Part shown: one piece after another, positions 1-57,897 of the stretch | Numbering within the stretch: the first letter of the stretch is position 1 | Layout: every line of letters starts with the position of its first letter | Virus record (IMG/VR): IMGVR_UViG_3300027985_001099 | Location: 1 to 57,897 of that record | Reading direction: 5' to 3' (one strand) | DNA from: a virus | DNA: 57,897 nt | Notes under the pieces: model-generated | What the model was told of the DNA's origin: nothing | Seen by the model: the letters and a program-made list of their open reading frames with translations, nothing else | The model's database searches: none | Program-made: the position numbers and the translations under genes

Positions 1-144
1 CGCAATTCTAACGCTCTAGCAATGGCGTTCTGAAAAAAACCCATTAGTCACCTCAGATTTACCCTTGGGAGAACGACGTTATTCCCCACATCTCGACTGT
101 TTCCCACAGGTTGAATCCGGCTACGTCCGTAACCAGGTCTTGGC
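1..144. repeat. Terminal direct repeat, copy 1 (circular join)
   Basis: Bases 1-144 are identical to 57754-57897. The repeat holds the first codons of the second tail-tip gene (minus strand, start at 44), its ribosome-binding site and the last codons of the first tail-tip gene. An overlap inside a continuous operon is what an assembler leaves on a circular or circularly permuted molecule. Bases 1-44 here are therefore the same gene start as 57754-57797. Confidence 0.95.
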
Positions 145-1900
145 CTTTTGTGCCCGTGAAAAACAGACTGCAGATATTACGGTACCCGGGAACATTATAC
201 CCATCAGACCCGGCGGATAGCTTTGATGCGATCCCTGCGGGTAGAACCTGGTACGACCCGCCAAATAATGGGAATATCAGTCCGGCAACCCCGCCCTCTT
301 TTTTTGGGCCCCCAAATAGCTTTGGCATGTTTACCGCAAACAGGGTGCCCGCGTTAACGTAGATACCGAGATTGCCATTCGTTTCTGCCAATGCGCTGCC
401 AGATATTCCGAGCTGCATGGACCCGTCGCGGGTTATATGCGTAGTGCGTAGGTCTGCGCCATTTGTCGCGGTAACCGCCCAGGTGCGCCCGAAGTCCTTC
501 GACACACAGATGTACCCAGTTCCCGAGCTGCTAGCCAACAGCACCGAGCCGTCGGCCGAACAGGATAAGTTTGACAGCCCGTACCACCATCCCGGGGCGT
601 TGCCCGCCACGGGCTCTGGCATAACCATGCCCACCGGCTGCTCGGACCCCTGAGCCGCCCATAGGACTAGCTCCCCGTGCTTGTCCAGAGGCCACCAGGA
701 TTTTCCCCAAGTGTCACCCCCGTCCGAGCTGAAGCCGACACCGCCCATGTTCGGCCACTCATTATACCATTCGGTGTACAGCGCATCCGGATTAACGCAG
801 ATGTCCATTCCGTCGTCGGACATGGCTACAGACTGCAAGCCCCACATCAGCCCCTTGGTGAACGGGTACCGTTCCGTGCCATCCTTATCAAAGAATACCG
901 AATAGTCCCACTGGGTTATCCAGTCGACGTTGTGCCAAAGCTCTGACGCTATGGTGCCACCCAGGTAGAGCGGGTAAGACAGGTCTTGCCAGGTCTCGCC
1001 GCGGTCAGTTGACCTGAGGATTATCGGGGCCCCGTCCCACCAACCGATAGCGTTGTCACCCATGTTGATATACCCGACAAGCACTATGCGGTTTCCGTCC
1101 GCGGATATTGCGGAGCTGCGGATATTGATATTTAGCCTGTGGATCTCATGACCGATAACACTGTGCATCTGCGGAGTGTCGTATGGTGTTGGTTTGAACG
1201 CACTCCACGTCTCCCCCTGGTCAACAGACACCGCAATGCGCCCACCGTAGCCGGCGGCGACAGCTAGGCTCTTATCCGCGCTAATGCATACCGTCGAAAT
1301 GTGCGGCACCTCAGGGATCCAGTAACCGTAGGACCCCAGGTGCTCGTCGACAAGGGCTTGCGGTTCTGCCGACTTGAATGGGTTTGTTACCGCCAGGCTC
1401 CACGAGTACCCGCCGTCGGCTGAGTACGCGATCTCGGCCCGCCCCTGGCCCGCATCGCCCCCGGCCCCAACGACGATGATGTTTTCCCCGTCCTGCGACA
1501 CCACCCCGTCTAAAAGTACGCTCGAGGTACCGCCGGCTAAAGATATTGGGTTACCGATGTACTCCCATGAGGTGCCTTTGTTGTCCCGGGAGACCTGCAG
1601 GCCACCGTCGCCCTCGCTGACAAATGCAGCTGCTGCAATGCAAAGCGAGCCGTCCCGGTTCGAATTTACAAAGGTTGGTTCCACCTCAATGAACGTGTGG
1701 CCATTAGCCGGCGCCGGGTACGGTGATGCCATCGGGTATGGGCCTGCCCACAGGGATACTAATTTAAGCTTCTTCTCACCGACATAGATTGCCGGGATCC
1801 CGTCGGCTGGCCCGTGGCATACGCCAACATGATCGGATAAATAGAAATCCGTCACCTTCATTTTCGGCGTATCGCCGCCGCCTTTGCCCCCGCCGCCCAT
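59..1900 (-). CDS. Tail-tip protein, N-terminal half of a split J-type protein, with Asp-box propeller
   Basis: 613 aa. Residues 1-75 begin with a Gly-rich stretch followed by a segment (TDFYLSDHVGVCHGPADGI) typical of the start of phage tail-tip (J-like) proteins. Residues from about 525 to the end (GGPKKEGGVAGLIFPLFGG, then PGYRNICSLFFTG) match the next part of the same family. Between them lies a six-repeat Asp-box region (S-x-D-x-G-x-T-W type: SADGGYSW, SVDQGETW, STDRGETW, SSDGGDTW, SKDFGRTW and a weaker first copy), which should fold as a beta-propeller like sialidase or BNR domains. The gene stops 14 bp before the next one across the circular join, and the remaining J-type domains are encoded there. 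Likely role: tail-tip assembly and receptor or glycan contact. No sialidase activity is claimed. Confidence 0.8.
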   Translation of the reverse strand: MGGGGKGGGDTPKMKVTDFYLSDHVGVCHGPADGIPAIYVGEKKLKLVSLWAGPYPMASPYPAPANGHTFIEVEPTFVNSNRDGSLCIAAAAFVSEGDGGLQVSRDNKGTSWEYIGNPISLAGGTSSVLLDGVVSQDGENIIVVGAGGDAGQGRAEIAYSADGGYSWSLAVTNPFKSAEPQALVDEHLGSYGYWIPEVPHISTVCISADKSLAVAAGYGGRIAVSVDQGETWSAFKPTPYDTPQMHSVIGHEIHRLNINIRSSAISADGNRIVLVGYINMGDNAIGWWDGAPIILRSTDRGETWQDLSYPLYLGGTIASELWHNVDWITQWDYSVFFDKDGTERYPFTKGLMWGLQSVAMSDDGMDICVNPDALYTEWYNEWPNMGGVGFSSDGGDTWGKSWWPLDKHGELVLWAAQGSEQPVGMVMPEPVAGNAPGWWYGLSNLSCSADGSVLLASSSGTGYICVSKDFGRTWAVTATNGADLRTTHITRDGSMQLGISGSALAETNGNLGIYVNAGTLFAVNMPKLFGGPKKEGGVAGLIFPLFGGSYQVLPAGIASKLSAGSDGYNVPGYRNICSLFFTGTKGQDLVTDVAGFNLWETVEMWGITSFSQG

Positions 1901-1902
1901 GG

Positions 1903-2112
1903 CTACCCACCCCGCTTAATCTGCAATAGCTTTACGACCAGCGGGTCGCTGGAAACCTGGTCGAAATCGCGTATATGCGTTCCTGACCGCACCAGCTCCC
2001 GAAAGTCCCACCCCATGGATTCATACCATCTTCTGACCCCGGACCGACAATACCCAGCTTTGGCCATGTCCCTAAGCGTCACGTACTCGGGGTCGTCTTG
2101 ATTACGTCGCAT
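1903..2112 (-). CDS. Small tail-tip assembly protein
   Basis: 69 aa, starting with ATG at 2112 inside the end of the preceding gene (11-bp overlap) and ending 2 bp before the next start, so it is tightly coupled in the tail operon. It is charged, with no membrane segment. The pattern TLRDMAKAGYCRSGVRRWYESMGWDFRELVRSG looks like a short helical DNA- or protein-binding fold. Proteins of this size and position occur between the BR0599-type protein and the J-like protein in other siphophages, but I cannot assign a function. Confidence 0.7.
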   Translation of the reverse strand: MRRNQDDPEYVTLRDMAKAGYCRSGVRRWYESMGWDFRELVRSGTHIRDFDQVSSDPLVVKLLQIKRGG

Positions 2113-2341
2113 CGATCTCGTACTCCACTGAATACTTGTCCCCGTACCACAGGAAATTAACGCCTTTCACCGTGACGGTGCCGAACACTACCGGGACGGG
2201 CCTCCCCGCGTCGGCGGTGGGGGCCTCCATGTCCTTAATCTGCGAGTCGATCGTCGGCGGTTTTGGCTTGGGGATGAAAATGTAGGATATGACCGAGGCG
2301 GCTACCGCCATAGCAAATGCCCATAACGCAGCTTCCAACAT
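2102..2341 (-). CDS. Membrane-anchored small tail assembly protein
   Basis: 79 aa. One hydrophobic segment at residues 5-25 is followed by a Pro/Lys-rich stretch (IPKPKPPT) and a conserved-looking C-terminal half with RPVPVVFGTVTVKGVNFLWYGD. This N-terminal anchor plus PVPVVFGT combination recurs in tail-assembly genes next to BR0599-type proteins, from general familiarity. A ribosome-binding site (GGAGG) lies just before the ATG. It may act in tail-tip assembly, by position; the biochemical role is unknown. Confidence 0.7.
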   Translation of the reverse strand: MLEAALWAFAMAVAASVISYIFIPKPKPPTIDSQIKDMEAPTADAGRPVPVVFGTVTVKGVNFLWYGDKYSVEYEIDAT

Positions 2342-2364
2342 GATCGTACCTCCTTGGTCTGCGG

Positions 2365-3363
2365 TTAGTAGGGGTTATGGATGCCCAATGGGGTCTTGAG
2401 TGGTATCCAGGGCATCCCACCGTAATTCAATATGTTGGCGAACACATAGAAGCACACGTCCAGGGTGTGGGGGCAGCCGCGGACCAGCTGTACGACGTCG
2501 CCGACTTGTAGACCCGGCACAACGCCGCTACAAGTCACTAGCGCCAAGCTGTCGGACACCCTATCAAAGTCCTCTACGGTGCGTACCCACCTAAATCCAT
2601 CCGGGGCCGTCCAGTCCACCTGGCCGGAGACAAAAGTTTTCAAGTCCCCCATGGCCGCAGCCGGCAGGCTTACCGCCACTTGGGTTGCTGCAAGGAACAG
2701 CGCCGTAATTAGCGCCCCGGAGAAGAACCCACCACCACGGAAAACCATATCCACTTCAGCAACGACCGTTTCAACGACCTCTTGGATCGCGGCGGCGGAC
2801 TGCTCCGGAGGGGGTACCACCCCGAGTACGCGACCCGTGATGCTAACCACGGTGCATTCAAAGGTGTGTAGGGATTTAACCGCTCGGCACCGGTCACCGT
2901 ACAGGGCGTGAGGGCAGGACTTTTGGTACATTCGCCTGAGGCCGATACGCCGCATTGATGCAGTCAAAGGCTCACAGGTCAGGACTGCAACTTTCGCGTC
3001 ATCGCTCCACTCGCACGACAGGACGCGACCGTCCCAGATTTGCACAAACTCGGCGTCCGGGTCATCAAAGTGGCCGGAGCGGATCACCAGGTCTATGCCA
3101 AACGTCGGCGGGTTAACAGCAAACAATATGGCCACAGGATGATTACCCGCGACGGTAACATCGAGTTTCGATTTGTCCAGGTTCCCGGACGAGGATATCT
3201 CCCCTCGGTCGATGGGGCCGATTAGGTAGGTCCCCTCAGGACGGACTACCGGTATCTCGCTATCGGTGTAAAGCCATTCGTGGGCCCCGCCAGCGTTGCT
3301 GAAGCGGTACAGCTCCACCTCAAGCCCTTGGTCCGTGCTTTCTTCGTAGACTTGGAAGCTCAT
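2365..3363 (-). CDS. Phage BR0599 / DUF2163-type tail protein
   Basis: 332 aa. The C-terminal half has two Cys-rich signatures of the family: CPHALYGDRCRAVKSLH (about residues 146-162) and the closing segment with GCPHTLDVCFYVFANILNYGG followed by MPWIP near the end. The N-terminal part is beta-rich (RFSNAGGAHEWLYTDSEIPV). These proteins act at the tail tip downstream of the tape measure, in the position of lambda L/K. The cysteines suggest a metal or Fe-S site like that of lambda L, which is inference. Confidence 0.8.
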   Translation of the reverse strand: MSFQVYEESTDQGLEVELYRFSNAGGAHEWLYTDSEIPVVRPEGTYLIGPIDRGEISSSGNLDKSKLDVTVAGNHPVAILFAVNPPTFGIDLVIRSGHFDDPDAEFVQIWDGRVLSCEWSDDAKVAVLTCEPLTASMRRIGLRRMYQKSCPHALYGDRCRAVKSLHTFECTVVSITGRVLGVVPPPEQSAAAIQEVVETVVAEVDMVFRGGGFFSGALITALFLAATQVAVSLPAAAMGDLKTFVSGQVDWTAPDGFRWVRTVEDFDRVSDSLALVTCSGVVPGLQVGDVVQLVRGCPHTLDVCFYVFANILNYGGMPWIPLKTPLGIHNPY

Positions 3364-3386
3364 CCTTGGTCCCCAAATCGTGTAAG

Positions 3387-4559
3387 CTACCCAACCGGTA
3401 GCGTGCGGGTAATTAGGTCTAGGTACCCAACCTGGTCAGTCACCCAAGATACCGTGACCATGTCAGTCTCAAACCGGGATAGCGGCATCCAGCACACCAT
3501 TTTAACCTCGGTTGCCTGGACCACGGCTGGCCACGGGTCCCTAACGGTAATTACTACATCATCCGCAACGGGGGCCATGGAGACGATCTGATTAGGCCAG
3601 ACGGACCCGTCACGCATCCTGAGTGCTAGCGTCCCGAAAACCGGATTCCCCTCGGCGAGCGTGATGTTGTCGTTCGCAACCGTTAGCGTACTGCTGGTCA
3701 TGCCCCGAAACAACAAGTCATTCGTCATGGACGGGCGGTAAAAGGCCCGCAACCGCCCCCGCGCCCGGCAGAAGAACTCAATGCACGAGAGGATATCCGG
3801 CTTACGCCCGAGGACCTTCCACGTGGTTACCTGCCGACTGAAATCCGCCAGGTATGCCCGGCTGACCGCGCCGCGGCCAAAGTCAACGACCCGGTCATCG
3901 TACTCGCTATTACGGGCTAACTGCTCGCCCCAGTTGTGCGTTGCTAGCCATATCTCGCGGCCATCGAACGTCTGGCCAGCGACCCCTAACGGCGGAAGGC
4001 GTGATTCCGGGAGCAGGTCAAGCCGTATCGTGGGCTCCTGCACAATATCGGTATGCACAACGTGCGCCGTAGACGCCCCCAGGTGACCGATAGACCCGCG
4101 GTACGCCCGGAACCCTGCGGCAACAGATACCCCTAGCGGCGACACTACTTGGACCGTATTCATGCCCGGGTCGAGGGCTAACACCTGGGCGGATACCAAA
4201 CCCTGAGTGGTCCTGACCACTACATAGTCTCCGGGGGCCAGACCTCTTGGTAACTCATCAAGGGTTAGTACATCGTCCAACGGGCCTACGGGGGCGGTTA
4301 AATGCGTGGCATAAGGCCATTCGGGCACCACCCAGGGGAACGGGTGCCGGGATCCGTCTAGCGCGCTCCACTGGCGCATGGCGGACCCATGGCACAGGGC
4401 CAGATACTCAAACGTTCTCCGGGGTACCACGCGCACTCCGCGGCGTTGTTCCCGTCCGTCCGAAGTGGTGAAGACGTCCGTCCGGTACTCTAAAGTCTCG
4501 ACTACGTATTTAGCCCAGTTCGGCGCGAGTGGTAATACGGTTGGGTCTTGTATGGACAT
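3387..4559 (-). CDS. Tail-tip / distal tail protein
   Basis: 390 aa, directly downstream of the tape measure (3-bp gap) and upstream of the BR0599-type gene. Near the N-terminus it has PNWAKYVVETLEYRTDVFTT followed by SDGREQRRGVR, a pattern seen in tail proteins that build the distal tail ring. The rest looks beta-rich with no membrane segment. Position corresponds to lambda M/L. Assignment rests mainly on synteny. Confidence 0.65.
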   Translation of the reverse strand: MSIQDPTVLPLAPNWAKYVVETLEYRTDVFTTSDGREQRRGVRVVPRRTFEYLALCHGSAMRQWSALDGSRHPFPWVVPEWPYATHLTAPVGPLDDVLTLDELPRGLAPGDYVVVRTTQGLVSAQVLALDPGMNTVQVVSPLGVSVAAGFRAYRGSIGHLGASTAHVVHTDIVQEPTIRLDLLPESRLPPLGVAGQTFDGREIWLATHNWGEQLARNSEYDDRVVDFGRGAVSRAYLADFSRQVTTWKVLGRKPDILSCIEFFCRARGRLRAFYRPSMTNDLLFRGMTSSTLTVANDNITLAEGNPVFGTLALRMRDGSVWPNQIVSMAPVADDVVITVRDPWPAVVQATEVKMVCWMPLSRFETDMVTVSWVTDQVGYLDLITRTLPVG

Positions 4560-4561
4560 GG

Positions 4562-7500
4562 CTATTTGCGCCCTAACATGCTGTTTATCGTCGACCGTCG
4601 GGACCGGAAAAAGTTCAGGAAGGCTTGCTCGCCGATCACCGTGCTAAGCCCTTGGCTGATAAACTCTCCGCTGTCGATGGTGTTGACAATCTTCAGGCTG
4701 ACCTGCGGCGGCTGGGATTCGCCGCCTAGGCCTCCGTTTTGTCTATGCCTCGGGTCATCCTTGGTCAGTACTTCCTCCCCGCGTTGCAGCACCGCCGGGA
4801 CCTCATTCGGCTTGAGTCCCACCACGCCGCCGGTGTGGTACCGGAGGGCGTTGGCGTATAGTGCCGAGGGCATGGCCCGCTTCGGGCCGCTCTCGACCAT
4901 ACCGCCGGAGTGTTTTACCGCCGCATTGAACAGGCCACCAAATGCGTTACTGGACTGTAGGGACTTGAGGACAATCGCCTGCAGGATCATCATGGCAATC
5001 TGACGGAGGAAATCCGCGGCGAACTGTGCGAACGCCTGCATGGCGCCTTTGAAACCCTCTGACAGGGACTTGGCCCCGACCAGCACCTGGCCGAGTTGGT
5101 CCGCCATATCCACTAAGGCGTTAGCCGCTCCGCTAGCAAACGCCTCTGCGGCTTCTGCCGCCATACGCATTGCCGGCGTGATCTCATGCAGGTTGGCCAA
5201 CATCAGGTTATATTCGGCTACGGCCTCCTTGTTGCCCAGAGACTCGGCCAACGTGCGGGCGCTAATGATCGTGGGTTGTAGCTGATCGTCCAGCTCCTTG
5301 ATCTGCTTCTTCAGGTTCTCGACGCCAACAAGGCCGGTAGCCCCGATAGCATCAGATGACTGTTCGTATTGCAGCTGCTGCTTCAGGTTATTCCGCAGCG
5401 ACATCTGCCGATCGATATCCTTTCGGGCCGCTTCCAGCCGGGCTCTGTTCTCGGCGTTCGGGAGATCAGTTTGCGCAGCCCGCATATCATTAGCGAGCTT
5501 TAAATTTCCGGTCTTCTCGGCCAGCAGGATCGCCTGCTCGATGGCATACCTGAGCTGGTCATTCACTTCAGCCAAACGGTCCCGTAAGTCCGCAGCGTTA
5601 GCCTCGGCTTCAGGCCCTGTCTGTTTCTCCGCGATCAAGAGGGCGTCTATCAGGTCCTTTCGAGTCGCGAAAAGGTCGTTTACCGCTTTTTCGGCTTTTG
5701 CCGCGGCCTTAGCCTTCACTTCGGCTTTTGTGGCCGAAGTCTCAATCTTGATTAGCTCCTGGACCAAAGCCACGTCTGCAGTGCGCCCGGCCTTGGTCAA
5801 GTCGCGGATCAGCTTCTCATACTTCGCGGCAACCTGGCCCTCGACCGCGTCGAGCTGTGCGTCAACCGACTGAACAATGTCGGTGATGGCCTGGGCGTTC
5901 AGCTCATCTATCTTGGCCTTGACCTTAGACATCTCATCGTCGAGTCGAGCGGCTATGGCTGCGGCTCTATCCTTGCCGGAGGTACCCGTCATGGACCCAT
6001 TCGCCGCCTCGAGCATGGCCTTCTCATACTCTTTGCGCAGCCGGTCCATCTCGATCTGCTCTGGGCTACGGTTATCCACCGTTCCACCCTGCTTACGCTG
6101 GTCTAGCAGCCGCTGCAGTGCCTCTATACGCTTTAGGGTGCGCTCAAGCCCGGCCCTCTCGGCTTCCGCGTCAATCAGCTGGTCGTTGATGGCGTCCTTA
6201 TCGCCGTATTGTCCCTTAGCGGACACCTTTCGCACCCCGCCGGGGGCGCTGAAGTCTGGAACGTTAAACACCTGGTCTTCATTAACCAGGGCCTGCCGGC
6301 GTCGCAGCTCGCGGATCTCCTTGTCTTTGTCAGAGAGTTGTTTTTCGTAGTCAACCGTCGCTTTAGCGGAATCCCGGGAAGCCTTGGCAATTTCTGCGGC
6401 GCTGAGATCATTTATGCGTTCCGTCAGGTCGCTGATCTTGCCGGCGAACTCCGCCGCCTGGACCCCAGCGCTATTAAAGTAAGCCTTGATGCCGATCAAC
6501 GCCGCCGTCAGCAGCGTTAGCCCGGTCAGCGTCAGGCCAATCGGGCCGCCGAGTAGCGCCATACCCCGGCCGAAGGCGCCAACGCCGGATATTGCGGCTT
6601 TCCAGGCGTCGCCGAACTGGCGAACCTTGGCTATCAGGGTAAACAAGTCCCTGACCAGGCCGATTACGTACCGCGAAAACCCGAACCAAAAAACGGTCTT
6701 AGCGACAGCGCCAACCAGTTGGATATGCCGCACGAGCCACATAGCCCCCTGGATCAGACTAGCGACCAGCTCGCTGAGGTGTCGCATACCGTTTTGGATT
6801 GCCGGGTCCTGCATGGCTTGTTCGAGGTCGCGAAAGGCTGATTTCAGGGCCTCGCTAGGCCCGCCCTCCATGAACTCCCTACGCATTTGATCAAGAACGT
6901 TTTTTGCGCGGCTAGCCCATGAGTCTAGGGCATCAGCAGACTTTATGGCCGCATCGTGCGTTTCATTGCCTAAGTCCATCAAAAACGGTATTAATGCTTT
7001 TGTGCTGATGCCAACGTTCTGCATGAAATCCGGCAGATCTTCTATGGCTTTTATCAGACCTTTATCTTTTAGCGCCTTCGCGAGACGTGCCGTAGCTGCA
7101 GGAAATCGTTCCGCTAGCTGTTCGCGAAAATCCTCGGCAGTTATCTTACCCTTTGAAATCATTTGGGAAATTGCTCTGAGCGACCCCTTGATCGACTCTG
7201 AGTCCAATTTCATCGCCTTCGCGCCAAGTGAGAAATTCAGGAACATCCCACGGGCTGGGTCACCTTCGAGAGCACTACCCTTGGCGTTACCCAAAAATGT
7301 TGCATATGAATCAGCTAAGTTCTCGAAATCAAAGCCTAAAGCCTTAGCGGTTACCCGCAAAAGCTCCATATCCCGTTTAGATTGAACCAAGTCCCCATTA
7401 TTTACAAACTCTACCCGGTTCTGAACTGACTGGAGTTTTACCGTAGACGCATAGGCTTTTTTGAACTGCTCCACAGCGCCATACAGCCCGATATACGCGG

Positions 7501-9517
7501 CGCCGATAGATAGGATCTGGCCGCGTAAGCGCTGGAAGGTGGACATCGATTTGCGAGAGTTGTCCGCAACTAGGTTCAAGGCTTCGGCGAGTTTACGTGA
7601 CCGTTCCGCCGCTTGGCCTGTTGGGGTATTCAGCTCGGCGGTTTTTCGCGCCAGGCGGTCTATGGCCGAAGCTTCGGCGCGATAGGTGGACGTTAGCTGT
7701 CGGCCCTGGCTATTCAGGAAGCTCGCCCGTAAGGACAGCAGGTTTTGCGCTGCCACCAGGTCCTTTGTGTCTACGCCGGCGGCATTGAGCGCGGCTTCCA
7801 ACTGCTTGAGCGCAGTGCGCTCCTGCTCAAGGTTCCGGCGGGACAAAACCGCAGCGCCTACGAGTCGCTCGTGGTTCGCCACAGCCTCTGCGGCAGGGGC
7901 GTTTGTAGCCTTCAGCGCTTCGCTGGATTCCTTTAGCGCCGTTCGGTAGGCCGCCATTTCGGCGCGGGCTTTAGCCACGGATTCCTGCTGCTGCCGGAAC
8001 GAATTGATCGCCGCGCTGGCCGACCGTATCCCGGAGAGCTCCGTCTTAACCGCCGCTATCGCGCCTGACAGCTGGCGCAAGTGCTGCTCGTTTACCTCTG
8101 CGCTTGCGCCCAAGGCGTTAAGGTCCTGAAGGGCCTTGTTGACGTTGGCCTCATCGACTACGGGGAGGGTGAACGCGGCGGTACTGCCGGTGTCCTTGGC
8201 CTTCGATAGCTGGTTTAGTACCTTCTGCCGGGCGGTAAGCTTGGCGATACTTGCGGCGGTCTGGTCCAACTCGGACTTCAGCTTGGCCTCGGCCACCGCC
8301 AGGTCCTGGGTGTCCACCCCGGCCTGCTTCAGCTCGGTGGCCATCGTGGCTAAGGCCTGGCGCTGGCGTTCCGCCGCAGCTATGGCTTTAGCCCCATCCT
8401 TCTCAGCCTGTACTTCGCTTTTCCGGGCCTCTTTCACCAGCTGTAGCTGAGCGGCTTGGGCGGCTTGCTGTTTTTTAAGCTCGGCGAGTTGCGCCGCTTG
8501 GACCTGCTTTAACGACTCCATCGTCGCTTGCGCGATCTTCGCTTCGTCACTGACTTTGGCAAGGGCACTGGCGTTCTGAGAAGCAGCCGCTGTTGCTTCC
8601 TTGTGCGCCTTTTGGGCCAGCTCCAGTTTTTGCGTTAGCTTGGCAACCTCGTTTTGTGCCTTGGTTACCTGCTGTGCCACTGCGGGGCTTGCCGCCGGGT
8701 TTGCCATGGCTACTTGAGCGTTTTGCAGCCGCTCCTGTGCGGTGGCCAGCTCCTTCTGTGTTTTAGCTACGGCAGTACCTGCCCGGTCCAATTCCTGAGC
8801 CATTGATGCTGTTGGCTTGGCTACGCCAGCCATAGCGGTCTTCGCCCGCTCAAGCCGGGTTTCGGACTCCGCCAGTTGCGTGGTTAGCTTGCTGACGGCA
8901 CTCTCTGCCCAGCCGAGTTCCTGGGCCATCGCCTTAGTCGGCGCTGCGGTACCGCTAAGCCCGGACTTCACAGCTTCAAGGGTTTTCTGCGCCTCATCAA
9001 GCCGAGCAGACCATTTCTCGATCCGGGTCTGCGCAGACGCGATGGCCGTCTCGTGGGCCTGCCCATCCTGCTTGGTCTTATTCAAGGCGGTGTTCAGCCC
9101 AGAAACGACCTTGGCTTGTTCGTTAACTGCGGCATTCGAGGCGGCGGCTGACTCGGCGGCTCTTTTGGTGGCCTGGGCCAGCGCATCCTGCTGAGCAACC
9201 AGAGCGGCGGTCTTTGTTTGGTAATCCGCCAGGGAGGTGCCGGCTGCGGATACCTCAGCCTCTAGTCGGGAGAGCTCGTCCCGTGCCGCCTTGACGGTCG
9301 CGGCGGCCTTAGTGGTGCTGCCCAGGCCCTTCAATGCGTCCTTGAGATCGGACATCTGACGTCCGATCTGCGACATTGCCGACCCGGTTTGCTGCGACTT
9401 ATCGATGACTTTACCCTGGGCATCAACAAAATACCCAAGGGCGTCGGATACCGCCTTTATGGAGCTGCTCGCCTTATCCTTGGCAGACAGCACCATTTCC
9501 ACATTCGACTTAGCCAC
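4562..9517 (-). CDS. Tail tape measure protein
   Basis: 1651 aa, GTG start at 9517 overlapping the stop of the frameshifted chaperone (9510-9512). Residues 1-650 are almost continuous Ala/Lys/Gln/Glu-rich coiled coil. Residues of about 740-840 carry the tape-measure domain (ITAEDFREQLAERFPAATAR). A hydrophobic stretch (GRGMALLGGPIGLTLTGLTL) lies near residue 985, more coiled coil follows, and an amphipathic C-terminal region (about 1500-1560) precedes a Gly-rich tail. It sets tail length and is ejected with the DNA. A length of 1651 residues would suggest a tail of roughly 250 nm at about 1.5 Å per residue. This is the longest gene in the genome. Confidence 0.95.
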   Translation of the reverse strand: MAKSNVEMVLSAKDKASSSIKAVSDALGYFVDAQGKVIDKSQQTGSAMSQIGRQMSDLKDALKGLGSTTKAAATVKAARDELSRLEAEVSAAGTSLADYQTKTAALVAQQDALAQATKRAAESAAASNAAVNEQAKVVSGLNTALNKTKQDGQAHETAIASAQTRIEKWSARLDEAQKTLEAVKSGLSGTAAPTKAMAQELGWAESAVSKLTTQLAESETRLERAKTAMAGVAKPTASMAQELDRAGTAVAKTQKELATAQERLQNAQVAMANPAASPAVAQQVTKAQNEVAKLTQKLELAQKAHKEATAAASQNASALAKVSDEAKIAQATMESLKQVQAAQLAELKKQQAAQAAQLQLVKEARKSEVQAEKDGAKAIAAAERQRQALATMATELKQAGVDTQDLAVAEAKLKSELDQTAASIAKLTARQKVLNQLSKAKDTGSTAAFTLPVVDEANVNKALQDLNALGASAEVNEQHLRQLSGAIAAVKTELSGIRSASAAINSFRQQQESVAKARAEMAAYRTALKESSEALKATNAPAAEAVANHERLVGAAVLSRRNLEQERTALKQLEAALNAAGVDTKDLVAAQNLLSLRASFLNSQGRQLTSTYRAEASAIDRLARKTAELNTPTGQAAERSRKLAEALNLVADNSRKSMSTFQRLRGQILSIGAAYIGLYGAVEQFKKAYASTVKLQSVQNRVEFVNNGDLVQSKRDMELLRVTAKALGFDFENLADSYATFLGNAKGSALEGDPARGMFLNFSLGAKAMKLDSESIKGSLRAISQMISKGKITAEDFREQLAERFPAATARLAKALKDKGLIKAIEDLPDFMQNVGISTKALIPFLMDLGNETHDAAIKSADALDSWASRAKNVLDQMRREFMEGGPSEALKSAFRDLEQAMQDPAIQNGMRHLSELVASLIQGAMWLVRHIQLVGAVAKTVFWFGFSRYVIGLVRDLFTLIAKVRQFGDAWKAAISGVGAFGRGMALLGGPIGLTLTGLTLLTAALIGIKAYFNSAGVQAAEFAGKISDLTERINDLSAAEIAKASRDSAKATVDYEKQLSDKDKEIRELRRRQALVNEDQVFNVPDFSAPGGVRKVSAKGQYGDKDAINDQLIDAEAERAGLERTLKRIEALQRLLDQRKQGGTVDNRSPEQIEMDRLRKEYEKAMLEAANGSMTGTSGKDRAAAIAARLDDEMSKVKAKIDELNAQAITDIVQSVDAQLDAVEGQVAAKYEKLIRDLTKAGRTADVALVQELIKIETSATKAEVKAKAAAKAEKAVNDLFATRKDLIDALLIAEKQTGPEAEANAADLRDRLAEVNDQLRYAIEQAILLAEKTGNLKLANDMRAAQTDLPNAENRARLEAARKDIDRQMSLRNNLKQQLQYEQSSDAIGATGLVGVENLKKQIKELDDQLQPTIISARTLAESLGNKEAVAEYNLMLANLHEITPAMRMAAEAAEAFASGAANALVDMADQLGQVLVGAKSLSEGFKGAMQAFAQFAADFLRQIAMMILQAIVLKSLQSSNAFGGLFNAAVKHSGGMVESGPKRAMPSALYANALRYHTGGVVGLKPNEVPAVLQRGEEVLTKDDPRHRQNGGLGGESQPPQVSLKIVNTIDSGEFISQGLSTVIGEQAFLNFFRSRRSTINSMLGRK

Positions 9518-10195
9518 GGCTTCCCCCCAGTGACTCTACTAGCTCGGTAAACGCTTTAAACCCTTCCTTACTTATCAGGGATGATGCCGCGGCCTGGAAT
9601 AGAATCGCCCCGGTAACCGCTTCCGCGTGCTTGCGGGCGACCACCAGGGCGGATTCCCTGTGTAGCATATTGAGCGGGTACCGTCTTGCGTCAGAATGCC
9701 CCTCGCTCAGCAGGAGACTAACGCTGGTCCGGATACCGTTCAGCCACGCGGCGAACGTCAGCCTTGCATCGACACCAGCCCGGTCGTTACCGCCCGGGTT
9801 ATGTTTGGCATCATCCCTGCCAGTTTTCCCGCAGTTTCTAGGTCCTTAAAGGTCAGTTCCGCGATCGCTATCAGCGCTTCAGCCTGGGTGTGGATTGGCA
9901 GTCTCGCTACGGTTTGCCAAGCGTCCGGCTCGTCTGCGGCGAGGGCGATCGCTTTCACCGCAGCCAGAAACGCCTGTTTAAGCATGGCCGTAGCCACCTG
10001 TTCGTTGCCGACCATCAGGTCGGCGTGTTCCTCGTTGTCCACGGCTGCGCCGAAAGCGTCAAAGGCGGCTTCCAACTCTCCGAAGTGCTCTTGCACGAGT
10101 ACGTCGATGTCCGCCAAGGACAAGCCCCGCACCTGAAACTCTCCGCCTTCGGTCTGGATACGCTTCGTCGGGATCACAATGTCTTTGAGTGCCAT
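9510..10195 (-). CDS. Tail assembly chaperone fusion (GT-type, -1 frameshift product)
   Basis: Reading starts at 10195. At the slippery heptamer (9824-9830) a -1 shift lets translation continue in a frame that stays open for 104 codons and ends at 9510-9512, inside the tape-measure start. The product is 124 residues from frame 0 plus 104 from frame -1, 228 aa in total. The extension includes LTFAAWLNGIRTSVSLLLSE. This reproduces lambda GT: the G part binds the tape measure and the T part recruits tail-tube subunits. The extension has no strong start of its own, which supports frameshifting over a separate gene. Confidence 0.85.
9758..10195 (-). CDS. Tail assembly chaperone (G-type, unshifted product)
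   Basis: 145 aa, ATG at 10195, between the tail tube gene and the tape measure gene as in lambda. It is acidic and helical (DIDVLVQEHFGELEAAFDAF). Lambda G is 140 aa. It is made by ribosomes that do not shift at the GGGAAAA site. It acts in the cytoplasm to keep the tape measure soluble and is absent from the finished virion in lambda. Confidence 0.85.
   Translation of the reverse strand: MALKDIVIPTKRIQTEGGEFQVRGLSLADIDVLVQEHFGELEAAFDAFGAAVDNEEHADLMVGNEQVATAMLKQAFLAAVKAIALAADEPDAWQTVARLPIHTQAEALIAIAELTFKDLETAGKLAGMMPNITRAVTTGLVSMQG
9824..9830 (-). promoter_or_regulatory. Programmed -1 ribosomal frameshift site GGGAAAA
   Basis: On the minus strand the codons read gcG GGA AAA, a perfect X-XXY-YYZ heptamer in frame with the chaperone gene (lambda uses GGGAAAG). 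It lies 64 bases before the frame-0 stop, and the -1 frame is open from here to the tape-measure start. Confidence 0.85.
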
Positions 10196-10240
10196 GTTAT
10201 CTCCTATGGGGGCGCCATTAGACGCCCATCATAGTCTGGG

Positions 10241-11014
10241 TTAGGCCGGTCGGCCGTCGATGTACACCGCCTCGGTGGCATCGTTCAGTTTCAACACCTC
10301 GAGCTTGAAGCTGATCTTGGTCCAGTCGTCACCTTTGAGCGCATACTCGCCGTTCGGGGTCAGCAACACATACGGCAGGTAAAAATCCTGCTGCAGGCCT
10401 TTGGCGTTCTTGGAGACAAAACGCGCAGCACCGGCGATCTGGTTGTTGGACGAAATGACCCGGGTCCGCGAATTCGCTGCGGGGGTGTAATCGGCCAGCA
10501 GAACGGTATCGTCGGCGATACCACCACCTGGGACGATGTAGATGGTGCCCAGGGCGGCATCGAGGACGTAGTCAACGTCGACGGTGTACGTGGTCGGAAC
10601 CGCATCTTTGATGGCGACGGCGGACACGCCACGGACCCCGGGCGGGTTCGCCGCAGTGGCGCCCAGCTGATAGTACAGGCCCTGCTTAACCCCGATACCG
10701 CCATTCAGAGACTCCCCGACAACAGGCGTCGCCGTCTGGGTCACCGTTGACGTCTCGCCCAGGAAAAACAGGGCCAGGTTTTCGAAATCGATGTTGTCCG
10801 AGGTGACCGTACCTGAGCGGTTTACCGCCAGTTGCACGGTATCGTCTTTCTGTTTCAGACCATTATCTGTATCATAATGGTCCAGCGTTTCTGACTCAGA
10901 CCCGATATTTACTTCGATGGTGTTTCCCAGGTACCGTTCGCCGGTTTTGTTGGTCGTGCCGGTGACGAATTTGTCAAAGCGGAACTTTCCGCTACCCAAT
11001 ACGTAGTTTGCCAT
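10241..11014 (-). CDS. Major tail tube protein
   Basis: 257 aa, ATG at 11014 with AAGGA nine bases upstream. It lies between the tail terminator and the G/GT chaperones, the position of lambda V. The sequence is beta-rich and starts MANYVLGSGKFRFDKFVTG, with many Thr/Val/Gly residues, as in tail tube subunits that stack as hexamers. Size is close to lambda V (246 aa). Confidence 0.85.
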   Translation of the reverse strand: MANYVLGSGKFRFDKFVTGTTNKTGERYLGNTIEVNIGSESETLDHYDTDNGLKQKDDTVQLAVNRSGTVTSDNIDFENLALFFLGETSTVTQTATPVVGESLNGGIGVKQGLYYQLGATAANPPGVRGVSAVAIKDAVPTTYTVDVDYVLDAALGTIYIVPGGGIADDTVLLADYTPAANSRTRVISSNNQIAGAARFVSKNAKGLQQDFYLPYVLLTPNGEYALKGDDWTKISFKLEVLKLNDATEAVYIDGRPA

Positions 11015-11047
11015 GTCAACATTCCTTGTCGAGTAGGTTTAATTCGC

Positions 11048-11539
11048 TCAAGCGGCGAATGGGTCACTCATATTTTCCACCAGTGTCAGGCGGATGTTAA
11101 GCCAAAAGTACGCAGAGCCTGAAATTTCATCAGCTGGGCGAACAACTCCCGGGCCAATAGATATACCGTTTATGTCATTTTTCAGCATGTACCATTGGTT
11201 ATACTCGTCGTGCGCCTTTGCCAGGGCGCGCTTCACTTCGGCCATAAGCACATGCGCCGGGTCGGTAGGGTTATCCCGATCGTCACGCACGAACCCCTGT
11301 ATAAACAAATCCCAAGGCCCAAGATAGTGGGCCGAATCTCCGGGGGGAGTAGCCCCTACGTCTTGCTTCGGAGCCTCAAGAATAGACACCATCGGGCATG
11401 GATCGTCGTCGACAAAGCGGTCGCGGCCGCGGAATACGGCATCCGTCAGGTCGTTGACGCAACCTTTTTGGGTCGATACCTCAGTGGCTATCAGCTCGCA
11501 TAGCGTCTTCAGGATCCGTAACCTAATTGGGTCAGACAT
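11048..11539 (-). CDS. Tail terminator protein (lambda U-like)
   Basis: 163 aa, between the gpZ-like gene and the tube gene, overlapping the end of the former by 8 bp. A helical N-terminus (IRLRILKTLCELIATEVS) followed by a beta-rich part (DLFIQGFVRDDRDNPTDPAH, then SAYFWLNIRLTLVE at the end) is typical of tail terminators. It would cap the tube at the determined length and form the tail-head joint. Confidence 0.75.
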   Translation of the reverse strand: MSDPIRLRILKTLCELIATEVSTQKGCVNDLTDAVFRGRDRFVDDDPCPMVSILEAPKQDVGATPPGDSAHYLGPWDLFIQGFVRDDRDNPTDPAHVLMAEVKRALAKAHDEYNQWYMLKNDINGISIGPGVVRPADEISGSAYFWLNIRLTLVENMSDPFAA

Positions 11540-12176
11540 TCTTCAGCTCCACCAAACGGATAAACTCTCGCACCAGGAACTCAGATACCCTAGGGCGTAT
11601 TTTTTCGGATACGTCAGTAAACACCTGGTCTACTGACGGGCCATACAAGAGGACAATATCCTTAAACTTCGAGTTTCTTTTAGACATTTGCACCTGCTTG
11701 TATTTGTTCTTAACGGTCTCACCCGGGCGTAGGCGCATCGCGAGACCAATGTTGAATCCGCCCTCTTGGTCCTCCCCACGGTTTAGCTTTATCAACCAGG
11801 AATGGGGAATGTTTGTTGTCCTTCCCGGCTTTACTCGTAGGACTACCCCGGCTTTGCTCCGTTTGGCTAGGCCTATTTCCCGGTCAGGGGAAAATCGGGC
11901 TAGCGATGTCGCCCGGGCTCTCCCGGTTACCGCAGACTCTAAACTATCCGCCGTGGCGAACTTCGACACATAAAGCCGGGATTCCTGGCCTTCAAGATAC
12001 GCTTTGGGGAAAGCAACATCTTTTAGCATTTCCTCTTTAGCCCAGGCTCGGGCTTTTTTTGCCGCCGCATTCAGGGCCATCGCAGCTTTACGCTGGTGAT
12101 CGACATTCGTCGGGTCAAATAACGCCAGCGACCCGAGGTCGTCAATATCAACGGTGAATGTGTCTAAAATACCCAT
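11532..12176 (-). CDS. Minor tail protein Z (gpZ-type)
   Basis: 214 aa, basic. The N-terminal helical part has ALNAAAKKARAWAKEEMLK, and the middle has RVKPGRTTNIPHSWLIKLN, both in keeping with the prophage minor tail protein Z family. Position between FII-like and U-like genes is the same as lambda Z (192 aa). It would act at the tail end that joins the head. The start overlaps the stop of the preceding gene by one base. Confidence 0.8.
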   Translation of the reverse strand: MGILDTFTVDIDDLGSLALFDPTNVDHQRKAAMALNAAAKKARAWAKEEMLKDVAFPKAYLEGQESRLYVSKFATADSLESAVTGRARATSLARFSPDREIGLAKRSKAGVVLRVKPGRTTNIPHSWLIKLNRGEDQEGGFNIGLAMRLRPGETVKNKYKQVQMSKRNSKFKDIVLLYGPSVDQVFTDVSEKIRPRVSEFLVREFIRLVELKNV

Positions 12177-12571
12177 TACAGCGGCACCGGTTCGGCCATG
12201 CCGCCGTACGCGATGTCCGGGTCTAACCCGTCCGCCAGCATGTCGGAGGCACTCATGCGAATTACCTCTGCGGGCTGGGTTTCGCTGTCGTACGGTAGGA
12301 CGTTTTCTATCCGGTACGCAGCATCCGCCACGACCAATATGTCGTTTCGCTTGGGGACACAGCTCCCCCGCCAGAAAACGGCTTTAGGTGTTTGCTCGTA
12401 CCTCTGGGCGTACCCAAGGTCGTCTGGGTCACCCGCAGTAACTATTTTGCGGTTATGCACACGTACCCAAACGGCAACCGCTTGGCCGTCCCTGTCGAGC
12501 AGCCAAGCCGGTACCCGGAACGTGGCGTGGACGACTGCCCGGGCCGCCGTACGAACGTCGCGCCAAAACAT
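12176..12571 (-). CDS. Head-tail joining protein (FII-like)
   Basis: 131 aa, between the FI-like gene and gpZ. It is beta-rich with a central segment (WRGSCVPKRNDILVVADAAY) resembling neck proteins that close the connector. Lambda FII is 117 aa. It should bind the bottom of the portal-gpW stack and receive the tail. The assignment is by order and size. Confidence 0.65.
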   Translation of the reverse strand: MFWRDVRTAARAVVHATFRVPAWLLDRDGQAVAVWVRVHNRKIVTAGDPDDLGYAQRYEQTPKAVFWRGSCVPKRNDILVVADAAYRIENVLPYDSETQPAEVIRMSASDMLADGLDPDIAYGGMAEPVPL

Positions 12572-12574
12572 GAC

Positions 12575-12883
12575 TTAGCCTTGGGCCGGGCTTTTGCGAG
12601 GCCGGCCAGCGCGCTTTTTAGCGGGCTCGGGCTCCGGCTCGGGCTCCGGCTCGGGCTCTGGCTCTGGCTCCGGCTCTGGCTCGGGCTCCGGCTCTGGCTC
12701 GGGCTCCGGCTCCAGCCCCAGCAAATCAAACATTCCGGGAGTTACCTCCACGGTTTCACTGAGCTTGGCGGCGCCAACTTTCAATAACCAATGGGCCTCG
12801 TCAAGGTCCTCGAGGTTGAATTCAGACCCGGAGGTGTGGGTCACTTTGCCGATTACGATGGTGTGAATAGCTACAAGGTTCAT
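12575..12883 (-). CDS. FI-like small protein with Pro-Glu repeat tail
   Basis: 102 aa, located after the capsid gene where lambda has FI. The N-terminal 55 residues form a compact domain (VGAAKLSETVEVTPGMFDLL). Then come about 14 Glu-Pro dipeptides and a basic end, AKKRAGRPRKSPAQG, whose RAGRPRK resembles an AT-hook. The EP run could be an extended spacer and the basic tail could touch DNA, which is inference. Lambda FI helps load DNA-terminase onto the prohead. Confidence 0.65.
   Translation of the reverse strand: MNLVAIHTIVIGKVTHTSGSEFNLEDLDEAHWLLKVGAAKLSETVEVTPGMFDLLGLEPEPEPEPEPEPEPEPEPEPEPEPEPEPEPAKKRAGRPRKSPAQG
12619..12717. repeat. Hexanucleotide tandem repeat (GGCTCN) coding Glu-Pro
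   Basis: The plus strand is a run of about 16 units of GGCTCN (N = C, G or T in varying order), coding Glu-Pro on the minus strand. Third-position changes show it is not freshly expanded, but such tracts vary in copy number by slippage. Confidence 0.9.
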
Positions 12884-12904
12884 ATGTCCTCCCGCAGGCG
12901 GAAA

Positions 12905-12922
12905 AGCGGCCCGAAGGCCGCT
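12905..12922 (-). terminator. Hairpin after the capsid gene
   Basis: On the minus strand, a 7-bp perfect stem AGCGGCC / GGCCGCT with a TTCG loop is followed by TTTCC. It lies 12 bp downstream of the capsid stop. It is probably a partial terminator or mRNA-end stabiliser giving more capsid than downstream products. Confidence 0.55.
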
Positions 12923-12934
12923 CCTTATTCACGG

Positions 12935-13972
12935 TCAGGCGATGACCGTAGCGTACAGGCTGGCATTTACCCGACCCGGGATCATCAGGGGGGCGCTCTG
13001 GTTCATGATGAACACGCCTGACGGGTCCTGTTCGCTCCACATTTTCGGGAAAATCGGGGTCGCCTGGTAGCTAGCTTCATGGTCCAGGATGGCCCCGAAA
13101 GCCCGAGTGCCCTCGTACCGGGAGCTGGTCAGCACCACCGCTTTGGGGTCCATGAACGGGGTCACGTTCCCAGCGGCATCGTGATAATAATCACTGTACA
13201 CGTATACGGGCAGATTGGGTGCGACGTGGCCAACGAACTGAGATACCTCGCCGGTACGTGGGCCCAAGTCCAGGTTGGCCACCGTGCCGCGGGTTTGCAT
13301 GTTCAGCAGGGCCAGTACCTCGGGGTCTTTTCGCATTACATCCCACGCGTCTACCCCGATCGTTATCCGGTTGCACGGACCGCCAAATGGCGCCCGCAGC
13401 ATCAGAGTCTGCCATGCGGTAAGGTAATCGACGATCGAGATACCGGTATCGCCCCAACGGGCACCCACACCCAAGGTGATGGTGTGGCCGGCGGCACGAC
13501 TGAAATCGACCGTAACCTCCGGATAATCGTCACCAGACACGACGACTTTACCGGTCATCGCCACCTGGGCCGCCATCCACTCCCAACGGCGCTCGATGGA
13601 GTCGCGGTGGGTTTGCATGGTGTCGGCGATGATGGCCTGGATCCGGGATTCCGGGCTGGCTGACCCTCCGTAGGCTTCCCCAGCGCGGCGCTTGAGCGCA
13701 CGGGACGGGTTGACCGGGTCTTTCGGCTTTACGTACGCCGGCTTAAACCGGGTTACAGAAAAGCCGTCGGACATCACCGGTCGGCCTTTAACATTCGGGG
13801 CGACGAATGGAGCCAGCCGGCGCCCGGCGGCGTCGATCTTTTCGAAATCGATGTATTCGGTGTCGAACGTTTGGACATACGGAAACAGCAGGTCCAGCCA
13901 GTAGCTGGACGGGGATTCCAGTTCTCGCATCACCCCCATGAGGGTGTGGGTGTTGTAGATCTCGATGGCCAT
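12935..13972 (-). CDS. Major capsid protein (lambda E family)
   Basis: 345 aa (lambda E is 341). ATG at 13972 with GGAG upstream. Typical family segments are the N-terminus LMGVMRELESPSSYWLDLLF, FDTEYIDFEKI and the closing SAPLMIPGRVNASLYATVIA. It assembles with the decoration protein into the T=7 type shell. A hairpin follows the stop. Confidence 0.92.
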   Translation of the reverse strand: MAIEIYNTHTLMGVMRELESPSSYWLDLLFPYVQTFDTEYIDFEKIDAAGRRLAPFVAPNVKGRPVMSDGFSVTRFKPAYVKPKDPVNPSRALKRRAGEAYGGSASPESRIQAIIADTMQTHRDSIERRWEWMAAQVAMTGKVVVSGDDYPEVTVDFSRAAGHTITLGVGARWGDTGISIVDYLTAWQTLMLRAPFGGPCNRITIGVDAWDVMRKDPEVLALLNMQTRGTVANLDLGPRTGEVSQFVGHVAPNLPVYVYSDYYHDAAGNVTPFMDPKAVVLTSSRYEGTRAFGAILDHEASYQATPIFPKMWSEQDPSGVFIMNQSAPLMIPGRVNASLYATVIA

Positions 13973-13999
13973 TTGGCGCTCTCCTTAGCTATATTGGCG

Positions 14000-14020
14000 G
14001 GCCGCCATTCCGTGGCGGCC
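14000..14020 (-). terminator. Hairpin between decoration and capsid genes
   Basis: Perfect 8-bp stem GGCCGCCA / TGGCGGCC with a 5-base loop, just upstream of the capsid ribosome-binding site. There is no T-run, so it is more likely an mRNA processing or stability element than a terminator. Confidence 0.45.
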
Positions 14021-14031
14021 ACTGCCTAGAC

Positions 14032-14433
14032 TTAGAACCCTACTGCTTTCAGGAACAGGGAAGGCGCGCCAGCGATCAGGGCCGCTTCCTTCTTCAAATC
14101 AGTGTCGAATGAAGCATCCCACACTACCATGGCCGGGTTGAATTGGCCGGTGCGGTACACGTTACAGGGCTTGTCCGCCAGGGAGGCGTTTACCGCGTAA
14201 ACCGCAAAACCAAACACGTTTTGCGAACCGTCTACCGCGCTCTGTACACACGGGACCAGCTTGCCGGAGGCAGTTACCCGCCCCAGCGCCTGATATGCCA
14301 CTACCGTTTCCCCAGACAGCAGCGTGCTCTGGATGGTGGTGACAGGAAAATCCCCGGTGCGCCAGTTTTGCACGGTGACGCTTTCGCCGGAGTTACTTGC
14401 GATATGCAAGCTGCTGTAATCAATTTCGGCCAT
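14032..14433 (-). CDS. Head decoration protein (lambda D family)
   Basis: 133 aa, between scaffold/protease and capsid as in lambda (D is 110 aa). It has the family layout: SGESVTVQNWRTGDFPVTTI near the start, then a beta-sandwich part and the end PSLFLKAVGF. It would bind as trimers at the capsid three-fold axes and stabilise the expanded shell. A GGAGC ribosome-binding site precedes the ATG. Confidence 0.85.
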   Translation of the reverse strand: MAEIDYSSLHIASNSGESVTVQNWRTGDFPVTTIQSTLLSGETVVAYQALGRVTASGKLVPCVQSAVDGSQNVFGFAVYAVNASLADKPCNVYRTGQFNPAMVVWDASFDTDLKKEAALIAGAPSLFLKAVGF

Positions 14434-14436
14434 TTT

Positions 14437-14829
14437 TTATCGCTCCTTGCTGGCTTTCGGCTTGGCGCCGGTTACTTGGCGGTAGGACGCCATGATTTGC
14501 TTAACCGGGTCCGCCGCAGCGTCCGTGTCGGTGGATTCGGATTGCAGATTCGGGTTACCGGTTTCGACCATCGCCTGGTCAAAGGACGTACCCGCGGGAG
14601 GCGTGGCGGCCGGGGCAGCCGGTTCAACCGGCGCTGCCGCGAGTATGCCGCGGGCCTGCTCAGCGGTCAGGTCGGTTTCCATAGCCAGGTGGTTGGCCAG
14701 TTTTCCTCGGCCATTAGCCTCTTGGCAGGACAGAATGGCCTGCAGACGCTGGCGTTCGGCTTTGGCGCCGGTGGCGCGCTCGGCGGCCGGATCGGCTACG
14801 GCCTGGGTGTTGTCAGTTTCCGTTGACAT
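14437..14829 (-). CDS. Nested scaffold protein (Nu3-type)
   Basis: 130 aa in the same frame as the protease gene, from an internal ATG at 14829 with AAAGGAGC seven bases upstream. It begins MSTETDNTQAVADPAAERA and is acidic, Ala/Pro-rich and coiled-coil-like, as scaffolds are. Lambda Nu3 is produced the same way from within C. It would form the inner core for capsid assembly and be removed by the protease. Confidence 0.8.
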   Translation of the reverse strand: MSTETDNTQAVADPAAERATGAKAERQRLQAILSCQEANGRGKLANHLAMETDLTAEQARGILAAAPVEPAAPAATPPAGTSFDQAMVETGNPNLQSESTDTDAAADPVKQIMASYRQVTGAKPKASKER

Positions 14830-15681
14830 ATACAATGCTCCTTTGACCACTCGGGCCTCAAAATCCTGCAGCGCCGCCGCTGCCGGTTGAACAACGTCCG
14901 CCAGACCGGCTTCCAATGCCGCTTCTGGCCCGTACACTCCAGCTTGCGTTTCTCGTACCACCGACTCATCAATGCCGCGATTTCTGGCGACGGTACCCAC
15001 AAAGATATTGTACAGAGAATCGACTCTCGATTGAATCCGGGCTTTGGCCTCGTCGGTCAGATCATGGTACGGATTGCCGTCGACTTTATGGGCTCCCGCG
15101 TAGATCAAGGTCACCTTGACCCCGGCGTTGGCCAAGGCTGTTTCACGTGAAACATGCGTGGTGACGACACCGATCGACCCGACAAGGCCTGTGCGAGGCA
15201 TACTGATCTTGCTGGCGGCAGAAGCCAGACTGTAACCGGCGCTCAAAGCGTGATCGTTGACAAACGCCTCAATGGTCTTTTTCTCTCTGGCGGCATAGAG
15301 GAAATCCGCAAGGTCAAAATTGCCGGAAGCGTCGCCCCCGGGGGTGTTGTACACCATAGCGATTCCGCGGACATTGGGGTCCGTAATTCCCCTGCCTACG
15401 GCTTCCTGGATGTACCGGTAACCCGTGAACCATCCGGACATAGTCCCGCTTATCCCATTCATCAAAATACCGCTAACCGGTACCTGGAGAACGCCATTCT
15501 GAACGTTATACGGTCGATACCAGGCGAAGTCCGGGTGCCAAAAATCCGCAGCAGCCATCTGCTCTGTCGGGATCTCGGTGTCCGTGGCTAGTAGCGCATT
15601 CAGCAACTGGACCTTATCCGCATTCAGCAGCAACTCGGCATCCGCCAGAGCAACGGCAAACATCTCACTGATTTTGGCCAT
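14437..15681 (-). CDS. Head maturation protease, S49 / gpC type, with C-terminal scaffold part
   Basis: About 414 aa from the ATG at 15681 (AAGGAG nine bases upstream; a longer frame to 15729 runs into the portal gene and lacks a site). The S49 domain has GIAMVYNTPGGDASG, the catalytic Ser in HALSAGYSLASAA and the partner Lys in YAGAHKVDGNPYH. The Ala/Pro/Thr-rich, acidic C-terminal third equals the nested scaffold. As in lambda C/Nu3, protease and scaffold share an end so that the protease is carried into the prohead. A perfect parS-like palindrome lies within the coding sequence at 15139-15154. Confidence 0.88.
   Translation of the reverse strand: MAKISEMFAVALADAELLLNADKVQLLNALLATDTEIPTEQMAAADFWHPDFAWYRPYNVQNGVLQVPVSGILMNGISGTMSGWFTGYRYIQEAVGRGITDPNVRGIAMVYNTPGGDASGNFDLADFLYAAREKKTIEAFVNDHALSAGYSLASAASKISMPRTGLVGSIGVVTTHVSRETALANAGVKVTLIYAGAHKVDGNPYHDLTDEAKARIQSRVDSLYNIFVGTVARNRGIDESVVRETQAGVYGPEAALEAGLADVVQPAAAALQDFEARVVKGALYMSTETDNTQAVADPAAERATGAKAERQRLQAILSCQEANGRGKLANHLAMETDLTAEQARGILAAAPVEPAAPAATPPAGTSFDQAMVETGNPNLQSESTDTDAAADPVKQIMASYRQVTGAKPKASKER
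15139..15154. promoter_or_regulatory. parS-like site 1 (perfect palindrome)
   Basis: TGTTTCACGTGAAACA, a perfect 16-bp palindrome matching all fixed positions of the chromosomal parS consensus TGTTNCACGTGAAACA. It lies inside the protease gene. Confidence 0.8.
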
Positions 15682-17287
15682 CGGTGGCGTCTCCTTCATC
15701 CTCGTCGCGATCGGTTGGGCTCTGGCCATCTTGTTCCTGGTTTCCGGAAACCGTTACTTGCTCCGTAACTAGCCCTAGCTTCTCCATCATCACCCTCTCG
15801 CGCTTGCGCTGCCTAGCTACTTGGCGCCAGTCCTTACCCAGGCGCGCAAGCTCATCTTCGTATGTGGATAGCCCCTTTTCGATCCGCATAACTGCGGCCT
15901 GTGTTTCCTTCAATTCGTCAATCTGGCCGCGACTGGCGCCGACCCATTCGCACGCAGAATATGCTTCCGCGTTCAGCCCCTCGTACCAGCTCGGCGCATT
16001 TGGCGGCAGCTTGATCAGCCCCTTGTTTAGGGCTTCTTCCAGCCACAGGCGGTACACCTGGCTAGCGAAGGCATCTGCGACCATGTGCTTGCGTGACTGC
16101 ATATACTTCCAGGTCTCGGCCATCGCGGCTCGAGCACTGGAGTAGTTTGTCTGGGTGTAGTCGCGGCTCAACTGCTCGTAGCTGACCCCCAAGGCCGCGG
16201 ATATGTGCCGTAGCAATGACTGCTCAAAGCTGGTACCTACCCCACCGGGGGAATTTGCGTTTTGCAGATGGAGCTTAGTTCCGGGGTACAGGTGGGGCAC
16301 CTTAACCCCATCTATGGCTATGTTGTTTGACCCGCCAACGTACTGAGCTATGGCCTCAAGGTAATCTGTAGCCCATGCGCTAGACCCGCCGGTACCGAGC
16401 TGGGCGTACGCAACTTCTGGGGGAAGCTCGGATTCGATTGTGGCGGCGTACGTTGCGTTCAGCACCGCATTCTGAAGCACAACATCCCGATACCGGGAGG
16501 TCATCTTCATCTCTTTCAATACCGATACCATCTCGGCCACGCCGCGGGTCTGGCCTGGGCGCATCTGGTCAGGAACGATGTGGATAATTTGCGGCCGGCC
16601 CCACGGCTTCGCTGCGGGTACCCGCGTCCATTTGAAGGCGCGCAGGTCGGTGGCATAGTCCCCGGGATGTGCGTTGCGAATGTAATAGGCTATGGGCGCT
16701 CCGTAAAAATCGAGCTCGATCCCCCGGCGCAAAAACCGGCTATCGTTGACTCCGTCTGGGTTGCTGAGCCGGTCGGGGTCTATCATCTGAATTGCGGTGG
16801 AAAAAGGGCGATCGCTGCGCCGGATCCATTCCACTGATGCCAGGGTTTCTCCAGACAGTACTGATATCCCGACAGCCAGTCGAACTAGCGCCGTGAAGGT
16901 ATTGCTGCGACTCGCATCCACGTGCTTGCGCGGAGACTCGGCCCACAAAGTGAATAGCCCTTCGACCTGCTCTTGGAACTGCTCAGCCCATTCCTCGGTA
17001 AGTCCCAGCAGTTGCCAATTTGGCTTCGCGCTTAAACAGAATTGCGCCCCAACGATGTTGTCTCGATGGATGGCGACGCCGCCGCGGATATAACCGTCGT
17101 TACGCGCCATGTCCCGAACTCGAGCGTCGAGAGTCTGCTTCTCCGGGAGCATTTCCCGGTCCGCAGACTGGACAGGCGGTGACCACAAAGCCAGCTCGCG
17201 AGACAGCCGACTAGAGCCCTCGTAGGCCCCTCCGATGAGCTTGACCCCTGGCGGGTCCTCCTGCAAAAACTCGTCGATGGCAGACAT
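15665..17287 (-). CDS. Portal protein (lambda B family)
   Basis: 540 aa (lambda B is 533). Family segments include ARNDGYIRGGVAIHRDNIVG (around 60-80), RPQIIHIVPDQMRPGQTRGV (about 225-245), and SLLRHISAALGVSYEQLSRD near 350. It forms the dodecameric portal through which DNA is packaged. Start at 17287 overlaps the gpW stop, and its own end overlaps the protease gene. Confidence 0.92.
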   Translation of the reverse strand: MSAIDEFLQEDPPGVKLIGGAYEGSSRLSRELALWSPPVQSADREMLPEKQTLDARVRDMARNDGYIRGGVAIHRDNIVGAQFCLSAKPNWQLLGLTEEWAEQFQEQVEGLFTLWAESPRKHVDASRSNTFTALVRLAVGISVLSGETLASVEWIRRSDRPFSTAIQMIDPDRLSNPDGVNDSRFLRRGIELDFYGAPIAYYIRNAHPGDYATDLRAFKWTRVPAAKPWGRPQIIHIVPDQMRPGQTRGVAEMVSVLKEMKMTSRYRDVVLQNAVLNATYAATIESELPPEVAYAQLGTGGSSAWATDYLEAIAQYVGGSNNIAIDGVKVPHLYPGTKLHLQNANSPGGVGTSFEQSLLRHISAALGVSYEQLSRDYTQTNYSSARAAMAETWKYMQSRKHMVADAFASQVYRLWLEEALNKGLIKLPPNAPSWYEGLNAEAYSACEWVGASRGQIDELKETQAAVMRIEKGLSTYEDELARLGKDWRQVARQRKRERVMMEKLGLVTEQVTVSGNQEQDGQSPTDRDEDEGDATDGQNQ

Positions 17288-17499
17288 CAGAAATACACCT
17301 TGGCCGGACCGGATACCTGGCTAGAACTTCCGGTAATCTGGATCTGCAGGTCAGCAATATACTGGGCAAGGCGAGAGGCATTAGCAGGCGTGAACTCAAC
17401 ACGTTCACCATTTTGGTCGACTACGACGCGGGGAGACGTCCCCGTCATCAGGCTATGATAGGCCATTATCGCGGCATCCAGCCGCTCCTGCAGGGTCAT
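17287..17499 (-). CDS. Head-tail connector gpW
   Basis: 70 aa (lambda W is 68). It has the W-type pattern LQERLDAAIMAYHSLMTGT, a short beta-hairpin (VVVDQNGERVEF) and a second helix (ANASRLAQYIADLQIQITG). It binds under the portal and provides the platform for FII. It lies directly upstream of the portal gene. Confidence 0.85.
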   Translation of the reverse strand: MTLQERLDAAIMAYHSLMTGTSPRVVVDQNGERVEFTPANASRLAQYIADLQIQITGSSSQVSGPAKVYF

Positions 17500-17529
17500 A
17501 TCCGTGACTCCAGCTAGACTATTCTGGGC

Positions 17530-17538
17530 ATTATATCA
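17530..17538 (-). promoter_or_regulatory. Extended -10 promoter for the gpW-portal operon
   Basis: On the minus strand TGATATAAT gives a perfect TATAAT with the TG-N extension, about 31 bp upstream of the gpW start. The -35 region is poor, as is common for extended -10 promoters. It lies in a 284-bp gap between the large terminase and gpW that also holds a parS-like site. I see no gene in that gap. Confidence 0.6.
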
Positions 17539-17628
17539 GGGTGAGCTCGAAAAACGCGCAAAAAATTGGCCCGTATTCAGGCCAGAGACTATATCGATGA
17601 TGCCAGATACACCAGTCGGCTACGAGGT

Positions 17629-17644
17629 CGTTTCACGTGAAACA
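17629..17644. promoter_or_regulatory. parS-like site 2
   Basis: CGTTTCACGTGAAACA, 15 of 16 positions of the parS consensus, in the non-coding gap between terminase and gpW genes. Confidence 0.75.
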
Positions 17645-17783
17645 TCAGGGGGGCCTAGCCGCTCCGAGCTAAATTAAGCGAGTCCGTTCGCGCCACCCTT
17701 CGCCCGCATACCACATCCGTGTGGCCTGTTGGGTTCCGTCCCGATGCCAGACGAGACCAGATTACTCCTGGCGCAAATTTGCA

Positions 17784-19853
17784 TCAAGCGAGTTGTGACG
17801 CGATTTTCGCCAAACGTGACGAGTTCCGATTTTCCACCCGTGGTTTGCCCACTTGCCGCACCATGGAATTGTCGTCCCACTCGGCGGCCCAGGAGGGCGG
17901 GGCGTCCCAGTCGATGTGCTCGAGGGCTATCCATCGGGTTAAGCACAATGCGGCGTCATAAACCAGGTGATCCCACGCTTCGTTGCGCTGCCGGCGTGTG
18001 TTTTCCCATTTCCCTTTCGCATTCTTGGTCTCCACGGTTAACTCACTGTATACCGAATCCGGGAGCCACATGGGGAAGTGGATCATCCCCCCGCCCGGGG
18101 TCACCCGGTCTAATTGTTTATCAATCCCATCCTTGACTAAATCGGTGTTGATCCGCAAAACAGGGACATCCCCACGGGCGCCGGCGTGCCTGTCTTTGCG
18201 TTCCGAGTCCGGGTAGGTTAGCTGGATACGCGGCGACGCGGCGGTACCATCGCCCTTTACTAGCAAAAATCTACTCTGCAGCTGGCCGTCCACCCCCCGG
18301 AGTTTTCGCCAGAAATCGTAGGCCTTTGCGGTTACCCCTTCGCGGCCGCCAGAATCACAGGCCGTCATTTTTATGGCCATGGTTCGACCAGAGCCGTCAC
18401 TCAACGGGTACTCCTTGCGGATCACCTGGTCTATCAGTAGGTCCCAGTCCTCTAGGTACGCCCCAGGGCTAATCCACTCGCGATCGCCGTCGGCATCCGT
18501 GCGGTTGGACTTGCGGATCTCGAAACTGTCGATTATCCACTTATCCCCGGCCACGCCAGTCCCCTGTACTTGAACCCGGAAGCTGTGCTTTTGCACGTCA
18601 ACGCACGCTGTCAAAAACCGCGTTTCACGTGGAACAACGCGCTCCCCCAGGTCCTCGGCGCGGGCCTTTAGGTTCTCGGGAAGCCTCTGAACGGCCAACT
18701 GTTTAGGCACATACGGCAGGCCCTGATCGGTATTGACTGTAGTCTTGAGCGCAATTTCAGACCCGGTGCTCTCGTACTCAGCCACGGCCTGCAGGTACTT
18801 TAACATCAGGTCTGACCAGCTGGCGAAAGCCGCGCACACCCCTTTCAGCCAAAAACTGGCGATATTGCTGTATGCTGGTGTCCCGCCCCGGTTACCATCC
18901 TTGTCGATAGTCTCGCCATCGCGTAGCCAGACCCCACCGAGATTTAGCTCTCGTTTGTCCGCGTGGGTGTGTACCCCGCCGCAAAACGGGCAGACCATGA
19001 CCGTGCTTTTTGCGGCTTCGCTGGGATCCGGGTCGGTTCCCGGTACCAGCAAATGGAAATCCGGCTCAAACCATTCCTGGCAATGCTGGCACTGCCAATA
19101 GTACCGGCGCCGGTCACCGCGGTTGTACAGCGCTAGGATCCCCTGCACGGGTGGGGCCTCGTGACGGGACCGCGGCATCCAGTCGCGTTGCTCGATATTG
19201 TACCCGGGGCTGGACTCAGCTACCGTCATCGCGTAGCGCCGGAATGTCGTGGTGCGCTTTCTGGCTAGGTCGAATACTGCGCCCTCGCCGTCAACGTCTA
19301 GCGGCATTCGGTCGATGTCCGTGATCCAGACGTAGCGAAAGGCCCGGCTCGATAGCTGGTTAACAGTTGGCCAAGCCATGCTCAAATACATTCCGGACCG
19401 ATACAACTTGGTGTATATGCTGTCTGCTTCTTTACGAGGCACCAATTTGGCCCCAACGGCTCGAGTCCATCGGTGAAAACGGTTGATGCGGATCTTGGAA
19501 AACTCTCGGGCGTTCTTTTCGTCCATGTGGACTATGAGCATGTCTGACGGGTCGGTATCGACGGTGTGCCCTATCCAGTTGAAGACGCAGTCTGTCTTCG
19601 CTGACTGCGCCGGGCCGACAAATATCGCGGCCTGAAACTTGATCGATGTCAATGTTTGCATGAACTCGACCATGTATGGGACCACGTCATTGTCCCAAGG
19701 GCCGACAAACGCCCCGGGTGTATTCAGATACCGGTTTTTTTCGGCCCACTCGTCGACGGTAAAGTCCTCCGGGGGACGCAGACCCTCGGCGCAATCCGCG
19801 ACGATCTCCCCGAGGAAGCCGTACCTAGTCGGTTGAGCCCTCTTGTTCGCCAT
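17784..19853 (-). CDS. Terminase large subunit (lambda A / GpA family)
   Basis: 689 aa. The ATPase part has a Walker A-like FVGPAQSAKT (about residue 78-87), DPSDMLIVHMDEKNAREFSK and a Walker B-like YVWITDIDR (about 175). Two Cys pairs (CQHCQEW and CPFCGGVH, residues of about 265-300) form a zinc-binding insertion seen in this family. The nuclease part has TACVDVQKHSFRVQVQGTG and TACDSGGREGVTAKAYDFWR. It pumps DNA into the prohead and cuts it, by lambda analogy at cos. No cos site could be identified by reading. A parS-like site lies inside at 18621. Confidence 0.92.
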   Translation of the reverse strand: MANKRAQPTRYGFLGEIVADCAEGLRPPEDFTVDEWAEKNRYLNTPGAFVGPWDNDVVPYMVEFMQTLTSIKFQAAIFVGPAQSAKTDCVFNWIGHTVDTDPSDMLIVHMDEKNAREFSKIRINRFHRWTRAVGAKLVPRKEADSIYTKLYRSGMYLSMAWPTVNQLSSRAFRYVWITDIDRMPLDVDGEGAVFDLARKRTTTFRRYAMTVAESSPGYNIEQRDWMPRSRHEAPPVQGILALYNRGDRRRYYWQCQHCQEWFEPDFHLLVPGTDPDPSEAAKSTVMVCPFCGGVHTHADKRELNLGGVWLRDGETIDKDGNRGGTPAYSNIASFWLKGVCAAFASWSDLMLKYLQAVAEYESTGSEIALKTTVNTDQGLPYVPKQLAVQRLPENLKARAEDLGERVVPRETRFLTACVDVQKHSFRVQVQGTGVAGDKWIIDSFEIRKSNRTDADGDREWISPGAYLEDWDLLIDQVIRKEYPLSDGSGRTMAIKMTACDSGGREGVTAKAYDFWRKLRGVDGQLQSRFLLVKGDGTAASPRIQLTYPDSERKDRHAGARGDVPVLRINTDLVKDGIDKQLDRVTPGGGMIHFPMWLPDSVYSELTVETKNAKGKWENTRRQRNEAWDHLVYDAALCLTRWIALEHIDWDAPPSWAAEWDDNSMVRQVGKPRVENRNSSRLAKIASQLA
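18621..18636. promoter_or_regulatory. parS-like site 3
   Basis: CGTTTCACGTGGAACA, 14 of 16 positions of the parS consensus, inside the large terminase gene. The core TTTCACGTGGAAC keeps the central CACGTG. Confidence 0.65.
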
Positions 19854-20547
19854 CCGTGGCCACCATGTCGTCTAGGGTCACATCCAGACCCAATTCCCGA
19901 ATCTCGCTCAGGGTATTCTCCCCGTCCTTAGTGTCTCGCTGCTCTACCATCCGCATATGCAGCTCATCCAGCAGGGACCGCACCGCCCGGTCGAGGTATA
20001 TCCGCTGGTCATCGTCCAGGGGCGACACCCGATCTACGTCTTCTACCCAAAGCCGAGTGACGTTTTTTATCAGTTTGAAACACTCGCCGAATTTAACCGC
20101 CACGTCCTCGGCACGGAATAGAAACCCTGCGGTTTCCTCCCATTTCTGGCGTTTCAGCATAGCGTCCCAGTAGTCCTTTTGAATGGCTACCGGGAGGTCC
20201 TTAGGCTTGATGCTTTGCAGGTATTCGTCCATGTCGACAACCGGATTGCACAAGTACGGCGCAGCATCGGCGATAGCCCATACCGGGCTACCGTTGACCA
20301 ACGCGACGGGCTTCAACACTCCGATCTTTCTGGAAACCGTCTTTTTGTCTAAATGGAATATGCTGGCCAGGGCCGTAAGGCTAACCCCCCCGATCAAATC
20401 GCTTATGCCTAGCTGCGACGGCTTGGCCGTGACCTGCGGCGTGCCCGCGTACAGCTCCTGCATCTGCTCACGATTTTCAGCTCGGGTGACCGCGGCCTTT
20501 TGCCCAGCCTCGCTCGCGCCTACCGTTGACCTAGGTTTCCTTGCCAT
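19825..20547 (-). CDS. Terminase small subunit (DUF1441-type)
   Basis: 240 aa. An N-terminal basic tail is followed by a winged-helix-like DNA-binding region (GGVSLTALASIFHLDKKTVS, about residues 52-71) and then VWAIADAAPYLCNP and KPKDLPVAIQKDYWDAMLKR, typical of DUF1441 small terminases related to lambda Nu1. It would recognise the packaging site and load the large subunit. It overlaps the large subunit gene by 29 bp. Confidence 0.85.
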   Translation of the reverse strand: MARKPRSTVGASEAGQKAAVTRAENREQMQELYAGTPQVTAKPSQLGISDLIGGVSLTALASIFHLDKKTVSRKIGVLKPVALVNGSPVWAIADAAPYLCNPVVDMDEYLQSIKPKDLPVAIQKDYWDAMLKRQKWEETAGFLFRAEDVAVKFGECFKLIKNVTRLWVEDVDRVSPLDDDQRIYLDRAVRSLLDELHMRMVEQRDTKDGENTLSEIRELGLDVTLDDMVATDGEQEGSTD

Positions 20548-20609
20548 CCTTGGCTACTCAGCTAGTCCTCGTACCCAATAGACTAACACGAATTCCACGG
20601 GGCATGGAA

Positions 20610-20888
20610 TCAGGCGGGGCGTTCCGCCACCACCTTAACCTCAATGGTCCGCACTGCGGTGCGGCCTGCCGCCGTGCTGATCGTGTTCGTGACTGTGTAG
20701 CTAACCCCCTCGGTACCGCCGGACAGCCAAACCTTGGCATCCGTGCTGGTGTGCTCGGACCCGGCGATAGTGATCCCATCATCCGCTCGCCAGGTTGATG
20801 TGTTGATCGTGTCGGTACCGAGCCATCTGGCCCAGCGGATATCGTAGTCTAGCAGTTCCTCGGAATCCTTTATGAACAGCATAGTCAC
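20610..20888 (-). CDS. Small virion protein, Ig-like
   Basis: 92 aa, ATG at 20888 overlapping the previous stop. The pattern KDSEELLDYDIRWARWLGTD then INTSTWRADDGITI and a Thr/Ser-rich beta C-terminus (YTVTNTISTAAGRTAVRTIE) is common in phages and looks like an Ig-like decoration domain. It is grouped with fibre-type genes upstream of terminase. A virion role is inferred. Confidence 0.7.
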   Translation of the reverse strand: MTMLFIKDSEELLDYDIRWARWLGTDTINTSTWRADDGITIAGSEHTSTDAKVWLSGGTEGVSYTVTNTISTAAGRTAVRTIEVKVVAERPA

Positions 20889-21847
20889 CCTCCTGGGATC
20901 GTATCGTTGGTCCGGGTCTCGTGAGCAACCAAGGCCCGTACCTCGGGCTGCACCTCGGCGCCCCTTGTCTCACGACAAATCGAGGCCTCCCGGGTACCCG
21001 GTGTCGGGTCAACCCGCCTGGCGTCCGGTTCGACCAGTCGAGTGCGCAGCTTCGGCGCGTCCAGGAACGTCACCTGCACATACGCCATAATCGCTCTAGT
21101 GCTCTGCCCGATTACTGCAACACCCTCTAGCGGACGAAATGACTGCAGCTTGGCGGACACGATAGCGGGGCAGGCCGCAGCGTTTGCCTCCATGGCGACC
21201 GTTGCCACCAAGTCGGCATAGGCCATCACTACCGAGGCCGCAGTACCTTCCAGGGGTTTTTGAACCTCAAGGGATCCAATAGCCCCTGGAGCCGCCAAGG
21301 TGTCGGCGGCTAGGATTACTGTGGTTTCAAGACTCGCGGACCCTAGGGCGACAACGGCAGCTTCCCCGGAAATGGCTACGTAGACCTCGAGGTTACCGAG
21401 GGCAACCGCCTCGGCCGAAACCTCCGCGGCTAGCCGGGTCTCGGTGGTAAGTTCCGCCGCAGCTTCTGCCGACAGCGCGCAAGACCCAGACAGTAGCACT
21501 TGGGTTATTACGCTAGCCGACGTACCAACTGACGAACTCACCTCGGCCGATAGCGATACTTGCGTTTCGAGGGACGCATTGACCGCGGGCGACGATACGG
21601 CCGTGCCGGCAAGATTGTGCGCAGTTCCCCCGGCGAACGTTGCCTCCGCCGACGACACCACCGCCGCCGACCCCGATATGGGGTTTACGTTCTCAACCAG
21701 CCACTCCACGGCTATTTGAGTGACCCGGGCGTGTACCTGTGGGTCACTCACCAACAGCTCCACGGCTATTTGAGTGACCCTAGCGTCTACTGCATCAACC
21801 GAAACGAGCCATTCTTCCGCGATCTGCGTTATACGGGCATCGGTCAT
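20885..21847 (-). CDS. Ala-rich virion protein with N-terminal VTQIAVE repeats
   Basis: 320 aa. Three copies of a unit close to ARVTQIAVEWLV (residues 3-15, 22-34 and 41-53) start the protein. The two last are nearly identical at the DNA level (a 23-bp match at 21704 and 21760). The rest is an irregular repeat of short Ala/Val/Ser-rich strands such as ISGEAAVVALGSASLETTV, as in a fibrous shaft. Similar VTQIAVE units occur in phage fibre or head-fibre proteins, from familiarity. It is translationally coupled to its neighbours (ATGA overlaps). Confidence 0.7.
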   Translation of the reverse strand: MTDARITQIAEEWLVSVDAVDARVTQIAVELLVSDPQVHARVTQIAVEWLVENVNPISGSAAVVSSAEATFAGGTAHNLAGTAVSSPAVNASLETQVSLSAEVSSSVGTSASVITQVLLSGSCALSAEAAAELTTETRLAAEVSAEAVALGNLEVYVAISGEAAVVALGSASLETTVILAADTLAAPGAIGSLEVQKPLEGTAASVVMAYADLVATVAMEANAAACPAIVSAKLQSFRPLEGVAVIGQSTRAIMAYVQVTFLDAPKLRTRLVEPDARRVDPTPGTREASICRETRGAEVQPEVRALVAHETRTNDTIPGG

Positions 21848-22893
21848 GTCACAATCTCAACCCCGATGTTAGCCGAGTTCGCTCCGGCGGCAGTCCAGGC
21901 CACGCCGGTGTTGGGGTCGGTTTGGAAATGGTCTATCTGCTGGCTATACGCGTCCGTGGACGGTGACCACGATAGGCCGTTTCCCGTAACCGCGCCGGAT
22001 TTCACAATGGCCCGAATCGTCCGGCTGCCAGCATCGGTTTTTTTGCCTCGGTGCTTAACCGCCATGTTGTATATCGTCGGGCTACCTGAGAGCGCCGGGA
22101 ATGTGAACGTTGACTTGTGTCCTGCTGTATTTCCGTACAGGTACCCAGCGTCACCGTCACCGCCCCCCGTATCATTGACCAGAGTGTTGCCGACAGACCC
22201 TGAGGATTTCAGCAAATCTGCTTGTGCCGTGTCCCCGTTAGGCAGGTTCGTGATAAAGCGCTTATCGCTGATCGGGACCGTGAACGCGCTGGCGTCTTGC
22301 ACGATGTACCAATCATCAACGTATTTTGCTGGGGTGCCCGAGGCTGCCGTCCCCTGGCCGGATAAACACATGTATATAACATTATTGACGGTTTTCAGGT
22401 CACTGGCGGACACGCTAACCGCCGGGTCCGGGTTACCGTTTAAGTGGATCGCCAGAGTGCCCGCGGTGCCGTGCCAGTACAGCCGAACTTCAACGAATTT
22501 CCACAGGCCCGGGGGGACGACATTGTCCGCCGACGAACCTAACACTGTCAGGGCGTCACCGTAAACGGTGAGTCCGTTGTTGGCGTTGACGTACACCCCC
22601 GCATGTGTGGTCGGGCCATTTTGGTATGTCTTGGAGTCAGAAAACTGCAACAGACATGAGTTCTGCGCCCCGTTATCAAACTTGTGCGCAAAGCCGGCCT
22701 GCACGTACGGCAGGGCGGGGTCTAACAGCCGGGATAGGTTATTAAGCGTGTACTGGTACTGGAGACACCCGCCACCGAAACGCCCCCCGGATGGGAGGAA
22801 TGTGGTGTTGGACTCGGTTGCGGAATAGTTGTTTGCTGGCTCTGTGGTGTCGCCGTATAGGTCGAAGCCATCCTGCCACGTTAAAGTCGTCAT
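21844..22893 (-). CDS. Lectin-like (LamG/concanavalin fold) virion protein
   Basis: 349 aa, ATG at 22893 with GGGGAGCC upstream. The N-terminal 200 residues have the marks of a concanavalin/LamG beta-sandwich: WQDGFDLYGDT, SGGRFGGGCLQ, WKFVEVRLYWHGTAGTLAIH and YVDDWYIVQD. A second beta-rich domain follows. It probably displays a carbohydrate-binding or stabilising module on the particle. The function is inferred from fold-like patterns only. Confidence 0.7.
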   Translation of the reverse strand: MTTLTWQDGFDLYGDTTEPANNYSATESNTTFLPSGGRFGGGCLQYQYTLNNLSRLLDPALPYVQAGFAHKFDNGAQNSCLLQFSDSKTYQNGPTTHAGVYVNANNGLTVYGDALTVLGSSADNVVPPGLWKFVEVRLYWHGTAGTLAIHLNGNPDPAVSVSASDLKTVNNVIYMCLSGQGTAASGTPAKYVDDWYIVQDASAFTVPISDKRFITNLPNGDTAQADLLKSSGSVGNTLVNDTGGGDGDAGYLYGNTAGHKSTFTFPALSGSPTIYNMAVKHRGKKTDAGSRTIRAIVKSGAVTGNGLSWSPSTDAYSQQIDHFQTDPNTGVAWTAAGANSANIGVEIVT

Positions 22894-22920
22894 GATGGCT
22901 CCCCTTTGTGTCGTCAGGAC

Positions 22921-22938
22921 GGGCGGCTGAAAGCCGCC
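22921..22938 (-). terminator. Hairpin after the fibre-type gene
   Basis: GGCGGCT / AGCCGCC stem with a TTC loop on the minus strand, 6 bp after the stop of the 146-aa fibre-type gene. No T-run follows, so termination would be weak. Confidence 0.4.
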
Positions 22939-22943
22939 TCGAA

Positions 22944-23384
22944 TTAGTTATCGAACTGCACTGACAGGTTCGCCGCCTGGAATACCGGTGCCGAGTCACC
23001 ATTGTTGATGGTTTTTGGCACCGTCAGGGCCCCGTAGATGAGCTCGTTACCGCCACTGGAGGCGTCCATTATGGCAAAGTGGGTGACCAGGCCCCAGTCG
23101 GCGGTCGGGGCCGGAAACGTAATGGGGTTGTTGTTCGATGTGGTGCCGCTGGTACCGGTCGACGCTGTGGTGGACCCTGCCGCCTGGGTACCTGCCCAGT
23201 TTGCCAGGGAGCAGGTAATCGCAACTCGGGCGTAGGACCCACCGGAAACCTCAGTACCACCGCCCGCGTCGGCCGGCGCCGAGGTAAACAGGGCGACATA
23301 CACGGTAGCCGGCGGAGTAAACGCCTGGCCACGGAGCATCCAGTCGATCAGTTTGTTTTCTACGTAGTCTGAAAAAGCGGACAT
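22944..23384 (-). CDS. Tail fibre / virion structural protein
   Basis: 146 aa from the ATG at 23384 (GAGGGA upstream). The pattern is SDYVENKLIDWMLRGQ, PATVYVALFTSAP, GGSYARVAI, then a low-complexity Thr/Ser/Gly stretch, NNPITFPAPTADWG, THFAIMDA and NELIYGALTVPKTIN. It belongs to a widespread phage structural family usually annotated as tail fibre or head fibre protein. It begins the structural operon, downstream of the replication genes. Confidence 0.8.
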   Translation of the reverse strand: MSAFSDYVENKLIDWMLRGQAFTPPATVYVALFTSAPADAGGGTEVSGGSYARVAITCSLANWAGTQAAGSTTASTGTSGTTSNNNPITFPAPTADWGLVTHFAIMDASSGGNELIYGALTVPKTINNGDSAPVFQAANLSVQFDN

Positions 23385-23456
23385 GTTGTGTTCCCTCACG
23401 TTTCAGGCCCATCCTGGGCCATTAGGTGCCATTTTACGCCAGCATACCGGCGTTGG

Positions 23457-24824
23457 CTATTTCAGCAACAATCTCCGGGCTTGAACCAGAGCGTGCTGTA
23501 GTGTGCTCCGTCCGGCCAATACTTCGAGAACCCGGTAGTCCAGAGTCCCTTTAGCCAGCAGGTGATGGATGAAGCTGGGGCGGGTTTGCCCCGGGCGATG
23601 AAGCCGTTTGTTGAGCTGCTGGTATTGCTCTAGCGACCAGGTCAACCCGAACCACACGATGATCGACCCGCCAAATTGCAAGTTCAGGCCATGGCCTCCG
23701 CTCTGAGGGTGGACCAGCAAAATGTCGATCTTTCCGGCGTTCCAGTCGCGGACTGCGTTATCCTCCTGGTTTAGAACTACGGCCTGGGGGTACCGCTGCT
23801 TGATGCGTTGCATGTCCGTTTTGTAGCTGTATGCGACTAATACCGGATGCCCCGCAGCGGATTCGATCAGGTCATCTAGCGCCTCCAATTTGGCTGAGTG
23901 TACCTCGTGCGGCTGCCGCTCACCATCGTACACGCACCCGTTCGCAAATTGGAGCAGCTTGTTAGTTAGGATCGCCGCCGTCTTAGCCTCGATCAGGCTC
24001 TCATCCTCGGGGAGATCCAGCAGGTACTCCTTCGCAAAGTCACGGTACTGACGGGCTACGGTATCTGGAAGGCTAACGGGAATGTTGTTGTAGGTTACCG
24101 GCGGCAACTTGGGGTAATACTCCGCCGGCAGGCTATAGCATAACCCATCTAGTGCCGTCTCGATCTCCTGGGCGGCTCCCTTTCGGAGGGTGTACGTCCA
24201 TCCGGTATAATCCTCGTCAAACCACCGGCGCCTAAAACTGGTAACCGTTCGGCCAAGGGCCACGCCGGCGTCTAGCAAGAACACCTGAGCCCACAGGTCA
24301 ATATACCCCTTTGGCGCCGGCGTGCCGGTTAGCTCCACAAAGCGGTCCATGTGCTTACGGACAGAACAGACGGCCCCAAACCGGCTGAGCCGGCCAGTAC
24401 CGGTTCTGCGCTTGTGGTTTTTAAGCCCTGAGCTCTCGTCCCATATGACCATGTCGTACGGCCACTTTCGCCCATGTAGCTGTACCAGCCAGGGAATGTT
24501 CTCCCGGTTGATTATGTGGACCGGGGCCGGGTCAAACGCGGCTTTTTCCCGCTTAGCCACTGGTCCTACCAGTACGGAATAGGGCATCCACTTGGTGTGC
24601 TGCCAGCTGCCAATCTCATCGGGCCAAACGTCAGTGGCCACGCGTTTAGGCGCCACAACCAGGACCTTCCCGACCTCAAAGCTCATCAGCAGGTCTGCCA
24701 CCGCGGTCAGCGTGATCACGGTCTTCCCGGCGCCCATGTCCAACCAAAGCGCAATAACCGCCTGCTGTACCACCAGGTTCGAGAAATACGGCTGGTAGGG
24801 CCTAAGCTGAGATCGCGTCAACAA
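23457..24824 (-). CDS. SNF2-type DNA helicase
   Basis: 455 aa, TTG start at 24824 with AAGGGA upstream, overlapping the nuclease gene by 23 bp. Walker A DMGAGKT is near residue 30, motif II WDESSGLKN near 128, then an SNF2-type C-terminal lobe with HPQSGGHGLNLQFGGSIIVW and motif VI QYQQLNKRLHRPGQTR. It is the smaller phage type of SF2 translocase found with VRR-NUC and family A polymerase genes. It acts on DNA during replication or recombination. Confidence 0.88.
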   Translation of the reverse strand: MLTRSQLRPYQPYFSNLVVQQAVIALWLDMGAGKTVITLTAVADLLMSFEVGKVLVVAPKRVATDVWPDEIGSWQHTKWMPYSVLVGPVAKREKAAFDPAPVHIINRENIPWLVQLHGRKWPYDMVIWDESSGLKNHKRRTGTGRLSRFGAVCSVRKHMDRFVELTGTPAPKGYIDLWAQVFLLDAGVALGRTVTSFRRRWFDEDYTGWTYTLRKGAAQEIETALDGLCYSLPAEYYPKLPPVTYNNIPVSLPDTVARQYRDFAKEYLLDLPEDESLIEAKTAAILTNKLLQFANGCVYDGERQPHEVHSAKLEALDDLIESAAGHPVLVAYSYKTDMQRIKQRYPQAVVLNQEDNAVRDWNAGKIDILLVHPQSGGHGLNLQFGGSIIVWFGLTWSLEQYQQLNKRLHRPGQTRPSFIHHLLAKGTLDYRVLEVLAGRSTLQHALVQARRLLLK

Positions 24825-25089
24825 GGCGAAATCCCTTCGCTAGGTCATCAATAACGTACACCTCAAACCCTCGGTCCCGCAGCTCCTTATGCCGCAATAG
24901 CTGCTGTGAGGTCGGGTCTTCTCCCGGGGCTTTAAACTCTATGAACACGGCCTTACCGCGGCGCATTAACATCCGGTCAGGTCGGCCCCGCGGGACACCC
25001 CCTGACAACTTGTACACAAGCCAGCCAAAGCCGGCCGCATAGTCACACACTGACCTCTCTATGTGCGATTCCCGATACGTCTCGCCCAT
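24802..25089 (-). CDS. VRR-NUC domain nuclease
   Basis: 95 aa. The PD-(D/E)XK core is visible as GRPDRMLMRRGKAVFIEFKA, with Gln of SQQLLRHKELRDRGF following, preceded by a helical part starting ESHIERSVCDYAAGFGW. This is a stand-alone VRR-NUC of the typical phage size. It is probably a structure-specific nuclease working with the overlapping SNF2 helicase. Confidence 0.88.
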   Translation of the reverse strand: MGETYRESHIERSVCDYAAGFGWLVYKLSGGVPRGRPDRMLMRRGKAVFIEFKAPGEDPTSQQLLRHKELRDRGFEVYVIDDLAKGFRLVDAISA

Positions 25090-25099
25090 CCTGAGCCTC

Positions 25100-27151
25100 C
25101 TAGTCCTTGCGATAGCACCAACTGACGTAACCTGCAGCTTTCAACGGTAGCCCCGGCGCCCAGCTTGGTACCTGCTCCATGCACTCTATAAGCTCGTGCA
25201 GCCCTTGGTCGGGGGCGCTGCCGTCTGTGACCGATACGATCTCATCATGTACGTGCAACACAACCTCAATTCCTCGCCGGTCGGCTTGTACCAGCCCGTG
25301 GGCCAAAATATCCCGGGACACCGCCTGGTCGATATTCTCCGCCAGCTTGCCTGGGTGTGTGTTGAGCCGCACCCACTGTTTGCGCTCGTTTAGTCCCTCG
25401 TAGGTAATGCCGAGATGGTAGTCACCCCAAGGCATCCGGCACATTTCCAGAGCCGGCCTGCAGTAGTGCAGGCGGCGACCTGACGGCAGCAGGATCCGCA
25501 TAAACGGCCCATCGATATCGAATATCACCCGTCTAGCCCCCTCGCCAACTGCCTGTGGCTCGTGACTGGCAATGCAAAGTCTAGCCGCCTTGTCCAGGGC
25601 CCACCACCAATCGACGACCTTCGTATACGTGGCCCGGAAAACCTTAACCGATAGCTCCGCTTGTTCCGGTGTGAGGCGTACCCCCATATCCCAGGCGTAC
25701 CCAAGCAGCCCCGTTGCCGAGACCTCGCCAGTCTTTGGGTCCTCGATAACCTGCCCCTTGCTGAGCATGTACCCGCAGCCGAGAACCCCGGGCTTGGCCA
25801 CCGTGCGCTTAGTCTTATCCCCAGCTTTGTACTCCGCTTCGAGCACGGAATACGGCTTGTCGTAGATGTAGGTGGCAAAGTCTAGGTACGGACACCGGCC
25901 GGCTGCGAATACCTGAAGAATCTTTGGCTCGTCGGCCAGCCAGCCAAGTACCCGGTTTTCTATGGCGTTAAGGTCCGCTACCGCCAGGGCCTGCCCCTCG
26001 GGTGCCTGGATAGACCCGCGTACGCAAGATGACAACGTATCCATGACCGGTGCCGGGGATACCACCGATAATACCGCTGCAGATAGGTCCCCAACATCGC
26101 GCACTGCTTGCGAGTACTCTGGGTCCTTCTCAAGGGCTTTAACCGGTCGCGCCAGATTCTGCCCCTGTAGGATCCGGCCGGCAAACCTTCCAGTACGGAG
26201 AGCCCCTAAAAACTGAATCGTATTGCGTAGCCTACCGTCGGCGTCCACCGCCCGTTGAATGGCGTGGTATTTTTTCACGCTCGTCTTGGCAGACTGTTTA
26301 CGGAGCTCAAGTACCCTCCGCAGCTGACCGGACAAGGCCTCATCTTCGAGGGCCTTGCGGATGTGCCCCTTTTGCAAATCGTTGAATGGGTACCCGCGGG
26401 ACTGCGCCCAGGGGAGCAGCTGAGTGGCCGAATTGGAGTTAGCTAGCCTAGTTATCCGGTTTTGTTCTCCCAGCAGGTGCTGCAGCTCATCGCGGATTAC
26501 TGTGCAGGCGTTGTCGACCATGCGGAGGTTGATGGGTAGCCCGGCTTCGTTGATCCTGCGGTCAAGTCGCCACAGTTCAATCTCGCTATCCAAGGGCGGC
26601 CAGCGGCGAATGCGTCGGAATATGGCGCGCTCCGCGGCCACGTCGCGCCGGTTATAAAGCTTGAACGTCTCCCAAGCCTCCGGGTCTGTTGTCCGGTCCC
26701 GAAATCCGCCAGCAAAGGTTTTGGTTTTCGCATTGGGCGTACAAAAGCGCCGTATCAACGCCCTACCCTCCGCCATCTTCAGGTATTCTTCCGGCAATTT
26801 GATAACCTGGCCTGCCTTTTCCAGCTTGCCCGGTATCCCGAGGGACATGGCCCAGGCCATGGTGCAAAACCACTGGTGCAGGTCCATCGGGATCTGCAGG
26901 ACGTGCTCGAAAATGGTGAGCTCAAACGCCGCATTCCAAGCCTGCTTGCGTACCGATGGATCGCGAAGGAGACCTAGTAAGTCTTTGCCCAGGGTCTGTC
27001 CCTCGGCAAACACCACCTGCTCAATTGGGTCATCATTGACTGCCCACGACAGCATCAACGCCTCGGTGGAACGGTCCCGGGCATAACGGCTGACTCCGTC
27101 TTCTATGTTCCGCTTAGACCGGGTTTCGAAGTCCAAAAACAAGTAATCCAT
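25100..27151 (-). CDS. DNA polymerase, family A
   Basis: 683 aa from the ATG at 27151 (GAGGAACACC upstream). The 3'-5' exonuclease domain has DFETRS (D7, E9) and exo III in YNRRDVAAE (about 165-173). The polymerase domain has motif A VADLNAIENRVLGW, motif B (O-helix) KRTVAKPGVLGCGYMLSKGQ and motif C LHVHDEIV. It is the replicative polymerase of the lytic phase. Within the exo III region lies a 58-bp stretch that is duplicated exactly in the DUF3850 gene at 44135. A parS-like site lies just upstream of its start. Confidence 0.93.
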   Translation of the reverse strand: MDYLFLDFETRSKRNIEDGVSRYARDRSTEALMLSWAVNDDPIEQVVFAEGQTLGKDLLGLLRDPSVRKQAWNAAFELTIFEHVLQIPMDLHQWFCTMAWAMSLGIPGKLEKAGQVIKLPEEYLKMAEGRALIRRFCTPNAKTKTFAGGFRDRTTDPEAWETFKLYNRRDVAAERAIFRRIRRWPPLDSEIELWRLDRRINEAGLPINLRMVDNACTVIRDELQHLLGEQNRITRLANSNSATQLLPWAQSRGYPFNDLQKGHIRKALEDEALSGQLRRVLELRKQSAKTSVKKYHAIQRAVDADGRLRNTIQFLGALRTGRFAGRILQGQNLARPVKALEKDPEYSQAVRDVGDLSAAVLSVVSPAPVMDTLSSCVRGSIQAPEGQALAVADLNAIENRVLGWLADEPKILQVFAAGRCPYLDFATYIYDKPYSVLEAEYKAGDKTKRTVAKPGVLGCGYMLSKGQVIEDPKTGEVSATGLLGYAWDMGVRLTPEQAELSVKVFRATYTKVVDWWWALDKAARLCIASHEPQAVGEGARRVIFDIDGPFMRILLPSGRRLHYCRPALEMCRMPWGDYHLGITYEGLNERKQWVRLNTHPGKLAENIDQAVSRDILAHGLVQADRRGIEVVLHVHDEIVSVTDGSAPDQGLHELIECMEQVPSWAPGLPLKAAGYVSWCYRKD
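26629..26686 (-). repeat. 58-bp exact duplication, copy in DNA polymerase
   Basis: Identical base for base to 44135-44192 on the plus strand. Both copies are read in the same frame and code DPEAWETFKLYNRRDVAAE. Here it is the exo III motif region of the polymerase, so this is the parent copy. Confidence 0.9.
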
Positions 27152-27165
27152 GGTGTTCCTCACGA

Positions 27166-27181
27166 CGTTTCACGTGGAACA
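27166..27181. promoter_or_regulatory. parS-like site 4
   Basis: CGTTTCACGTGGAACA, identical to the site at 18621 and 14 of 16 positions of the parS consensus. It lies between the DUF2815 gene terminator hairpin and the polymerase start. Confidence 0.65.
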
Positions 27182-27183
27182 AA

Positions 27184-27201
27184 GCCCCGCCTAGGCGGGG
27201 C
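27184..27201 (-). terminator. Hairpin after the DUF2815 gene
   Basis: GCCCCGCCTAGGCGGGGC, an 18-bp palindrome followed on the minus strand by TTTGTT. It lies just past the stop of the ssDNA-binding-type gene and probably reduces transcription into the polymerase gene. Confidence 0.6.
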
Positions 27202-27208
27202 CTGCGAG

Positions 27209-27802
27209 TCACTCCCACTGGTCGGGTGCGCCCTCGCCATCGTCCTCGTCCTCGTCGAAATCCTCGAAGTCCTTGGCGGTGGCCGAAGCGGCGCCGATCT
27301 TCTCCCCATGAGCGGCAAACTTGATGCCTTCCAGGGAACAGTTCACCTGCCGGCCTGCGGCGGCTTCCATGGCGTAGAATCGGATCATGGCGTGAACGTA
27401 ACACCCGCCATAAATTGTGCCGTCGTCCGTCAGCAATTGCTGCTGGCCGCGGAATACCGGAACCGGGCCCTGGGATTCGGCGCGGTTGGCCGACAGGTAA
27501 AAATGCCCTTTATACAGGTCCCCGGTGCGCCCGCAATTGTCTGAGTCACCGTCCCGAAGGGCGCAGTTGTCAAACTTGAGCTTGACCGCTTCCCCAGGCC
27601 ATTTTGCCTCGAATGCCGCCTTAATCGCCTTTTTGATCTGGGCTATGGCCTCTTTGTCGGCTTCTTTGTCAAAGTAGAACTCCGCGCCATAGCGGGGCTT
27701 GCCGTCACCACCGTCATTTTTCACGGTTTCGGCTTTGTAGCATTTCGGATACAGCATCCGCACCCGGCGCAGTTTCACCTCGGTATTCGGTTTCTCAGCC
27801 AT
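27209..27802 (-). CDS. DUF2815 family ssDNA-binding-type protein
   Basis: 197 aa, ATG at 27802 with AAAGGGAAA upstream. Family segments: LYPKCYKAETVKNDGGDGKP, GAEFYFDKEADKEAIAQIKK, LRDGDSDN, GHFYLSANR and a strongly acidic C-terminus (DFEDFDEDEDDGEGAPDQWE). An OB-like core with an acidic tail is typical of single-strand binding proteins. It is paired with DUF2800 and polymerase A in many phages and would coat ssDNA during replication. Confidence 0.85.
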   Translation of the reverse strand: MAEKPNTEVKLRRVRMLYPKCYKAETVKNDGGDGKPRYGAEFYFDKEADKEAIAQIKKAIKAAFEAKWPGEAVKLKFDNCALRDGDSDNCGRTGDLYKGHFYLSANRAESQGPVPVFRGQQQLLTDDGTIYGGCYVHAMIRFYAMEAAAGRQVNCSLEGIKFAAHGEKIGAASATAKDFEDFDEDEDDGEGAPDQWE

Positions 27803-27828
27803 GACGTTTCCCTTTTGTGTGTCGTGGG

Positions 27829-28986
27829 CTAATCCTCGCCCAGGTCTGCCAATGCCGCGCCCGGATCGGTTACCGGGGGGCGTCTATCACTCGCGGGTGC
27901 CAGCACTACCTCGCCTTGCGCTCGCGATACTAACGACGAGACCTGCGTGCGTAGCGCCTTGGGTAACCGCTTCTCTATAGCGGAAGGGCTCAGCATTTTA
28001 GTCTCGTAAATTTGATCTGGGTCAATTAACCATTGCAGAATGAAAGCCGCGGCCTGGTCATCGCGCCACTGCCGCTTGGTTCTGGACGCCACAAGTTTGA
28101 AGCCCGGGAAAGCTTCACCGGCCTTCATCCGGGCGGTTGCGTGCGCCTCAAGGTTGTTGAGCCAATGTCGGACGGAATCCGCAGCCTCAAGCAACTCGAC
28201 GACCTGGTCCGTGCCCAAGTGGTCGACTGGCCGAAGCGTCGTATCCGTCCCGACGAGACCGGTCATGTGCTGCGCCAACTGGGGGCAGCGGGGCGCGAAC
28301 CGGCAGTACCTGCACTGGACCTCACCGGGTACCCGCGGGGCATCCGGCTGGAGCGCCAAAGTGGCCACTTTCTTCACACGCTTCCCAAACTGCAATACCT
28401 CGGCTGTGGGAAGCTCCCACTCGACCAGCTTGTCGCCGTAAAAAATCCTGGGCTGATATATCCGAAACCGGAAACGCTTTATGCGCTCGGGTAGTCCGAA
28501 GGCGTTGAAGACCCCAAGGCCGTAGATCTGCAGCTGTTCTCGGGCATGGGCTACGCCTAGACCCCACTTCAGGTCCTCAACAAAGATGGTGTCATCCTTC
28601 GACCCGCCTATGTCCAGGGTTCCAAATCCGTTGGGTATCCATCTGGAAAGGTCTACCCGCCACTCGGAGCAAATGTCGTCGTGTTCGTCACGGATCGAGT
28701 TCACGACCCAATCCAGATGATCGATCACCTCGTCGTCCACCAGGAAATCACACGGAGCTGAGTCGTCACGACGGATCTTGATGACGTCCCCGAGGTAATC
28801 CGATGGCTGGGTACCGTTTTTCAGACAGCGCTCTAGCAGCATATGTGCTGCGGTACCCTCGGACGCTTCAACCCCGGATATATGGGGCCCGTATAGGGCT
28901 GCCATGTGCTGCTCTGCCTTGATGGCCCCCGGGCAGCGCATCCACTTTGGGGCCGCAGAGGGCCCCAGCAGGTGATGTGCCGACAT
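27829..28986 (-). CDS. DUF2800 family, Cas4/RecB-like nuclease
   Basis: 385 aa. It begins HHLLGPSAAPKWMRCPGAIK with VEASEGTAAHMLLERCL, the helical start of PD-(D/E)XK exonucleases. The catalytic-type core is GTLDIGGSKDDTIFVEDLKW, and the Cys set CRYCRFAPRCPQ (about 222-234), with the early Cys, suggests a Fe-S cluster as in AddB/Cas4 proteins. It is probably a recombination exonuclease acting with the DUF2815 protein. Confidence 0.82.
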   Translation of the reverse strand: MSAHHLLGPSAAPKWMRCPGAIKAEQHMAALYGPHISGVEASEGTAAHMLLERCLKNGTQPSDYLGDVIKIRRDDSAPCDFLVDDEVIDHLDWVVNSIRDEHDDICSEWRVDLSRWIPNGFGTLDIGGSKDDTIFVEDLKWGLGVAHAREQLQIYGLGVFNAFGLPERIKRFRFRIYQPRIFYGDKLVEWELPTAEVLQFGKRVKKVATLALQPDAPRVPGEVQCRYCRFAPRCPQLAQHMTGLVGTDTTLRPVDHLGTDQVVELLEAADSVRHWLNNLEAHATARMKAGEAFPGFKLVASRTKRQWRDDQAAAFILQWLIDPDQIYETKMLSPSAIEKRLPKALRTQVSSLVSRAQGEVVLAPASDRRPPVTDPGAALADLGED

Positions 28987-28988
28987 AA

Positions 28989-29666
28989 TCAGGCCTTGAT
29001 AGCGTCGAGGTCTTTGATCAGCGGTGCGTAGTCCGATTCCTTCAGCTCGGGTATCCGGCAGGCATTGCGGGCCTGGAACAGCTTATAAACAGCATCGCGA
29101 ATATCTTTTTCGCCCCAACCGGCCTTGACCAGACGGGCGTTAGTACGTCCAAGGGCGGCGCGAACATCGTCGACTGTAGCCACAGCTTCCTCCGGCTCCG
29201 GCTCCGGCTCGAAATCAAACATGGCGTCGGTATCGAAATCCGGGTCATCTTCGGGCTCATCCACCGTGGGCTGGGCGCACGTGGGGGATGACAACTCTGC
29301 CTCTACCTCGGAAACCAGCGCTTTGTCGACGTTCTTTCGGGCGCGCCACGTGCCGTCAGCGTTCTTGGCCTTGGTGCTGGCGTGGATACGCTCATCCCAG
29401 GGGAACCCGCGTTTATCCAGCTCGATGTCCGGAGAGCAGTCCGGTTCATCCAGTTCGACGGGCGAATCGGCAATGTCGGGGGTGGGGTCTTCATGGATGG
29501 GATCTTCCTGGATGGGATCTTCCTGGATGGGGTCATTCGCGGCGGGGGTGTTGGGTACTTCGTGCAGCTGGAAGGCCAAGTTTTGAATGGCCAGGTCCAG
29601 GGTGCGTACGGTTTCATTGAGCGTGACGACGGACTGCGTCAGCTCCGCAATTTTTGCTTCCAGCAT
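28989..29666 (-). CDS. Acidic coiled-coil protein, first gene of the leftward operon
   Basis: 225 aa from the ATG at 29666 (GGAGGCACCGAC upstream; the frame further upstream runs through the promoter). The N-terminus is coiled coil (MLEAKIAELTQSVVTLNETV). It is followed by near-identical repeats EDPIQEDPIHEDP, an EPEPEPEE stretch and a helical C-terminus (NARLVKAGWGEKDIRDAVYK). The 15-bp DNA repeat underlying EDPIQ is visible at about 29490-29535. The function is unknown. As the first gene after the early promoter it may act in replication or host takeover. Confidence 0.7.
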   Translation of the reverse strand: MLEAKIAELTQSVVTLNETVRTLDLAIQNLAFQLHEVPNTPAANDPIQEDPIQEDPIHEDPTPDIADSPVELDEPDCSPDIELDKRGFPWDERIHASTKAKNADGTWRARKNVDKALVSEVEAELSSPTCAQPTVDEPEDDPDFDTDAMFDFEPEPEPEEAVATVDDVRAALGRTNARLVKAGWGEKDIRDAVYKLFQARNACRIPELKESDYAPLIKDLDAIKA

Positions 29667-29721
29667 GTCGGTGCCTCCATGGCGTTTGCGCGGGCATTGC
29701 GTTTGCGTTTGGCGCTTAGTG

Positions 29722-29750
29722 ATTACACCACTAGCACATAAAACCGTCAA
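29722..29750 (-). promoter_or_regulatory. Leftward early promoter
   Basis: On the minus strand TTGACG, a 17-bp spacer and TGTAAT. The start point would be about 50 bp before the acidic-protein gene. It drives the replication module to 23.5 kb. The -10 overlaps GATTACAC, which recurs inverted at 29778-29785, so a shared regulator is possible. Confidence 0.75.
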
Positions 29751-29800
29751 CTGGGTGGAACGGAAATTATACGGTATGTGTAATCTGCTCGTTATGGTGC

Positions 29801-29829
29801 TTGATGTGGCATTACCCATACAGCATAAT
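29801..29829 (+). promoter_or_regulatory. Rightward early promoter
   Basis: TTGATG, a 17-bp spacer and CATAAT, some 35 bp before the first rightward gene. It faces away from the leftward promoter, 50 bp between the -35 boxes, as in a phage switch region. Confidence 0.75.
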
Positions 29830-29864
29830 CGGCATTATATGTTCGTGTATTGGATCCGGGGATC

Positions 29865-30113
29865 ATGGCCAGAGGTAGAACCATAAAAACAAAGGAGCTG
29901 GGAGATCTGCAGGATCTTTTTCTGAAGCACTGCCCGCCCAACGAATATGGCGAGCGGTCAATCCCGCTTTTCGCCGCGTTCATCGGCGCGTCCGTTAGCG
30001 TGGTGTACAAGTGGATAGCGAAAAAGTCGGTTAGCCCGGCGTGGGCTAAAACCATCGAGAAAAAAACCAACGGTAAAATCAAGCGATCCCAGCTGAATGA
30101 CCTGTTTAAGTAG
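29865..30113 (+). CDS. Small helix-turn-helix protein (Cro-type candidate)
   Basis: 82 aa from the ATG at 29865 (an in-frame TTG at 29850 is possible). The segment PLFAAFIGASVSVVYKWIAK reads like the two helices of an HTH of the YdaS/Cro kind, followed by SPAWAKTIEKKTNGKIKRSQ, and the protein is basic. It is the first gene right of the divergent promoters. It probably represses one or both promoters, which is inference. Confidence 0.7.
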   Translation: MARGRTIKTKELGDLQDLFLKHCPPNEYGERSIPLFAAFIGASVSVVYKWIAKKSVSPAWAKTIEKKTNGKIKRSQLNDLFK

Positions 30114-30192
30114 TATGTATGCAGTGCTTCTTGCGCTTTTGTAGTAACCGTCGTAGTATTATTACTATGATCGCCCATAGCGAAACCGAAAA

Positions 30193-30510
30193 ATGACTAT
30201 CGAACGCGACACTAGAACCACAACTTTGGAAGTGCGAACGTTCCTGAAATCGTTCGCCAAAGGGCGTGCCTTACTGGATGAAGAAGGCTCGCTAGACCCG
30301 GTAACCCGGCGGGAAAATTTCATCGCCCTATGTACTCGTTGGGGTCTGAATGGCAGCTTCCTGGCGTGCGCGCTGAACCGTAACCTATCCACGATCCGGG
30401 ACTATCGGAGCGGGTGGAAAGAGATCCCGCCGGAGATTTCCGCCGTGTTGAGGTATAAAATGGATGCCCTCACCGAAGATGGCTTGTCACGGCCGAATCG
30501 GCACAAATGA
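30193..30510 (+). CDS. Putative DNA-binding regulator
   Basis: 105 aa, with no strong ribosome-binding site. LCTRWGLNGSFLACALNRNLSTIRDYRSGW (about residues 53-82) fits an HTH: a helix, a turn at RWGLN and a recognition helix around STIRDYRSG. The gene lies between the Cro-type gene and the primase-helicase. The upstream 30154-30167 has TAGTA / TACTA as an inverted repeat, a candidate operator. Confidence 0.6.
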   Translation: MTIERDTRTTTLEVRTFLKSFAKGRALLDEEGSLDPVTRRENFIALCTRWGLNGSFLACALNRNLSTIRDYRSGWKEIPPEISAVLRYKMDALTEDGLSRPNRHK

Positions 30511-30525
30511 GCTTGGGGGGTACAC

Positions 30526-33099
30526 ATGGATGTGTTACGCGCCGCACTGGAGTACGCGGGGGCTGGGATCGCGGCCCATTGGCTTCAGCCGAAATCAAAA
30601 CTACCTATCGGACAGGGCTGGTCCACGCGACCAACCGCCAGCCTTCAGGAACTGCAAGACACATACCGAAAGGGTAATAACCTGGGGGTCCGCCCCGGCA
30701 AGTTCAGCAAGGTCGGTGACCGATATCTAGTGGTAATCGACCTTGATATTCGTATCGATAGCCACCGGGATATTGCCCTGGCCAAGCTTTCCGAGCTGTT
30801 CCCGTTTCACTCCGACTTACCGACTATTCAATCCGGTTCAGGAGGCCACAGCCGACACTTCTGGATCCTGCTTCCGGTACCGGTTAACTCGCAGATGCTG
30901 GCCCACTCTGACGTCGAGTACACCGGGGACGACGGGCACGTTCACTTTGCCTGGGAGATAGAGGCCTACGGGACAGGTAAGCAAACTGCGGTACCCCCGT
31001 CCATCCACCCCGCGTCCGGAAAAGAGTACATCTGGCTGGCAAACCGGCCCGAGTTTGACTTGGGGATCTGGCCTGAGGCCTGTCTAGTTGACACGCTGCC
31101 CTGTCTTGCCGTTGACGGCTGGGACGACATGTTCGAAGACTCTGGCAACGACTTCGACTTTGTCTATCACTTGAAGCAGCCGTTACCGATCAGCGACGAA
31201 CAAGTCGCCCAGTGCCTTGACACATACCGGGCGGATGGTCTGCACTACAACGACTGGCTTCGGGTCGGCCAGGCTTTGCACCATCAGTACCGCGGAGACG
31301 ACACCGGATTTCAGCTCTGGCTGAACTGGTCCGAACAGTCATCAAAACACGACGACTCACAAATGGCTTACCGCTGGGACAGTTTCGGGCGGTACCAAGG
31401 CGGCCACGGCCCCGTGACCATGTACTCGATCCTGAAGCTGGCCGGCATGGACCCAAAGGCCATACAACGGATCGAGTTGCTGCACAGGTTCATGGTCAAG
31501 ATAAATGAAGTCTCTGATATGGGCGCTATGACCTCACTCCAAGGCGAAATCAGCAAGATACCATTTACCGAGCTCAACGAGGGGGAGCGATCCATTTTGG
31601 CTGGCGTGATGCGTACTCAGATGGCCGCGGTGTTGGGAAAGGGCGTCCAACCCCCAACCCGGGCCGAGATTAAAAAGCAGATCATGCCGACTAAAGCCGG
31701 CCTGGCCGACCAGGCGGCCGACATGGAGGTCCCCGGCTGGATGAAACCTTGGGTCTACGTGACCGCCGATGAGGTATTCTTCCATCGGGGCACCGGTGAA
31801 CGGATCAGCGAACGGGCGTTTAACGCCCTGTACGACGCCGAAGCCGGAAAGTTATTTTCCTACAATGACACCGGCCTCCTGACTGCGGTACACGCCGCAG
31901 AAGCCGCGCTAAACATATTCCAGATCAAAAAGCCGTATCAGACCATGTACTGGCCGGGGCGGAAATCCGTGTTTACCGACGACGGCAAGCTCTACGCAAA
32001 CAGTTACCGCGACACCGGCCCCAAGGCGGACCAGGACACCGGCAGCCGGCGCGGTGTTGAGCTAATGATGATCCACCTGCGAAACCTGTTCCCGAGCCAG
32101 AAGCACCGGGAGCTGGTGCTCGATTTCCTGGCGCACATCGTACAGCACCCCGGAAAGAAACTGCTTTACGCGATACTCATTAAGGGCGTCCAGGGGGACG
32201 GAAAAACCTGGATGCTGGAAATGCTTCAGTCCGTGCTCGGCCGGACGAACACCACTTTGATAAAAAGCGCCCATCTCCGCAAGGAGTTCAACGGCTACTG
32301 CGAGCATTCGATCCTGTGCGGGATCGAGGAAATAAAACAACACAACGCAGATGCCCTGGATGTCCTAAACAACATGAAGGACATGATCACAAACCGGACA
32401 CTACCGGTAGAGCGTAAAGGCGTCGACATCAGCAAGATCAGAAATTTCGCGAACTTCTTCCTGACCACGAATTACTCCGACGCCCTGCCCATAACTAATG
32501 ACGATAACCGATACGCAGTACTGTTCACCCGGTTCGCCACGTCGGATGATGTCGACGACTGGGCCTCCGACTGGGCTAAGAGCTCCGGGTACGAATTCTT
32601 TCCGGCGCTATATGACGAGGTTCAGAGTAACCCCTATCAGTTCCGAGAGTTCTTCGAACAGTACAAATTCAGTGACCAGTACGCCCCGAATCGTCGGGCG
32701 CCACATACCGGGTTCGCTCGGATCATGGAGGTGGCCTCGCGCTCCGAGGCCGAGATGTTGTTGCTGGATATCGTCGATAAAGGCCAAAACCCGGCGCTAT
32801 CGCGAAAGTGTTTTGACTGGGGTAGGTTCAAAACCAAGCTTGACGCCCTAGACCCGGAAAACCGTATCCACGGGCGCTCAGTGTCAACCCTAATGGGTAA
32901 GCTCGGATTCTTCGTTGCGGACCCTGACCGGGTTTGCCACAACGGCGGCAAGTACCGGATATGGACATCTGACCGGTCGTTATTCGATGACCAAATGGCG
33001 CTAACTGCCGCGGGCCTGCAGACAATCAAAACCCTGCTAAGCCAGCAGGAGGCCCAGGATCGCGGCGGGTTTGAGGATAACGTTGAGTCCCTGAGATAG
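30526..33099 (+). CDS. Primase-polymerase / SF3-type helicase
   Basis: 857 aa, ATG with GGGGGG upstream. Residues 1-200 are a Prim-Pol (AEP) domain with VVIDLDIRID (metal-binding Asp pair) and SGSGGHSRHFW. Residues of about 225-300 form a PriCT-type segment (LHYNDWLRVGQALHHQYRG). Residues of about 520-720 are a helicase with Walker A GVQGDGKT (near 554), Walker B-like SILCGIEEI and a sensor FFLTTNYSDALP. The combination primes and unwinds DNA for the phage polymerase. It ends in front of a strong terminator and a non-coding region with iterons. Confidence 0.9.
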   Translation: MDVLRAALEYAGAGIAAHWLQPKSKLPIGQGWSTRPTASLQELQDTYRKGNNLGVRPGKFSKVGDRYLVVIDLDIRIDSHRDIALAKLSELFPFHSDLPTIQSGSGGHSRHFWILLPVPVNSQMLAHSDVEYTGDDGHVHFAWEIEAYGTGKQTAVPPSIHPASGKEYIWLANRPEFDLGIWPEACLVDTLPCLAVDGWDDMFEDSGNDFDFVYHLKQPLPISDEQVAQCLDTYRADGLHYNDWLRVGQALHHQYRGDDTGFQLWLNWSEQSSKHDDSQMAYRWDSFGRYQGGHGPVTMYSILKLAGMDPKAIQRIELLHRFMVKINEVSDMGAMTSLQGEISKIPFTELNEGERSILAGVMRTQMAAVLGKGVQPPTRAEIKKQIMPTKAGLADQAADMEVPGWMKPWVYVTADEVFFHRGTGERISERAFNALYDAEAGKLFSYNDTGLLTAVHAAEAALNIFQIKKPYQTMYWPGRKSVFTDDGKLYANSYRDTGPKADQDTGSRRGVELMMIHLRNLFPSQKHRELVLDFLAHIVQHPGKKLLYAILIKGVQGDGKTWMLEMLQSVLGRTNTTLIKSAHLRKEFNGYCEHSILCGIEEIKQHNADALDVLNNMKDMITNRTLPVERKGVDISKIRNFANFFLTTNYSDALPITNDDNRYAVLFTRFATSDDVDDWASDWAKSSGYEFFPALYDEVQSNPYQFREFFEQYKFSDQYAPNRRAPHTGFARIMEVASRSEAEMLLLDIVDKGQNPALSRKCFDWGRFKTKLDALDPENRIHGRSVSTLMGKLGFFVADPDRVCHNGGKYRIWTSDRSLFDDQMALTAAGLQTIKTLLSQQEAQDRGGFEDNVESLR

Positions 33100-33127
33100 C
33101 CGAATGGGGGCACAAAACACCACATGG

Positions 33128-33148
33128 AGGGGCCTCGGGCCCCTTTTT
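33128..33148 (+). terminator. Rho-independent terminator of the primase-helicase operon
   Basis: AGGGGCC / GGCCCCT, a 7-bp perfect stem with a TCG loop, followed by TTTT. It lies 29 bp after the stop codon. Confidence 0.85.
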
Positions 33149-33212
33149 GCTGCCCAGTTGAAATTTCACAGCGTGACGAATGTCACACCCGAAATTTCCG
33201 GATGTGGGGCCT

Positions 33213-33309
33213 AAAAATTCTGAAATTTCCGGGCAGTATGTTTTAGGGGTTTTCAAAATTTCAGAATTTTTGCGAAAAATCCGCCAGGCGGGCCAAAAAT
33301 TCTGAAATC
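33213..33309. repeat. Inverted repeats AAAAATTCTGAAATTT
   Basis: 33213-33228 and 33256-33271 form a perfect 16-bp inverted repeat with a 27-bp spacer. A third, direct copy (15 bp, last base different) lies at 33295-33309. The segment is A/T-rich and sits next to the iterons. Related AATTTCAGAATT units return at 35341-35380. Confidence 0.85.
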
Positions 33310-33351
33310 TCTTTACCGGGGGCGTAAACGTCGATTTTTGGGGGCTTGGCT

Positions 33352-33703
33352 CGCCTAGTTTACACCAGACGCCTAGTTTACACGCCTAGTTTAAAACAAA
33401 GTGGCCGTGCGTAACCCGATGTATCCAATACGCTTTTACCAACGCGCCTACTTTAGCCTAGTTTATCCAAGTCGCTACAGGAAAGGGTGAAAAAAAACCA
33501 CACCCTGGTGATGATCGGGCTCACGTGAATTCATCACGCGTATAGGTAGGAACCCAGATAAAGTGGGAAGTAGGCGTGTTTTGCGGATAACGCGTGGGAA
33601 ATCAGGACGTTACGCACGCCTAGTTTATGAATAACTAGGCGCGCATAAGTGGGCGTGTCGGAATAGACTAGACAACTCAACGACTTGCGTCGCGCCTAGT
33701 TTA
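33352..33703. repeat. Iteron array CGCCTAGTTTA (candidate replication origin)
   Basis: Eight copies of an 11-bp unit lie in a region with no gene: CGCCTAGTTTA at 33352, 33370, 33383, 33617 and 33693; variants at 33445 (CGCCTACTTTA) and 33455 (AGCCTAGTTTA); and an inverted variant at 33631-33641. The first three form a cluster with near-regular spacing. The region between the terminator at 33148 and the spanin stop at 33707 holds no open frame I can support. Directly repeated initiator sites next to A/T-rich repeats, beside the primase-helicase, are the layout of an origin. DnaA-box-like TTATCC also occurs at 33463. Confidence 0.75.
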
Positions 33704-33706
33704 TTT

Positions 33707-33970
33707 TCACTCTTTCGGGGCGCAGTAGGCCACCACCTGGGTGATCGCCACCTGGCAGCTGTCTATCGTCGCCTCGTGGCTCGCAACCGTATTCAGCAAC
33801 GCTCTGTAGGTTCCGCCACCCCACGGCTGGTACTCACACTCCTGAACCATGGCCTTGGGTACCCGGCACCCCATTTCCTGTCGAACCGGCTGCGGCACCG
33901 TTGGCATCGTGCAGGCTGACGTCAGGCACAAGCAGATCAAGACACTCCAAGCTTTTACGTTCGTTGTCAT
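33707..33970 (-). CDS. Outer-membrane spanin (Rz1-like lipoprotein)
   Basis: About 87 aa from ATG at 33970 (ATG at 33979 is also possible). The start is a short basic region, a hydrophobic stretch (WSVLICLCL) and TSAC, a slightly imperfect lipobox, giving a lipid-modified Cys. Pro-rich PTVPQPV follows, as in Rz1. The gene begins in another frame inside the end of the inner-membrane spanin gene, the typical overlapping Rz/Rz1 arrangement. The pair fuses inner and outer membranes at lysis. Confidence 0.8.
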   Translation of the reverse strand: MTTNVKAWSVLICLCLTSACTMPTVPQPVRQEMGCRVPKAMVQECEYQPWGGGTYRALLNTVASHEATIDSCQVAITQVVAYCAPKE

Positions 33971-34298
33971 CACGGGCATTCTCCGTTTTCAGGTTACTAA
34001 TGCGCTGCTGAGCTCTAGCGAGCTCACCTTCCCGGGCGGCCTTCGCCTGAGCCAGGTTTTGCAGCCGCAGGTCCATTTCGATCAATTTGGCTTCCGCAGC
34101 CACTTTGGCCGCAGCCACGGCGCGAAGCTGGTCAGACAAGATCCGGTTTTCCTTGACCGACGCCCTCAGGTCCCCTTGGGCACGGTCTAGCTTGGATTGC
34201 ACTCGGTCGCCGCTAAACCACGCCAAGGTACCCAAAGCCATCACCACCAGGACAATGACGAGCTTCAGAACAGATATGAATTTATCTAAGGTATTCAT
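33834..34298 (-). CDS. Inner-membrane spanin (Rz-like)
   Basis: 154 aa from the ATG at 34298 (GGAGGA eight bases upstream; upstream codons to 34340 are probably not used). One N-terminal membrane segment (LKLVIVLVVMALGTLAWF) is followed by a long periplasmic coiled coil (QSKLDRAQGDLRASVKENRI to AQQRISNLKTEN). This is the i-spanin form. It overlaps the Rz1-like gene by 137 bp. Holin and endolysin are 20 kb away. Confidence 0.82.
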   Translation of the reverse strand: MNTLDKFISVLKLVIVLVVMALGTLAWFSGDRVQSKLDRAQGDLRASVKENRILSDQLRAVAAAKVAAEAKLIEMDLRLQNLAQAKAAREGELARAQQRISNLKTENARDDNERKSLECLDLLVPDVSLHDANGAAAGSTGNGVPGTQGHGSGV

Positions 34299-34375
34299 CA
34301 AAAGGTCCTCCATGACCTGTGGGTGGCCCCACACGGACATTGTACTCTCGGCCCCGTCAAGGCACCATTCCCCGC

Positions 34376-34405
34376 TTGGAGAATGCCGTTTTGGCGTGAT
34401 AGAAT
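34376..34405 (+). promoter_or_regulatory. Candidate rightward promoter
   Basis: TTGGAG, an 18-bp spacer and TAGAAT, about 120 bp before the zinc-finger-type gene at 34527. The stretch between holds no gene. Confidence 0.45.
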
Positions 34406-34526
34406 CGTTTTTGGCTGGGTACCCTTGGGTGACGTACTGACCGGGGCATTCCAGGGGCGCTGCGGGTCGGTATTACTGGCCAGAATCCAGCAATAATTTT
34501 TGCCTGTAGGGCCGCACGAGGTGAGC

Positions 34527-34799
34527 ATGGACACGCCGAAGGTAAAACCCGAGACCAACCCGATCGCCAGATATTGGGCGAAGCCGTCAAGGCCGAATGC
34601 CGTCAAGGCGAAATGCTCGGAATGCATGGGGTGTACCCGGCAGGAAATAGTTCCGGGATTCCGCTCCATGATACGCGACTGCGCCAGCAAAAATTGCCCG
34701 CTGCACCCCTGGCGACCGTACCAGCAAAAAACCAGCAGACCGGCCACCCAAGACGGGGGCGAGCAGGAAATTAGCGACTTCACCTCGGAATTTGAGTGA
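34527..34799 (+). CDS. Small Cys-rich (zinc-finger-type) phage protein
   Basis: 90 aa, ATG at 34527 with GAGGTGAGC upstream. The core KCSECMGCTRQEIVPGFRSM then DCASKNCPLHPWRPY has four or five Cys and a His with zinc-ribbon-like spacing. This short protein is common in phages of proteobacteria, usually without assigned function. It stands alone on the plus strand between two minus-strand regions. Confidence 0.78.
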   Translation: MDTPKVKPETNPIARYWAKPSRPNAVKAKCSECMGCTRQEIVPGFRSMIRDCASKNCPLHPWRPYQQKTSRPATQDGGEQEISDFTSEFE

Positions 34800-34809
34800 G
34801 GGGGTACCC

Positions 34810-34995
34810 ATGCCTGACATATGGGGTGTTTGGACTCTTTTTTGGGACGCGCCAGTTTTTGTGACGAAACACTACTGGTGGAACATGAGCTGGGGCCGCC
34901 GGCACCGGCTACAAAAAAAAATTAGCCACTCCGAAAACCGGGTTTATGAAAATTCCCAAATGGGGCCGGTACTTACCCAGAAAATACCCGGGTAG
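34810..34995 (+). CDS. Small aromatic-rich protein
   Basis: 61 aa, ATG at 34810 with GAGGGGG upstream, directly after the Cys-rich gene. It is rich in Trp, with MPDIWGVWTLFWDAPVFVTK and then HYWWNMSWGRRHRLQKKIS. Not recognised. The good ribosome-binding site and tight spacing support it being real. Confidence 0.55.
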   Translation: MPDIWGVWTLFWDAPVFVTKHYWWNMSWGRRHRLQKKISHSENRVYENSQMGPVLTQKIPG

Positions 34996-35001
34996 GCGGA
35001 T

Positions 35002-35151
35002 ATGGCGCACGCACACACCGCATATCTTGATCTAAATCAAGATTTAGAGGTTGTGCATGTAAATTTCAGAATGTTTGCCTCACCGCGGCTCTGCGCCCCC
35101 GCGGGTGGCCCGACCAGCTGGAAGGACCCGTGCTACGGGCGTGCTACATAG
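35002..35151 (+). CDS. Very small hypothetical protein
   Basis: 49 aa, ATG at 35002, 6 bp after the previous stop, with AGGCGGAT upstream. It starts MAHAHTAYLDLNQDLEVVHV. Not recognised. The C-terminal part has a less protein-like composition, so it may be decayed. Confidence 0.35.
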   Translation: MAHAHTAYLDLNQDLEVVHVNFRMFASPRLCAPAGGPTSWKDPCYGRAT

Positions 35152-35338
35152 CCAAAATTTTGGCGTGAACCCGGCGCCCCCGCTGCAGCCAGCCAGCGAC
35201 ACCACAAAGCACAGCACAAGCGCATGGCATGGCAACCCATGGCCTAGCAGTGCAGAGCTCAGGCGGCCAGTATACGGGCCCAGGCACTGGCCAGAATATC
35301 GCCCGCAATAACACGGCCGCCAGGCATAGCACGCCCCC

Positions 35339-35450
35339 AGAATTTCAGAATTCCGGCCCCCAGAATTTCAGAATTCCGGCCCCCAGAATTCCGGCCCCCG
35401 GCCCCCGGGCGCAACACGCCCCCCAGAATTCCGGCCCCAGAATTCCAGGC
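35339..35450. repeat. CCCAGAATTTCAGAATTCCGG repeat cluster
   Basis: Two consecutive 21-bp direct repeats beginning at about 35339 and 35360 (core CAGAATTTCAGAATTCCGG) are followed by three shorter copies of CAGAATTCC. The half-sites resemble the AAATTTCAGAATTTTT repeats at 33.2 kb. The surrounding 35152-35449 has no supported gene. Confidence 0.8.
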
Positions 35451-35477
35451 AAAAGAAAACCGGCCCCAGGGGGCCGG
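35450..35477 (-). terminator. Rho-independent terminator for the minus-strand gene at 35501
   Basis: Minus strand: CCGGCCCC / GGGGCCGG stem with a two-base loop, followed by TTTTCTTTT. It lies 24 bp after the stop of the 65-aa gene. Confidence 0.75.
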
Positions 35478-35500
35478 CCTTGTTGTTTATTGAGTGATTG

Positions 35501-35698
35501 CTACGCGGCTAAGTGCGCCCCGAGCAGTTCCGCGATCTGTCTAACGCGGTCATCGACGACGATCAGGCCGGCATACTCTCGGGACTGTTCCTCGAGCAAC
35601 CAGCGCTCGCCGGAGAGATCCCATTCGCGGCCGTTGTCGTCTACGTGACATGTATAGTCACGACGGGCAAGCAGGGCCCTAGTTCTGACGGTGACCAT
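35501..35698 (-). CDS. Small hypothetical protein
   Basis: 65 aa from the ATG at 35698 (GGGAGG six bases upstream). It reads VRTRALLARRDYTCHVDDNG, REWDLSGERWLLEEQSREYA and VVDDRVRQIAELLGAHLAA. It looks like a compact alpha/beta protein with no membrane segment. Not recognised. It shares a short two-gene operon with the 30-aa membrane peptide upstream, between its own promoter and terminator. Confidence 0.65.
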   Translation of the reverse strand: MVTVRTRALLARRDYTCHVDDNGREWDLSGERWLLEEQSREYAGLIVVDDRVRQIAELLGAHLAA

Positions 35699-35711
35699 GA
35701 TACACCTCCCA

Positions 35712-35804
35712 TCACACCGAGAGCAGGAGCAGCAAGGCGGCAAAAGCGGCTATCGCGTTGCCAGTGGCTAGCCAATGGCCGATCTTGTCGTAGTCCCTCA
35801 TCAT
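35712..35804 (-). CDS. 30-aa single-span membrane peptide
   Basis: ATG at 35804 (or 35801) with GTGGGG upstream. The sequence is MMRDYDKIGHWLATGNAIAA followed by FAALLLLLSV: a charged N-terminus and one hydrophobic helix. The size and form are those of small phage membrane peptides. It may modulate the host envelope; the function is unknown. Confidence 0.55.
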   Translation of the reverse strand: MMRDYDKIGHWLATGNAIAAFAALLLLLSV

Positions 35805-35838
35805 GCACCCCACTCAATCCAGCTAAACCCTCACTATA

Positions 35839-35868
35839 AATATAGTGGGTATTTGGGAAAATACACAA
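35839..35868 (-). promoter_or_regulatory. Leftward promoter for the two small genes
   Basis: Minus strand TTGTGT, 18-bp spacer, TATATT. The -10 lies in the palindrome CACTATAAATATAGTG (35832-35847), which could be an operator. Confidence 0.65.
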
Positions 35869-35898
35869 GAAATTAACTGCTTTTGCCCAGCAAGGTGC

Positions 35899-35926
35899 GA
35901 AAAAAAACCGGCCCACAGGGGGCCGG
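35899..35926 (-). terminator. Rho-independent terminator of the twelve-gene leftward block
   Basis: Minus strand CCGGCCC / GGGCCGG stem, five-base loop, then a run of eight T. It lies 20 bp after the stop of the last gene in the block. Confidence 0.88.
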
Positions 35927-35946
35927 CTTGTGTGAGTACGGGGCCG

Positions 35947-36162
35947 CTATAGTAAGCGCGCCTTTTCCAGTTGTGCCAGCACGATCCCGATCACCCATTT
36001 CCTCGTTGCGTTGCCCGCGATCCCGATATGATGGCGACAGCCAGAGACAGTGACCACAAAGCGCCGCTTTTCATCCTTTAAAACCTGATTTTCTGCACGC
36101 AACCGGGCGATCAAGGATTTTGCCCTTTCAAGGTCGGAAAGGGCCCTTTCTAGGTCGGTCAT
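35947..36162 (-). CDS. Coiled-coil small protein, last gene of the leftward block
   Basis: 71 aa from the ATG at 36162 (GGGGGGCGC upstream, ATGA overlap with the previous gene). A coiled coil (LERALSDLERAKSLIARLRA) is followed by a basic domain (CRHHIGIAGNATRKWVIGIV). Not recognised. Confidence 0.65.
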   Translation of the reverse strand: MTDLERALSDLERAKSLIARLRAENQVLKDEKRRFVVTVSGCRHHIGIAGNATRKWVIGIVLAQLEKARLL

Positions 36163-36422
36163 AATGCGCCCCCCGTTTCCTGGTTCCATTCCGGCTGGCT
36201 TTTCCATACGCCCCCCGGCCCCCGGTAGTCCGCGCAGATGAAGCGGGCGCCCGTCCATTGCTGGCCATGACGCGTTGCCCGCATAGCCAGCCAAAAATCG
36301 ATCTCCGCTTGCGCTTGGCTGGCTAGCGGCTGATCACGGCGCACTGTCACCGGATATGTGATTTCCATCCGCTGGCCGTCGTGGTCGGCCGTGAAATTCA
36401 AAATTACTTCGATCCAATTCAT
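36159..36422 (-). CDS. Hypothetical protein of the leftward block
   Basis: 87 aa, ATG at 36422 with GGGGGCGTC upstream. It starts MNWIEVILNFTADHDGQRME with a beta-rich first half and then a helix (ASQAQAEIDFWLAMRATRHG). Not recognised. Translationally coupled to the next gene. Confidence 0.65.
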   Translation of the reverse strand: MNWIEVILNFTADHDGQRMEITYPVTVRRDQPLASQAQAEIDFWLAMRATRHGQQWTGARFICADYRGPGGVWKSQPEWNQETGGAL

Positions 36423-36431
36423 GACGCCCCC

Positions 36432-36875
36432 TTATTTCGCATAACGCTTGCCGGCCATGAAATCCGCAAGCCGAACGGCTTGCGCCCGTGTTTTGCACCG
36501 TGCCCACAGCTCGCCATCATGCGACACGGCCGCGGCATACTCGCCAGCAGGTTGATCGGTTATCGTCCACAAACCGGCATTAAAGCGATCGTGCTGGTAT
36601 AGCGTGCGGCCGTCCGTGGCATCAATACGCACTATGCAAGCCGTGAGCAGGCCGGGCCCCCCTGTGGATCGGTTGCTATGGACTAACAGGGCGATCGGTT
36701 TTATACCCGTCGAGCGGCCGATGTATCCGGTAACGTCGAATTCCTCCGGCCATGCCTTGCCTGTTTCCTGCTCGCCATACCATACCCGCACGCGGGTTTT
36801 ATCGGCATATGCGCGGATCAGGGCGCTTTTAACTGGCTCGCTGGTTCCAGCATCAAAAAAGAAAACATTATCCAT
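36432..36875 (-). CDS. Conserved-type hypothetical protein of the leftward block
   Basis: 147 aa from the ATG at 36875 (GGGGGC six bases upstream; a GTG at 36881 is less likely). The middle, TRVRVWYGEQETGKAWPEEF and DVTGYIGRSTGIKPIALLVH, is of a type I associate with plasmid- and mobile-element-encoded proteins, from familiarity only. No membrane segment and no catalytic motif is recognised. Confidence 0.68.
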   Translation of the reverse strand: MDNVFFFDAGTSEPVKSALIRAYADKTRVRVWYGEQETGKAWPEEFDVTGYIGRSTGIKPIALLVHSNRSTGGPGLLTACIVRIDATDGRTLYQHDRFNAGLWTITDQPAGEYAAAVSHDGELWARCKTRAQAVRLADFMAGKRYAK

Positions 36876-36877
36876 GA

Positions 36878-37267
36878 TCACGCCCCCGGGAATGCGCGGT
36901 TATGCTCGACAATATCGCCGATGGACGACAGCCGAACGGCTTTTGTATCGTAGGAATAAAAAAGACTCGCTGCGTATGTGTCGCCCGCGTTTAGATACAT
37001 GAAACGAGTGCGGCCTTTTTTATCCTTTAGATATTCGATGCCATGAAATTCTAGTTGCCAGTTAAGTGTATTAAAGATCACCCACGGCAGATCACGCGGC
37101 AATCGCGGCTTATGGTACAAAGTCGAGCAAAGGCGATCATACTCGGCCGTTGCCTCGACATTGATCCGGCCGTCGAGCAATCGCCGCGCCATGCGCAATT
37201 GATGCTCGCTATTCTTGCGCAGCTCTCGCAAGGTTTTAAGCGATGGAACCCGGGAAAATGCTTTCAT
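36878..37267 (-). CDS. Hypothetical basic protein of the leftward block
   Basis: 129 aa, ATG at 37267 with GGGGGGCGC upstream. A helical N-terminal half (LKTLRELRKNSEHQLRMARR) is followed by a mixed alpha/beta part with LNWQLEFHGIEYLKDKKGRT. Not recognised. Its stop is 2 bp before the next gene's start. Confidence 0.65.
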   Translation of the reverse strand: MKAFSRVPSLKTLRELRKNSEHQLRMARRLLDGRINVEATAEYDRLCSTLYHKPRLPRDLPWVIFNTLNWQLEFHGIEYLKDKKGRTRFMYLNAGDTYAASLFYSYDTKAVRLSSIGDIVEHNRAFPGA

Positions 37268-37279
37268 TATTGCGCCCCC

Positions 37280-37582
37280 CTAACAAAAATAAGTGCCGAC
37301 GATCACCGATTCGCCATCGCTCGACAGTTTAATGACCACTCCAGAAAACGCAGTGTCGTGCGCATAGCCGTGCCATCCGGCCTCGAATAATTCGCCCCCT
37401 TTCTCCAGCACAAGGAATTGATCGGTATCGTATAGCCGGCCCTTATACCTGAAAAAACCAGCATTAAAAGATCCGTCGTCAACTTGATCCCAAGGGATAT
37501 AATCGAATTCCTTGCGCTCGCTGTCTGACAGTTCAAAAGCATCAAATAACGGCCGTGAGTGATTATTTGTTTTGATTTCCAT
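37280..37582 (-). CDS. Hypothetical protein of the leftward block
   Basis: 100 aa from the ATG at 37582 (GGAGGGCCC upstream, TAATG overlap with the previous stop). It contains AFELSDSERKEFDYIPWDQV and a beta-rich part (FFRYKGRLYDTDQFLVLEKG). The layout (short acidic domain followed by antiparallel strands) recalls small phage or plasmid anti-defence proteins, but I see no specific motif. Confidence 0.62.
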   Translation of the reverse strand: MEIKTNNHSRPLFDAFELSDSERKEFDYIPWDQVDDGSFNAGFFRYKGRLYDTDQFLVLEKGGELFEAGWHGYAHDTAFSGVVIKLSSDGESVIVGTYFC

Positions 37583-38079
37583 TATTGGGCCCTCCAATCG
37601 GCCGGGATATCGTAGCAATGTTCGACGCCCTGATCGTTTTCATCGCCGGGTTCGTCGTCCAGATTGCCGGCGCCCGGAATGCAAGGTGAACAGGCCGGAT
37701 AATATCCGATCACGGGCGATTCCACGACGAACACAATAGTTGCGCCCCCCAGTGACGATACCCGCACGGTAACGCCCATATAAACGAATTCGCCCTCCGG
37801 TTCGTCCACGATGAAATCCGGCAAATCATCCTGCCAGCCAGAACGGCCATGCTCCGCCAGCCATTCATCCCTCAATTCGGGATCTATATCGTCGGGATTA
37901 CCGTCCAGCCGGCGGATCTCCGCGTTTTGATGCTCAGAAAAAAAACGATCATATTCTGCGGCATATGCCAAATCCCACAAATCCGCGGCGATATCGCCAT
38001 CAATAGACGATATGGCAATCACACCGAAGGATATACCGGTTTCGGGATTGTAGTTAACACGCTTAGTTTGCCAGAACAT
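37582..38079 (-). CDS. Acidic hypothetical protein of the leftward block
   Basis: 165 aa, ATG at 38079 with AGGGGGC upstream. It is strongly acidic. The part YYPACSPCIPGAGNLDDEPG has a CxxC that resembles a segment found in conserved plasmid-borne proteins, from familiarity. The acidic charge suits a DNA mimic or a protein inhibitor; that is speculation. Confidence 0.65.
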   Translation of the reverse strand: MFWQTKRVNYNPETGISFGVIAISSIDGDIAADLWDLAYAAEYDRFFSEHQNAEIRRLDGNPDDIDPELRDEWLAEHGRSGWQDDLPDFIVDEPEGEFVYMGVTVRVSSLGGATIVFVVESPVIGYYPACSPCIPGAGNLDDEPGDENDQGVEHCYDIPADWRAQ

Positions 38080-38080
38080 A

Positions 38081-38455
38081 CTATTTGCCCCCTTTCATCA
38101 GCGGGTAAAAAGCTTCGCCTTGATAGTCATAAGATCGGATTTTGCTTTCATCGATCTTATATCCCAGTTTTTCGAGCGCATAAATTGCGGCCTCATGGGC
38201 GCCGGAATAGCCAACCTGCTCCCGACGGGATCCTGATTCTACTATCTTAGCCAGCCTGTCGTGCCGGCCGCCTTGCCCTATGTACAGCTCCGCGATATAA
38301 TGCGCCGTGCCGTTGCCGTACATATCGCGGCCATGATCGTAGCAGTCAACCCGGATAAGCATTTCATCGCCGGCCGCCTTTTCACGCTCGAATATTTCCA
38401 GCGCCTCATAATACGGCAAGCCAGCCTTAATATTTTTTGGGATATAATTAGACAC
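38081..38455 (-). CDS. Hypothetical protein of the leftward block
   Basis: 124 aa, GTG start at 38455 (GAGGGC upstream), overlapping the preceding gene by 8 bp. It contains LPYYEALEIFEREKAAGDEM, a beta stretch (YIAELYIGQGGRHDRLAKIV) and HEAAIYALEKLGYKIDESK. Not recognised. Confidence 0.62.
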   Translation of the reverse strand: MSNYIPKNIKAGLPYYEALEIFEREKAAGDEMLIRVDCYDHGRDMYGNGTAHYIAELYIGQGGRHDRLAKIVESGSRREQVGYSGAHEAAIYALEKLGYKIDESKIRSYDYQGEAFYPLMKGGK

Positions 38456-38663
38456 GGTATTTAGCCCTCAGATTGTTTTTAATGCGCCCGATCGCCCAAT
38501 AAACGCCCGCGAAATCCGCCAGGGCAACGGCCCCCAGAGCAACGGCCCATGGCGTATCGCCGGCGAATGTCAACCATATAGCATAACAGCCGGCGGCCAT
38601 TCCGGCGGCCGTGGTGGCCATCATTAAAGCCTTGTGTAAGGCAATATCGGTGTGATCCATCAT
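38448..38663 (-). CDS. Two-span membrane protein of the leftward block
   Basis: 71 aa, ATG ATG at 38663 with GGGGGC upstream. There are two hydrophobic helices (MATTAAGMAAGCYAIWLTFA and AVALGAVALADFAGVYWAIG) and a basic C-terminus. It is coupled to the preceding gene by an ATGA overlap. Probably an inner-membrane protein; the function is unknown. Confidence 0.65.
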   Translation of the reverse strand: MMDHTDIALHKALMMATTAAGMAAGCYAIWLTFAGDTPWAVALGAVALADFAGVYWAIGRIKNNLRAKYRV

Positions 38664-39532
38664 TCGCCCCCTTTATACTCAATCATCAAGTAATCCGGAA
38701 TTTCGGCGGACACAAAGCACGGCCGGCCATAGAATGACTGTTTCCGGATTTTCCATCCGTCTGAATGACGGCCCCCATCTTTCAAGTAATACCCGCCTCC
38801 CATTGACCATTTTTCCCGGTGTTCGTCCATGGCCGCGACTAAGGGCCCGATCTCCGGATGGCGCGTGGCCGCCTTGCGCATTTCTGGAAACAGATCCCTA
38901 GTGTGCCGGGAAAATCCCAGTAGCACAGTCCGGCTTGTTACGTGTCCATAGTAGTCTGACTGTGAGTCTGATCTATCATGCTCGAAATCCGCCACTATGG
39001 CCGCCTTTGCCCATGGGGGCGCAATCGCTGCCACGGCCGTTTGCTGGCTGATCTCGAGCGCCCGCTTTGCCTGTCTATCGGCCTTTGCCTTTTCCTGCTC
39101 TGCCAGTCGGTATGATGCCTCTTTTGCCTCTTTTGCCGCCACGAATTCAGCCGCGGCCTGTTCCATGGCTGCTAGGCCATCGGTGCCGAAATCAATGGAT
39201 TTGGCATAGTCCGCGATCTCCGGTTTCAGGTAGCGGCCCCCCGTGGCGATCAAGGCCTTGATATGATGCGCAAAGCCTATGCACTGATCCGGAGCTAAAT
39301 CCAGGCGGCATCGATACATGTTCCCATCGGACATCCTGACGGAAACCTCTGTTTTTGCGCAGCCGCGGCTTTGCGCCATGGCCACGTCAAAGGTTCGCCG
39401 CTCGAATTCCTCAAAGTCAAAAACTGATCGCCCCCCGTCGAACAGATCCGGCGATTCGCTGAAATGCACGACGACGGAAACCGGCCGCGGCCGTGGCGGC
39501 TCCGGCCGCCGAAATTGCAATACTGTACCCAT
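38660..39532 (-). CDS. Large hypothetical protein of the leftward block (LPD-like?)
   Basis: 290 aa, ATG at 39532 with GGGGGGCG upstream. The N-terminal 120 residues (VVVHFSESPDLFDGGRSVFD and FEEFERRTFDVAMAQSRGCA) resemble large-polyvalent-protein-associated domains found in mobile elements; this is a weak match. A coiled coil (AAMEQAAAEFVAAKEAKEAS) is in the middle. The C-terminal domain has SMGGGYYLKDGGRHSDGWKI. It is the largest gene in the block. Confidence 0.62.
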   Translation of the reverse strand: MGTVLQFRRPEPPRPRPVSVVVHFSESPDLFDGGRSVFDFEEFERRTFDVAMAQSRGCAKTEVSVRMSDGNMYRCRLDLAPDQCIGFAHHIKALIATGGRYLKPEIADYAKSIDFGTDGLAAMEQAAAEFVAAKEAKEASYRLAEQEKAKADRQAKRALEISQQTAVAAIAPPWAKAAIVADFEHDRSDSQSDYYGHVTSRTVLLGFSRHTRDLFPEMRKAATRHPEIGPLVAAMDEHREKWSMGGGYYLKDGGRHSDGWKIRKQSFYGRPCFVSAEIPDYLMIEYKGGE

Positions 39533-39534
39533 GG

Positions 39535-39708
39535 TTAACGCCCCCCTTGGTTGCTGGCGGCATAGTTCGCCGCGTTAAAAAAACGCTCAATGTAATCCGC
39601 TGGCAATTTAGCGCCGGCTGCGGTAACGGCCGCCAGCCAGCCAGCCACACAACGGCGCCCGGCTGCGTCGAGGCGGCCGGATTTCAGAAAAGACAGTTTT
39701 TTAGCCAT
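39535..39708 (-). CDS. Small basic protein of the leftward block
   Basis: 57 aa from the ATG at 39708 (GGGGGCC upstream). It starts MAKKLSFLKSGRLDAAGRRC with a helical C-terminus (LPADYIERFFNAANYAAS). Not recognised. Confidence 0.55.
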   Translation of the reverse strand: MAKKLSFLKSGRLDAAGRRCVAGWLAAVTAAGAKLPADYIERFFNAANYAASNQGGR

Positions 39709-39880
39709 GGAAACGGCCCCCTTTCGCCAGATGCGCGGCCCTTTCCGCAGACGCCAGCCGGCGGATCCCTTTCTGTGAGCCACGGCGAGCCGGATGTTGC
39801 CCCGCTGTGCTTGTAACGGCGGCCAGCAGGATCAGCAGCACAAGGGCCGCCAGGGCAAAGATCAGCATTACGCTAGACAT
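39701..39880 (-). CDS. Small membrane protein of the leftward block
   Basis: 59 aa from the ATG at 39880 (GGGGGGCGC upstream). A single N-terminal hydrophobic helix (MSSVMLIFALAALVLLILLA) is followed by a basic tail. It overlaps both neighbours by a few bases. Confidence 0.58.
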   Translation of the reverse strand: MSSVMLIFALAALVLLILLAAVTSTAGQHPARRGSQKGIRRLASAERAAHLAKGGRFHG

Positions 39881-40316
39881 GCCGGCGCCCCCCGGATACC
39901 GGATAGACAGTGGCCAGCCGCTGGCCTCCGGCGATCGCGTCTTCAATGCCGGCGATCGCGTCTTCTACAAGGGTTTCCTCCGTCCATGATCTGGATTGAA
40001 CCAGCAGCGCCCGCATATCAGACAGCACAACGGCCGCCGGCCGCTGGCTATGCAAGGCGCGATCGATGCATTCCCCAGTAGCGATTGCCGCCTTTGCGTC
40101 ATGACACAAAGCGCCCTCCGGCCCCGTCCAGCCACGAACCGAATCAGCCGCAAAATTCCGCCACTGGCAACGGCTAACCGGATGCGGCCGATCGTCCATT
40201 GTGCTAGCTAAGAAAGCCGCCAGCATTCCGCAAAACATCAAGCCACCGATCAACGCCAGCGGCCATATATCCATCAGGTGAACCTTAGCCATGCAAACGC
40301 CAGTGACCATATCCAT
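39873..40316 (-). CDS. Membrane-anchored protein, first gene of the leftward block
   Basis: 147 aa, ATG at 40316 with GGGGGCG upstream. There is one hydrophobic helix (IWPLALIGGLMFCGMLAAFL) and then a soluble domain. An 18-bp direct repeat at about 39928-39966 codes the doubled EDAIAG. It is the first gene after the non-coding control region at 40.3-40.9 kb. Confidence 0.6.
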   Translation of the reverse strand: MDMVTGVCMAKVHLMDIWPLALIGGLMFCGMLAAFLASTMDDRPHPVSRCQWRNFAADSVRGWTGPEGALCHDAKAAIATGECIDRALHSQRPAAVVLSDMRALLVQSRSWTEETLVEDAIAGIEDAIAGGQRLATVYPVSGGRRHV

Positions 40317-40475
40317 AACGCCCCCTCGATAACCACTAAAAAAAGCCTACATGTAAAGCGTAGCCAAGGGCCCCACTATATCAAGCAAAACGTCGAAAAA
40401 ACACTAAAAACACGCCCCTTTTTTCACACTTCTATATAGGCGCCTCGAGCTGCAGCCAGGGCAACGGCCAAAAAT

Positions 40476-40536
40476 CAGAAAACATTCCCAGAAAACATTC
40501 TCAGAAAACATTCCCAGAAAACGTTTTCTGAAAACG
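40476..40536. repeat. Operator-like array: 13-bp repeats and a 16-bp palindrome
   Basis: Three tandem 13-bp units CAGAAAACATTCY begin at 40476, 40489 and 40502. They are followed in register by CAGAAAACGTTTTCTG (40515-40530), a perfect palindrome whose half-site equals the repeats. It lies upstream of the leftward block in the 602-bp non-coding region 40317-40918. No convincing gene is seen in that region; TATATA at 40433 is a possible leftward -10 box. Confidence 0.85.
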
Positions 40537-40784
40537 GCGCACGCTTGATGGGCGCACGATTTTCATAACCTGGCCCCCTACCCCCTGGCTTCGGCTCCTG
40601 GCTTCGGCTCCTGGCCACCAGGGCTGGCGCACGCCCGGCTATTTACCTGGGGGCGGCTTGCTTACCTCGCTACTTCGATAGGTTTTCGTAGCGGGAAATC
40701 CAACGGCCGCCGGCAGGCACCGACCCTAGGGCCGCTTACCTCGGAACCCTGCCAGGTTCAAAATTTTTCCGACCAGACTCGGAA

Positions 40785-40798
40785 TTGACCTAGGTCAA
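40785..40798. promoter_or_regulatory. Palindrome TTGACCTAGGTCAA
   Basis: A perfect 14-bp palindrome about 120 bp before the first rightward gene at 40919, with TACAAT at 40840 as a possible -10 box downstream. Probably an operator or activator site for the rightward block. Confidence 0.5.
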
Positions 40799-40918
40799 AT
40801 ACTCAATCGTTACATCGTCAACCCGTCAGATTTCACACTTACAATTGGGCAAAAAATGTTGCATGATTCTACGCAACGTGTAATCTCGAATCGTCAACAC
40901 AGGGAATGGTAGGACATT

Positions 40919-41263
40919 ATGGCTATCCTCGTTACCTCGCAGACCCACCAGGTTTCAGATACAGCAGCCCTCCGGCATCCGGTACCCGAGGCCACAACCG
41001 CAGTCGCCGAACACCCTTCGTACCTGATGGCCAGTCCCGCACTTGGGAGCTTTGTACTCGCCGGCGCGGGCTTCCTACAGTTCGCCGTGGCCTTCGCCTT
41101 GGTGGGCATCACCTTACGCTCCTGGCACCAGCTGGACGGGTCCCGCCAATCGTGGCTACCCCACAACCGTCTTGTGACGACGATTCTGTTAGCGGGTATT
41201 GGTACCCTGCTGCAGGTAGCCGGGCTTCTGGTGTTGGTGTTATCGTCAAAAGGGCTTGGGTAA
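40919..41263 (+). CDS. Two-span membrane protein, first gene of the rightward block
   Basis: 114 aa, ATG with AGGACATT upstream. Two hydrophobic segments (LGSFVLAGAGFLQFAVAFAL and VTTILLAGIGTLLQVAGLLV) are separated by a basic loop (RSWHQLDGSRQSWLPHNR). Not recognised. Probably an inner-membrane protein. Confidence 0.7.
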   Translation: MAILVTSQTHQVSDTAALRHPVPEATTAVAEHPSYLMASPALGSFVLAGAGFLQFAVAFALVGITLRSWHQLDGSRQSWLPHNRLVTTILLAGIGTLLQVAGLLVLVLSSKGLG

Positions 41264-41290
41264 ACATGAACGCGAGACACGGAGGTCGAC

Positions 41291-41734
41291 TTGACATACA
41301 AACCGGACTACTTCGCCAGGGCCCCGAAGTGGGCAACGCTGGCACTAGCCCCCAAGGCGAACGGGGATCGGACTGGAACAGAGCCTATCGTGTACGCCAT
41401 GTGTACTCGGGCCGGCGCCTGGGTCAGCCCAGAAGGCCCGGCGTACAACCCTGCGGATTGGGTGGTGGTGGCTTTTCGGCTCCCATCGATTTTTTCAACG
41501 GATCATGGTCCGAAAAACACCCCGGAGGTTCCTGGCGAATTTCAGGACGAATCGGTCAACGACATCTGGTGCCCGTTGTTGTGGGCCTGCCTGCTGTACT
41601 CGAATATCTGGTTGATTGCGTACGGAGCCCTGACCGGAGAAAAGTTGTTTTACTGGTTAGGCGTGCCACTAGCCGCGGTGTCCGCCTCTGGGTTGGTCAA
41701 ATACTTGATTAGCGTTATCCGCGGCGAGAGATAG
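41291..41734 (+). CDS. Membrane protein
   Basis: 147 aa, TTG start at 41291 with GGAGGTCGAC upstream. A soluble N-terminal half ends around VVAFRLPSIFSTDHG. The C-terminal half has two hydrophobic segments (IWCPLLWACLLYSNIWLIAY and WLGVPLAAVSASGLVKYLIS). It is paired with the membrane gene upstream. Confidence 0.65.
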   Translation: MTYKPDYFARAPKWATLALAPKANGDRTGTEPIVYAMCTRAGAWVSPEGPAYNPADWVVVAFRLPSIFSTDHGPKNTPEVPGEFQDESVNDIWCPLLWACLLYSNIWLIAYGALTGEKLFYWLGVPLAAVSASGLVKYLISVIRGER

Positions 41735-41745
41735 CCAAGCGCAGC

Positions 41746-41790
41746 GATTTTCCCAACGGATTGCCCCTGCGAAAAGGGGCCGGAGGTTCC
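41746..41790 (+). repeat. 45-bp leader element, copy A (hairpin plus ribosome-binding site)
   Basis: 42 of 45 positions are identical to copy B at 42207. It contains CCCCT / AGGGG as a hairpin and then CCGGAGGTTCC. In copy A the start-codon position reads ACG instead of GTG, so it appears to be a decayed or untranslated duplicate. Confidence 0.8.
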
Positions 41791-41803
41791 ACGACACGGA
41801 ACA

Positions 41804-41934
41804 CACAACTGGGATGGCACTCCGCCACACGGCAGCTGAAACCCAAGGGACGACGCCAGCAGGCCACTGGCTAAATGGATTCCCCGAAAAGCTGCAGACG
41901 GGGCGTTGGTTTAAGGAGTGCCATCCCAGTTGTG
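41804..41934 (+). ncRNA. Candidate structured RNA bounded by a 20-bp perfect inverted repeat
   Basis: CACAACTGGGATGGCACTCC (41804-41823) is followed after 91 bases by its exact reverse complement (41915-41934). Inside, GGCAGCT / AGCTGC and AAACC / GGTTT could pair further. A 59-aa frame (ATG 41814 to TAG 41993) also passes through it, but its ATG is inside the stem and 27 bases from the nearest GGAGG. The structure therefore seems the better explanation. It fills most of the 309-bp gap between genes. Confidence 0.45.
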
Positions 41935-42043
41935 GTAATCGGAAAGCGGCTTGCATCCGCGGTCTTGCCCTCGGGGGTTCCGTCAGACCCTAGCGTGCTA
42001 GGTAACGACCGAAGGCACCACAACACCGACCACAGGAGGGAGC

Positions 42044-42181
42044 ATGGCTTTATTTCTTGTGGTGATCGCATGGCTCACAGGGCTGGGAGCCGTGATTGAC
42101 GACACCGGGGCCGGCACGATAGCCGGTCAGCCGACAAAGGGTGCGGGCGCACTCAAGCCGGCGCACGATTCCAGGTCGTGA
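42044..42181 (+). CDS. Very small membrane peptide
   Basis: 45 aa, ATG at 42044 with GGAGGGAGC upstream. It starts with a hydrophobic stretch (MALFLVVIAWLTGLGAVIDD) and ends with a polar tail. The strong ribosome-binding site supports it. Confidence 0.55.
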   Translation: MALFLVVIAWLTGLGAVIDDTGAGTIAGQPTKGAGALKPAHDSRS

Positions 42182-42206
42182 AGTTCCAGCCCTCAGTAAT
42201 CCGAGT

Positions 42207-42251
42207 GATTTTCCCAACGGTTTGCCCCTTCGTAAAGGGGCCGGAGGTTCC
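42207..42251 (+). repeat. 45-bp leader element, copy B, with the translation start of the next gene
   Basis: The hairpin GCCCCTT / AAGGGGC (loop CGTA) is followed by CCGGAGGTTCC and directly by the GTG start at 42252. It could tune access to the ribosome-binding site. Confidence 0.8.
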
Positions 42252-42560
42252 GTGATCCACATTATTCTACGATTGCCTGACGGCTGTTTGCCGATAACCA
42301 AGCTGGCGATGAACTATTACCGGATAAACGTCGCAGAGGACATAGCCGACGAATTCCGGGGTTACGCAAAGGAAATATTTGGTAAAGACCTCGTTGTTGA
42401 AGCCTCTGACAAATCCGATGGGCCAGACCACCTGTTATCGTTACTTGTGGGTGGTGGGAAGGAATTGCTTGAACGTAAAGATGAGTACTCCGCTTTCGCC
42501 GAGTCGATAAGGCTGTATCTGGAAACGGCTATGAACAAATTAAGGGGGTCCGTACATTGA
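42252..42560 (+). CDS. Hypothetical protein
   Basis: 102 aa, GTG at 42252 four bases after GGAGG. It contains LPDGCLPITKLAMNYYRINV, EFRGYAKEIFGKDLVVEASD and a helical C-terminus. Not recognised. Its stop overlaps the TTG start of the next gene. Confidence 0.6.
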   Translation: MIHIILRLPDGCLPITKLAMNYYRINVAEDIADEFRGYAKEIFGKDLVVEASDKSDGPDHLLSLLVGGGKELLERKDEYSAFAESIRLYLETAMNKLRGSVH

Positions 42561-42808
42561 GCAAAGTGTTTGGCATATTTGAACCACTCGGCATAGATGG
42601 CCGCCCAAATGGTACTGCCATCGTAAGCCGGGATTACACCACTGTTCCGCGTATATGGGCAAACGGCCTAAAGGACGTACCCGAGGGCGTTTACCTAGCC
42701 CGGGTATGCCAGCGTAAGCCGGCGCCTTTACTGAAAAGCGTTATGTCGATATATCGGGTCGTGGTGTGGGATGGCGCTAAGCCAGTAATTACTCGTATGG
42801 ATAATTGA
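42557..42808 (+). CDS. Hypothetical protein
   Basis: 83 aa, TTG start with AGGGGGT upstream. It is small and beta-rich (GVYLARVCQRKPAPLLKSVM, SIYRVVVWDGAKPVITRMDN). Not recognised. Confidence 0.58.
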   Translation: MSKVFGIFEPLGIDGRPNGTAIVSRDYTTVPRIWANGLKDVPEGVYLARVCQRKPAPLLKSVMSIYRVVVWDGAKPVITRMDN

Positions 42809-42831
42809 CCACACCTAAGGGGGGTAAGTCC

Positions 42832-43041
42832 ATGGACCCGACATTCACTGTTTGTCACCACATCAAGCGCTGCATTTCCGCCGAGTGGAATTGGCCTGAG
42901 GCTGGATTGCTGGGCCCATTCACCACAACTGCAACATACCGGTGCCTGTCATGCGGGAAACTAATGGTGGAAAACCATTCGGGTTGGTGGACCAAGGAAT
43001 CCTTAACCCACCTAGAAGTAGCGAAACTGGACCCACAGTGA
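42832..43041 (+). CDS. Small Cys/His-rich protein
   Basis: 69 aa from the ATG at 42832 (GGGGGGTAAG upstream). CHHIKRC near the start and YRCLSCGKLMVENHSGWW could bind zinc. Not recognised. Confidence 0.58.
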   Translation: MDPTFTVCHHIKRCISAEWNWPEAGLLGPFTTTATYRCLSCGKLMVENHSGWWTKESLTHLEVAKLDPQ

Positions 43042-43050
43042 GGCCGCGAA

Positions 43051-43230
43051 ATGGACGTAAAGCACGCCCGCGGTGAGTACCGCATTCTCAGCGCATCTCA
43101 TGATGCCGTGCAAAAAACGCTGAACCAGTGGCAGCACATGTACGATCTGTCGGTACTAAGCTGCTGCCACAATGGCGGAATAACCACAATGACTGTTTAC
43201 CGGAAGCCAATAGGTAAGGACACAGCATGA
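43051..43230 (+). CDS. Small hypothetical protein
   Basis: 59 aa, ATG at 43051, MDVKHARGEYRILSASHDAV to TVYRKPIGKDTA. It ends with an overlap (ATGA) on the next gene, which argues for coupled translation. Not recognised. Confidence 0.55.
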   Translation: MDVKHARGEYRILSASHDAVQKTLNQWQHMYDLSVLSCCHNGGITTMTVYRKPIGKDTA

Positions 43231-43451
43231 CCTCCGAACAAAAATACCCAAATATCGATCGGGAATTCGAACACCACGAATTTAAAGACCTGGTAGCCGA
43301 GTTGACCGAGGCACGCAAGGATGTCGCCCGAATTGACTATCTCGAGCGGCAGTTCCAGGTGAATCGTGACTTTTTCGAGGGCGAGGCCCCTGCTACGGTA
43401 CGTGAGGCCTTCGACATTGAAATGGCTAAAGAGGCTTCCGAAAATGGCTGA
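43227..43451 (+). CDS. Coiled-coil hypothetical protein
   Basis: 74 aa, with AAGGACAC before the ATG. It is acidic and helical (KDLVAELTEARKDVARIDYL). Not recognised. Confidence 0.58.
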   Translation: MTSEQKYPNIDREFEHHEFKDLVAELTEARKDVARIDYLERQFQVNRDFFEGEAPATVREAFDIEMAKEASENG

Positions 43452-43659
43452 CACCACCACGATAATTCCGGAGCGCTGGACCAGCCGGAAGTTTGTTGCC
43501 GCTATGGGGTGGGAGGCGGTTTTTGTCGCCCTACTATGGGTGGGCAAACTACCGGTCGAAGCGTTCATCACCCTAACGTTTCTAGCCCTTGGCGGGTACT
43601 TTATGGGCAACCTGGCGCAGAGCTACATCGCCAATATGACCGGAGGGCAACCCAAGTGA
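43444..43659 (+). CDS. Small two-span membrane protein
   Basis: 71 aa from the ATG at 43444, overlapping the previous stop by 8 bp. Two hydrophobic helices (VAAMGWEAVFVALLWVGKLP and FITLTFLALGGYFMGNLAQS) form a short hairpin. It resembles holin-like or envelope proteins, but the lysis genes are elsewhere. Confidence 0.6.
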   Translation: MADTTTIIPERWTSRKFVAAMGWEAVFVALLWVGKLPVEAFITLTFLALGGYFMGNLAQSYIANMTGGQPK

Positions 43660-43694
43660 ACCCTGGGCGAAATTAGCATACCCCCGGAGCCAGC

Positions 43695-43892
43695 ATGTCC
43701 TACCCAGCCAGTCAAAAAGCCCTAGTGCGTGAGGTCCAGGCGTATCCCAAAGGCCCCGGAAGTGAAGCCGGGGCTATCGCTTGGCTGGACAAGCACACCC
43801 CACTATGGCGTACCGGGCCGGCACCCGGCACCCGTGACGCCGGAGAAGTTTTTGATGACGAGCAGCTATCCAACTTATCGGAGTTCTTATGA
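43695..43892 (+). CDS. Small hypothetical protein
   Basis: 65 aa, ATG with GGAGCCAGC upstream. It contains KALVREVQAYPKGPGSEAGA and ends DDEQLSNLSEFL. ATGA overlap with the next gene. Not recognised. Confidence 0.58.
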   Translation: MSYPASQKALVREVQAYPKGPGSEAGAIAWLDKHTPLWRTGPAPGTRDAGEVFDDEQLSNLSEFL

Positions 43893-44347
43893 ATAAAGTA
43901 ACCCACATGCTGAAGATCCTCCCGAGGTACTTTGAAGCGGTACTGTCCGGGGATAAAACCTTTGAGATCCGAGACAACTCGGACCGAGAATTCCAGACGG
44001 GGGACTTGGTAGTCCTGCGCGAAATGGACATCACAAAAAGCGTATTCCAGTTCACGGGGCGCTCCGTAGAGAAACAGATCACGTACGTCACCAATTTTGC
44101 CCAGAAAGAGAACTACGTGGTGTTCGGCATGGCGGACCCGGAGGCTTGGGAGACGTTCAAGCTTTATAACCGGCGCGACGTGGCCGCGGAGCCCCAAGAA
44201 GACAAGCTGGCTATGGCCCAGGCGCTACGACGAGCTATTGACGAACTGAAAGCCAGCCGGGGCCTGTACACCGGTACCGAGGGTGATCCGGATCGGTTGG
44301 CCCAGATAGACGCAGACATTGAAGTACTCGCTAAATTGCTCGATTAG
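43889..44347 (+). CDS. DUF3850 (ASCH-like) protein with a polymerase-derived insert
   Basis: 152 aa. Residues 5-80 match the DUF3850/ASCH pattern: HMLKILPRYFEAVLSGDKTF, EIRDNSDREFQTGDLVVLRE and ENYVVFGM at the end. This is a PUA-like nucleic acid or nucleotide-binding fold. Residues of about 83-102 (DPEAWETFKLYNRRDVAAE) are identical to the exo III region of the phage polymerase, because 58 bp are duplicated exactly in frame. The last 45 residues are a helical tail (LAMAQALRRAIDELKASRGL). The gene is therefore a chimera. Confidence 0.8.
   Translation: MNKVTHMLKILPRYFEAVLSGDKTFEIRDNSDREFQTGDLVVLREMDITKSVFQFTGRSVEKQITYVTNFAQKENYVVFGMADPEAWETFKLYNRRDVAAEPQEDKLAMAQALRRAIDELKASRGLYTGTEGDPDRLAQIDADIEVLAKLLD
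44135..44192 (+). repeat. 58-bp exact duplication, copy in the DUF3850 gene
   Basis: Identical to 26629-26686 on the minus strand (family A polymerase). It lies at the end of the DUF3850 domain and joins it in frame to a helical tail. Confidence 0.9.
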
Positions 44348-44361
44348 CCTGAGGTGTGGCC

Positions 44362-44577
44362 ATGACATCAAAATTGATCGGGATCAATATTGCGTACGTC
44401 CTGTTCATGACCGTAGCCGCATTTGTGGCCCTGCTTGCCGCGCTGGCGTTCGGGGTCCTGTGGAAAGCCGACGGGGTACGTCACAGCTTCTCCTTGTTCG
44501 GCAAGTACGCCAGGGTCATGACGCTGTACCGTAATTTCTTGTGCGAAAAAACCCGCAGCGAAATAGTGAAATTTTAG
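44362..44577 (+). CDS. Single-span membrane protein
   Basis: 71 aa, ATG at 44362 with GAGGTGTGG upstream. A hydrophobic helix (IGINIAYVLFMTVAAFVALL and on to residue 32) is followed by a basic cytoplasmic-type tail. Not recognised. Confidence 0.6.
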   Translation: MTSKLIGINIAYVLFMTVAAFVALLAALAFGVLWKADGVRHSFSLFGKYARVMTLYRNFLCEKTRSEIVKF

Positions 44578-44652
44578 TGTTTTAACGCCAATATGCCTTG
44601 CAATCCTCCTGCTATCTACTAGGCTTAGGTTGTACGACAGGGGAGTTACGTC

Positions 44653-44928
44653 ATGGGCATGTTGGGCAACTCGGATTTTTGGTCATACTCTCGGCGCCAC
44701 GGGTTCTGCACCGGGCCAGAGACCATCGCTGATACCCGCCCTAACGCCACTGTATCCGGGCACTGGATCCCAGAGCTGGCGAAACACTCCGCATTTGTAC
44801 ACCGATTCCCCGACCAGCTCGCCAAGCTGAACCGTTACTGGCTGGCGTTTCAGGCCGGGGTTCCCCCAGAAAGCCGAGCTGCTCATAATTTAATCGACAC
44901 GCCGGCCCACCTGGTAGAGTTTTTGTGA
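44653..44928 (+). CDS. Hypothetical protein
   Basis: 91 aa, ATG with AGGGGAGTTACGTC upstream. It contains RHGFCTGPETIADTRPNATV and a helical C-terminus with HLVEFL. Not recognised. Confidence 0.58.
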   Translation: MGMLGNSDFWSYSRRHGFCTGPETIADTRPNATVSGHWIPELAKHSAFVHRFPDQLAKLNRYWLAFQAGVPPESRAAHNLIDTPAHLVEFL

Positions 44929-45029
44929 CCGGGATCACGCATTTGGGCCCCGCCGACCGGTACCTTAGGTCAGGCCCAAGTGACAACGCATGGATTGCGG
45001 GGGTCCCTCACGGATATGGGGATAGGCAC

Positions 45030-45278
45030 ATGGAGCACACAGCGGATGACCTTGACCGCGCCGCCAATCTTTCGGCTGAGCGCATCGCTATAGAAATTTT
45101 CCACATCAGACAACGGGCTAACGAGGCAGAGGCAGAGCAAACTGGCCGCTGTCTCTATTGCGGGGCCCCCCTGCTCGGGCGCCGCTGGTGTGACGCCGGT
45201 TGTCGGGACTACTGGCAAGCTGAGAAGGACATGGCTAAGCGCCAAGGTCACCCGGACCGGGAGGACTACGACTCATGA
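45030..45278 (+). CDS. Small zinc-ribbon phage protein
   Basis: 82 aa from the ATG at 45030 (GGGGATAGG upstream); a GTG at 44925 overlapping the previous gene would give 117 aa. The core CLYCGAPLLGRRWCDAGCRD followed by YWQAEKDMAKRQGHPDRE has four Cys, as in the short phage zinc-ribbon proteins. A helical segment precedes it. Confidence 0.72.
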   Translation: MEHTADDLDRAANLSAERIAIEIFHIRQRANEAEAEQTGRCLYCGAPLLGRRWCDAGCRDYWQAEKDMAKRQGHPDREDYDS

Positions 45279-45595
45279 CCGAGTACCAAGTCCACGGTGA
45301 CGGGTCCTTGGTAGCCCGGGACCACCATCATCAGAGCCTCACGATCTGTCCACATGCGATAGAGCGCTGGAAAGCCCGATTCAACAGTGATCTTGCCGCC
45401 CTGGCGTACCGGGCCCTTACTGCCGGACGGCTCCGGCAGCGTGAGGCGAAACGTGACCCGTGGGTTAGCGGCCAGGTGGAAAAAGCAGGTCGGACGCGGC
45501 ACTTACGCAAGCACGGCAGCGCCCTGTTCGTCCTGGAAGGCGACATCGTGGTTACTGTCCTCAACGCCCAGCATCGGGAGCGGCAACGTAAATGA
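45275..45595 (+). CDS. Hypothetical basic phage protein
   Basis: 106 aa, ATGA overlap with the previous gene. It has SLTICPHAIERWKARFNSDL, then a helical part and HLRKHGSALFVLEGDIVVTV, a pattern seen in small phage proteins that begin with a conserved H-A-x-x-R-W-x-x-R element. The function is unknown. Confidence 0.62.
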   Translation: MTEYQVHGDGSLVARDHHHQSLTICPHAIERWKARFNSDLAALAYRALTAGRLRQREAKRDPWVSGQVEKAGRTRHLRKHGSALFVLEGDIVVTVLNAQHRERQRK

Positions 45596-45954
45596 CCGAC
45601 GTCATGGACGACGACGACGAATTTCCGGAATACGACCAGGAAACATTAGACGCAGTCTTCGACGTGATGATGACGGCAGAATCGATGGGCCCGGATCAGG
45701 CCATGTCATTTTTGCAGTGCCTTCTCACGTCAGCAGCGGCTACGCTGGCCTGCGCCTGTGCGTATGACCCAGATACGCTAGATGACATCGCTGACGCGGT
45801 AATCGAGTGCCTGTCCGAACCGGGTAGCGAGTCTGAAACCGAGACCATAGAGCCGCAGTACCTTGCCGAGGATGAGCCGAAATTCAGCCCCGAGGTGGTG
45901 GCGGGCATCGACAACGCAGACTTTTTTATCGAGGGCAACGACACATGTCACTGA
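45592..45954 (+). CDS. Acidic hypothetical protein
   Basis: 120 aa, very acidic (MTDVMDDDDEFPEYDQETLD, SEPGSESETETIEPQYLAED), with a more hydrophobic middle (LQCLLTSAAATLACACAY). It overlaps both neighbours. Acidity suggests a DNA-mimic or binding partner, as speculation only. Confidence 0.6.
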   Translation: MTDVMDDDDEFPEYDQETLDAVFDVMMTAESMGPDQAMSFLQCLLTSAAATLACACAYDPDTLDDIADAVIECLSEPGSESETETIEPQYLAEDEPKFSPEVVAGIDNADFFIEGNDTCH

Positions 45955-46307
45955 GAGACGCCCTTGCTAACCCGGGCTTTTGCGAATGGGCGCGCCGTCA
46001 AGTCCACGGGGTGTCCATCTTCAAAGGTCCTGACGGAGTGCTATCCGACCCATACCAATTGGTTGACCGGATGACGTTACCGGATGCTGAGTACCTGGCC
46101 AGGTTTTGCCGGCGTAGCTACGCAACCGACCAGGGTCTGATACCGAACGCCAACGCCGCATTAGCGGCACGGGCGGAAATGGCCGCCAGGCTTACTCGAA
46201 TGTGGGCCGCATATCAAGCCGGCACATATGGGCGATTGGAGTACCTAACCGAGGTAATCCACGAGCTCGAAGTGGAACTAACAAATCCTTTATCAGAATT
46301 TATCTGA
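45945..46307 (+). CDS. Hypothetical protein
   Basis: 120 aa, overlapping the preceding gene by 10 bp. It contains NPGFCEWARRQVHGVSIFKG and a helical C-terminus (LAARAEMAARLTRMWAAYQA). Not recognised. Confidence 0.58.
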   Translation: MSLRDALANPGFCEWARRQVHGVSIFKGPDGVLSDPYQLVDRMTLPDAEYLARFCRRSYATDQGLIPNANAALAARAEMAARLTRMWAAYQAGTYGRLEYLTEVIHELEVELTNPLSEFI

Positions 46308-46318
46308 GGGCAATACCT

Positions 46319-46525
46319 ATGGATCGATACCTATCAGTCCCGGAAGACCTTGTTTACACACTGCGGGGAACGGTACAAGAGCGCCTGGACCAGATCCAGC
46401 ACACCCGCCGCGTCGAGGGTTCGCACCACGACCATCACGAGGAACGGACCCTTCAGGGCATCGTGATCGTGCTGAACAATATTATGGCCACCCGGCCGAT
46501 GACAAAGGACCAAGGACCAAAGTAA
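46319..46525 (+). CDS. Small hypothetical protein
   Basis: 68 aa from the ATG at 46319 (GAGGGCAA upstream). It has a helical stretch with LRGTVQERLDQIQHTRRVEG and a His-rich HHDHHEE. Not recognised. Confidence 0.55.
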   Translation: MDRYLSVPEDLVYTLRGTVQERLDQIQHTRRVEGSHHDHHEERTLQGIVIVLNNIMATRPMTKDQGPK

Positions 46526-46582
46526 CCCGCCCCGGAGGCTATGGGGCCCATACGACTTTTACCTGACGCCAAGGAGGCACGC

Positions 46583-46774
46583 ATGAAACGACCATACCAG
46601 GGGGTATCAACGGAAGATATCCAAAAGCGTATCGAGAGCGTCCGCAAGAGCCTCCCGTATGCCGAGGGCCAAGACTACTACACCGAGAAACAGGACTTGT
46701 GCGACATGGAGGTCGAGTTAGTCGTACGACAGGCAGTACCTCTAGAATCACTAACCCGGGGGCCCCATGTCTGA
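46583..46774 (+). CDS. Small helical protein
   Basis: 63 aa from the ATG at 46583 (AAGGAGG upstream). It reads MKRPYQGVSTEDIQKRIESV then RKSLPYAEGQDYYTEKQDLC. Not recognised. Confidence 0.58.
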   Translation: MKRPYQGVSTEDIQKRIESVRKSLPYAEGQDYYTEKQDLCDMEVELVVRQAVPLESLTRGPHV

Positions 46775-46946
46775 TACTCGCATATCCTGGCACACATACC
46801 AACGGTACCATGGCTGCAAGAGCCTGGACGAGATAGTTAAGCTCTCCTATCACTCCCGCCGCCGCTGGAGCCTACGAGGACACCGGCAGCCCATCCAAGC
46901 ACCTAGTTCACTAGCCGAGCTCGCGATTTGGCGGGCTCCATACTGA
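46767..46946 (+). CDS. Small basic hypothetical protein
   Basis: 59 aa, ATG at 46767 (GGGGGCCCC upstream), overlapping the previous gene by 8 bp. It contains SDTRISWHTYQRYHGCKSLD and YHSRRRWSLRGHRQP. Not recognised. Confidence 0.52.
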   Translation: MSDTRISWHTYQRYHGCKSLDEIVKLSYHSRRRWSLRGHRQPIQAPSSLAELAIWRAPY

Positions 46947-46955
46947 GGTACGCAT

Positions 46956-47678
46956 ATGGACATGCAAAAACTGTACAACCTCGCCCTGTACGACCACGAT
47001 CGGAACCCTGTGATCGCGTATGGTGCGCCCGGATCGGGTAAAACGAAACTGGCCATGGAAGCTGGCCTCAAATGGATTTTGCACGACAAGCGAAAAAAGC
47101 TGGTCTTATGTAACCCGGCAAAACCGTACGGGGATGAGGAAATAGGGGCGCTGCCCGGGGACCTGAACTCGAAAATGGCCCCCTGGATGGAGCCATTCTA
47201 TCAGTACCTGGAGGAAGAACTTGGGCGGTCCAGGCTGCAGGAATACCTCGATACCGGCCGGATCGTGGTTCAGCCGCTGTGCATGGTCCAGGGGCGAAAC
47301 CATGACAACTCATTTCTCGTGCTGGATGAGGCGCAAAATGCCTGCTTCATGCAGCTGGTTATGTTCCTGACCAGAGCCACGGATGCGTCCAAAGTAGTGA
47401 TCTGCGGGGACGTCAACCAAGTGGCCCCCGGATTCCTCCACTCCGGGCTGAATGAACTGATCCTGTTTGCCGCGCATACCGAGTTTTTCGTCCACACGAT
47501 CAAGTTCACGTCAGACCACGTGAAGCGCGGCAAACGCTGCCAGAAGCTGGTGCAGGCTCTCGAGGAATGGCAGGCGCTGGGCGGCCTGGATGGGTACCTA
47601 AGGCTGAAGGCCGAAAAGAACGGGTGCGCCCAGGACGGTCCCGAGTGGGCGTCAAACCCGGACACAGACTGGGATTGA
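46956..47678 (+). CDS. PhoH-like ATPase
   Basis: 240 aa. Walker A GAPGSGKT at residues 23-30, Walker B FLVLDEAQN at about 119-127, and PhoH-specific ICGDVNQVAPG. Size is that of phage PhoH proteins. It is an RNA-handling or stress-type ATPase. Its role in phages is not established. Confidence 0.88.
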   Translation: MDMQKLYNLALYDHDRNPVIAYGAPGSGKTKLAMEAGLKWILHDKRKKLVLCNPAKPYGDEEIGALPGDLNSKMAPWMEPFYQYLEEELGRSRLQEYLDTGRIVVQPLCMVQGRNHDNSFLVLDEAQNACFMQLVMFLTRATDASKVVICGDVNQVAPGFLHSGLNELILFAAHTEFFVHTIKFTSDHVKRGKRCQKLVQALEEWQALGGLDGYLRLKAEKNGCAQDGPEWASNPDTDWD

Positions 47679-47702
47679 GTCCCGCCCGAGGGGGAACAGG
47701 CC

Positions 47703-47975
47703 ATGTTGATGTACAAATACCGCATCCGAGCCAGTATGCAGATCTACGGTCACGACGACACCCTGGCGGGAATTGTCCACAGCAGGTACCCACTTACCGA
47801 GCGGGACCTGCGGGACCACGCCATCCGGGAAGCTCCGCCAGGCTACGTGGCCTTCGGGACCCTAGACTGGACCGGCCCAATGAATGAAGAAGAACCGCAC
47901 AACGAGGACGACGAAAAATGGATAACCACCGTGGCGAGCTGGACCTCGTCGAAACTATTGTATCCGACACACTGA
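47703..47975 (+). CDS. Hypothetical protein
   Basis: 90 aa, starting MLMYKYRIRASMQIYGHDDT and continuing YPLTERDLRDHAIREAPPGY, GFGT-type TLDWTGPMNEEEPHNEDDEK. It overlaps the following gene by 58 bp in another frame. Not recognised. Confidence 0.55.
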   Translation: MLMYKYRIRASMQIYGHDDTLAGIVHSRYPLTERDLRDHAIREAPPGYVAFGTLDWTGPMNEEEPHNEDDEKWITTVASWTSSKLLYPTH

Positions 47976-48136
47976 CCGAAGAAGGGCTGGCCAGCTATCA
48001 GCACTACTTGAAAACCCTGCGGGAGTTCCACGGGATCGCAACCCGCGAAGGTAAGCAACAGCAAGCGGGGTTTTTACTGGCGATTGCCCGATTTGGGATT
48101 GACGTGCAGTTTGGCGTCGTCCCGGAGGCCAAGTGA
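47918..48136 (+). CDS. Small hypothetical protein
   Basis: 72 aa, helical (MDNHRGELDLVETIVSDTLT, YLKTLREFHGIATREGKQQQ). It starts within the preceding gene with GAGGACGACG upstream. It is the last gene before the Rep control region. Confidence 0.55.
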   Translation: MDNHRGELDLVETIVSDTLTEEGLASYQHYLKTLREFHGIATREGKQQQAGFLLAIARFGIDVQFGVVPEAK

Positions 48137-48232
48137 CCTGGATCAACATAGAGCCACTTGGCTCATAGTTGGGGTTGCGCGCCTCTTGACCATAGTCAGA
48201 TGGGCAGCGTAATCTGGATTGAAGAAATGAAA

Positions 48233-48260
48233 AAGGCCCCCCAATTGGGAGGCCTTTCTA
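48233..48260. terminator. Bidirectional-type hairpin before the rep leader
   Basis: AAAGGCC, CCCAATTGGG and GGCCTTT form a stem with a self-complementary centre. It separates the small-gene operon from the replicon. The T-run is short. Confidence 0.55.
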
Positions 48261-48374
48261 GGCCAAGGTGGATTGCCGTCCCTCTTGGCCAGGTAGCGGA
48301 ACCGTGCGGGGAACAGCTACAAAGTCCAGTTTCAGTCTATATAAGCACCGCGTAGGCTGCAACAAAATTCCATC

Positions 48375-48448
48375 CCTCGCTCAGTTTCGGCACATACCGA
48401 GGCTAAACCCGGCATCGTCGGGCCGCATAGCCTCGTACCCGAGCGAGG
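48375..48448 (+). promoter_or_regulatory. Structured rep leader that sequesters the ribosome-binding site
   Basis: The outer stem pairs CCTCGCTC (48375-48382) with GAGCGAGG (48441-48448), which contains the rep ribosome-binding site ten bases before the ATG. The inner hairpin pairs CGAGGCTA (48398-48405) with TAGCCTCG (48428-48435), and CCCG / CGGG pair inside that. ColE2-type plasmids control Rep translation through leader RNA and an antisense RNA. A TATATAAG box at 48338 is the best promoter candidate. The 321-bp gap 48137-48457 holds no gene. Confidence 0.7.
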
Positions 48449-48457
48449 AACCGGGAC

Positions 48458-49441
48458 ATGGAATGCCGCTGTGCGCCGCATGGGCGCGATCAATTTATTG
48501 ACCGGTTACCCCGCCGGCCGTACTGCACCGATGACCCCGCTAGCGGGTTGGACATTCGGCCAAAACACACGGCGCTACGGTACCGGCACATCCAGCCAAA
48601 CCCACCCGCCCATGTGTCCTGCCTGGTTTTCGATATCGATCGGGATAACGGGTATTACGCCTGGAAAGATACCGGGCTACCCGAGCCGCATTGGGCGTCT
48701 GTCAATCGCAAAAATGGCCATGCGCACATCGGGTACCTGCTCGCCACGCCGGTTGTCCGCACCAATGCCGCCCGGCTGGCGCCGCTACGGTACCTAGCGG
48801 CCATTGAGTGGGTCTTGAAGCGTAGGCTTGGCGCAGACATGGGGTACGTTGGCCTCATATCAAAGAATCCCGTCCACGACGATTGGCTAACCGTATGGGC
48901 CCCCCTAGACCCGTACACTCTGGATTACCTGGCCGAGTTCTGTCCGGACTGCGAGCTGGCCGAATATGCGCAAAGGCCGAAACGCGAACACGCCGGGCTC
49001 GGGCGAAACGTTGAGCTGTTCGACAGCGTCCGGGGATGGGCATATACCGCCGTCAGAGCGTACTGGAGACCAGACGGGTATGGAGCTTGGGCAGACGCTG
49101 TGCTTGATGCCTGCCGACAGGCTAACGCCTATGGCGCCGACGTAGGGGGGCCGTTACCCGTTAACGAGGTGCGGGCCACGGCCAAGAGCATTGCGAAATG
49201 GGTCTGGCACAGGTTCACGCCGGCCGGGTTTAGCGAGGTACAAGCTAAGCGGGGGGCTAAGGGCGGTAGGGTGTCGAAACGGCCAACCCGCAGCGGAAAG
49301 ACTATGGGCGAGCTGCTGCCTGAGGTCCACCGGCTCAAGGCTTCCGGCAGCAGCACCCAGGACATAGCCGATCAGCTCAACATCAGCACCGGATCCGTCA
49401 AGCGGTACCTGCGGCAGCCTAGCGATCAAGTGGATCAATAA
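48458..49441 (+). CDS. rep: ColE2-type plasmid replication initiator Rep
   Basis: 327 aa, ATG at 48458. The N-terminal catalytic domain has QFIDRLPRRPYCTDDPASGL, LRYRHIQPNPPAHVSCLVFD-type segments with FDIDRD, NRKNGHAHIGYLLATPV and a PriCT-like part (GRNVELFDSVRGWAYTAVRA). These are the marks of the Replicase / ColE2 Rep family (about 300 aa), which makes a short RNA primer at its origin for host DNA polymerase I. A C-terminal HTH (STQDIADQLNISTGSVKRYL) would bind the origin. The origin motif follows the stop codon immediately. This gene is out of place in a lambda-like phage and makes it a candidate phage-plasmid. Confidence 0.9.
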   Translation: MECRCAPHGRDQFIDRLPRRPYCTDDPASGLDIRPKHTALRYRHIQPNPPAHVSCLVFDIDRDNGYYAWKDTGLPEPHWASVNRKNGHAHIGYLLATPVVRTNAARLAPLRYLAAIEWVLKRRLGADMGYVGLISKNPVHDDWLTVWAPLDPYTLDYLAEFCPDCELAEYAQRPKREHAGLGRNVELFDSVRGWAYTAVRAYWRPDGYGAWADAVLDACRQANAYGADVGGPLPVNEVRATAKSIAKWVWHRFTPAGFSEVQAKRGAKGGRVSKRPTRSGKTMGELLPEVHRLKASGSSTQDIADQLNISTGSVKRYLRQPSDQVDQ

Positions 49442-49490
49442 GCCATATCAGATAACAGCGCCCGAAGGGCGTGGCTTTTTATTTTAGGCC
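49438..49490 (+). other. ColE2-type replication origin
   Basis: Directly at the rep stop the sequence reads ATAAGCC, then ATCAGATAACAGCGCCC, a short inverted repeat (CGCCC / GGGCG) and a T-run. The ColE2 plasmid origin, as I remember it, contains GATAAGCCTTATCAGATAAC followed by AGCGCCC, immediately downstream of its rep gene. The agreement in sequence and position is strong. The hairpin plus T-run can also act as the rep terminator. Confidence 0.8.
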
Positions 49491-49593
49491 TTGTCTTAGA
49501 GAGGGGATCTGGCGAGGTGGGGAACTCCCGAACCCGGAGGGCTGTCCATCAGGCCCCGGCCTGTGGGCAGGGGAGTTGTCCACGGAGCGGGCT

Positions 49594-49980
49594 CTAGCTT
49601 TTGAGGTTTGCTATTCGCAGCTGGGCTTGCTTGATCTCGAACATTGTGTACCGATGGGTCCGCAGTGCAAACATACGCCGGGGCGGTTTTACCTCACGCC
49701 CCCGCAGTATCCCGGTTTCGCACCAGTACACCAGCTCCGATTCCCTTATCCCGATAACCGAGGCCGTATCCCTGGCGCTAAACTGCATCCGCACGTCCAG
49801 CATCAGCGTTTCCGCATCGAAGGTTCCGGCGGTCAGCTGCCCTAAAGCGTACGCCGCCAGGTCCTCTGCGGACTCCCCGTAGGTTGCCACTGAGAACTTA
49901 GTCACTTGCTTCCCGTCGAAAACGACGGCCCACTGGTTGACCGAGTTCAGGTAGATGTGGTTACACGCCTCTTTAGACAT
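49594..49980 (-). CDS. MerR-like DNA-binding protein
   Basis: 128 aa, the only minus-strand gene between 40.9 and 53.3 kb. The C-terminal 60 residues have DTASVIGIRESELVYWCETG, then ILRGREVKPPRRMFALRTHR and YTMFEIKQAQL, the winged helix-turn-helix pattern of MerR proteins. The N-terminal 65 residues are not recognised. It lies next to the ColE2-type origin, divergent from the following rightward promoter. It is a candidate regulator of copy number or of the lysis-maintenance choice (inference). Confidence 0.7.
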   Translation of the reverse strand: MSKEACNHIYLNSVNQWAVVFDGKQVTKFSVATYGESAEDLAAYALGQLTAGTFDAETLMLDVRMQFSARDTASVIGIRESELVYWCETGILRGREVKPPRRMFALRTHRYTMFEIKQAQLRIANLKS

Positions 49981-50034
49981 AGAAAAAAAACCCCTTATAT
50001 ATACGTCTTACCGCCGAAAACCGCGCATTATTCC

Positions 50035-50062
50035 TTGCCAGGATGCCTCAATTGGCTATACT
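50035..50062 (+). promoter_or_regulatory. Rightward promoter after the MerR-like gene
   Basis: TTGCCA, a 16-bp spacer and TATACT, 36 bp before the gene at 50098. It lies in the divergent gap with the MerR-like gene, so it is a natural target for that protein. Confidence 0.65.
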
Positions 50063-50097
50063 GATACACAGGAACCACATAACACCGGAAGGCGACC

Positions 50098-50484
50098 ATG
50101 ATTGCAAGTCTTACCGAGGCCCAATTGCTTAGCTTACCCTGGGAAGTTACGGAAGTTTCCGCCACGGGGATTCGAAATCCGCACTACTGGTACAACTTCG
50201 GGGCTACCGGAAAATTCCATCTTGTGGCGAATTGCTACGGTATCCCCCTGCTGATAGTTGTCCATTGGGGGGCTAAGTCAAACCTGGTAACGCGAGACCC
50301 AATGGACAACTATCGGCTAATCGTCGATTGGTTTTGGGTAAAGGTATCGGGGTTTCAGATCGTATCCCATACGGGTACGCCGGAAGCGCTGTCCTGCGTT
50401 CCGGTTGTTATCGACAGGATATTGACGGAAAAAGTCGATTGGGAGCCTCGGGTACGGGAGTTCATAGCGTCACGTAAAGCGTAG
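50098..50484 (+). CDS. Hypothetical protein
   Basis: 128 aa, ATG with GGAAGGCGACC upstream. It contains EAQLLSLPWEVTEVSATGIR, YNFGATGKFHLVANCYGIPL and ends VDWEPRVREFIASRKA. Not recognised. It is the first gene after a good promoter. Confidence 0.62.
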   Translation: MIASLTEAQLLSLPWEVTEVSATGIRNPHYWYNFGATGKFHLVANCYGIPLLIVVHWGAKSNLVTRDPMDNYRLIVDWFWVKVSGFQIVSHTGTPEALSCVPVVIDRILTEKVDWEPRVREFIASRKA

Positions 50485-50556
50485 CGGTGGGCCCGCGGCT
50501 GGGCCGGTAGAGCATCAGAGGGTTATTCACGGAGCACTTACTAGAGGGGGCGGCTA

Positions 50557-50763
50557 GTGGGTACGCAAATTGATATCTCGAAGATACCTAACGGATGGAC
50601 ACTTTTTCACCTGGGTAGCCAGGTTGATCCAGGACCAGTAAGCGGCCGCAGTTGGCTAGTTGAGCTGCGAAAAAAAGACAGCAACGCCTTTGTGCAGGCA
50701 ACGTCAGAGAACCCGTCAGCCGCTCTTGATATGTGCCTAGCTCAGATCGAGCTCGCCCAGTGA
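50557..50763 (+). CDS. Small hypothetical protein
   Basis: 68 aa, GTG at 50557 with AGAGGGGGCGG upstream. It reads GTQIDISKIPNGWTLFHLGS and ends DMCLAQIELAQ. Not recognised. Confidence 0.55.
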   Translation: MGTQIDISKIPNGWTLFHLGSQVDPGPVSGRSWLVELRKKDSNAFVQATSENPSAALDMCLAQIELAQ

Positions 50764-50812
50764 CGTAGGCGGCCCGTGGATAACACAGATGATTGTTAGG
50801 TGGAAAAACGAG

Positions 50813-51076
50813 ATGGCAATTGATGGAAGTTTTATGAAATTTATAGAGCGTCGAAAAACGACGGCATCATATAAGTTCGAAGAACTTTCGCTCTCTTGCG
50901 AAATCCACAAGCAGGAGATCGCTGAGCTCAAATCCATCATTGCCGAGTGCCGCCCCGAGGTGCTGTCCGCGCAGTTTCGGGCACAGGATGAGGCTGAGCG
51001 AACTGGAGAGGATCAGGACTACGTCGTCATCCTGCAGCAGCTGCTGGAACGCATCGACGCAGCACTGGCCAATTGA
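50813..51076 (+). CDS. Coiled-coil hypothetical protein
   Basis: 87 aa from the ATG at 50813 (GGTGGAAAAACGAG upstream; ATG 50789 is possible). The helical middle is EELSLSCEIHKQEIAELKSI and the end has VVILQQLLERIDAALAN. It is the first gene whose leader has the G-rich box plus A-run seen through the rest of this block. Confidence 0.58.
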   Translation: MAIDGSFMKFIERRKTTASYKFEELSLSCEIHKQEIAELKSIIAECRPEVLSAQFRAQDEAERTGEDQDYVVILQQLLERIDAALAN

Positions 51077-51092
51077 TAGGGGAAAAAAGACG

Positions 51093-51179
51093 ATGGGTTA
51101 TACATTCAAAATTGGCAATGCCGTCCCTGAGTTCAGCAAGGGGAATGGCGGTCAAGTTGAAACGCAAAGGAGTGGATGA
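51093..51179 (+). pseudogene. Truncated 5' part of a small phage gene
   Basis: 28 codons, ATG at 51093 after AGGGGAAAAAAGACG. It starts MGYTFKIGNAVPEFSKGNGG, which looks like the beginning of a longer small phage protein I have seen in other phages, then stops. The downstream sequence continues in another frame as an unrelated remnant. Confidence 0.4.
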
Positions 51180-51285
51180 GCGCCACATAGGCGAGATCCT
51201 GGGGATGACCAGTCTCAAAGCCATCAAGGTGTTGTATTAGGCTGATCCGGTGAGAATCAGCGACCTGATAAAACAGGCGCTTTGA
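51145..51285 (+). pseudogene. C-terminal gene remnant with an internal stop
   Basis: An open frame VKLKRKGVDERHIGEILGMT then SLKAIKVLY reaches TAG at 51238 and continues in frame as ADPVRISDLIKQAL to TGA at 51283. Read through, it resembles the end of an HTH or recombinase-type protein. Together with the truncated start at 51093 it points to a deletion joining two genes. The identity is uncertain. Confidence 0.35.
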
Positions 51286-51296
51286 GAGGAAAGGCT

Positions 51297-51506
51297 ATGC
51301 GCGACTTGGTTGATAACTGCCCTGAGGCCGATTTTGATTGCGGAGAGGGCAAGCCAAAGGCGGAAGCTCGTGGCGGTGATGTGTACGTTGGTAACAACAT
51401 GGTCATGAGATTCGATGTCATGTCGGATGACTACGCATTCACGCACGCCAGAGAATACGCGGATCGTTGGAATCAGAACGCAGCCAATCAGGCTGTTACC
51501 GAGTGA
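51297..51506 (+). CDS. Small acidic hypothetical protein
   Basis: 69 aa, ATG at 51297 with GAGAGGAAAGG upstream. It contains CPEADFDCGEGKPKAEARGG and DDYAFTHAREYADRWNQNAA. Not recognised. Confidence 0.55.
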   Translation: MRDLVDNCPEADFDCGEGKPKAEARGGDVYVGNNMVMRFDVMSDDYAFTHAREYADRWNQNAANQAVTE

Positions 51507-51518
51507 GAGGGAAAACCG

Positions 51519-52151
51519 ATGATCGTGACGATAGTTTGTAACTCCGATGTGGACGCCACGGAGCCAGAACAGCACCTATTAGGCTTTGACATCGCATCCG
51601 GTGTCCCGAAGTTCGGTGACGACGGTTACTACGCCATGTCCTTCTGTGACCGGCGTGAGCGGGCAGACTTGGAGGCGGCGCTGAGGAATCTTAGCCGGCA
51701 GGGTTACCCGGTGCGGCTACGCACCCTGGATGGCCGGGTAGGGACCCCGTCTGAGTTTGGAATCCTCTCGGAAGATACCGGCCATTCGGTAGTGGCGACG
51801 AATGAGGTGCCAGCAGATTCGCTAGTAAGCGCAATCGAGTCGCCAAAGGGTTCCGAGGTTGTCCAAAGCCTACTGCAGCCTAGAGTTGACCGATTCGAGA
51901 AGGCCATTCTGGTGCGCGGGGATGTATACTCCGAATTCGAGTTCATGGCGGAACTGCACAACACATACGGTGCTGCGAACTCCCCCGGAAGCGCCGAGGA
52001 TATTATCCGGCACGTATTATCCGCCGTGGCCGACGGCAGCCGCAGACCGGGGTCTTGGGAGCGGGAGATCCTGAGGATGCTTGGCCTCGTCGCGGATTGC
52101 GATGAGCATCAGACGTACCGGTCAAAATACGGTAAGCCCGACAGCAACTGA
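51519..52151 (+). CDS. Hypothetical protein
   Basis: 210 aa, ATG with AGAGGGAAAACCG upstream. It reads MIVTIVCNSDVDATEPEQHL, then MSFCDRRERADLEAALRNLS, and the C-terminal half has DIIRHVLSAVADGSRRPGSW. It is the largest protein in this block apart from Rep and PhoH. Not recognised. Confidence 0.62.
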   Translation: MIVTIVCNSDVDATEPEQHLLGFDIASGVPKFGDDGYYAMSFCDRRERADLEAALRNLSRQGYPVRLRTLDGRVGTPSEFGILSEDTGHSVVATNEVPADSLVSAIESPKGSEVVQSLLQPRVDRFEKAILVRGDVYSEFEFMAELHNTYGAANSPGSAEDIIRHVLSAVADGSRRPGSWEREILRMLGLVADCDEHQTYRSKYGKPDSN

Positions 52152-52165
52152 ACAGAGGTGGGTAT

Positions 52166-52492
52166 ATGTTTGGCAATTTCGAAATCGAAACCGAAGCGGA
52201 CTCCGCAGAAAACCGCGCACGCCGCGCCCAGCAGGACGAGGCAAAAAGGCAGTTCCTCATTGGCCTAGAGCAGCTAACCCGGCGGACAGGCATTGTGATC
52301 GGAGGCTGCGGGTGCTGCGGAAGCCCGTACCTGAGGCCCCTTGAGGACGAGGAACGCGGAGACGAGGCCGGGTACACCATGCCAGGTAACTATGCCTTAG
52401 AAGACCTCGAGGTAATGTGGGTTAGCCAGGCGGACACGCGTGAGTGGGATAGACATAAATCCAAAATAGTTAAGCCGGTGAGCCCAAGTTAA
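52166..52492 (+). CDS. Hypothetical Cys-containing protein
   Basis: 108 aa. A charged helical N-terminus (NRARRAQQDEAKRQFLIGLE) is followed by GIVIGGCGCCGSPYLRPLED and an acidic C-terminal part. The three close Cys could bind metal. Not recognised. Confidence 0.58.
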   Translation: MFGNFEIETEADSAENRARRAQQDEAKRQFLIGLEQLTRRTGIVIGGCGCCGSPYLRPLEDEERGDEAGYTMPGNYALEDLEVMWVSQADTREWDRHKSKIVKPVSPS

Positions 52493-52502
52493 GGGGAAAA
52501 TC

Positions 52503-52679
52503 ATGCCGAATACAGAGCAAAAATCCATGCCAGATGAGCACGTAGAAGAACACCGCTGTGTTTTGTGCGGCGGGCCAAACGACATGGGCGAGTTATGCGC
52601 AACATGCGCAGAGGGCAATGACCCATTCGGTACTGACCTGGAAGCGGCTGGCGGCTGGATGGTTCAAGACGGAAGGTAA
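52503..52679 (+). CDS. Small zinc-ribbon protein
   Basis: 58 aa, ATG at 52503 with AAGGGGAAAATC upstream. HRCVLCGGPNDMGELCATCA has two CxxC pairs in zinc-ribbon spacing. The function is unknown. Confidence 0.6.
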   Translation: MPNTEQKSMPDEHVEEHRCVLCGGPNDMGELCATCAEGNDPFGTDLEAAGGWMVQDGR

Positions 52680-52766
52680 AGTTAAGACGGCGCATCGTCG
52701 GGAATTGGCTGATTTGTCAACCGGCCATCGTCGTGGATCTGTGATTTTGTCAACTGGAGGTGAACC

Positions 52767-52979
52767 ATGCTTGAAAAATTGTATAGCAAGCTGACCAAGT
52801 CCGAATCGTTGGACTGGCTCAAACGCAACGATCCAGAGTACGACTGGGAGAGCCAAGGGTGTTCTGCATCAGAGTTGCGTGAAGTCATTGGCGACAACCT
52901 GCAGTCATTCGGAGTAGAGGCACAGTCACCAGGCCTGCGGGTACGATTTCCACGCCGCGGCTGCTATCAGAACTGTTAA
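52767..52979 (+). CDS. Small hypothetical protein
   Basis: 70 aa, ATG with GGAGGTGAACC upstream. It starts MLEKLYSKLTKSESLDWLKR and ends FPRRGCYQNC. Not recognised. Confidence 0.58.
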   Translation: MLEKLYSKLTKSESLDWLKRNDPEYDWESQGCSASELREVIGDNLQSFGVEAQSPGLRVRFPRRGCYQNC

Positions 52980-52997
52980 GGGGAAAAGGAGAGGATC

Positions 52998-53210
52998 ATG
53001 GGTGTTGTTGCCAATATCAAGCACGACAGCTTCCCGAAACAGGGAAGCCGTTTGGGGAAACGGGTTAATGTGGTGTTCCACTATGACACCGATCATGTCG
53101 TTCAGGGGGAGTGTGTGAGGGACGACGCTGACGAACCAGGGGAGACGATTTTCCGCCTGGACGATGGCCGCTATGTGCGGGCCACTGAGTGCCAGTACAC
53201 CTTGGCCTAA
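52998..53210 (+). CDS. Conserved-type small phage protein
   Basis: 70 aa, ATG with AAGGAGAGGATC upstream. MGVVANIKHDSFPKQGSRLG, KRVNVVFHYDTDHVVQGECV and ETIFRLDDGRYVRATECQYT form a small beta-barrel-like protein that I recognise as common in proteobacterial phages, without known function. A further ATG at 53229 with the same leader type is followed by a stop after 13 codons. Confidence 0.68.
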   Translation: MGVVANIKHDSFPKQGSRLGKRVNVVFHYDTDHVVQGECVRDDADEPGETIFRLDDGRYVRATECQYTLA

Positions 53211-53303
53211 CTGTTAAAGGGAAAATTATGCAACTGACAGCAGAGGGCCAGGTTGCTGTGGTGACCTAGAGAAAATCCAGGAATGCCTGTACCAGTGCCG
53301 CCG

Positions 53304-53795
53304 CTAGTACGTCTCGCACACGAACCGCTCTGTACTGCGTCGGTCTACTAGGCCTATGCAGTTATTGAGCCGGATACGACAGTCGCGGCCTCCAGCGTAC
53401 ATCCACCGGTCAAACTCGGCGCACGACCCCGACCGGTCGTATGCGTTGGCCTTGCGGAGCATCGTAGACGTTCGGAACTTCCGGGCTCCGATGTTGAACA
53501 CAAAGCTGGCGTACGCGGCCCGCTGCCCATCAGTCATCGGCGCAGTTACCAGGGAGTCTACTGCACGTAGCGCTATGCCAAGGTCTTGGCTAAGCAATAA
53601 GGCGCATTCAGCGTCTGATAGTCGCATACCAAGCTTAACCCCGCCTGTATGGCCCGTGCAGATTGTTGGTATCCCTATAGGGTCTAGATACGCCTCGTTG
53701 ACAGTGCCCTCGTACGCCGGCACAAACACCAACAGCATGGATAGGGCCCCGCCGGCGGCGACTGCGGCAATGGACCGTTTTAACGCGGCGCTCAT
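53304..53795 (-). CDS. Endolysin, T4-type lysozyme (GH24), signal-arrest candidate
   Basis: 163 aa. The catalytic triad E29, D38 and T44 has the spacing of T4 lysozyme (E11, D20, T26), in YEGTVNEAYLDPIGIPTICT. The N-terminal weakly hydrophobic stretch (SIAAVAAGGALSMLLVFVPA, residues 8-27) would serve as a signal-arrest-release anchor, so the enzyme can pass the membrane through Sec and be released by loss of membrane potential. It overlaps the holin gene (ATGA). Confidence 0.85.
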   Translation of the reverse strand: MSAALKRSIAAVAAGGALSMLLVFVPAYEGTVNEAYLDPIGIPTICTGHTGGVKLGMRLSDAECALLLSQDLGIALRAVDSLVTAPMTDGQRAAYASFVFNIGARKFRTSTMLRKANAYDRSGSCAEFDRWMYAGGRDCRIRLNNCIGLVDRRSTERFVCETY

Positions 53796-54007
53796 GGCTC
53801 ATCGTCGGGCTGCACCGACCCACTCTGCACCGACCCACTCCGCCACATGCGCCAGTACTTGAATAGCAGGTACCCAATCTGCAGGCAAATGTACACCAGG
53901 GTTGCGATCTTGATTAGATCGTCAAGCGGCATACCAGCCCACATTGCGCCGGATACTACCACTGGCGGCGTCGCCTTTCCGGCCTCGGCAAAAAGCTCAG
54001 TTCTCAT
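53792..54007 (-). CDS. Holin
   Basis: 71 aa from the ATG at 54007 (AAAGGAA six bases upstream; ATG 54025 also in frame). One clear membrane helix (LIKIATLVYICLQIGYLLFK) with a moderately hydrophobic segment before it (PPVVVSGAMWAGMPLDDL) and a charged end. A 15-bp tandem repeat (53811-53840) codes the doubled SGSVQ. Size, placement before endolysin and overlap identify it as the holin or pinholin. Confidence 0.75.
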   Translation of the reverse strand: MRTELFAEAGKATPPVVVSGAMWAGMPLDDLIKIATLVYICLQIGYLLFKYWRMWRSGSVQSGSVQPDDEP

Positions 54008-54110
54008 ATGCAATTCCTTTTGCATAGGTGTTCCGTCCCTTCAGTGGGCCATCGGCCTATTGGTTACTCCAAGTAAACCGGGGACACCCGGCCATTGTAT
54101 ACCAATATCG

Positions 54111-57100
54111 TCATATGGACCCGGTAGCTGATGAAATTATGACCAAGTCGCCGGCCAGGTCCTGGGCTGTTGCCGTTACCGAAGCCGCGATAGTGGCCGA
54201 GCCGGCGAGTTCGCGGTCCATGGTTACGTTGGCTGTTGCCGTTACCGAAGCCGTGACGGACGCTTGGGCTAGGATACCCGTGCTAAGCGTCCCCACGCTG
54301 TTGGCCTCCACGCTCGCGGAGGCCGGGGTCTCGTCGACAAGATACAGCGTGGCGGATGCGCTAGCTGTTGATCGCATCGGGTCAGCGGCGAGTTCATCCT
54401 CGAACAGCATAAACCCGCTGCTGGAGCCCGTAACGTACGCGGTACCGGCCAGTGAAATTTCGGTACGCAAACTGGCCTTGAGCACCTTGGCCGTAACGGT
54501 CCGGCTAGCCTTGAGGCTGATCGTAGTGGATAGCGTTCCGGCAGCAGAAGCTGAAGCCCGGAGGTCAACCAGGTTTTCATCGGTCCCGTATACCGTACCG
54601 AATACGGCGGGGGTGACGTGAACGGAAGCCATAAGGGCCGAGGTTTCCACGTACGCCTGGGCGATCTGGTAACTCTCGAGCAGGTCACGCTCCGCGGTGA
54701 TCTTGATGTTGAGCGCCACGGCTCGGTTCATCACGTTATCTGGTATCGTGACACTTGAGCCGGCAATATCTGTCGCGATGTAGGCGTCACGAACCCACCC
54801 ACTTGGGTACAGCACGTCTACCCGGCAGGTTGTCGTAACGCCCAGCTCAGATGCCGTCCCGGCGTCCTCCCACGACATCGCCTGGTTAATCTCGGTAAGC
54901 CGATTACGCGTGGCCCAGGAAATCTCGACGATCGGACTAACGCTCCCCTGAGGCCATAGGACCCCGTTAACCCGCAGCCCAGCCGGCCGATACGGCAGCG
55001 CTTGCCGGGCGTCGACGTCGTAGGATAGTACCGGGGCGTCGTCGAAGGGCAATTGCCCTAATGCGGTATTGGTGAGCATTTTGTATTTGGCGGTTTCTCC
55101 GGCGACACGTGCCGTCTGGTCGCGGGCGGGCTGGTTTGCCGTGCCGAATATCCATATCGGCGTTCCTGCTGGCCAAGACTGCGGGACGGTATCAAACAGC
55201 CCTCGCAGTATGGTATGCCCGCCGGAATCGTACTGCAGAACCTGGCATAACTCAGCTGGCGGCTGGCAGGCGGTACAGGTCAAACGGTCCAACGGCAAAG
55301 CCCAGGCGGGCAGGCCGGACGCGGCTAGGCTTTCGGCCGCCTGTTCAGGCCGTATCTTGGCGCCGCCCTGTAAGTACTCCCCGTCGACCAACTCTATGGA
55401 CAACACGGGGTCCCGGGTTAGCGCTACCGCATAGATGGTGACCGATGAAAATCCGGTATTGAGCGTCTCCCAGGATAGACCGAAATCGGATGTGAGCACG
55501 ACCGCGCCGGCACCTGATGAAACCAGTACATGGTCCCCACTGCGGCATATGGCGGCGCCATACACACTGTTGACTCCGGGTATGGTGGCGGACACCGTCC
55601 AGGTGGCGCCAAAATCCGTTGACCGGCTACAGCTTGAGCCGGATAGCGCTAAGGCAAAACTTCCATCACTAGATATCAGGGTCTTGCTAATGCTGCTGGT
55701 GCCGAAAGGCGTGTCCGCGGATAGTTGCCAAGTACTCCCCCCGTTGCTTGACGTGTAGATCTTGCCATTACCGCGCCCCATTAGCAGGTACTGGCCGTCA
55801 CCGCTAGCCGAAAGGGACTTGACCGGAGAGGTGTCTCCGATCTGAACAGCGCTGCCCCATGTTGCGCCACCATCGGTTGAGATGGCCACCCGGCCATCGT
55901 TAGACCCCAGCACCGCAATGGCGCCGTCGTCAGATATGGCAACTGAGGTTATGTTTACGCCCCCGAATGGGTTAGACACCAATGACCCCCAGGTGCTGCC
56001 TTGGTCCGTCGACCGGGCTAGCTTCGTCGACCCAGCGGCTATCGCGAACGCGCCGCCCGAGTCCATGGCCACCAACTGTACCGCTGTGGTGCCGAATGGC
56101 GTAGTGGGCAGAGTCCAGTCCACTCCGCCGTTGCTGGACACGCCTATTTTGCCGTTGTACGCCACCGCGATTATTAGCGACCCGTCAAGGGTCACTGTTG
56201 CGGCGTACACTGCGGTTGTTAGGCCCGTAGTTTTCTGGGGGCCCCACGTAGCCCCTAGGTCGTCAGACCTGATGGCTTTGCCCCCGCCGCTGATCACTAT
56301 CAGGCTGGCGTTTATCGCGGATAGCGCCGCGTCGAGACGGGGTGCGGAACCGGCGTATTCGCTTAGGTACGGGGCAAGGCAGTGCATCGGCCAGGTTGCG
56401 TCTGCAGCCAAGTAGTGCCCGTAGATGTCAATGGCTGACACAGGTACCGTGAACCCGCCGGGATCCTGGGCAACCGGACCGGTAGCCTCGAGTACCTCAG
56501 CCAGGTACCGCCCGTCGGTAAGCGTTGTTCCCCCACCGATAACAAGCAGGTCTCCCGCCAGGACGGTGCGTACGCCAACGACAGCGCCTACGGTAAGCGT
56601 GCTGGCTGACTCTACGGATAAACCGGCCCCAAGCAGGGCGTATAGGCTGGGCGAGAAGTTTCCCAGGGAAAAGTACCCCGGGGTGCCAAACTCGTCCGCC
56701 CCCTCTACGGCGAGCTCGTACCCAGAGCAACTAGCCTGGTCGGTCGCGCCGGCGAGTATCACATACTCGTTTTCTGGGGCCAAGGCGGCGGCAACGTCCT
56801 CACCCTTCCATGCGGCAAGCAAGACGAACGGGGCGCTGAGCACCAAGGTGTACCCCATCGGTAAGGGGGCCTCATCACCGCTGCGCCACAGGCTCTGCTG
56901 GGGTATGAAATAGCTACCCATGCAGGATGAGTAAACGTCCTCAAGCAAAGTTAGCTGCACCGGCATGGCCGACGGCTTTCCGTAGGATACTTCGCCGACA
57001 CGCATGACCACGTCGGTGAAGCCCAGGTCAGGGCGGGAAAATTTGACTACGTCACCCGGCATAAGGTACGCAAACTGGCGTTTTGCCTTAACGTTCGCGC

Positions 57101-57797
57101 CAAGTAGTGGTGTGACTGAGGTTTTCAGCTCACGCATGGCAACTCGGGCGGCTAGCGCCGGATTCCGGATCCCGGGGAACTCTTTAGGGCTGCTCACGAT
57201 GGCACCCTGGGCAGATATGTTGGCGTTATCGTGGACCGATATGGTCTCGGTTTCTTCGTTGTCCGGATTTGTCCAGGATAATACAATCTCGTTCACGACC
57301 TCCGCCGTGCTCCGCCGTTGGATATTGTCCACAGAGCAATTGGATAAATTCAGCTCGGGTAAGTTATCGATGTCATAGTCGTTGCGCAGTAGTTTTAGTC
57401 GCAACTTTCCTGTCAACGGGTTTGGGCTAAGGGTTGCCGCGATATGATTGAGCACCCCGTTGATGAAATCCTCAATAGTCGCCTGCTGCACCCACATTAT
57501 GGACATGCCGAAGGACTCGGAAAAAAGCGTATCCGCAGCCGCCTTAAACGAGTCGAGGTCCAGCTTGGCTGCCGGCAGTTGCATCCCCCAATCGGTATGC
57601 GTCAGGCATTCATGAATTATGTGCGCCGGGTTGGCGTCGAGGCCCCCTATTTGGGATTTTGACCGGTACCACTGGCGGGGTATGCGCCTCACAGTAACCC
57701 AGATGTCTTTTAGATACGGGCTATTTGTGGACCAGTAAAAACCGCGCTCATCACGCAATTCTAACGCTCTAGCAATGGCGTTCTGAAAAAAACCCAT
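54111..57797 (-). CDS. Tail-tip receptor-binding protein, C-terminal half of a split J-type protein, with Asp-box propeller
   Basis: 1228 aa, ATG at 57797 (position 44 on the other end) with GAGGTGA five bases upstream. Residues 20-330 are the J-type hub: FYWSTNSPYLKDIWVTVRRI, GGLDANPAHIIHECLTHTDW, MSIMWVQQ and LRLKLLRNDYD. Residues of about 500-800 contain seven Asp-boxes (RSDDLGATW, SSNGGVDW, RSTDQGSTW, STDGGATW, SSNGGSTW, RSTDFGATW, TSDFGLSW) that should form a beta-propeller. The last 230 residues are Ala/Thr/Ser-rich strands, as in a fibre. It is the most likely host-recognition protein. Confidence 0.85.
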   Translation of the reverse strand: MGFFQNAIARALELRDERGFYWSTNSPYLKDIWVTVRRIPRQWYRSKSQIGGLDANPAHIIHECLTHTDWGMQLPAAKLDLDSFKAAADTLFSESFGMSIMWVQQATIEDFINGVLNHIAATLSPNPLTGKLRLKLLRNDYDIDNLPELNLSNCSVDNIQRRSTAEVVNEIVLSWTNPDNEETETISVHDNANISAQGAIVSSPKEFPGIRNPALAARVAMRELKTSVTPLLGANVKAKRQFAYLMPGDVVKFSRPDLGFTDVVMRVGEVSYGKPSAMPVQLTLLEDVYSSCMGSYFIPQQSLWRSGDEAPLPMGYTLVLSAPFVLLAAWKGEDVAAALAPENEYVILAGATDQASCSGYELAVEGADEFGTPGYFSLGNFSPSLYALLGAGLSVESASTLTVGAVVGVRTVLAGDLLVIGGGTTLTDGRYLAEVLEATGPVAQDPGGFTVPVSAIDIYGHYLAADATWPMHCLAPYLSEYAGSAPRLDAALSAINASLIVISGGGKAIRSDDLGATWGPQKTTGLTTAVYAATVTLDGSLIIAVAYNGKIGVSSNGGVDWTLPTTPFGTTAVQLVAMDSGGAFAIAAGSTKLARSTDQGSTWGSLVSNPFGGVNITSVAISDDGAIAVLGSNDGRVAISTDGGATWGSAVQIGDTSPVKSLSASGDGQYLLMGRGNGKIYTSSNGGSTWQLSADTPFGTSSISKTLISSDGSFALALSGSSCSRSTDFGATWTVSATIPGVNSVYGAAICRSGDHVLVSSGAGAVVLTSDFGLSWETLNTGFSSVTIYAVALTRDPVLSIELVDGEYLQGGAKIRPEQAAESLAASGLPAWALPLDRLTCTACQPPAELCQVLQYDSGGHTILRGLFDTVPQSWPAGTPIWIFGTANQPARDQTARVAGETAKYKMLTNTALGQLPFDDAPVLSYDVDARQALPYRPAGLRVNGVLWPQGSVSPIVEISWATRNRLTEINQAMSWEDAGTASELGVTTTCRVDVLYPSGWVRDAYIATDIAGSSVTIPDNVMNRAVALNIKITAERDLLESYQIAQAYVETSALMASVHVTPAVFGTVYGTDENLVDLRASASAAGTLSTTISLKASRTVTAKVLKASLRTEISLAGTAYVTGSSSGFMLFEDELAADPMRSTASASATLYLVDETPASASVEANSVGTLSTGILAQASVTASVTATANVTMDRELAGSATIAASVTATAQDLAGDLVIISSATGSI

Positions 57798-57897
57798 TAG
57801 TCACCTCAGATTTACCCTTGGGAGAACGACGTTATTCCCCACATCTCGACTGTTTCCCACAGGTTGAATCCGGCTACGTCCGTAACCAGGTCTTGGC
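57754..57897. repeat. Terminal direct repeat, copy 2 (circular join)
   Basis: Exact copy of 1-144. The tail-tip gene pair is continuous across the join, with the first gene's stop at 57812-57814 and the second gene's start at 57797. Confidence 0.95.

What the first reader, a model, noticed from the sequence alone, without database searches (positions are those of the whole stretch)
33352..33703. Eight-copy iteron array, likely second replication origin
Seen: CGCCTAGTTTA in five exact and three near copies, one inverted, in a 0.6-kb non-coding region between the primase-helicase terminator and the spanins. Adjacent are perfect inverted repeats of an A/T-rich 16-mer. This is an initiator-binding layout separate from the ColE2-type origin, suggesting one origin for the plasmid state and one for lytic growth. 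No obvious iteron-binding Rep is present, so the binder may be the primase-helicase or a small HTH protein.
Basis: partly seen in the sequence, partly recalled or inferred. Interest (0 to 1): 0.7.

Follow-up and report, generated by a model that had tools for sequence, protein, structure and literature searches.

The report
Phage primase-helicase replication origin repeats
A cluster of short repeats just behind a phage's primase-helicase gene is very probably the phage's main DNA replication origin; the same layout, with a different repeat 'password' in each lineage, recurs across a whole phage family and in small plasmids, so it is a known kind of origin in a place where it seems not to have been described.

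Summary
CGCCTAGTTTA occurs five times exactly, twice with one mismatch and once inverted with two, all within 33352-33703. At one mismatch or fewer there is no copy elsewhere in the 57.9-kb genome (7 seen, 0.73 expected). The array lies between two convergent genes, 0.25 kb behind a Prim-Pol/PriCT-2/DUF5906 primase-helicase gene. The genome is a Casjensviridae-like phage.

Comparison decides the function. Behind the homologous gene, 29 of 69 non-redundant relatives carry a significant short-repeat array, against 6 of 266 control stretches. The motif differs by lineage and is nearly absent outside the array. Three small plasmids with a DUF5906 primase-helicase have a clear one; two more have weaker repeats. 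In one clade the motif changed in all copies together while the spacing stayed fixed. The phage's cos site is 1.4 kb away and lacks the motif.

Best reading: the primary, family-ancestral origin, bound by the C-terminal winged-helix-like domain of the primase-helicase, as in P4, SaPI and PICI replicons. It is not a 'second' origin: the ColE2-type Rep (48458-49441) is the exceptional part, found in 1 of 20 related records. Binding and origin activity remain inferred. A second repeat, AATTTCAGAATT, links this region to cos.

The parts
30526..33099 (+). Primase-polymerase/SF3 helicase (857 aa): Prim-Pol, PriCT-2 and DUF5906 domains, C-terminal winged-helix-like domain (about residues 741-846); proposed initiator
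   Evidence: Pfam, PHROGs 'DNA primase', PDB sequence hit to NrS-1 primase, AlphaFold model, fold matches
33129..33148 (+). GC hairpin followed by TTTTT, primase terminator (GGGGCC TCG GGCCCC TTTTT)
   Evidence: read directly in the sequence; not listed by the consensus scan
33159..33311 (.). A/T-rich stretch with inverted and direct repeats (AAAAATTCTGAAATTT / AAATTTCAGAATTTTT, GAAATTTC); candidate unwinding element and second site family
   Evidence: (D4-D6, I2, I4), A+T up to 66% in 50-bp windows, AATTTCAGAATT copies at 33216(-), 33257(+), 33298(-)
33352..33362 (+). iteron 1, exact CGCCTAGTTTA
33370..33380 (+). iteron 2, exact
33383..33393 (+). iteron 3, exact
33445..33455 (+). iteron 4, one mismatch (CGCCTACTTTA)
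33455..33465 (+). iteron 5, one mismatch (AGCCTAGTTTA)
33568..33578 (-). weak inverted copy (CACGCCTACTT), tentative
33617..33627 (+). iteron 6, exact; forms an imperfect 39-bp dyad with the next
   Evidence: (I5)
33631..33641 (-). iteron 7, inverted, two mismatches (CGCCTAGTTAT)
33647..33657 (-). weak inverted copy (CACGCCCACTT), tentative
33693..33703 (+). iteron 8, exact; 3 bp from the o-spanin stop codon
35062..35073 (+). AATTTCAGAATG, distal copy of the second repeat, 15 bp from cos
35088..35099 (-). predicted cos overhang GGGGCGCAGAGC (one mismatch to GGTGCGCAGAGC of the Chi, Yonseivirus and AVP3 records; homologous to the annotated BcepNazgul cos overhang)
35341..35375 (+). two exact distal copies of AATTTCAGAATT (35341-35352, 35364-35375)
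29865..30113 (+). small Cro/YdaS-like HTH protein, first gene of the replication operon
   Evidence: Pfam YdaS_toxin 2.4e-7
30193..30510 (+). second small protein (105 aa) directly upstream of the primase gene, in the position of the small annotated repressors of relatives
   Evidence: no Pfam or PHROG hit; position as in AH2, Phobos, N133

Best explanation
The array is the initiator-binding part of the phage's primary replication origin. The primase-polymerase/SF3-helicase encoded immediately upstream binds the repeats as double-stranded DNA through its C-terminal winged-helix-like domain, assembles as hexamers, melts the neighbouring A/T-rich stretch (33159-33311), primes with its Prim-Pol/PriCT-2 domains, and hands the forks to the phage's own family-A polymerase and SSB (25100-27802). 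Shown here: the array, its confinement to this site, its recurrence behind the homologous gene across the family and in plasmids, the concerted motif change at fixed spacing, and the fold relationship of the protein to NrS-1, SaPI5 and D5-type helicases. Inferred: binding, the domain that binds, melting, priming and origin activity.
For: (1) Position: 29 of 69 non-redundant homologous loci have an over-represented 8-mer array (p<=0.01) in the 600 bp 3' of the gene, against 6 of 266 control stretches (Fisher p=3e-17). (2) Motif is clade-specific and local: in 20 of 20 loci examined no copy lies in the 700 bp 5' of the gene, and 15 of 20 have none elsewhere in the locus; in the AH2 record all 9 exact copies lie at this site or just across the genome end. 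(3) Plasmids with a DUF5906 primase-helicase have 3' arrays: pW47-1 GGTTACAACG about x9-10, K. pneumoniae 6.5 kb plasmid TAATCCCA x5, C. freundii plasmid ACCAAGTAC x8-9. (4) Concerted evolution: AH2/L031/L032 AGGTCCGAAT, L033 CATACCGAAT, L066 CATGCCGAAT, with four inverted copies kept at spacings 17, 12, 11-12, as expected of sites tracking one co-evolving protein. (5) L066 has a helicase core 94-96% identical to AH2/L032 but an L033-like motif; the C-terminal residues 761-826 give informative sites 5:1:0 for the motif grouping and carry one of only four strictly separating columns (R791F). (6) Protein: Pfam/PDB/fold matches; NrS-1 CTR Z 25.9, SaPI5 primase-helicase Z 18.9 over model 401-857, PriRep1 with dsDNA Z 13.6; isolated C-terminal domain pLDDT 85 with weak but mostly winged-helix matches. 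(7) Precedent: SaPI origins are iterons directly downstream of rep, recognised by the C-terminal domain; SCCmec Cch2 binds direct repeats downstream of its operon (PMC7581432); GN-PICI ori lies downstream of pri, with DUF5906 genes at mapped origins (PMC10111431); pRN1 needs the stretch 3' of its prim-pol-helicase gene, which follows a repressor gene (PMC4234260).
Against: No direct binding or replication data. About 40 of 69 loci show no significant array in the first 600 bp by this exact-8-mer test (some have it further downstream or in a degenerate form; Chi is weak). The winged-helix assignment of the isolated domain is weak by Foldseek (best E 0.027). No close relative of this phage was found, so the motif change could not be followed in its own lineage. 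The window has a second, equally local repeat family (AATTTCAGAATT), so which of the two the primase binds is not settled. In AH2 the array also straddles the genome end, leaving a packaging role conceivable there.
Confidence: 0.74

Rival explanations
1. The repeats are terminase-binding sites (cosB-type) of the packaging site.
For: In BcepNazgul the physical cos end lies 0.6 kb behind the primase in the same gap; in AH2-like phages the repeats lie on both sides of the genome end; several linear contigs end exactly at the cos overhang just behind the array.
Against: In the window the cos-like sequence is at 35088-35099, 1.4 kb away across the spanin genes, and has no CGCCTAGTTTA copy within two mismatches. 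Arrays recur behind DUF5906 genes of small plasmids; no terminase is named in their gene tables and none was hit among the ten of their proteins tested.
Confidence: 0.08
2. The repeats are operators of the small HTH proteins (29865-30113, 30193-30510) or of another regulator.
For: Cro/YdaS-like genes precede the primase and are conserved in position.
Against: The array lies between two convergent 3' ends; no sigma-70-like promoter there; 0 copies in the upstream promoter region in 20 of 20 loci. L032's HTH is 68-76% identical to those of L033/L066 and 53% to AH2's, yet its motif is AH2's.
Confidence: 0.07
3. The repeats are single-stranded template sites at which the Prim-Pol/PriCT-2 part starts primers (NrS-1 manner), not duplex iterons for the C-terminal domain.
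For: NrS-1 polymerase starts de novo at an 8-nt template sequence TTTGGTTA, two copies in mid-genome (PMC7102993, PMC8718748); closest solved relative of the helicase part is NrS-1.
Against: Arrays of 5-16 copies in both orientations are more than start sites need; in the AH2 clade the N-terminal half of L032 is closer to L033 than to AH2 (73 versus 62-69% in residues 1-150) although it has AH2's motif. Not exclusive with the best explanation.
Confidence: 0.12
4. Site for the ColE2-type Rep (48458-49441) or part of a plasmid replicon.
For: A PF03090 Replicase protein is present (E 1.5e-35).
Against: Arrays are family-wide but the Rep is in 1 of 20 related records and has no phage hit; ColE2-type Rep uses a short specific origin rather than a long iteron array (own knowledge).
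Confidence: 0.03

Closest known systems
SaPI Rep/ori and Gram-negative PICI pri/ori
   Same: Origin of short repeats directly downstream of an SF3 primase-helicase gene; structural match to SaPI5 primase-helicase (Z 18.9); DUF5906 proteins are found at mapped PICI origins (PMC10111431).
   Different: Here in the genome of a full-size phage with its own polymerase, and fused to a Prim-Pol/PriCT-2 priming half; motif differs.
Phage P4 alpha protein and ori/crr
   Same: Multi-domain primase-helicase whose C-terminal winged helix binds short repeats at the origin (described in PMC4234260); two separated repeat regions here and in PspYZU01 recall ori plus crr (own knowledge).
   Different: P4 primase is of the Toprim type; here archaeo-eukaryotic type.
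Plasmid pRN1 orf56/orf904 replicon
   Same: Small repressor gene, then prim-pol-helicase gene, then an essential non-coding element 3' of it (PMC4234260).
   Different: pRN1 element is a 100-nt stem-loop, not an iteron array.
NrS-1 phage primase-polymerase
   Same: Closest solved structure (CTR, Z 25.9); sequence-specific start at an 8-nt motif (PMC7102993, PMC8718748).
   Different: Two single copies in that genome instead of an array; the function shown is template recognition for priming.

Membership tests
SaPI/PICI/P4-type origin (iterons beside an SF3 primase-helicase initiator) | Array of short repeats in non-coding DNA directly 3' of the initiator gene | tested here: met
   family-wide
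SaPI/PICI/P4-type origin (iterons beside an SF3 primase-helicase initiator) | Initiator has SF3/D5-type helicase core | tested here: met
   DUF5906; fold matches to NrS-1 CTR, SaPI5 primase-helicase, D5/E5
SaPI/PICI/P4-type origin (iterons beside an SF3 primase-helicase initiator) | C-terminal winged-helix origin-binding domain | tested here: inconclusive
   three helices plus beta-hairpin, pLDDT 85; mostly winged-helix hits but best E 0.027
SaPI/PICI/P4-type origin (iterons beside an SF3 primase-helicase initiator) | Initiator binds the repeats; the array supports replication | not testable with these tools
   needs binding and replication assays
NrS-1-type prim-pol start site | Homologous prim-pol-helicase | tested here: met
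NrS-1-type prim-pol start site | Specific single-strand template motif at which priming starts | not testable with these tools
   biochemical property
pRN1-type origin (large stem-loop) | About 100-nt stem-loop 3' of the gene | tested here: inconclusive
   a 16-bp perfect inverted repeat with a 27-nt loop exists (33213-33271); no structure test was run
cosB-type packaging sites | Repeats adjoin the cos nick site | tested here: not met
   cos-like site at 35088-35099 with no CGCCTAGTTTA near it
Classical iteron plasmid (RepA/TrfA type) | Dedicated Rep of the iteron-binding Rep families | tested here: not met
   none among the window proteins scanned against Pfam; the only Rep hit is the Replicase PF03090; not every small ORF was scanned

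The most novel reading that the evidence does not exclude
The origin is bipartite and reaches to the packaging site: a proximal array behind the primase (33.2-33.7 kb) and a second set of sites around cos (35.06-35.38 kb) are bound by the same initiator, coupling replication start or fork loading to the genome ends; across the family the site sequence is rewritten in concert with the initiator's C-terminal domain, giving mutually incompatible origins.
Probability: 0.2. Interest if true: 0.65.

Novelty: new member of a known kind. Interest (0 to 1): 0.45.

Why it matters
It gives a concrete, testable origin for a large family of lytic phages (the Chi/Nazgul/Phobos-like Casjensviridae) for which the searches made here found no described origin, and a simple rule for finding it: look behind the prim-pol-helicase gene. 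The lineage-specific motifs, changed in all copies at fixed spacing, are a natural series for studying how an initiator and its origin co-evolve. The same layout in small plasmids suggests one origin module shared by phages, satellites and plasmids.

Tried and rejected
cosB reading: attractive after seeing the BcepNazgul cos in the same gap, rejected for this phage because its cos lies 1.4 kb away without the motif. Operator reading: rejected on convergent context and absence upstream. GC skew: cumulative skew shows no usable turn at the site and follows gene strand. Search for close relatives by primase, exonuclease or paired repeats in viral contigs and by profile in genome contigs: none. 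blastn of the region in phage records: no match. Profile scan with all 15 primases failed for lack of conserved stretches. The quartet test of which domain carries specificity is only suggestive: few informative sites, and the linker also favours the motif grouping (5:1:2). No classical iteron Rep seen among the proteins scanned.

Full report
What is there. The eight-copy array is real and local: five exact CGCCTAGTTTA, two with one mismatch and one inverted with two mismatches, between 33352 and 33703. No other place in the genome has a copy with one mismatch or fewer, against 0.73 expected over the whole window. It sits in 607 non-coding bases between the stop of an 857-aa primase-helicase (30526-33099, +) and the stop of weakly recognised spanin genes on the other strand (33707 onward). 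Both neighbours end here, so no promoter or operator is expected. An A/T-rich stretch with inverted repeats lies on its primase side.

What genome it is. Structural genes, terminase, family-A polymerase, SSB and DUF2800 exonuclease all match phage families, and the order polymerase-SSB-exonuclease / small HTH-primase is that of Casjensviridae such as AH2, BcepNazgul, Phobos and Chi. The cos overhang annotated in BcepNazgul lies 0.6 kb behind its primase; the homologous sequence of the window is at 35088-35099, beyond the spanin genes.

The layout is family-wide. In AH2, BcepNazgul, MA12, AhaSv, Clavibacter phage 33, JS26, a Yonseivirus and the unrelated-looking Vibrio phage LP.1, the DNA 3' of the homologous gene holds a short-repeat array of another sequence. 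Over 69 non-redundant loci, 29 have a significant array in the first 600 bp against 6 of 266 control stretches (odds ratio 31, p=3e-17). The test is crude (exact 8-mers, fixed 600 bp): L050, L104 and Erythrobacter phage R16L have theirs 1.6-3 kb downstream, AhaSv and Clavibacter phage 33 have theirs 0.6-0.9 kb downstream and so fail it, and Chi is weak. In 20 loci followed motif by motif, no copy lies in the 700 bp 5' of the gene. In four full records nearly all exact copies of AGGTCCGAAT are at this site or just across the genome end.

Plasmids. DUF5906 primase-helicase plasmids of 6.5-9.3 kb show arrays behind the gene: pW47-1 (GGTTACAACG), a K. pneumoniae plasmid (TAATCCCA) and a C. freundii plasmid (ACCAAGTAC); V. 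vulnificus pMP1 and pMNOD07 have weaker repeats there. In pMP1 the densest repeats are elsewhere (TAACTGTA). pW47-1 also carries a tape-measure gene, so some of these are phage satellites; no terminase was hit in the ten proteins tested. This separates the array from packaging.

Concerted change. AH2, L030, L031 and L032 use AGGTCCGAAT, L033 CATACCGAAT and L066 CATGCCGAAT, with four inverted copies kept at spacings 17, 12 and 11-12. Sites that change together while their spacing is held are what a co-evolving binding protein produces. L066 is mosaic: its helicase core is 94-96% identical to AH2/L032 but its motif is L033-like, so the core is not the determinant; L032's N-terminal half and its HTH protein are closer to those of L033/L066 but its motif is AH2's, which argues against both. 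The C-terminal residues 761-826 fit best (5:1:0), with R791F and Y796P/A in the predicted beta-hairpin. The numbers are small and this remains suggestive.

The protein. Pfam gives Prim-Pol, PriCT-2 and DUF5906. The predicted model (pLDDT 73; the first 213 residues are poorly modelled) aligns with NrS-1 CTR (Z 25.9), SaPI5 primase-helicase (Z 18.9, through the C-terminus) and PriRep1 with dsDNA (Z 13.6). The isolated C-terminal domain (pLDDT 85.5) has three helices and a hairpin; its Foldseek hits are weak but mostly winged-helix proteins.

Mechanism. By analogy with SaPI Rep and SCCmec Cch2 (PMC7581432), P4 alpha and pRN1 (PMC4234260) and GN-PICI (PMC10111431), the primase-helicase probably binds the array, forms hexamers, melts the A/T-rich stretch and primes. 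Every step of this is inferred for this phage.

What stays open. The window has a second local repeat, AATTTCAGAATT, three copies beside the array and three around cos. In PspYZU01 the one motif TATGGTGCAG occurs both behind the primase (5 copies) and in the distal non-coding region near the record end (9 copies). A two-part origin reaching to cos is therefore possible, and either repeat could be the initiator's site. The ColE2-type Rep at 48458-49441 was found in 1 of 20 related records; nothing tested shows whether it works.

Literature. The searches made found no description of the origin of Casjensviridae; the library holds only open papers, so this is not proof of novelty.

Noticed in passing
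window 33216-33309 and 35062-35375: Second repeat AATTTCAGAATT: six copies (<=1 mismatch), none elsewhere, beside the array and around the cos site.
   Followed up: partly
window 35333-35448: GC-rich tandem-like repeats CCCCCAGAATTCCGGCC just beyond cos, up to six copies.
   Followed up: no
window 48458-49441 (+): ColE2-type Replicase (PF03090) in a Casjensviridae-like phage; found in 1 of 20 related records and with no hit in phage records.
   Followed up: partly
L002 6867-7191 and 9632-9941 (PspYZU01): The same motif TATGGTGCAG in two regions 2.5 kb apart, behind the primase and near the record end; recalls the ori/crr pair of P4.
   Followed up: partly
L109, L110, L112 (plasmids): Small plasmids with a DUF5906 primase-helicase and a 3' repeat array; pW47-1 also encodes a phage tape-measure protein, suggesting a satellite.
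   Followed up: partly
L111 6200-7200 (V. vulnificus pMP1): A separate dense repeat cluster TAACTGTA x9 away from the primase-helicase gene.
   Followed up: no
L114 (pTO42E, Enterobacter): A 64-kb record listed as a circular plasmid that carries a Casjensviridae-like replication module; possibly a phage or phage-plasmid.
   Followed up: no
L103 about 950-1550: A 24-copy repeat CAGGTTTGC within 600 bp in one contig.
   Followed up: no
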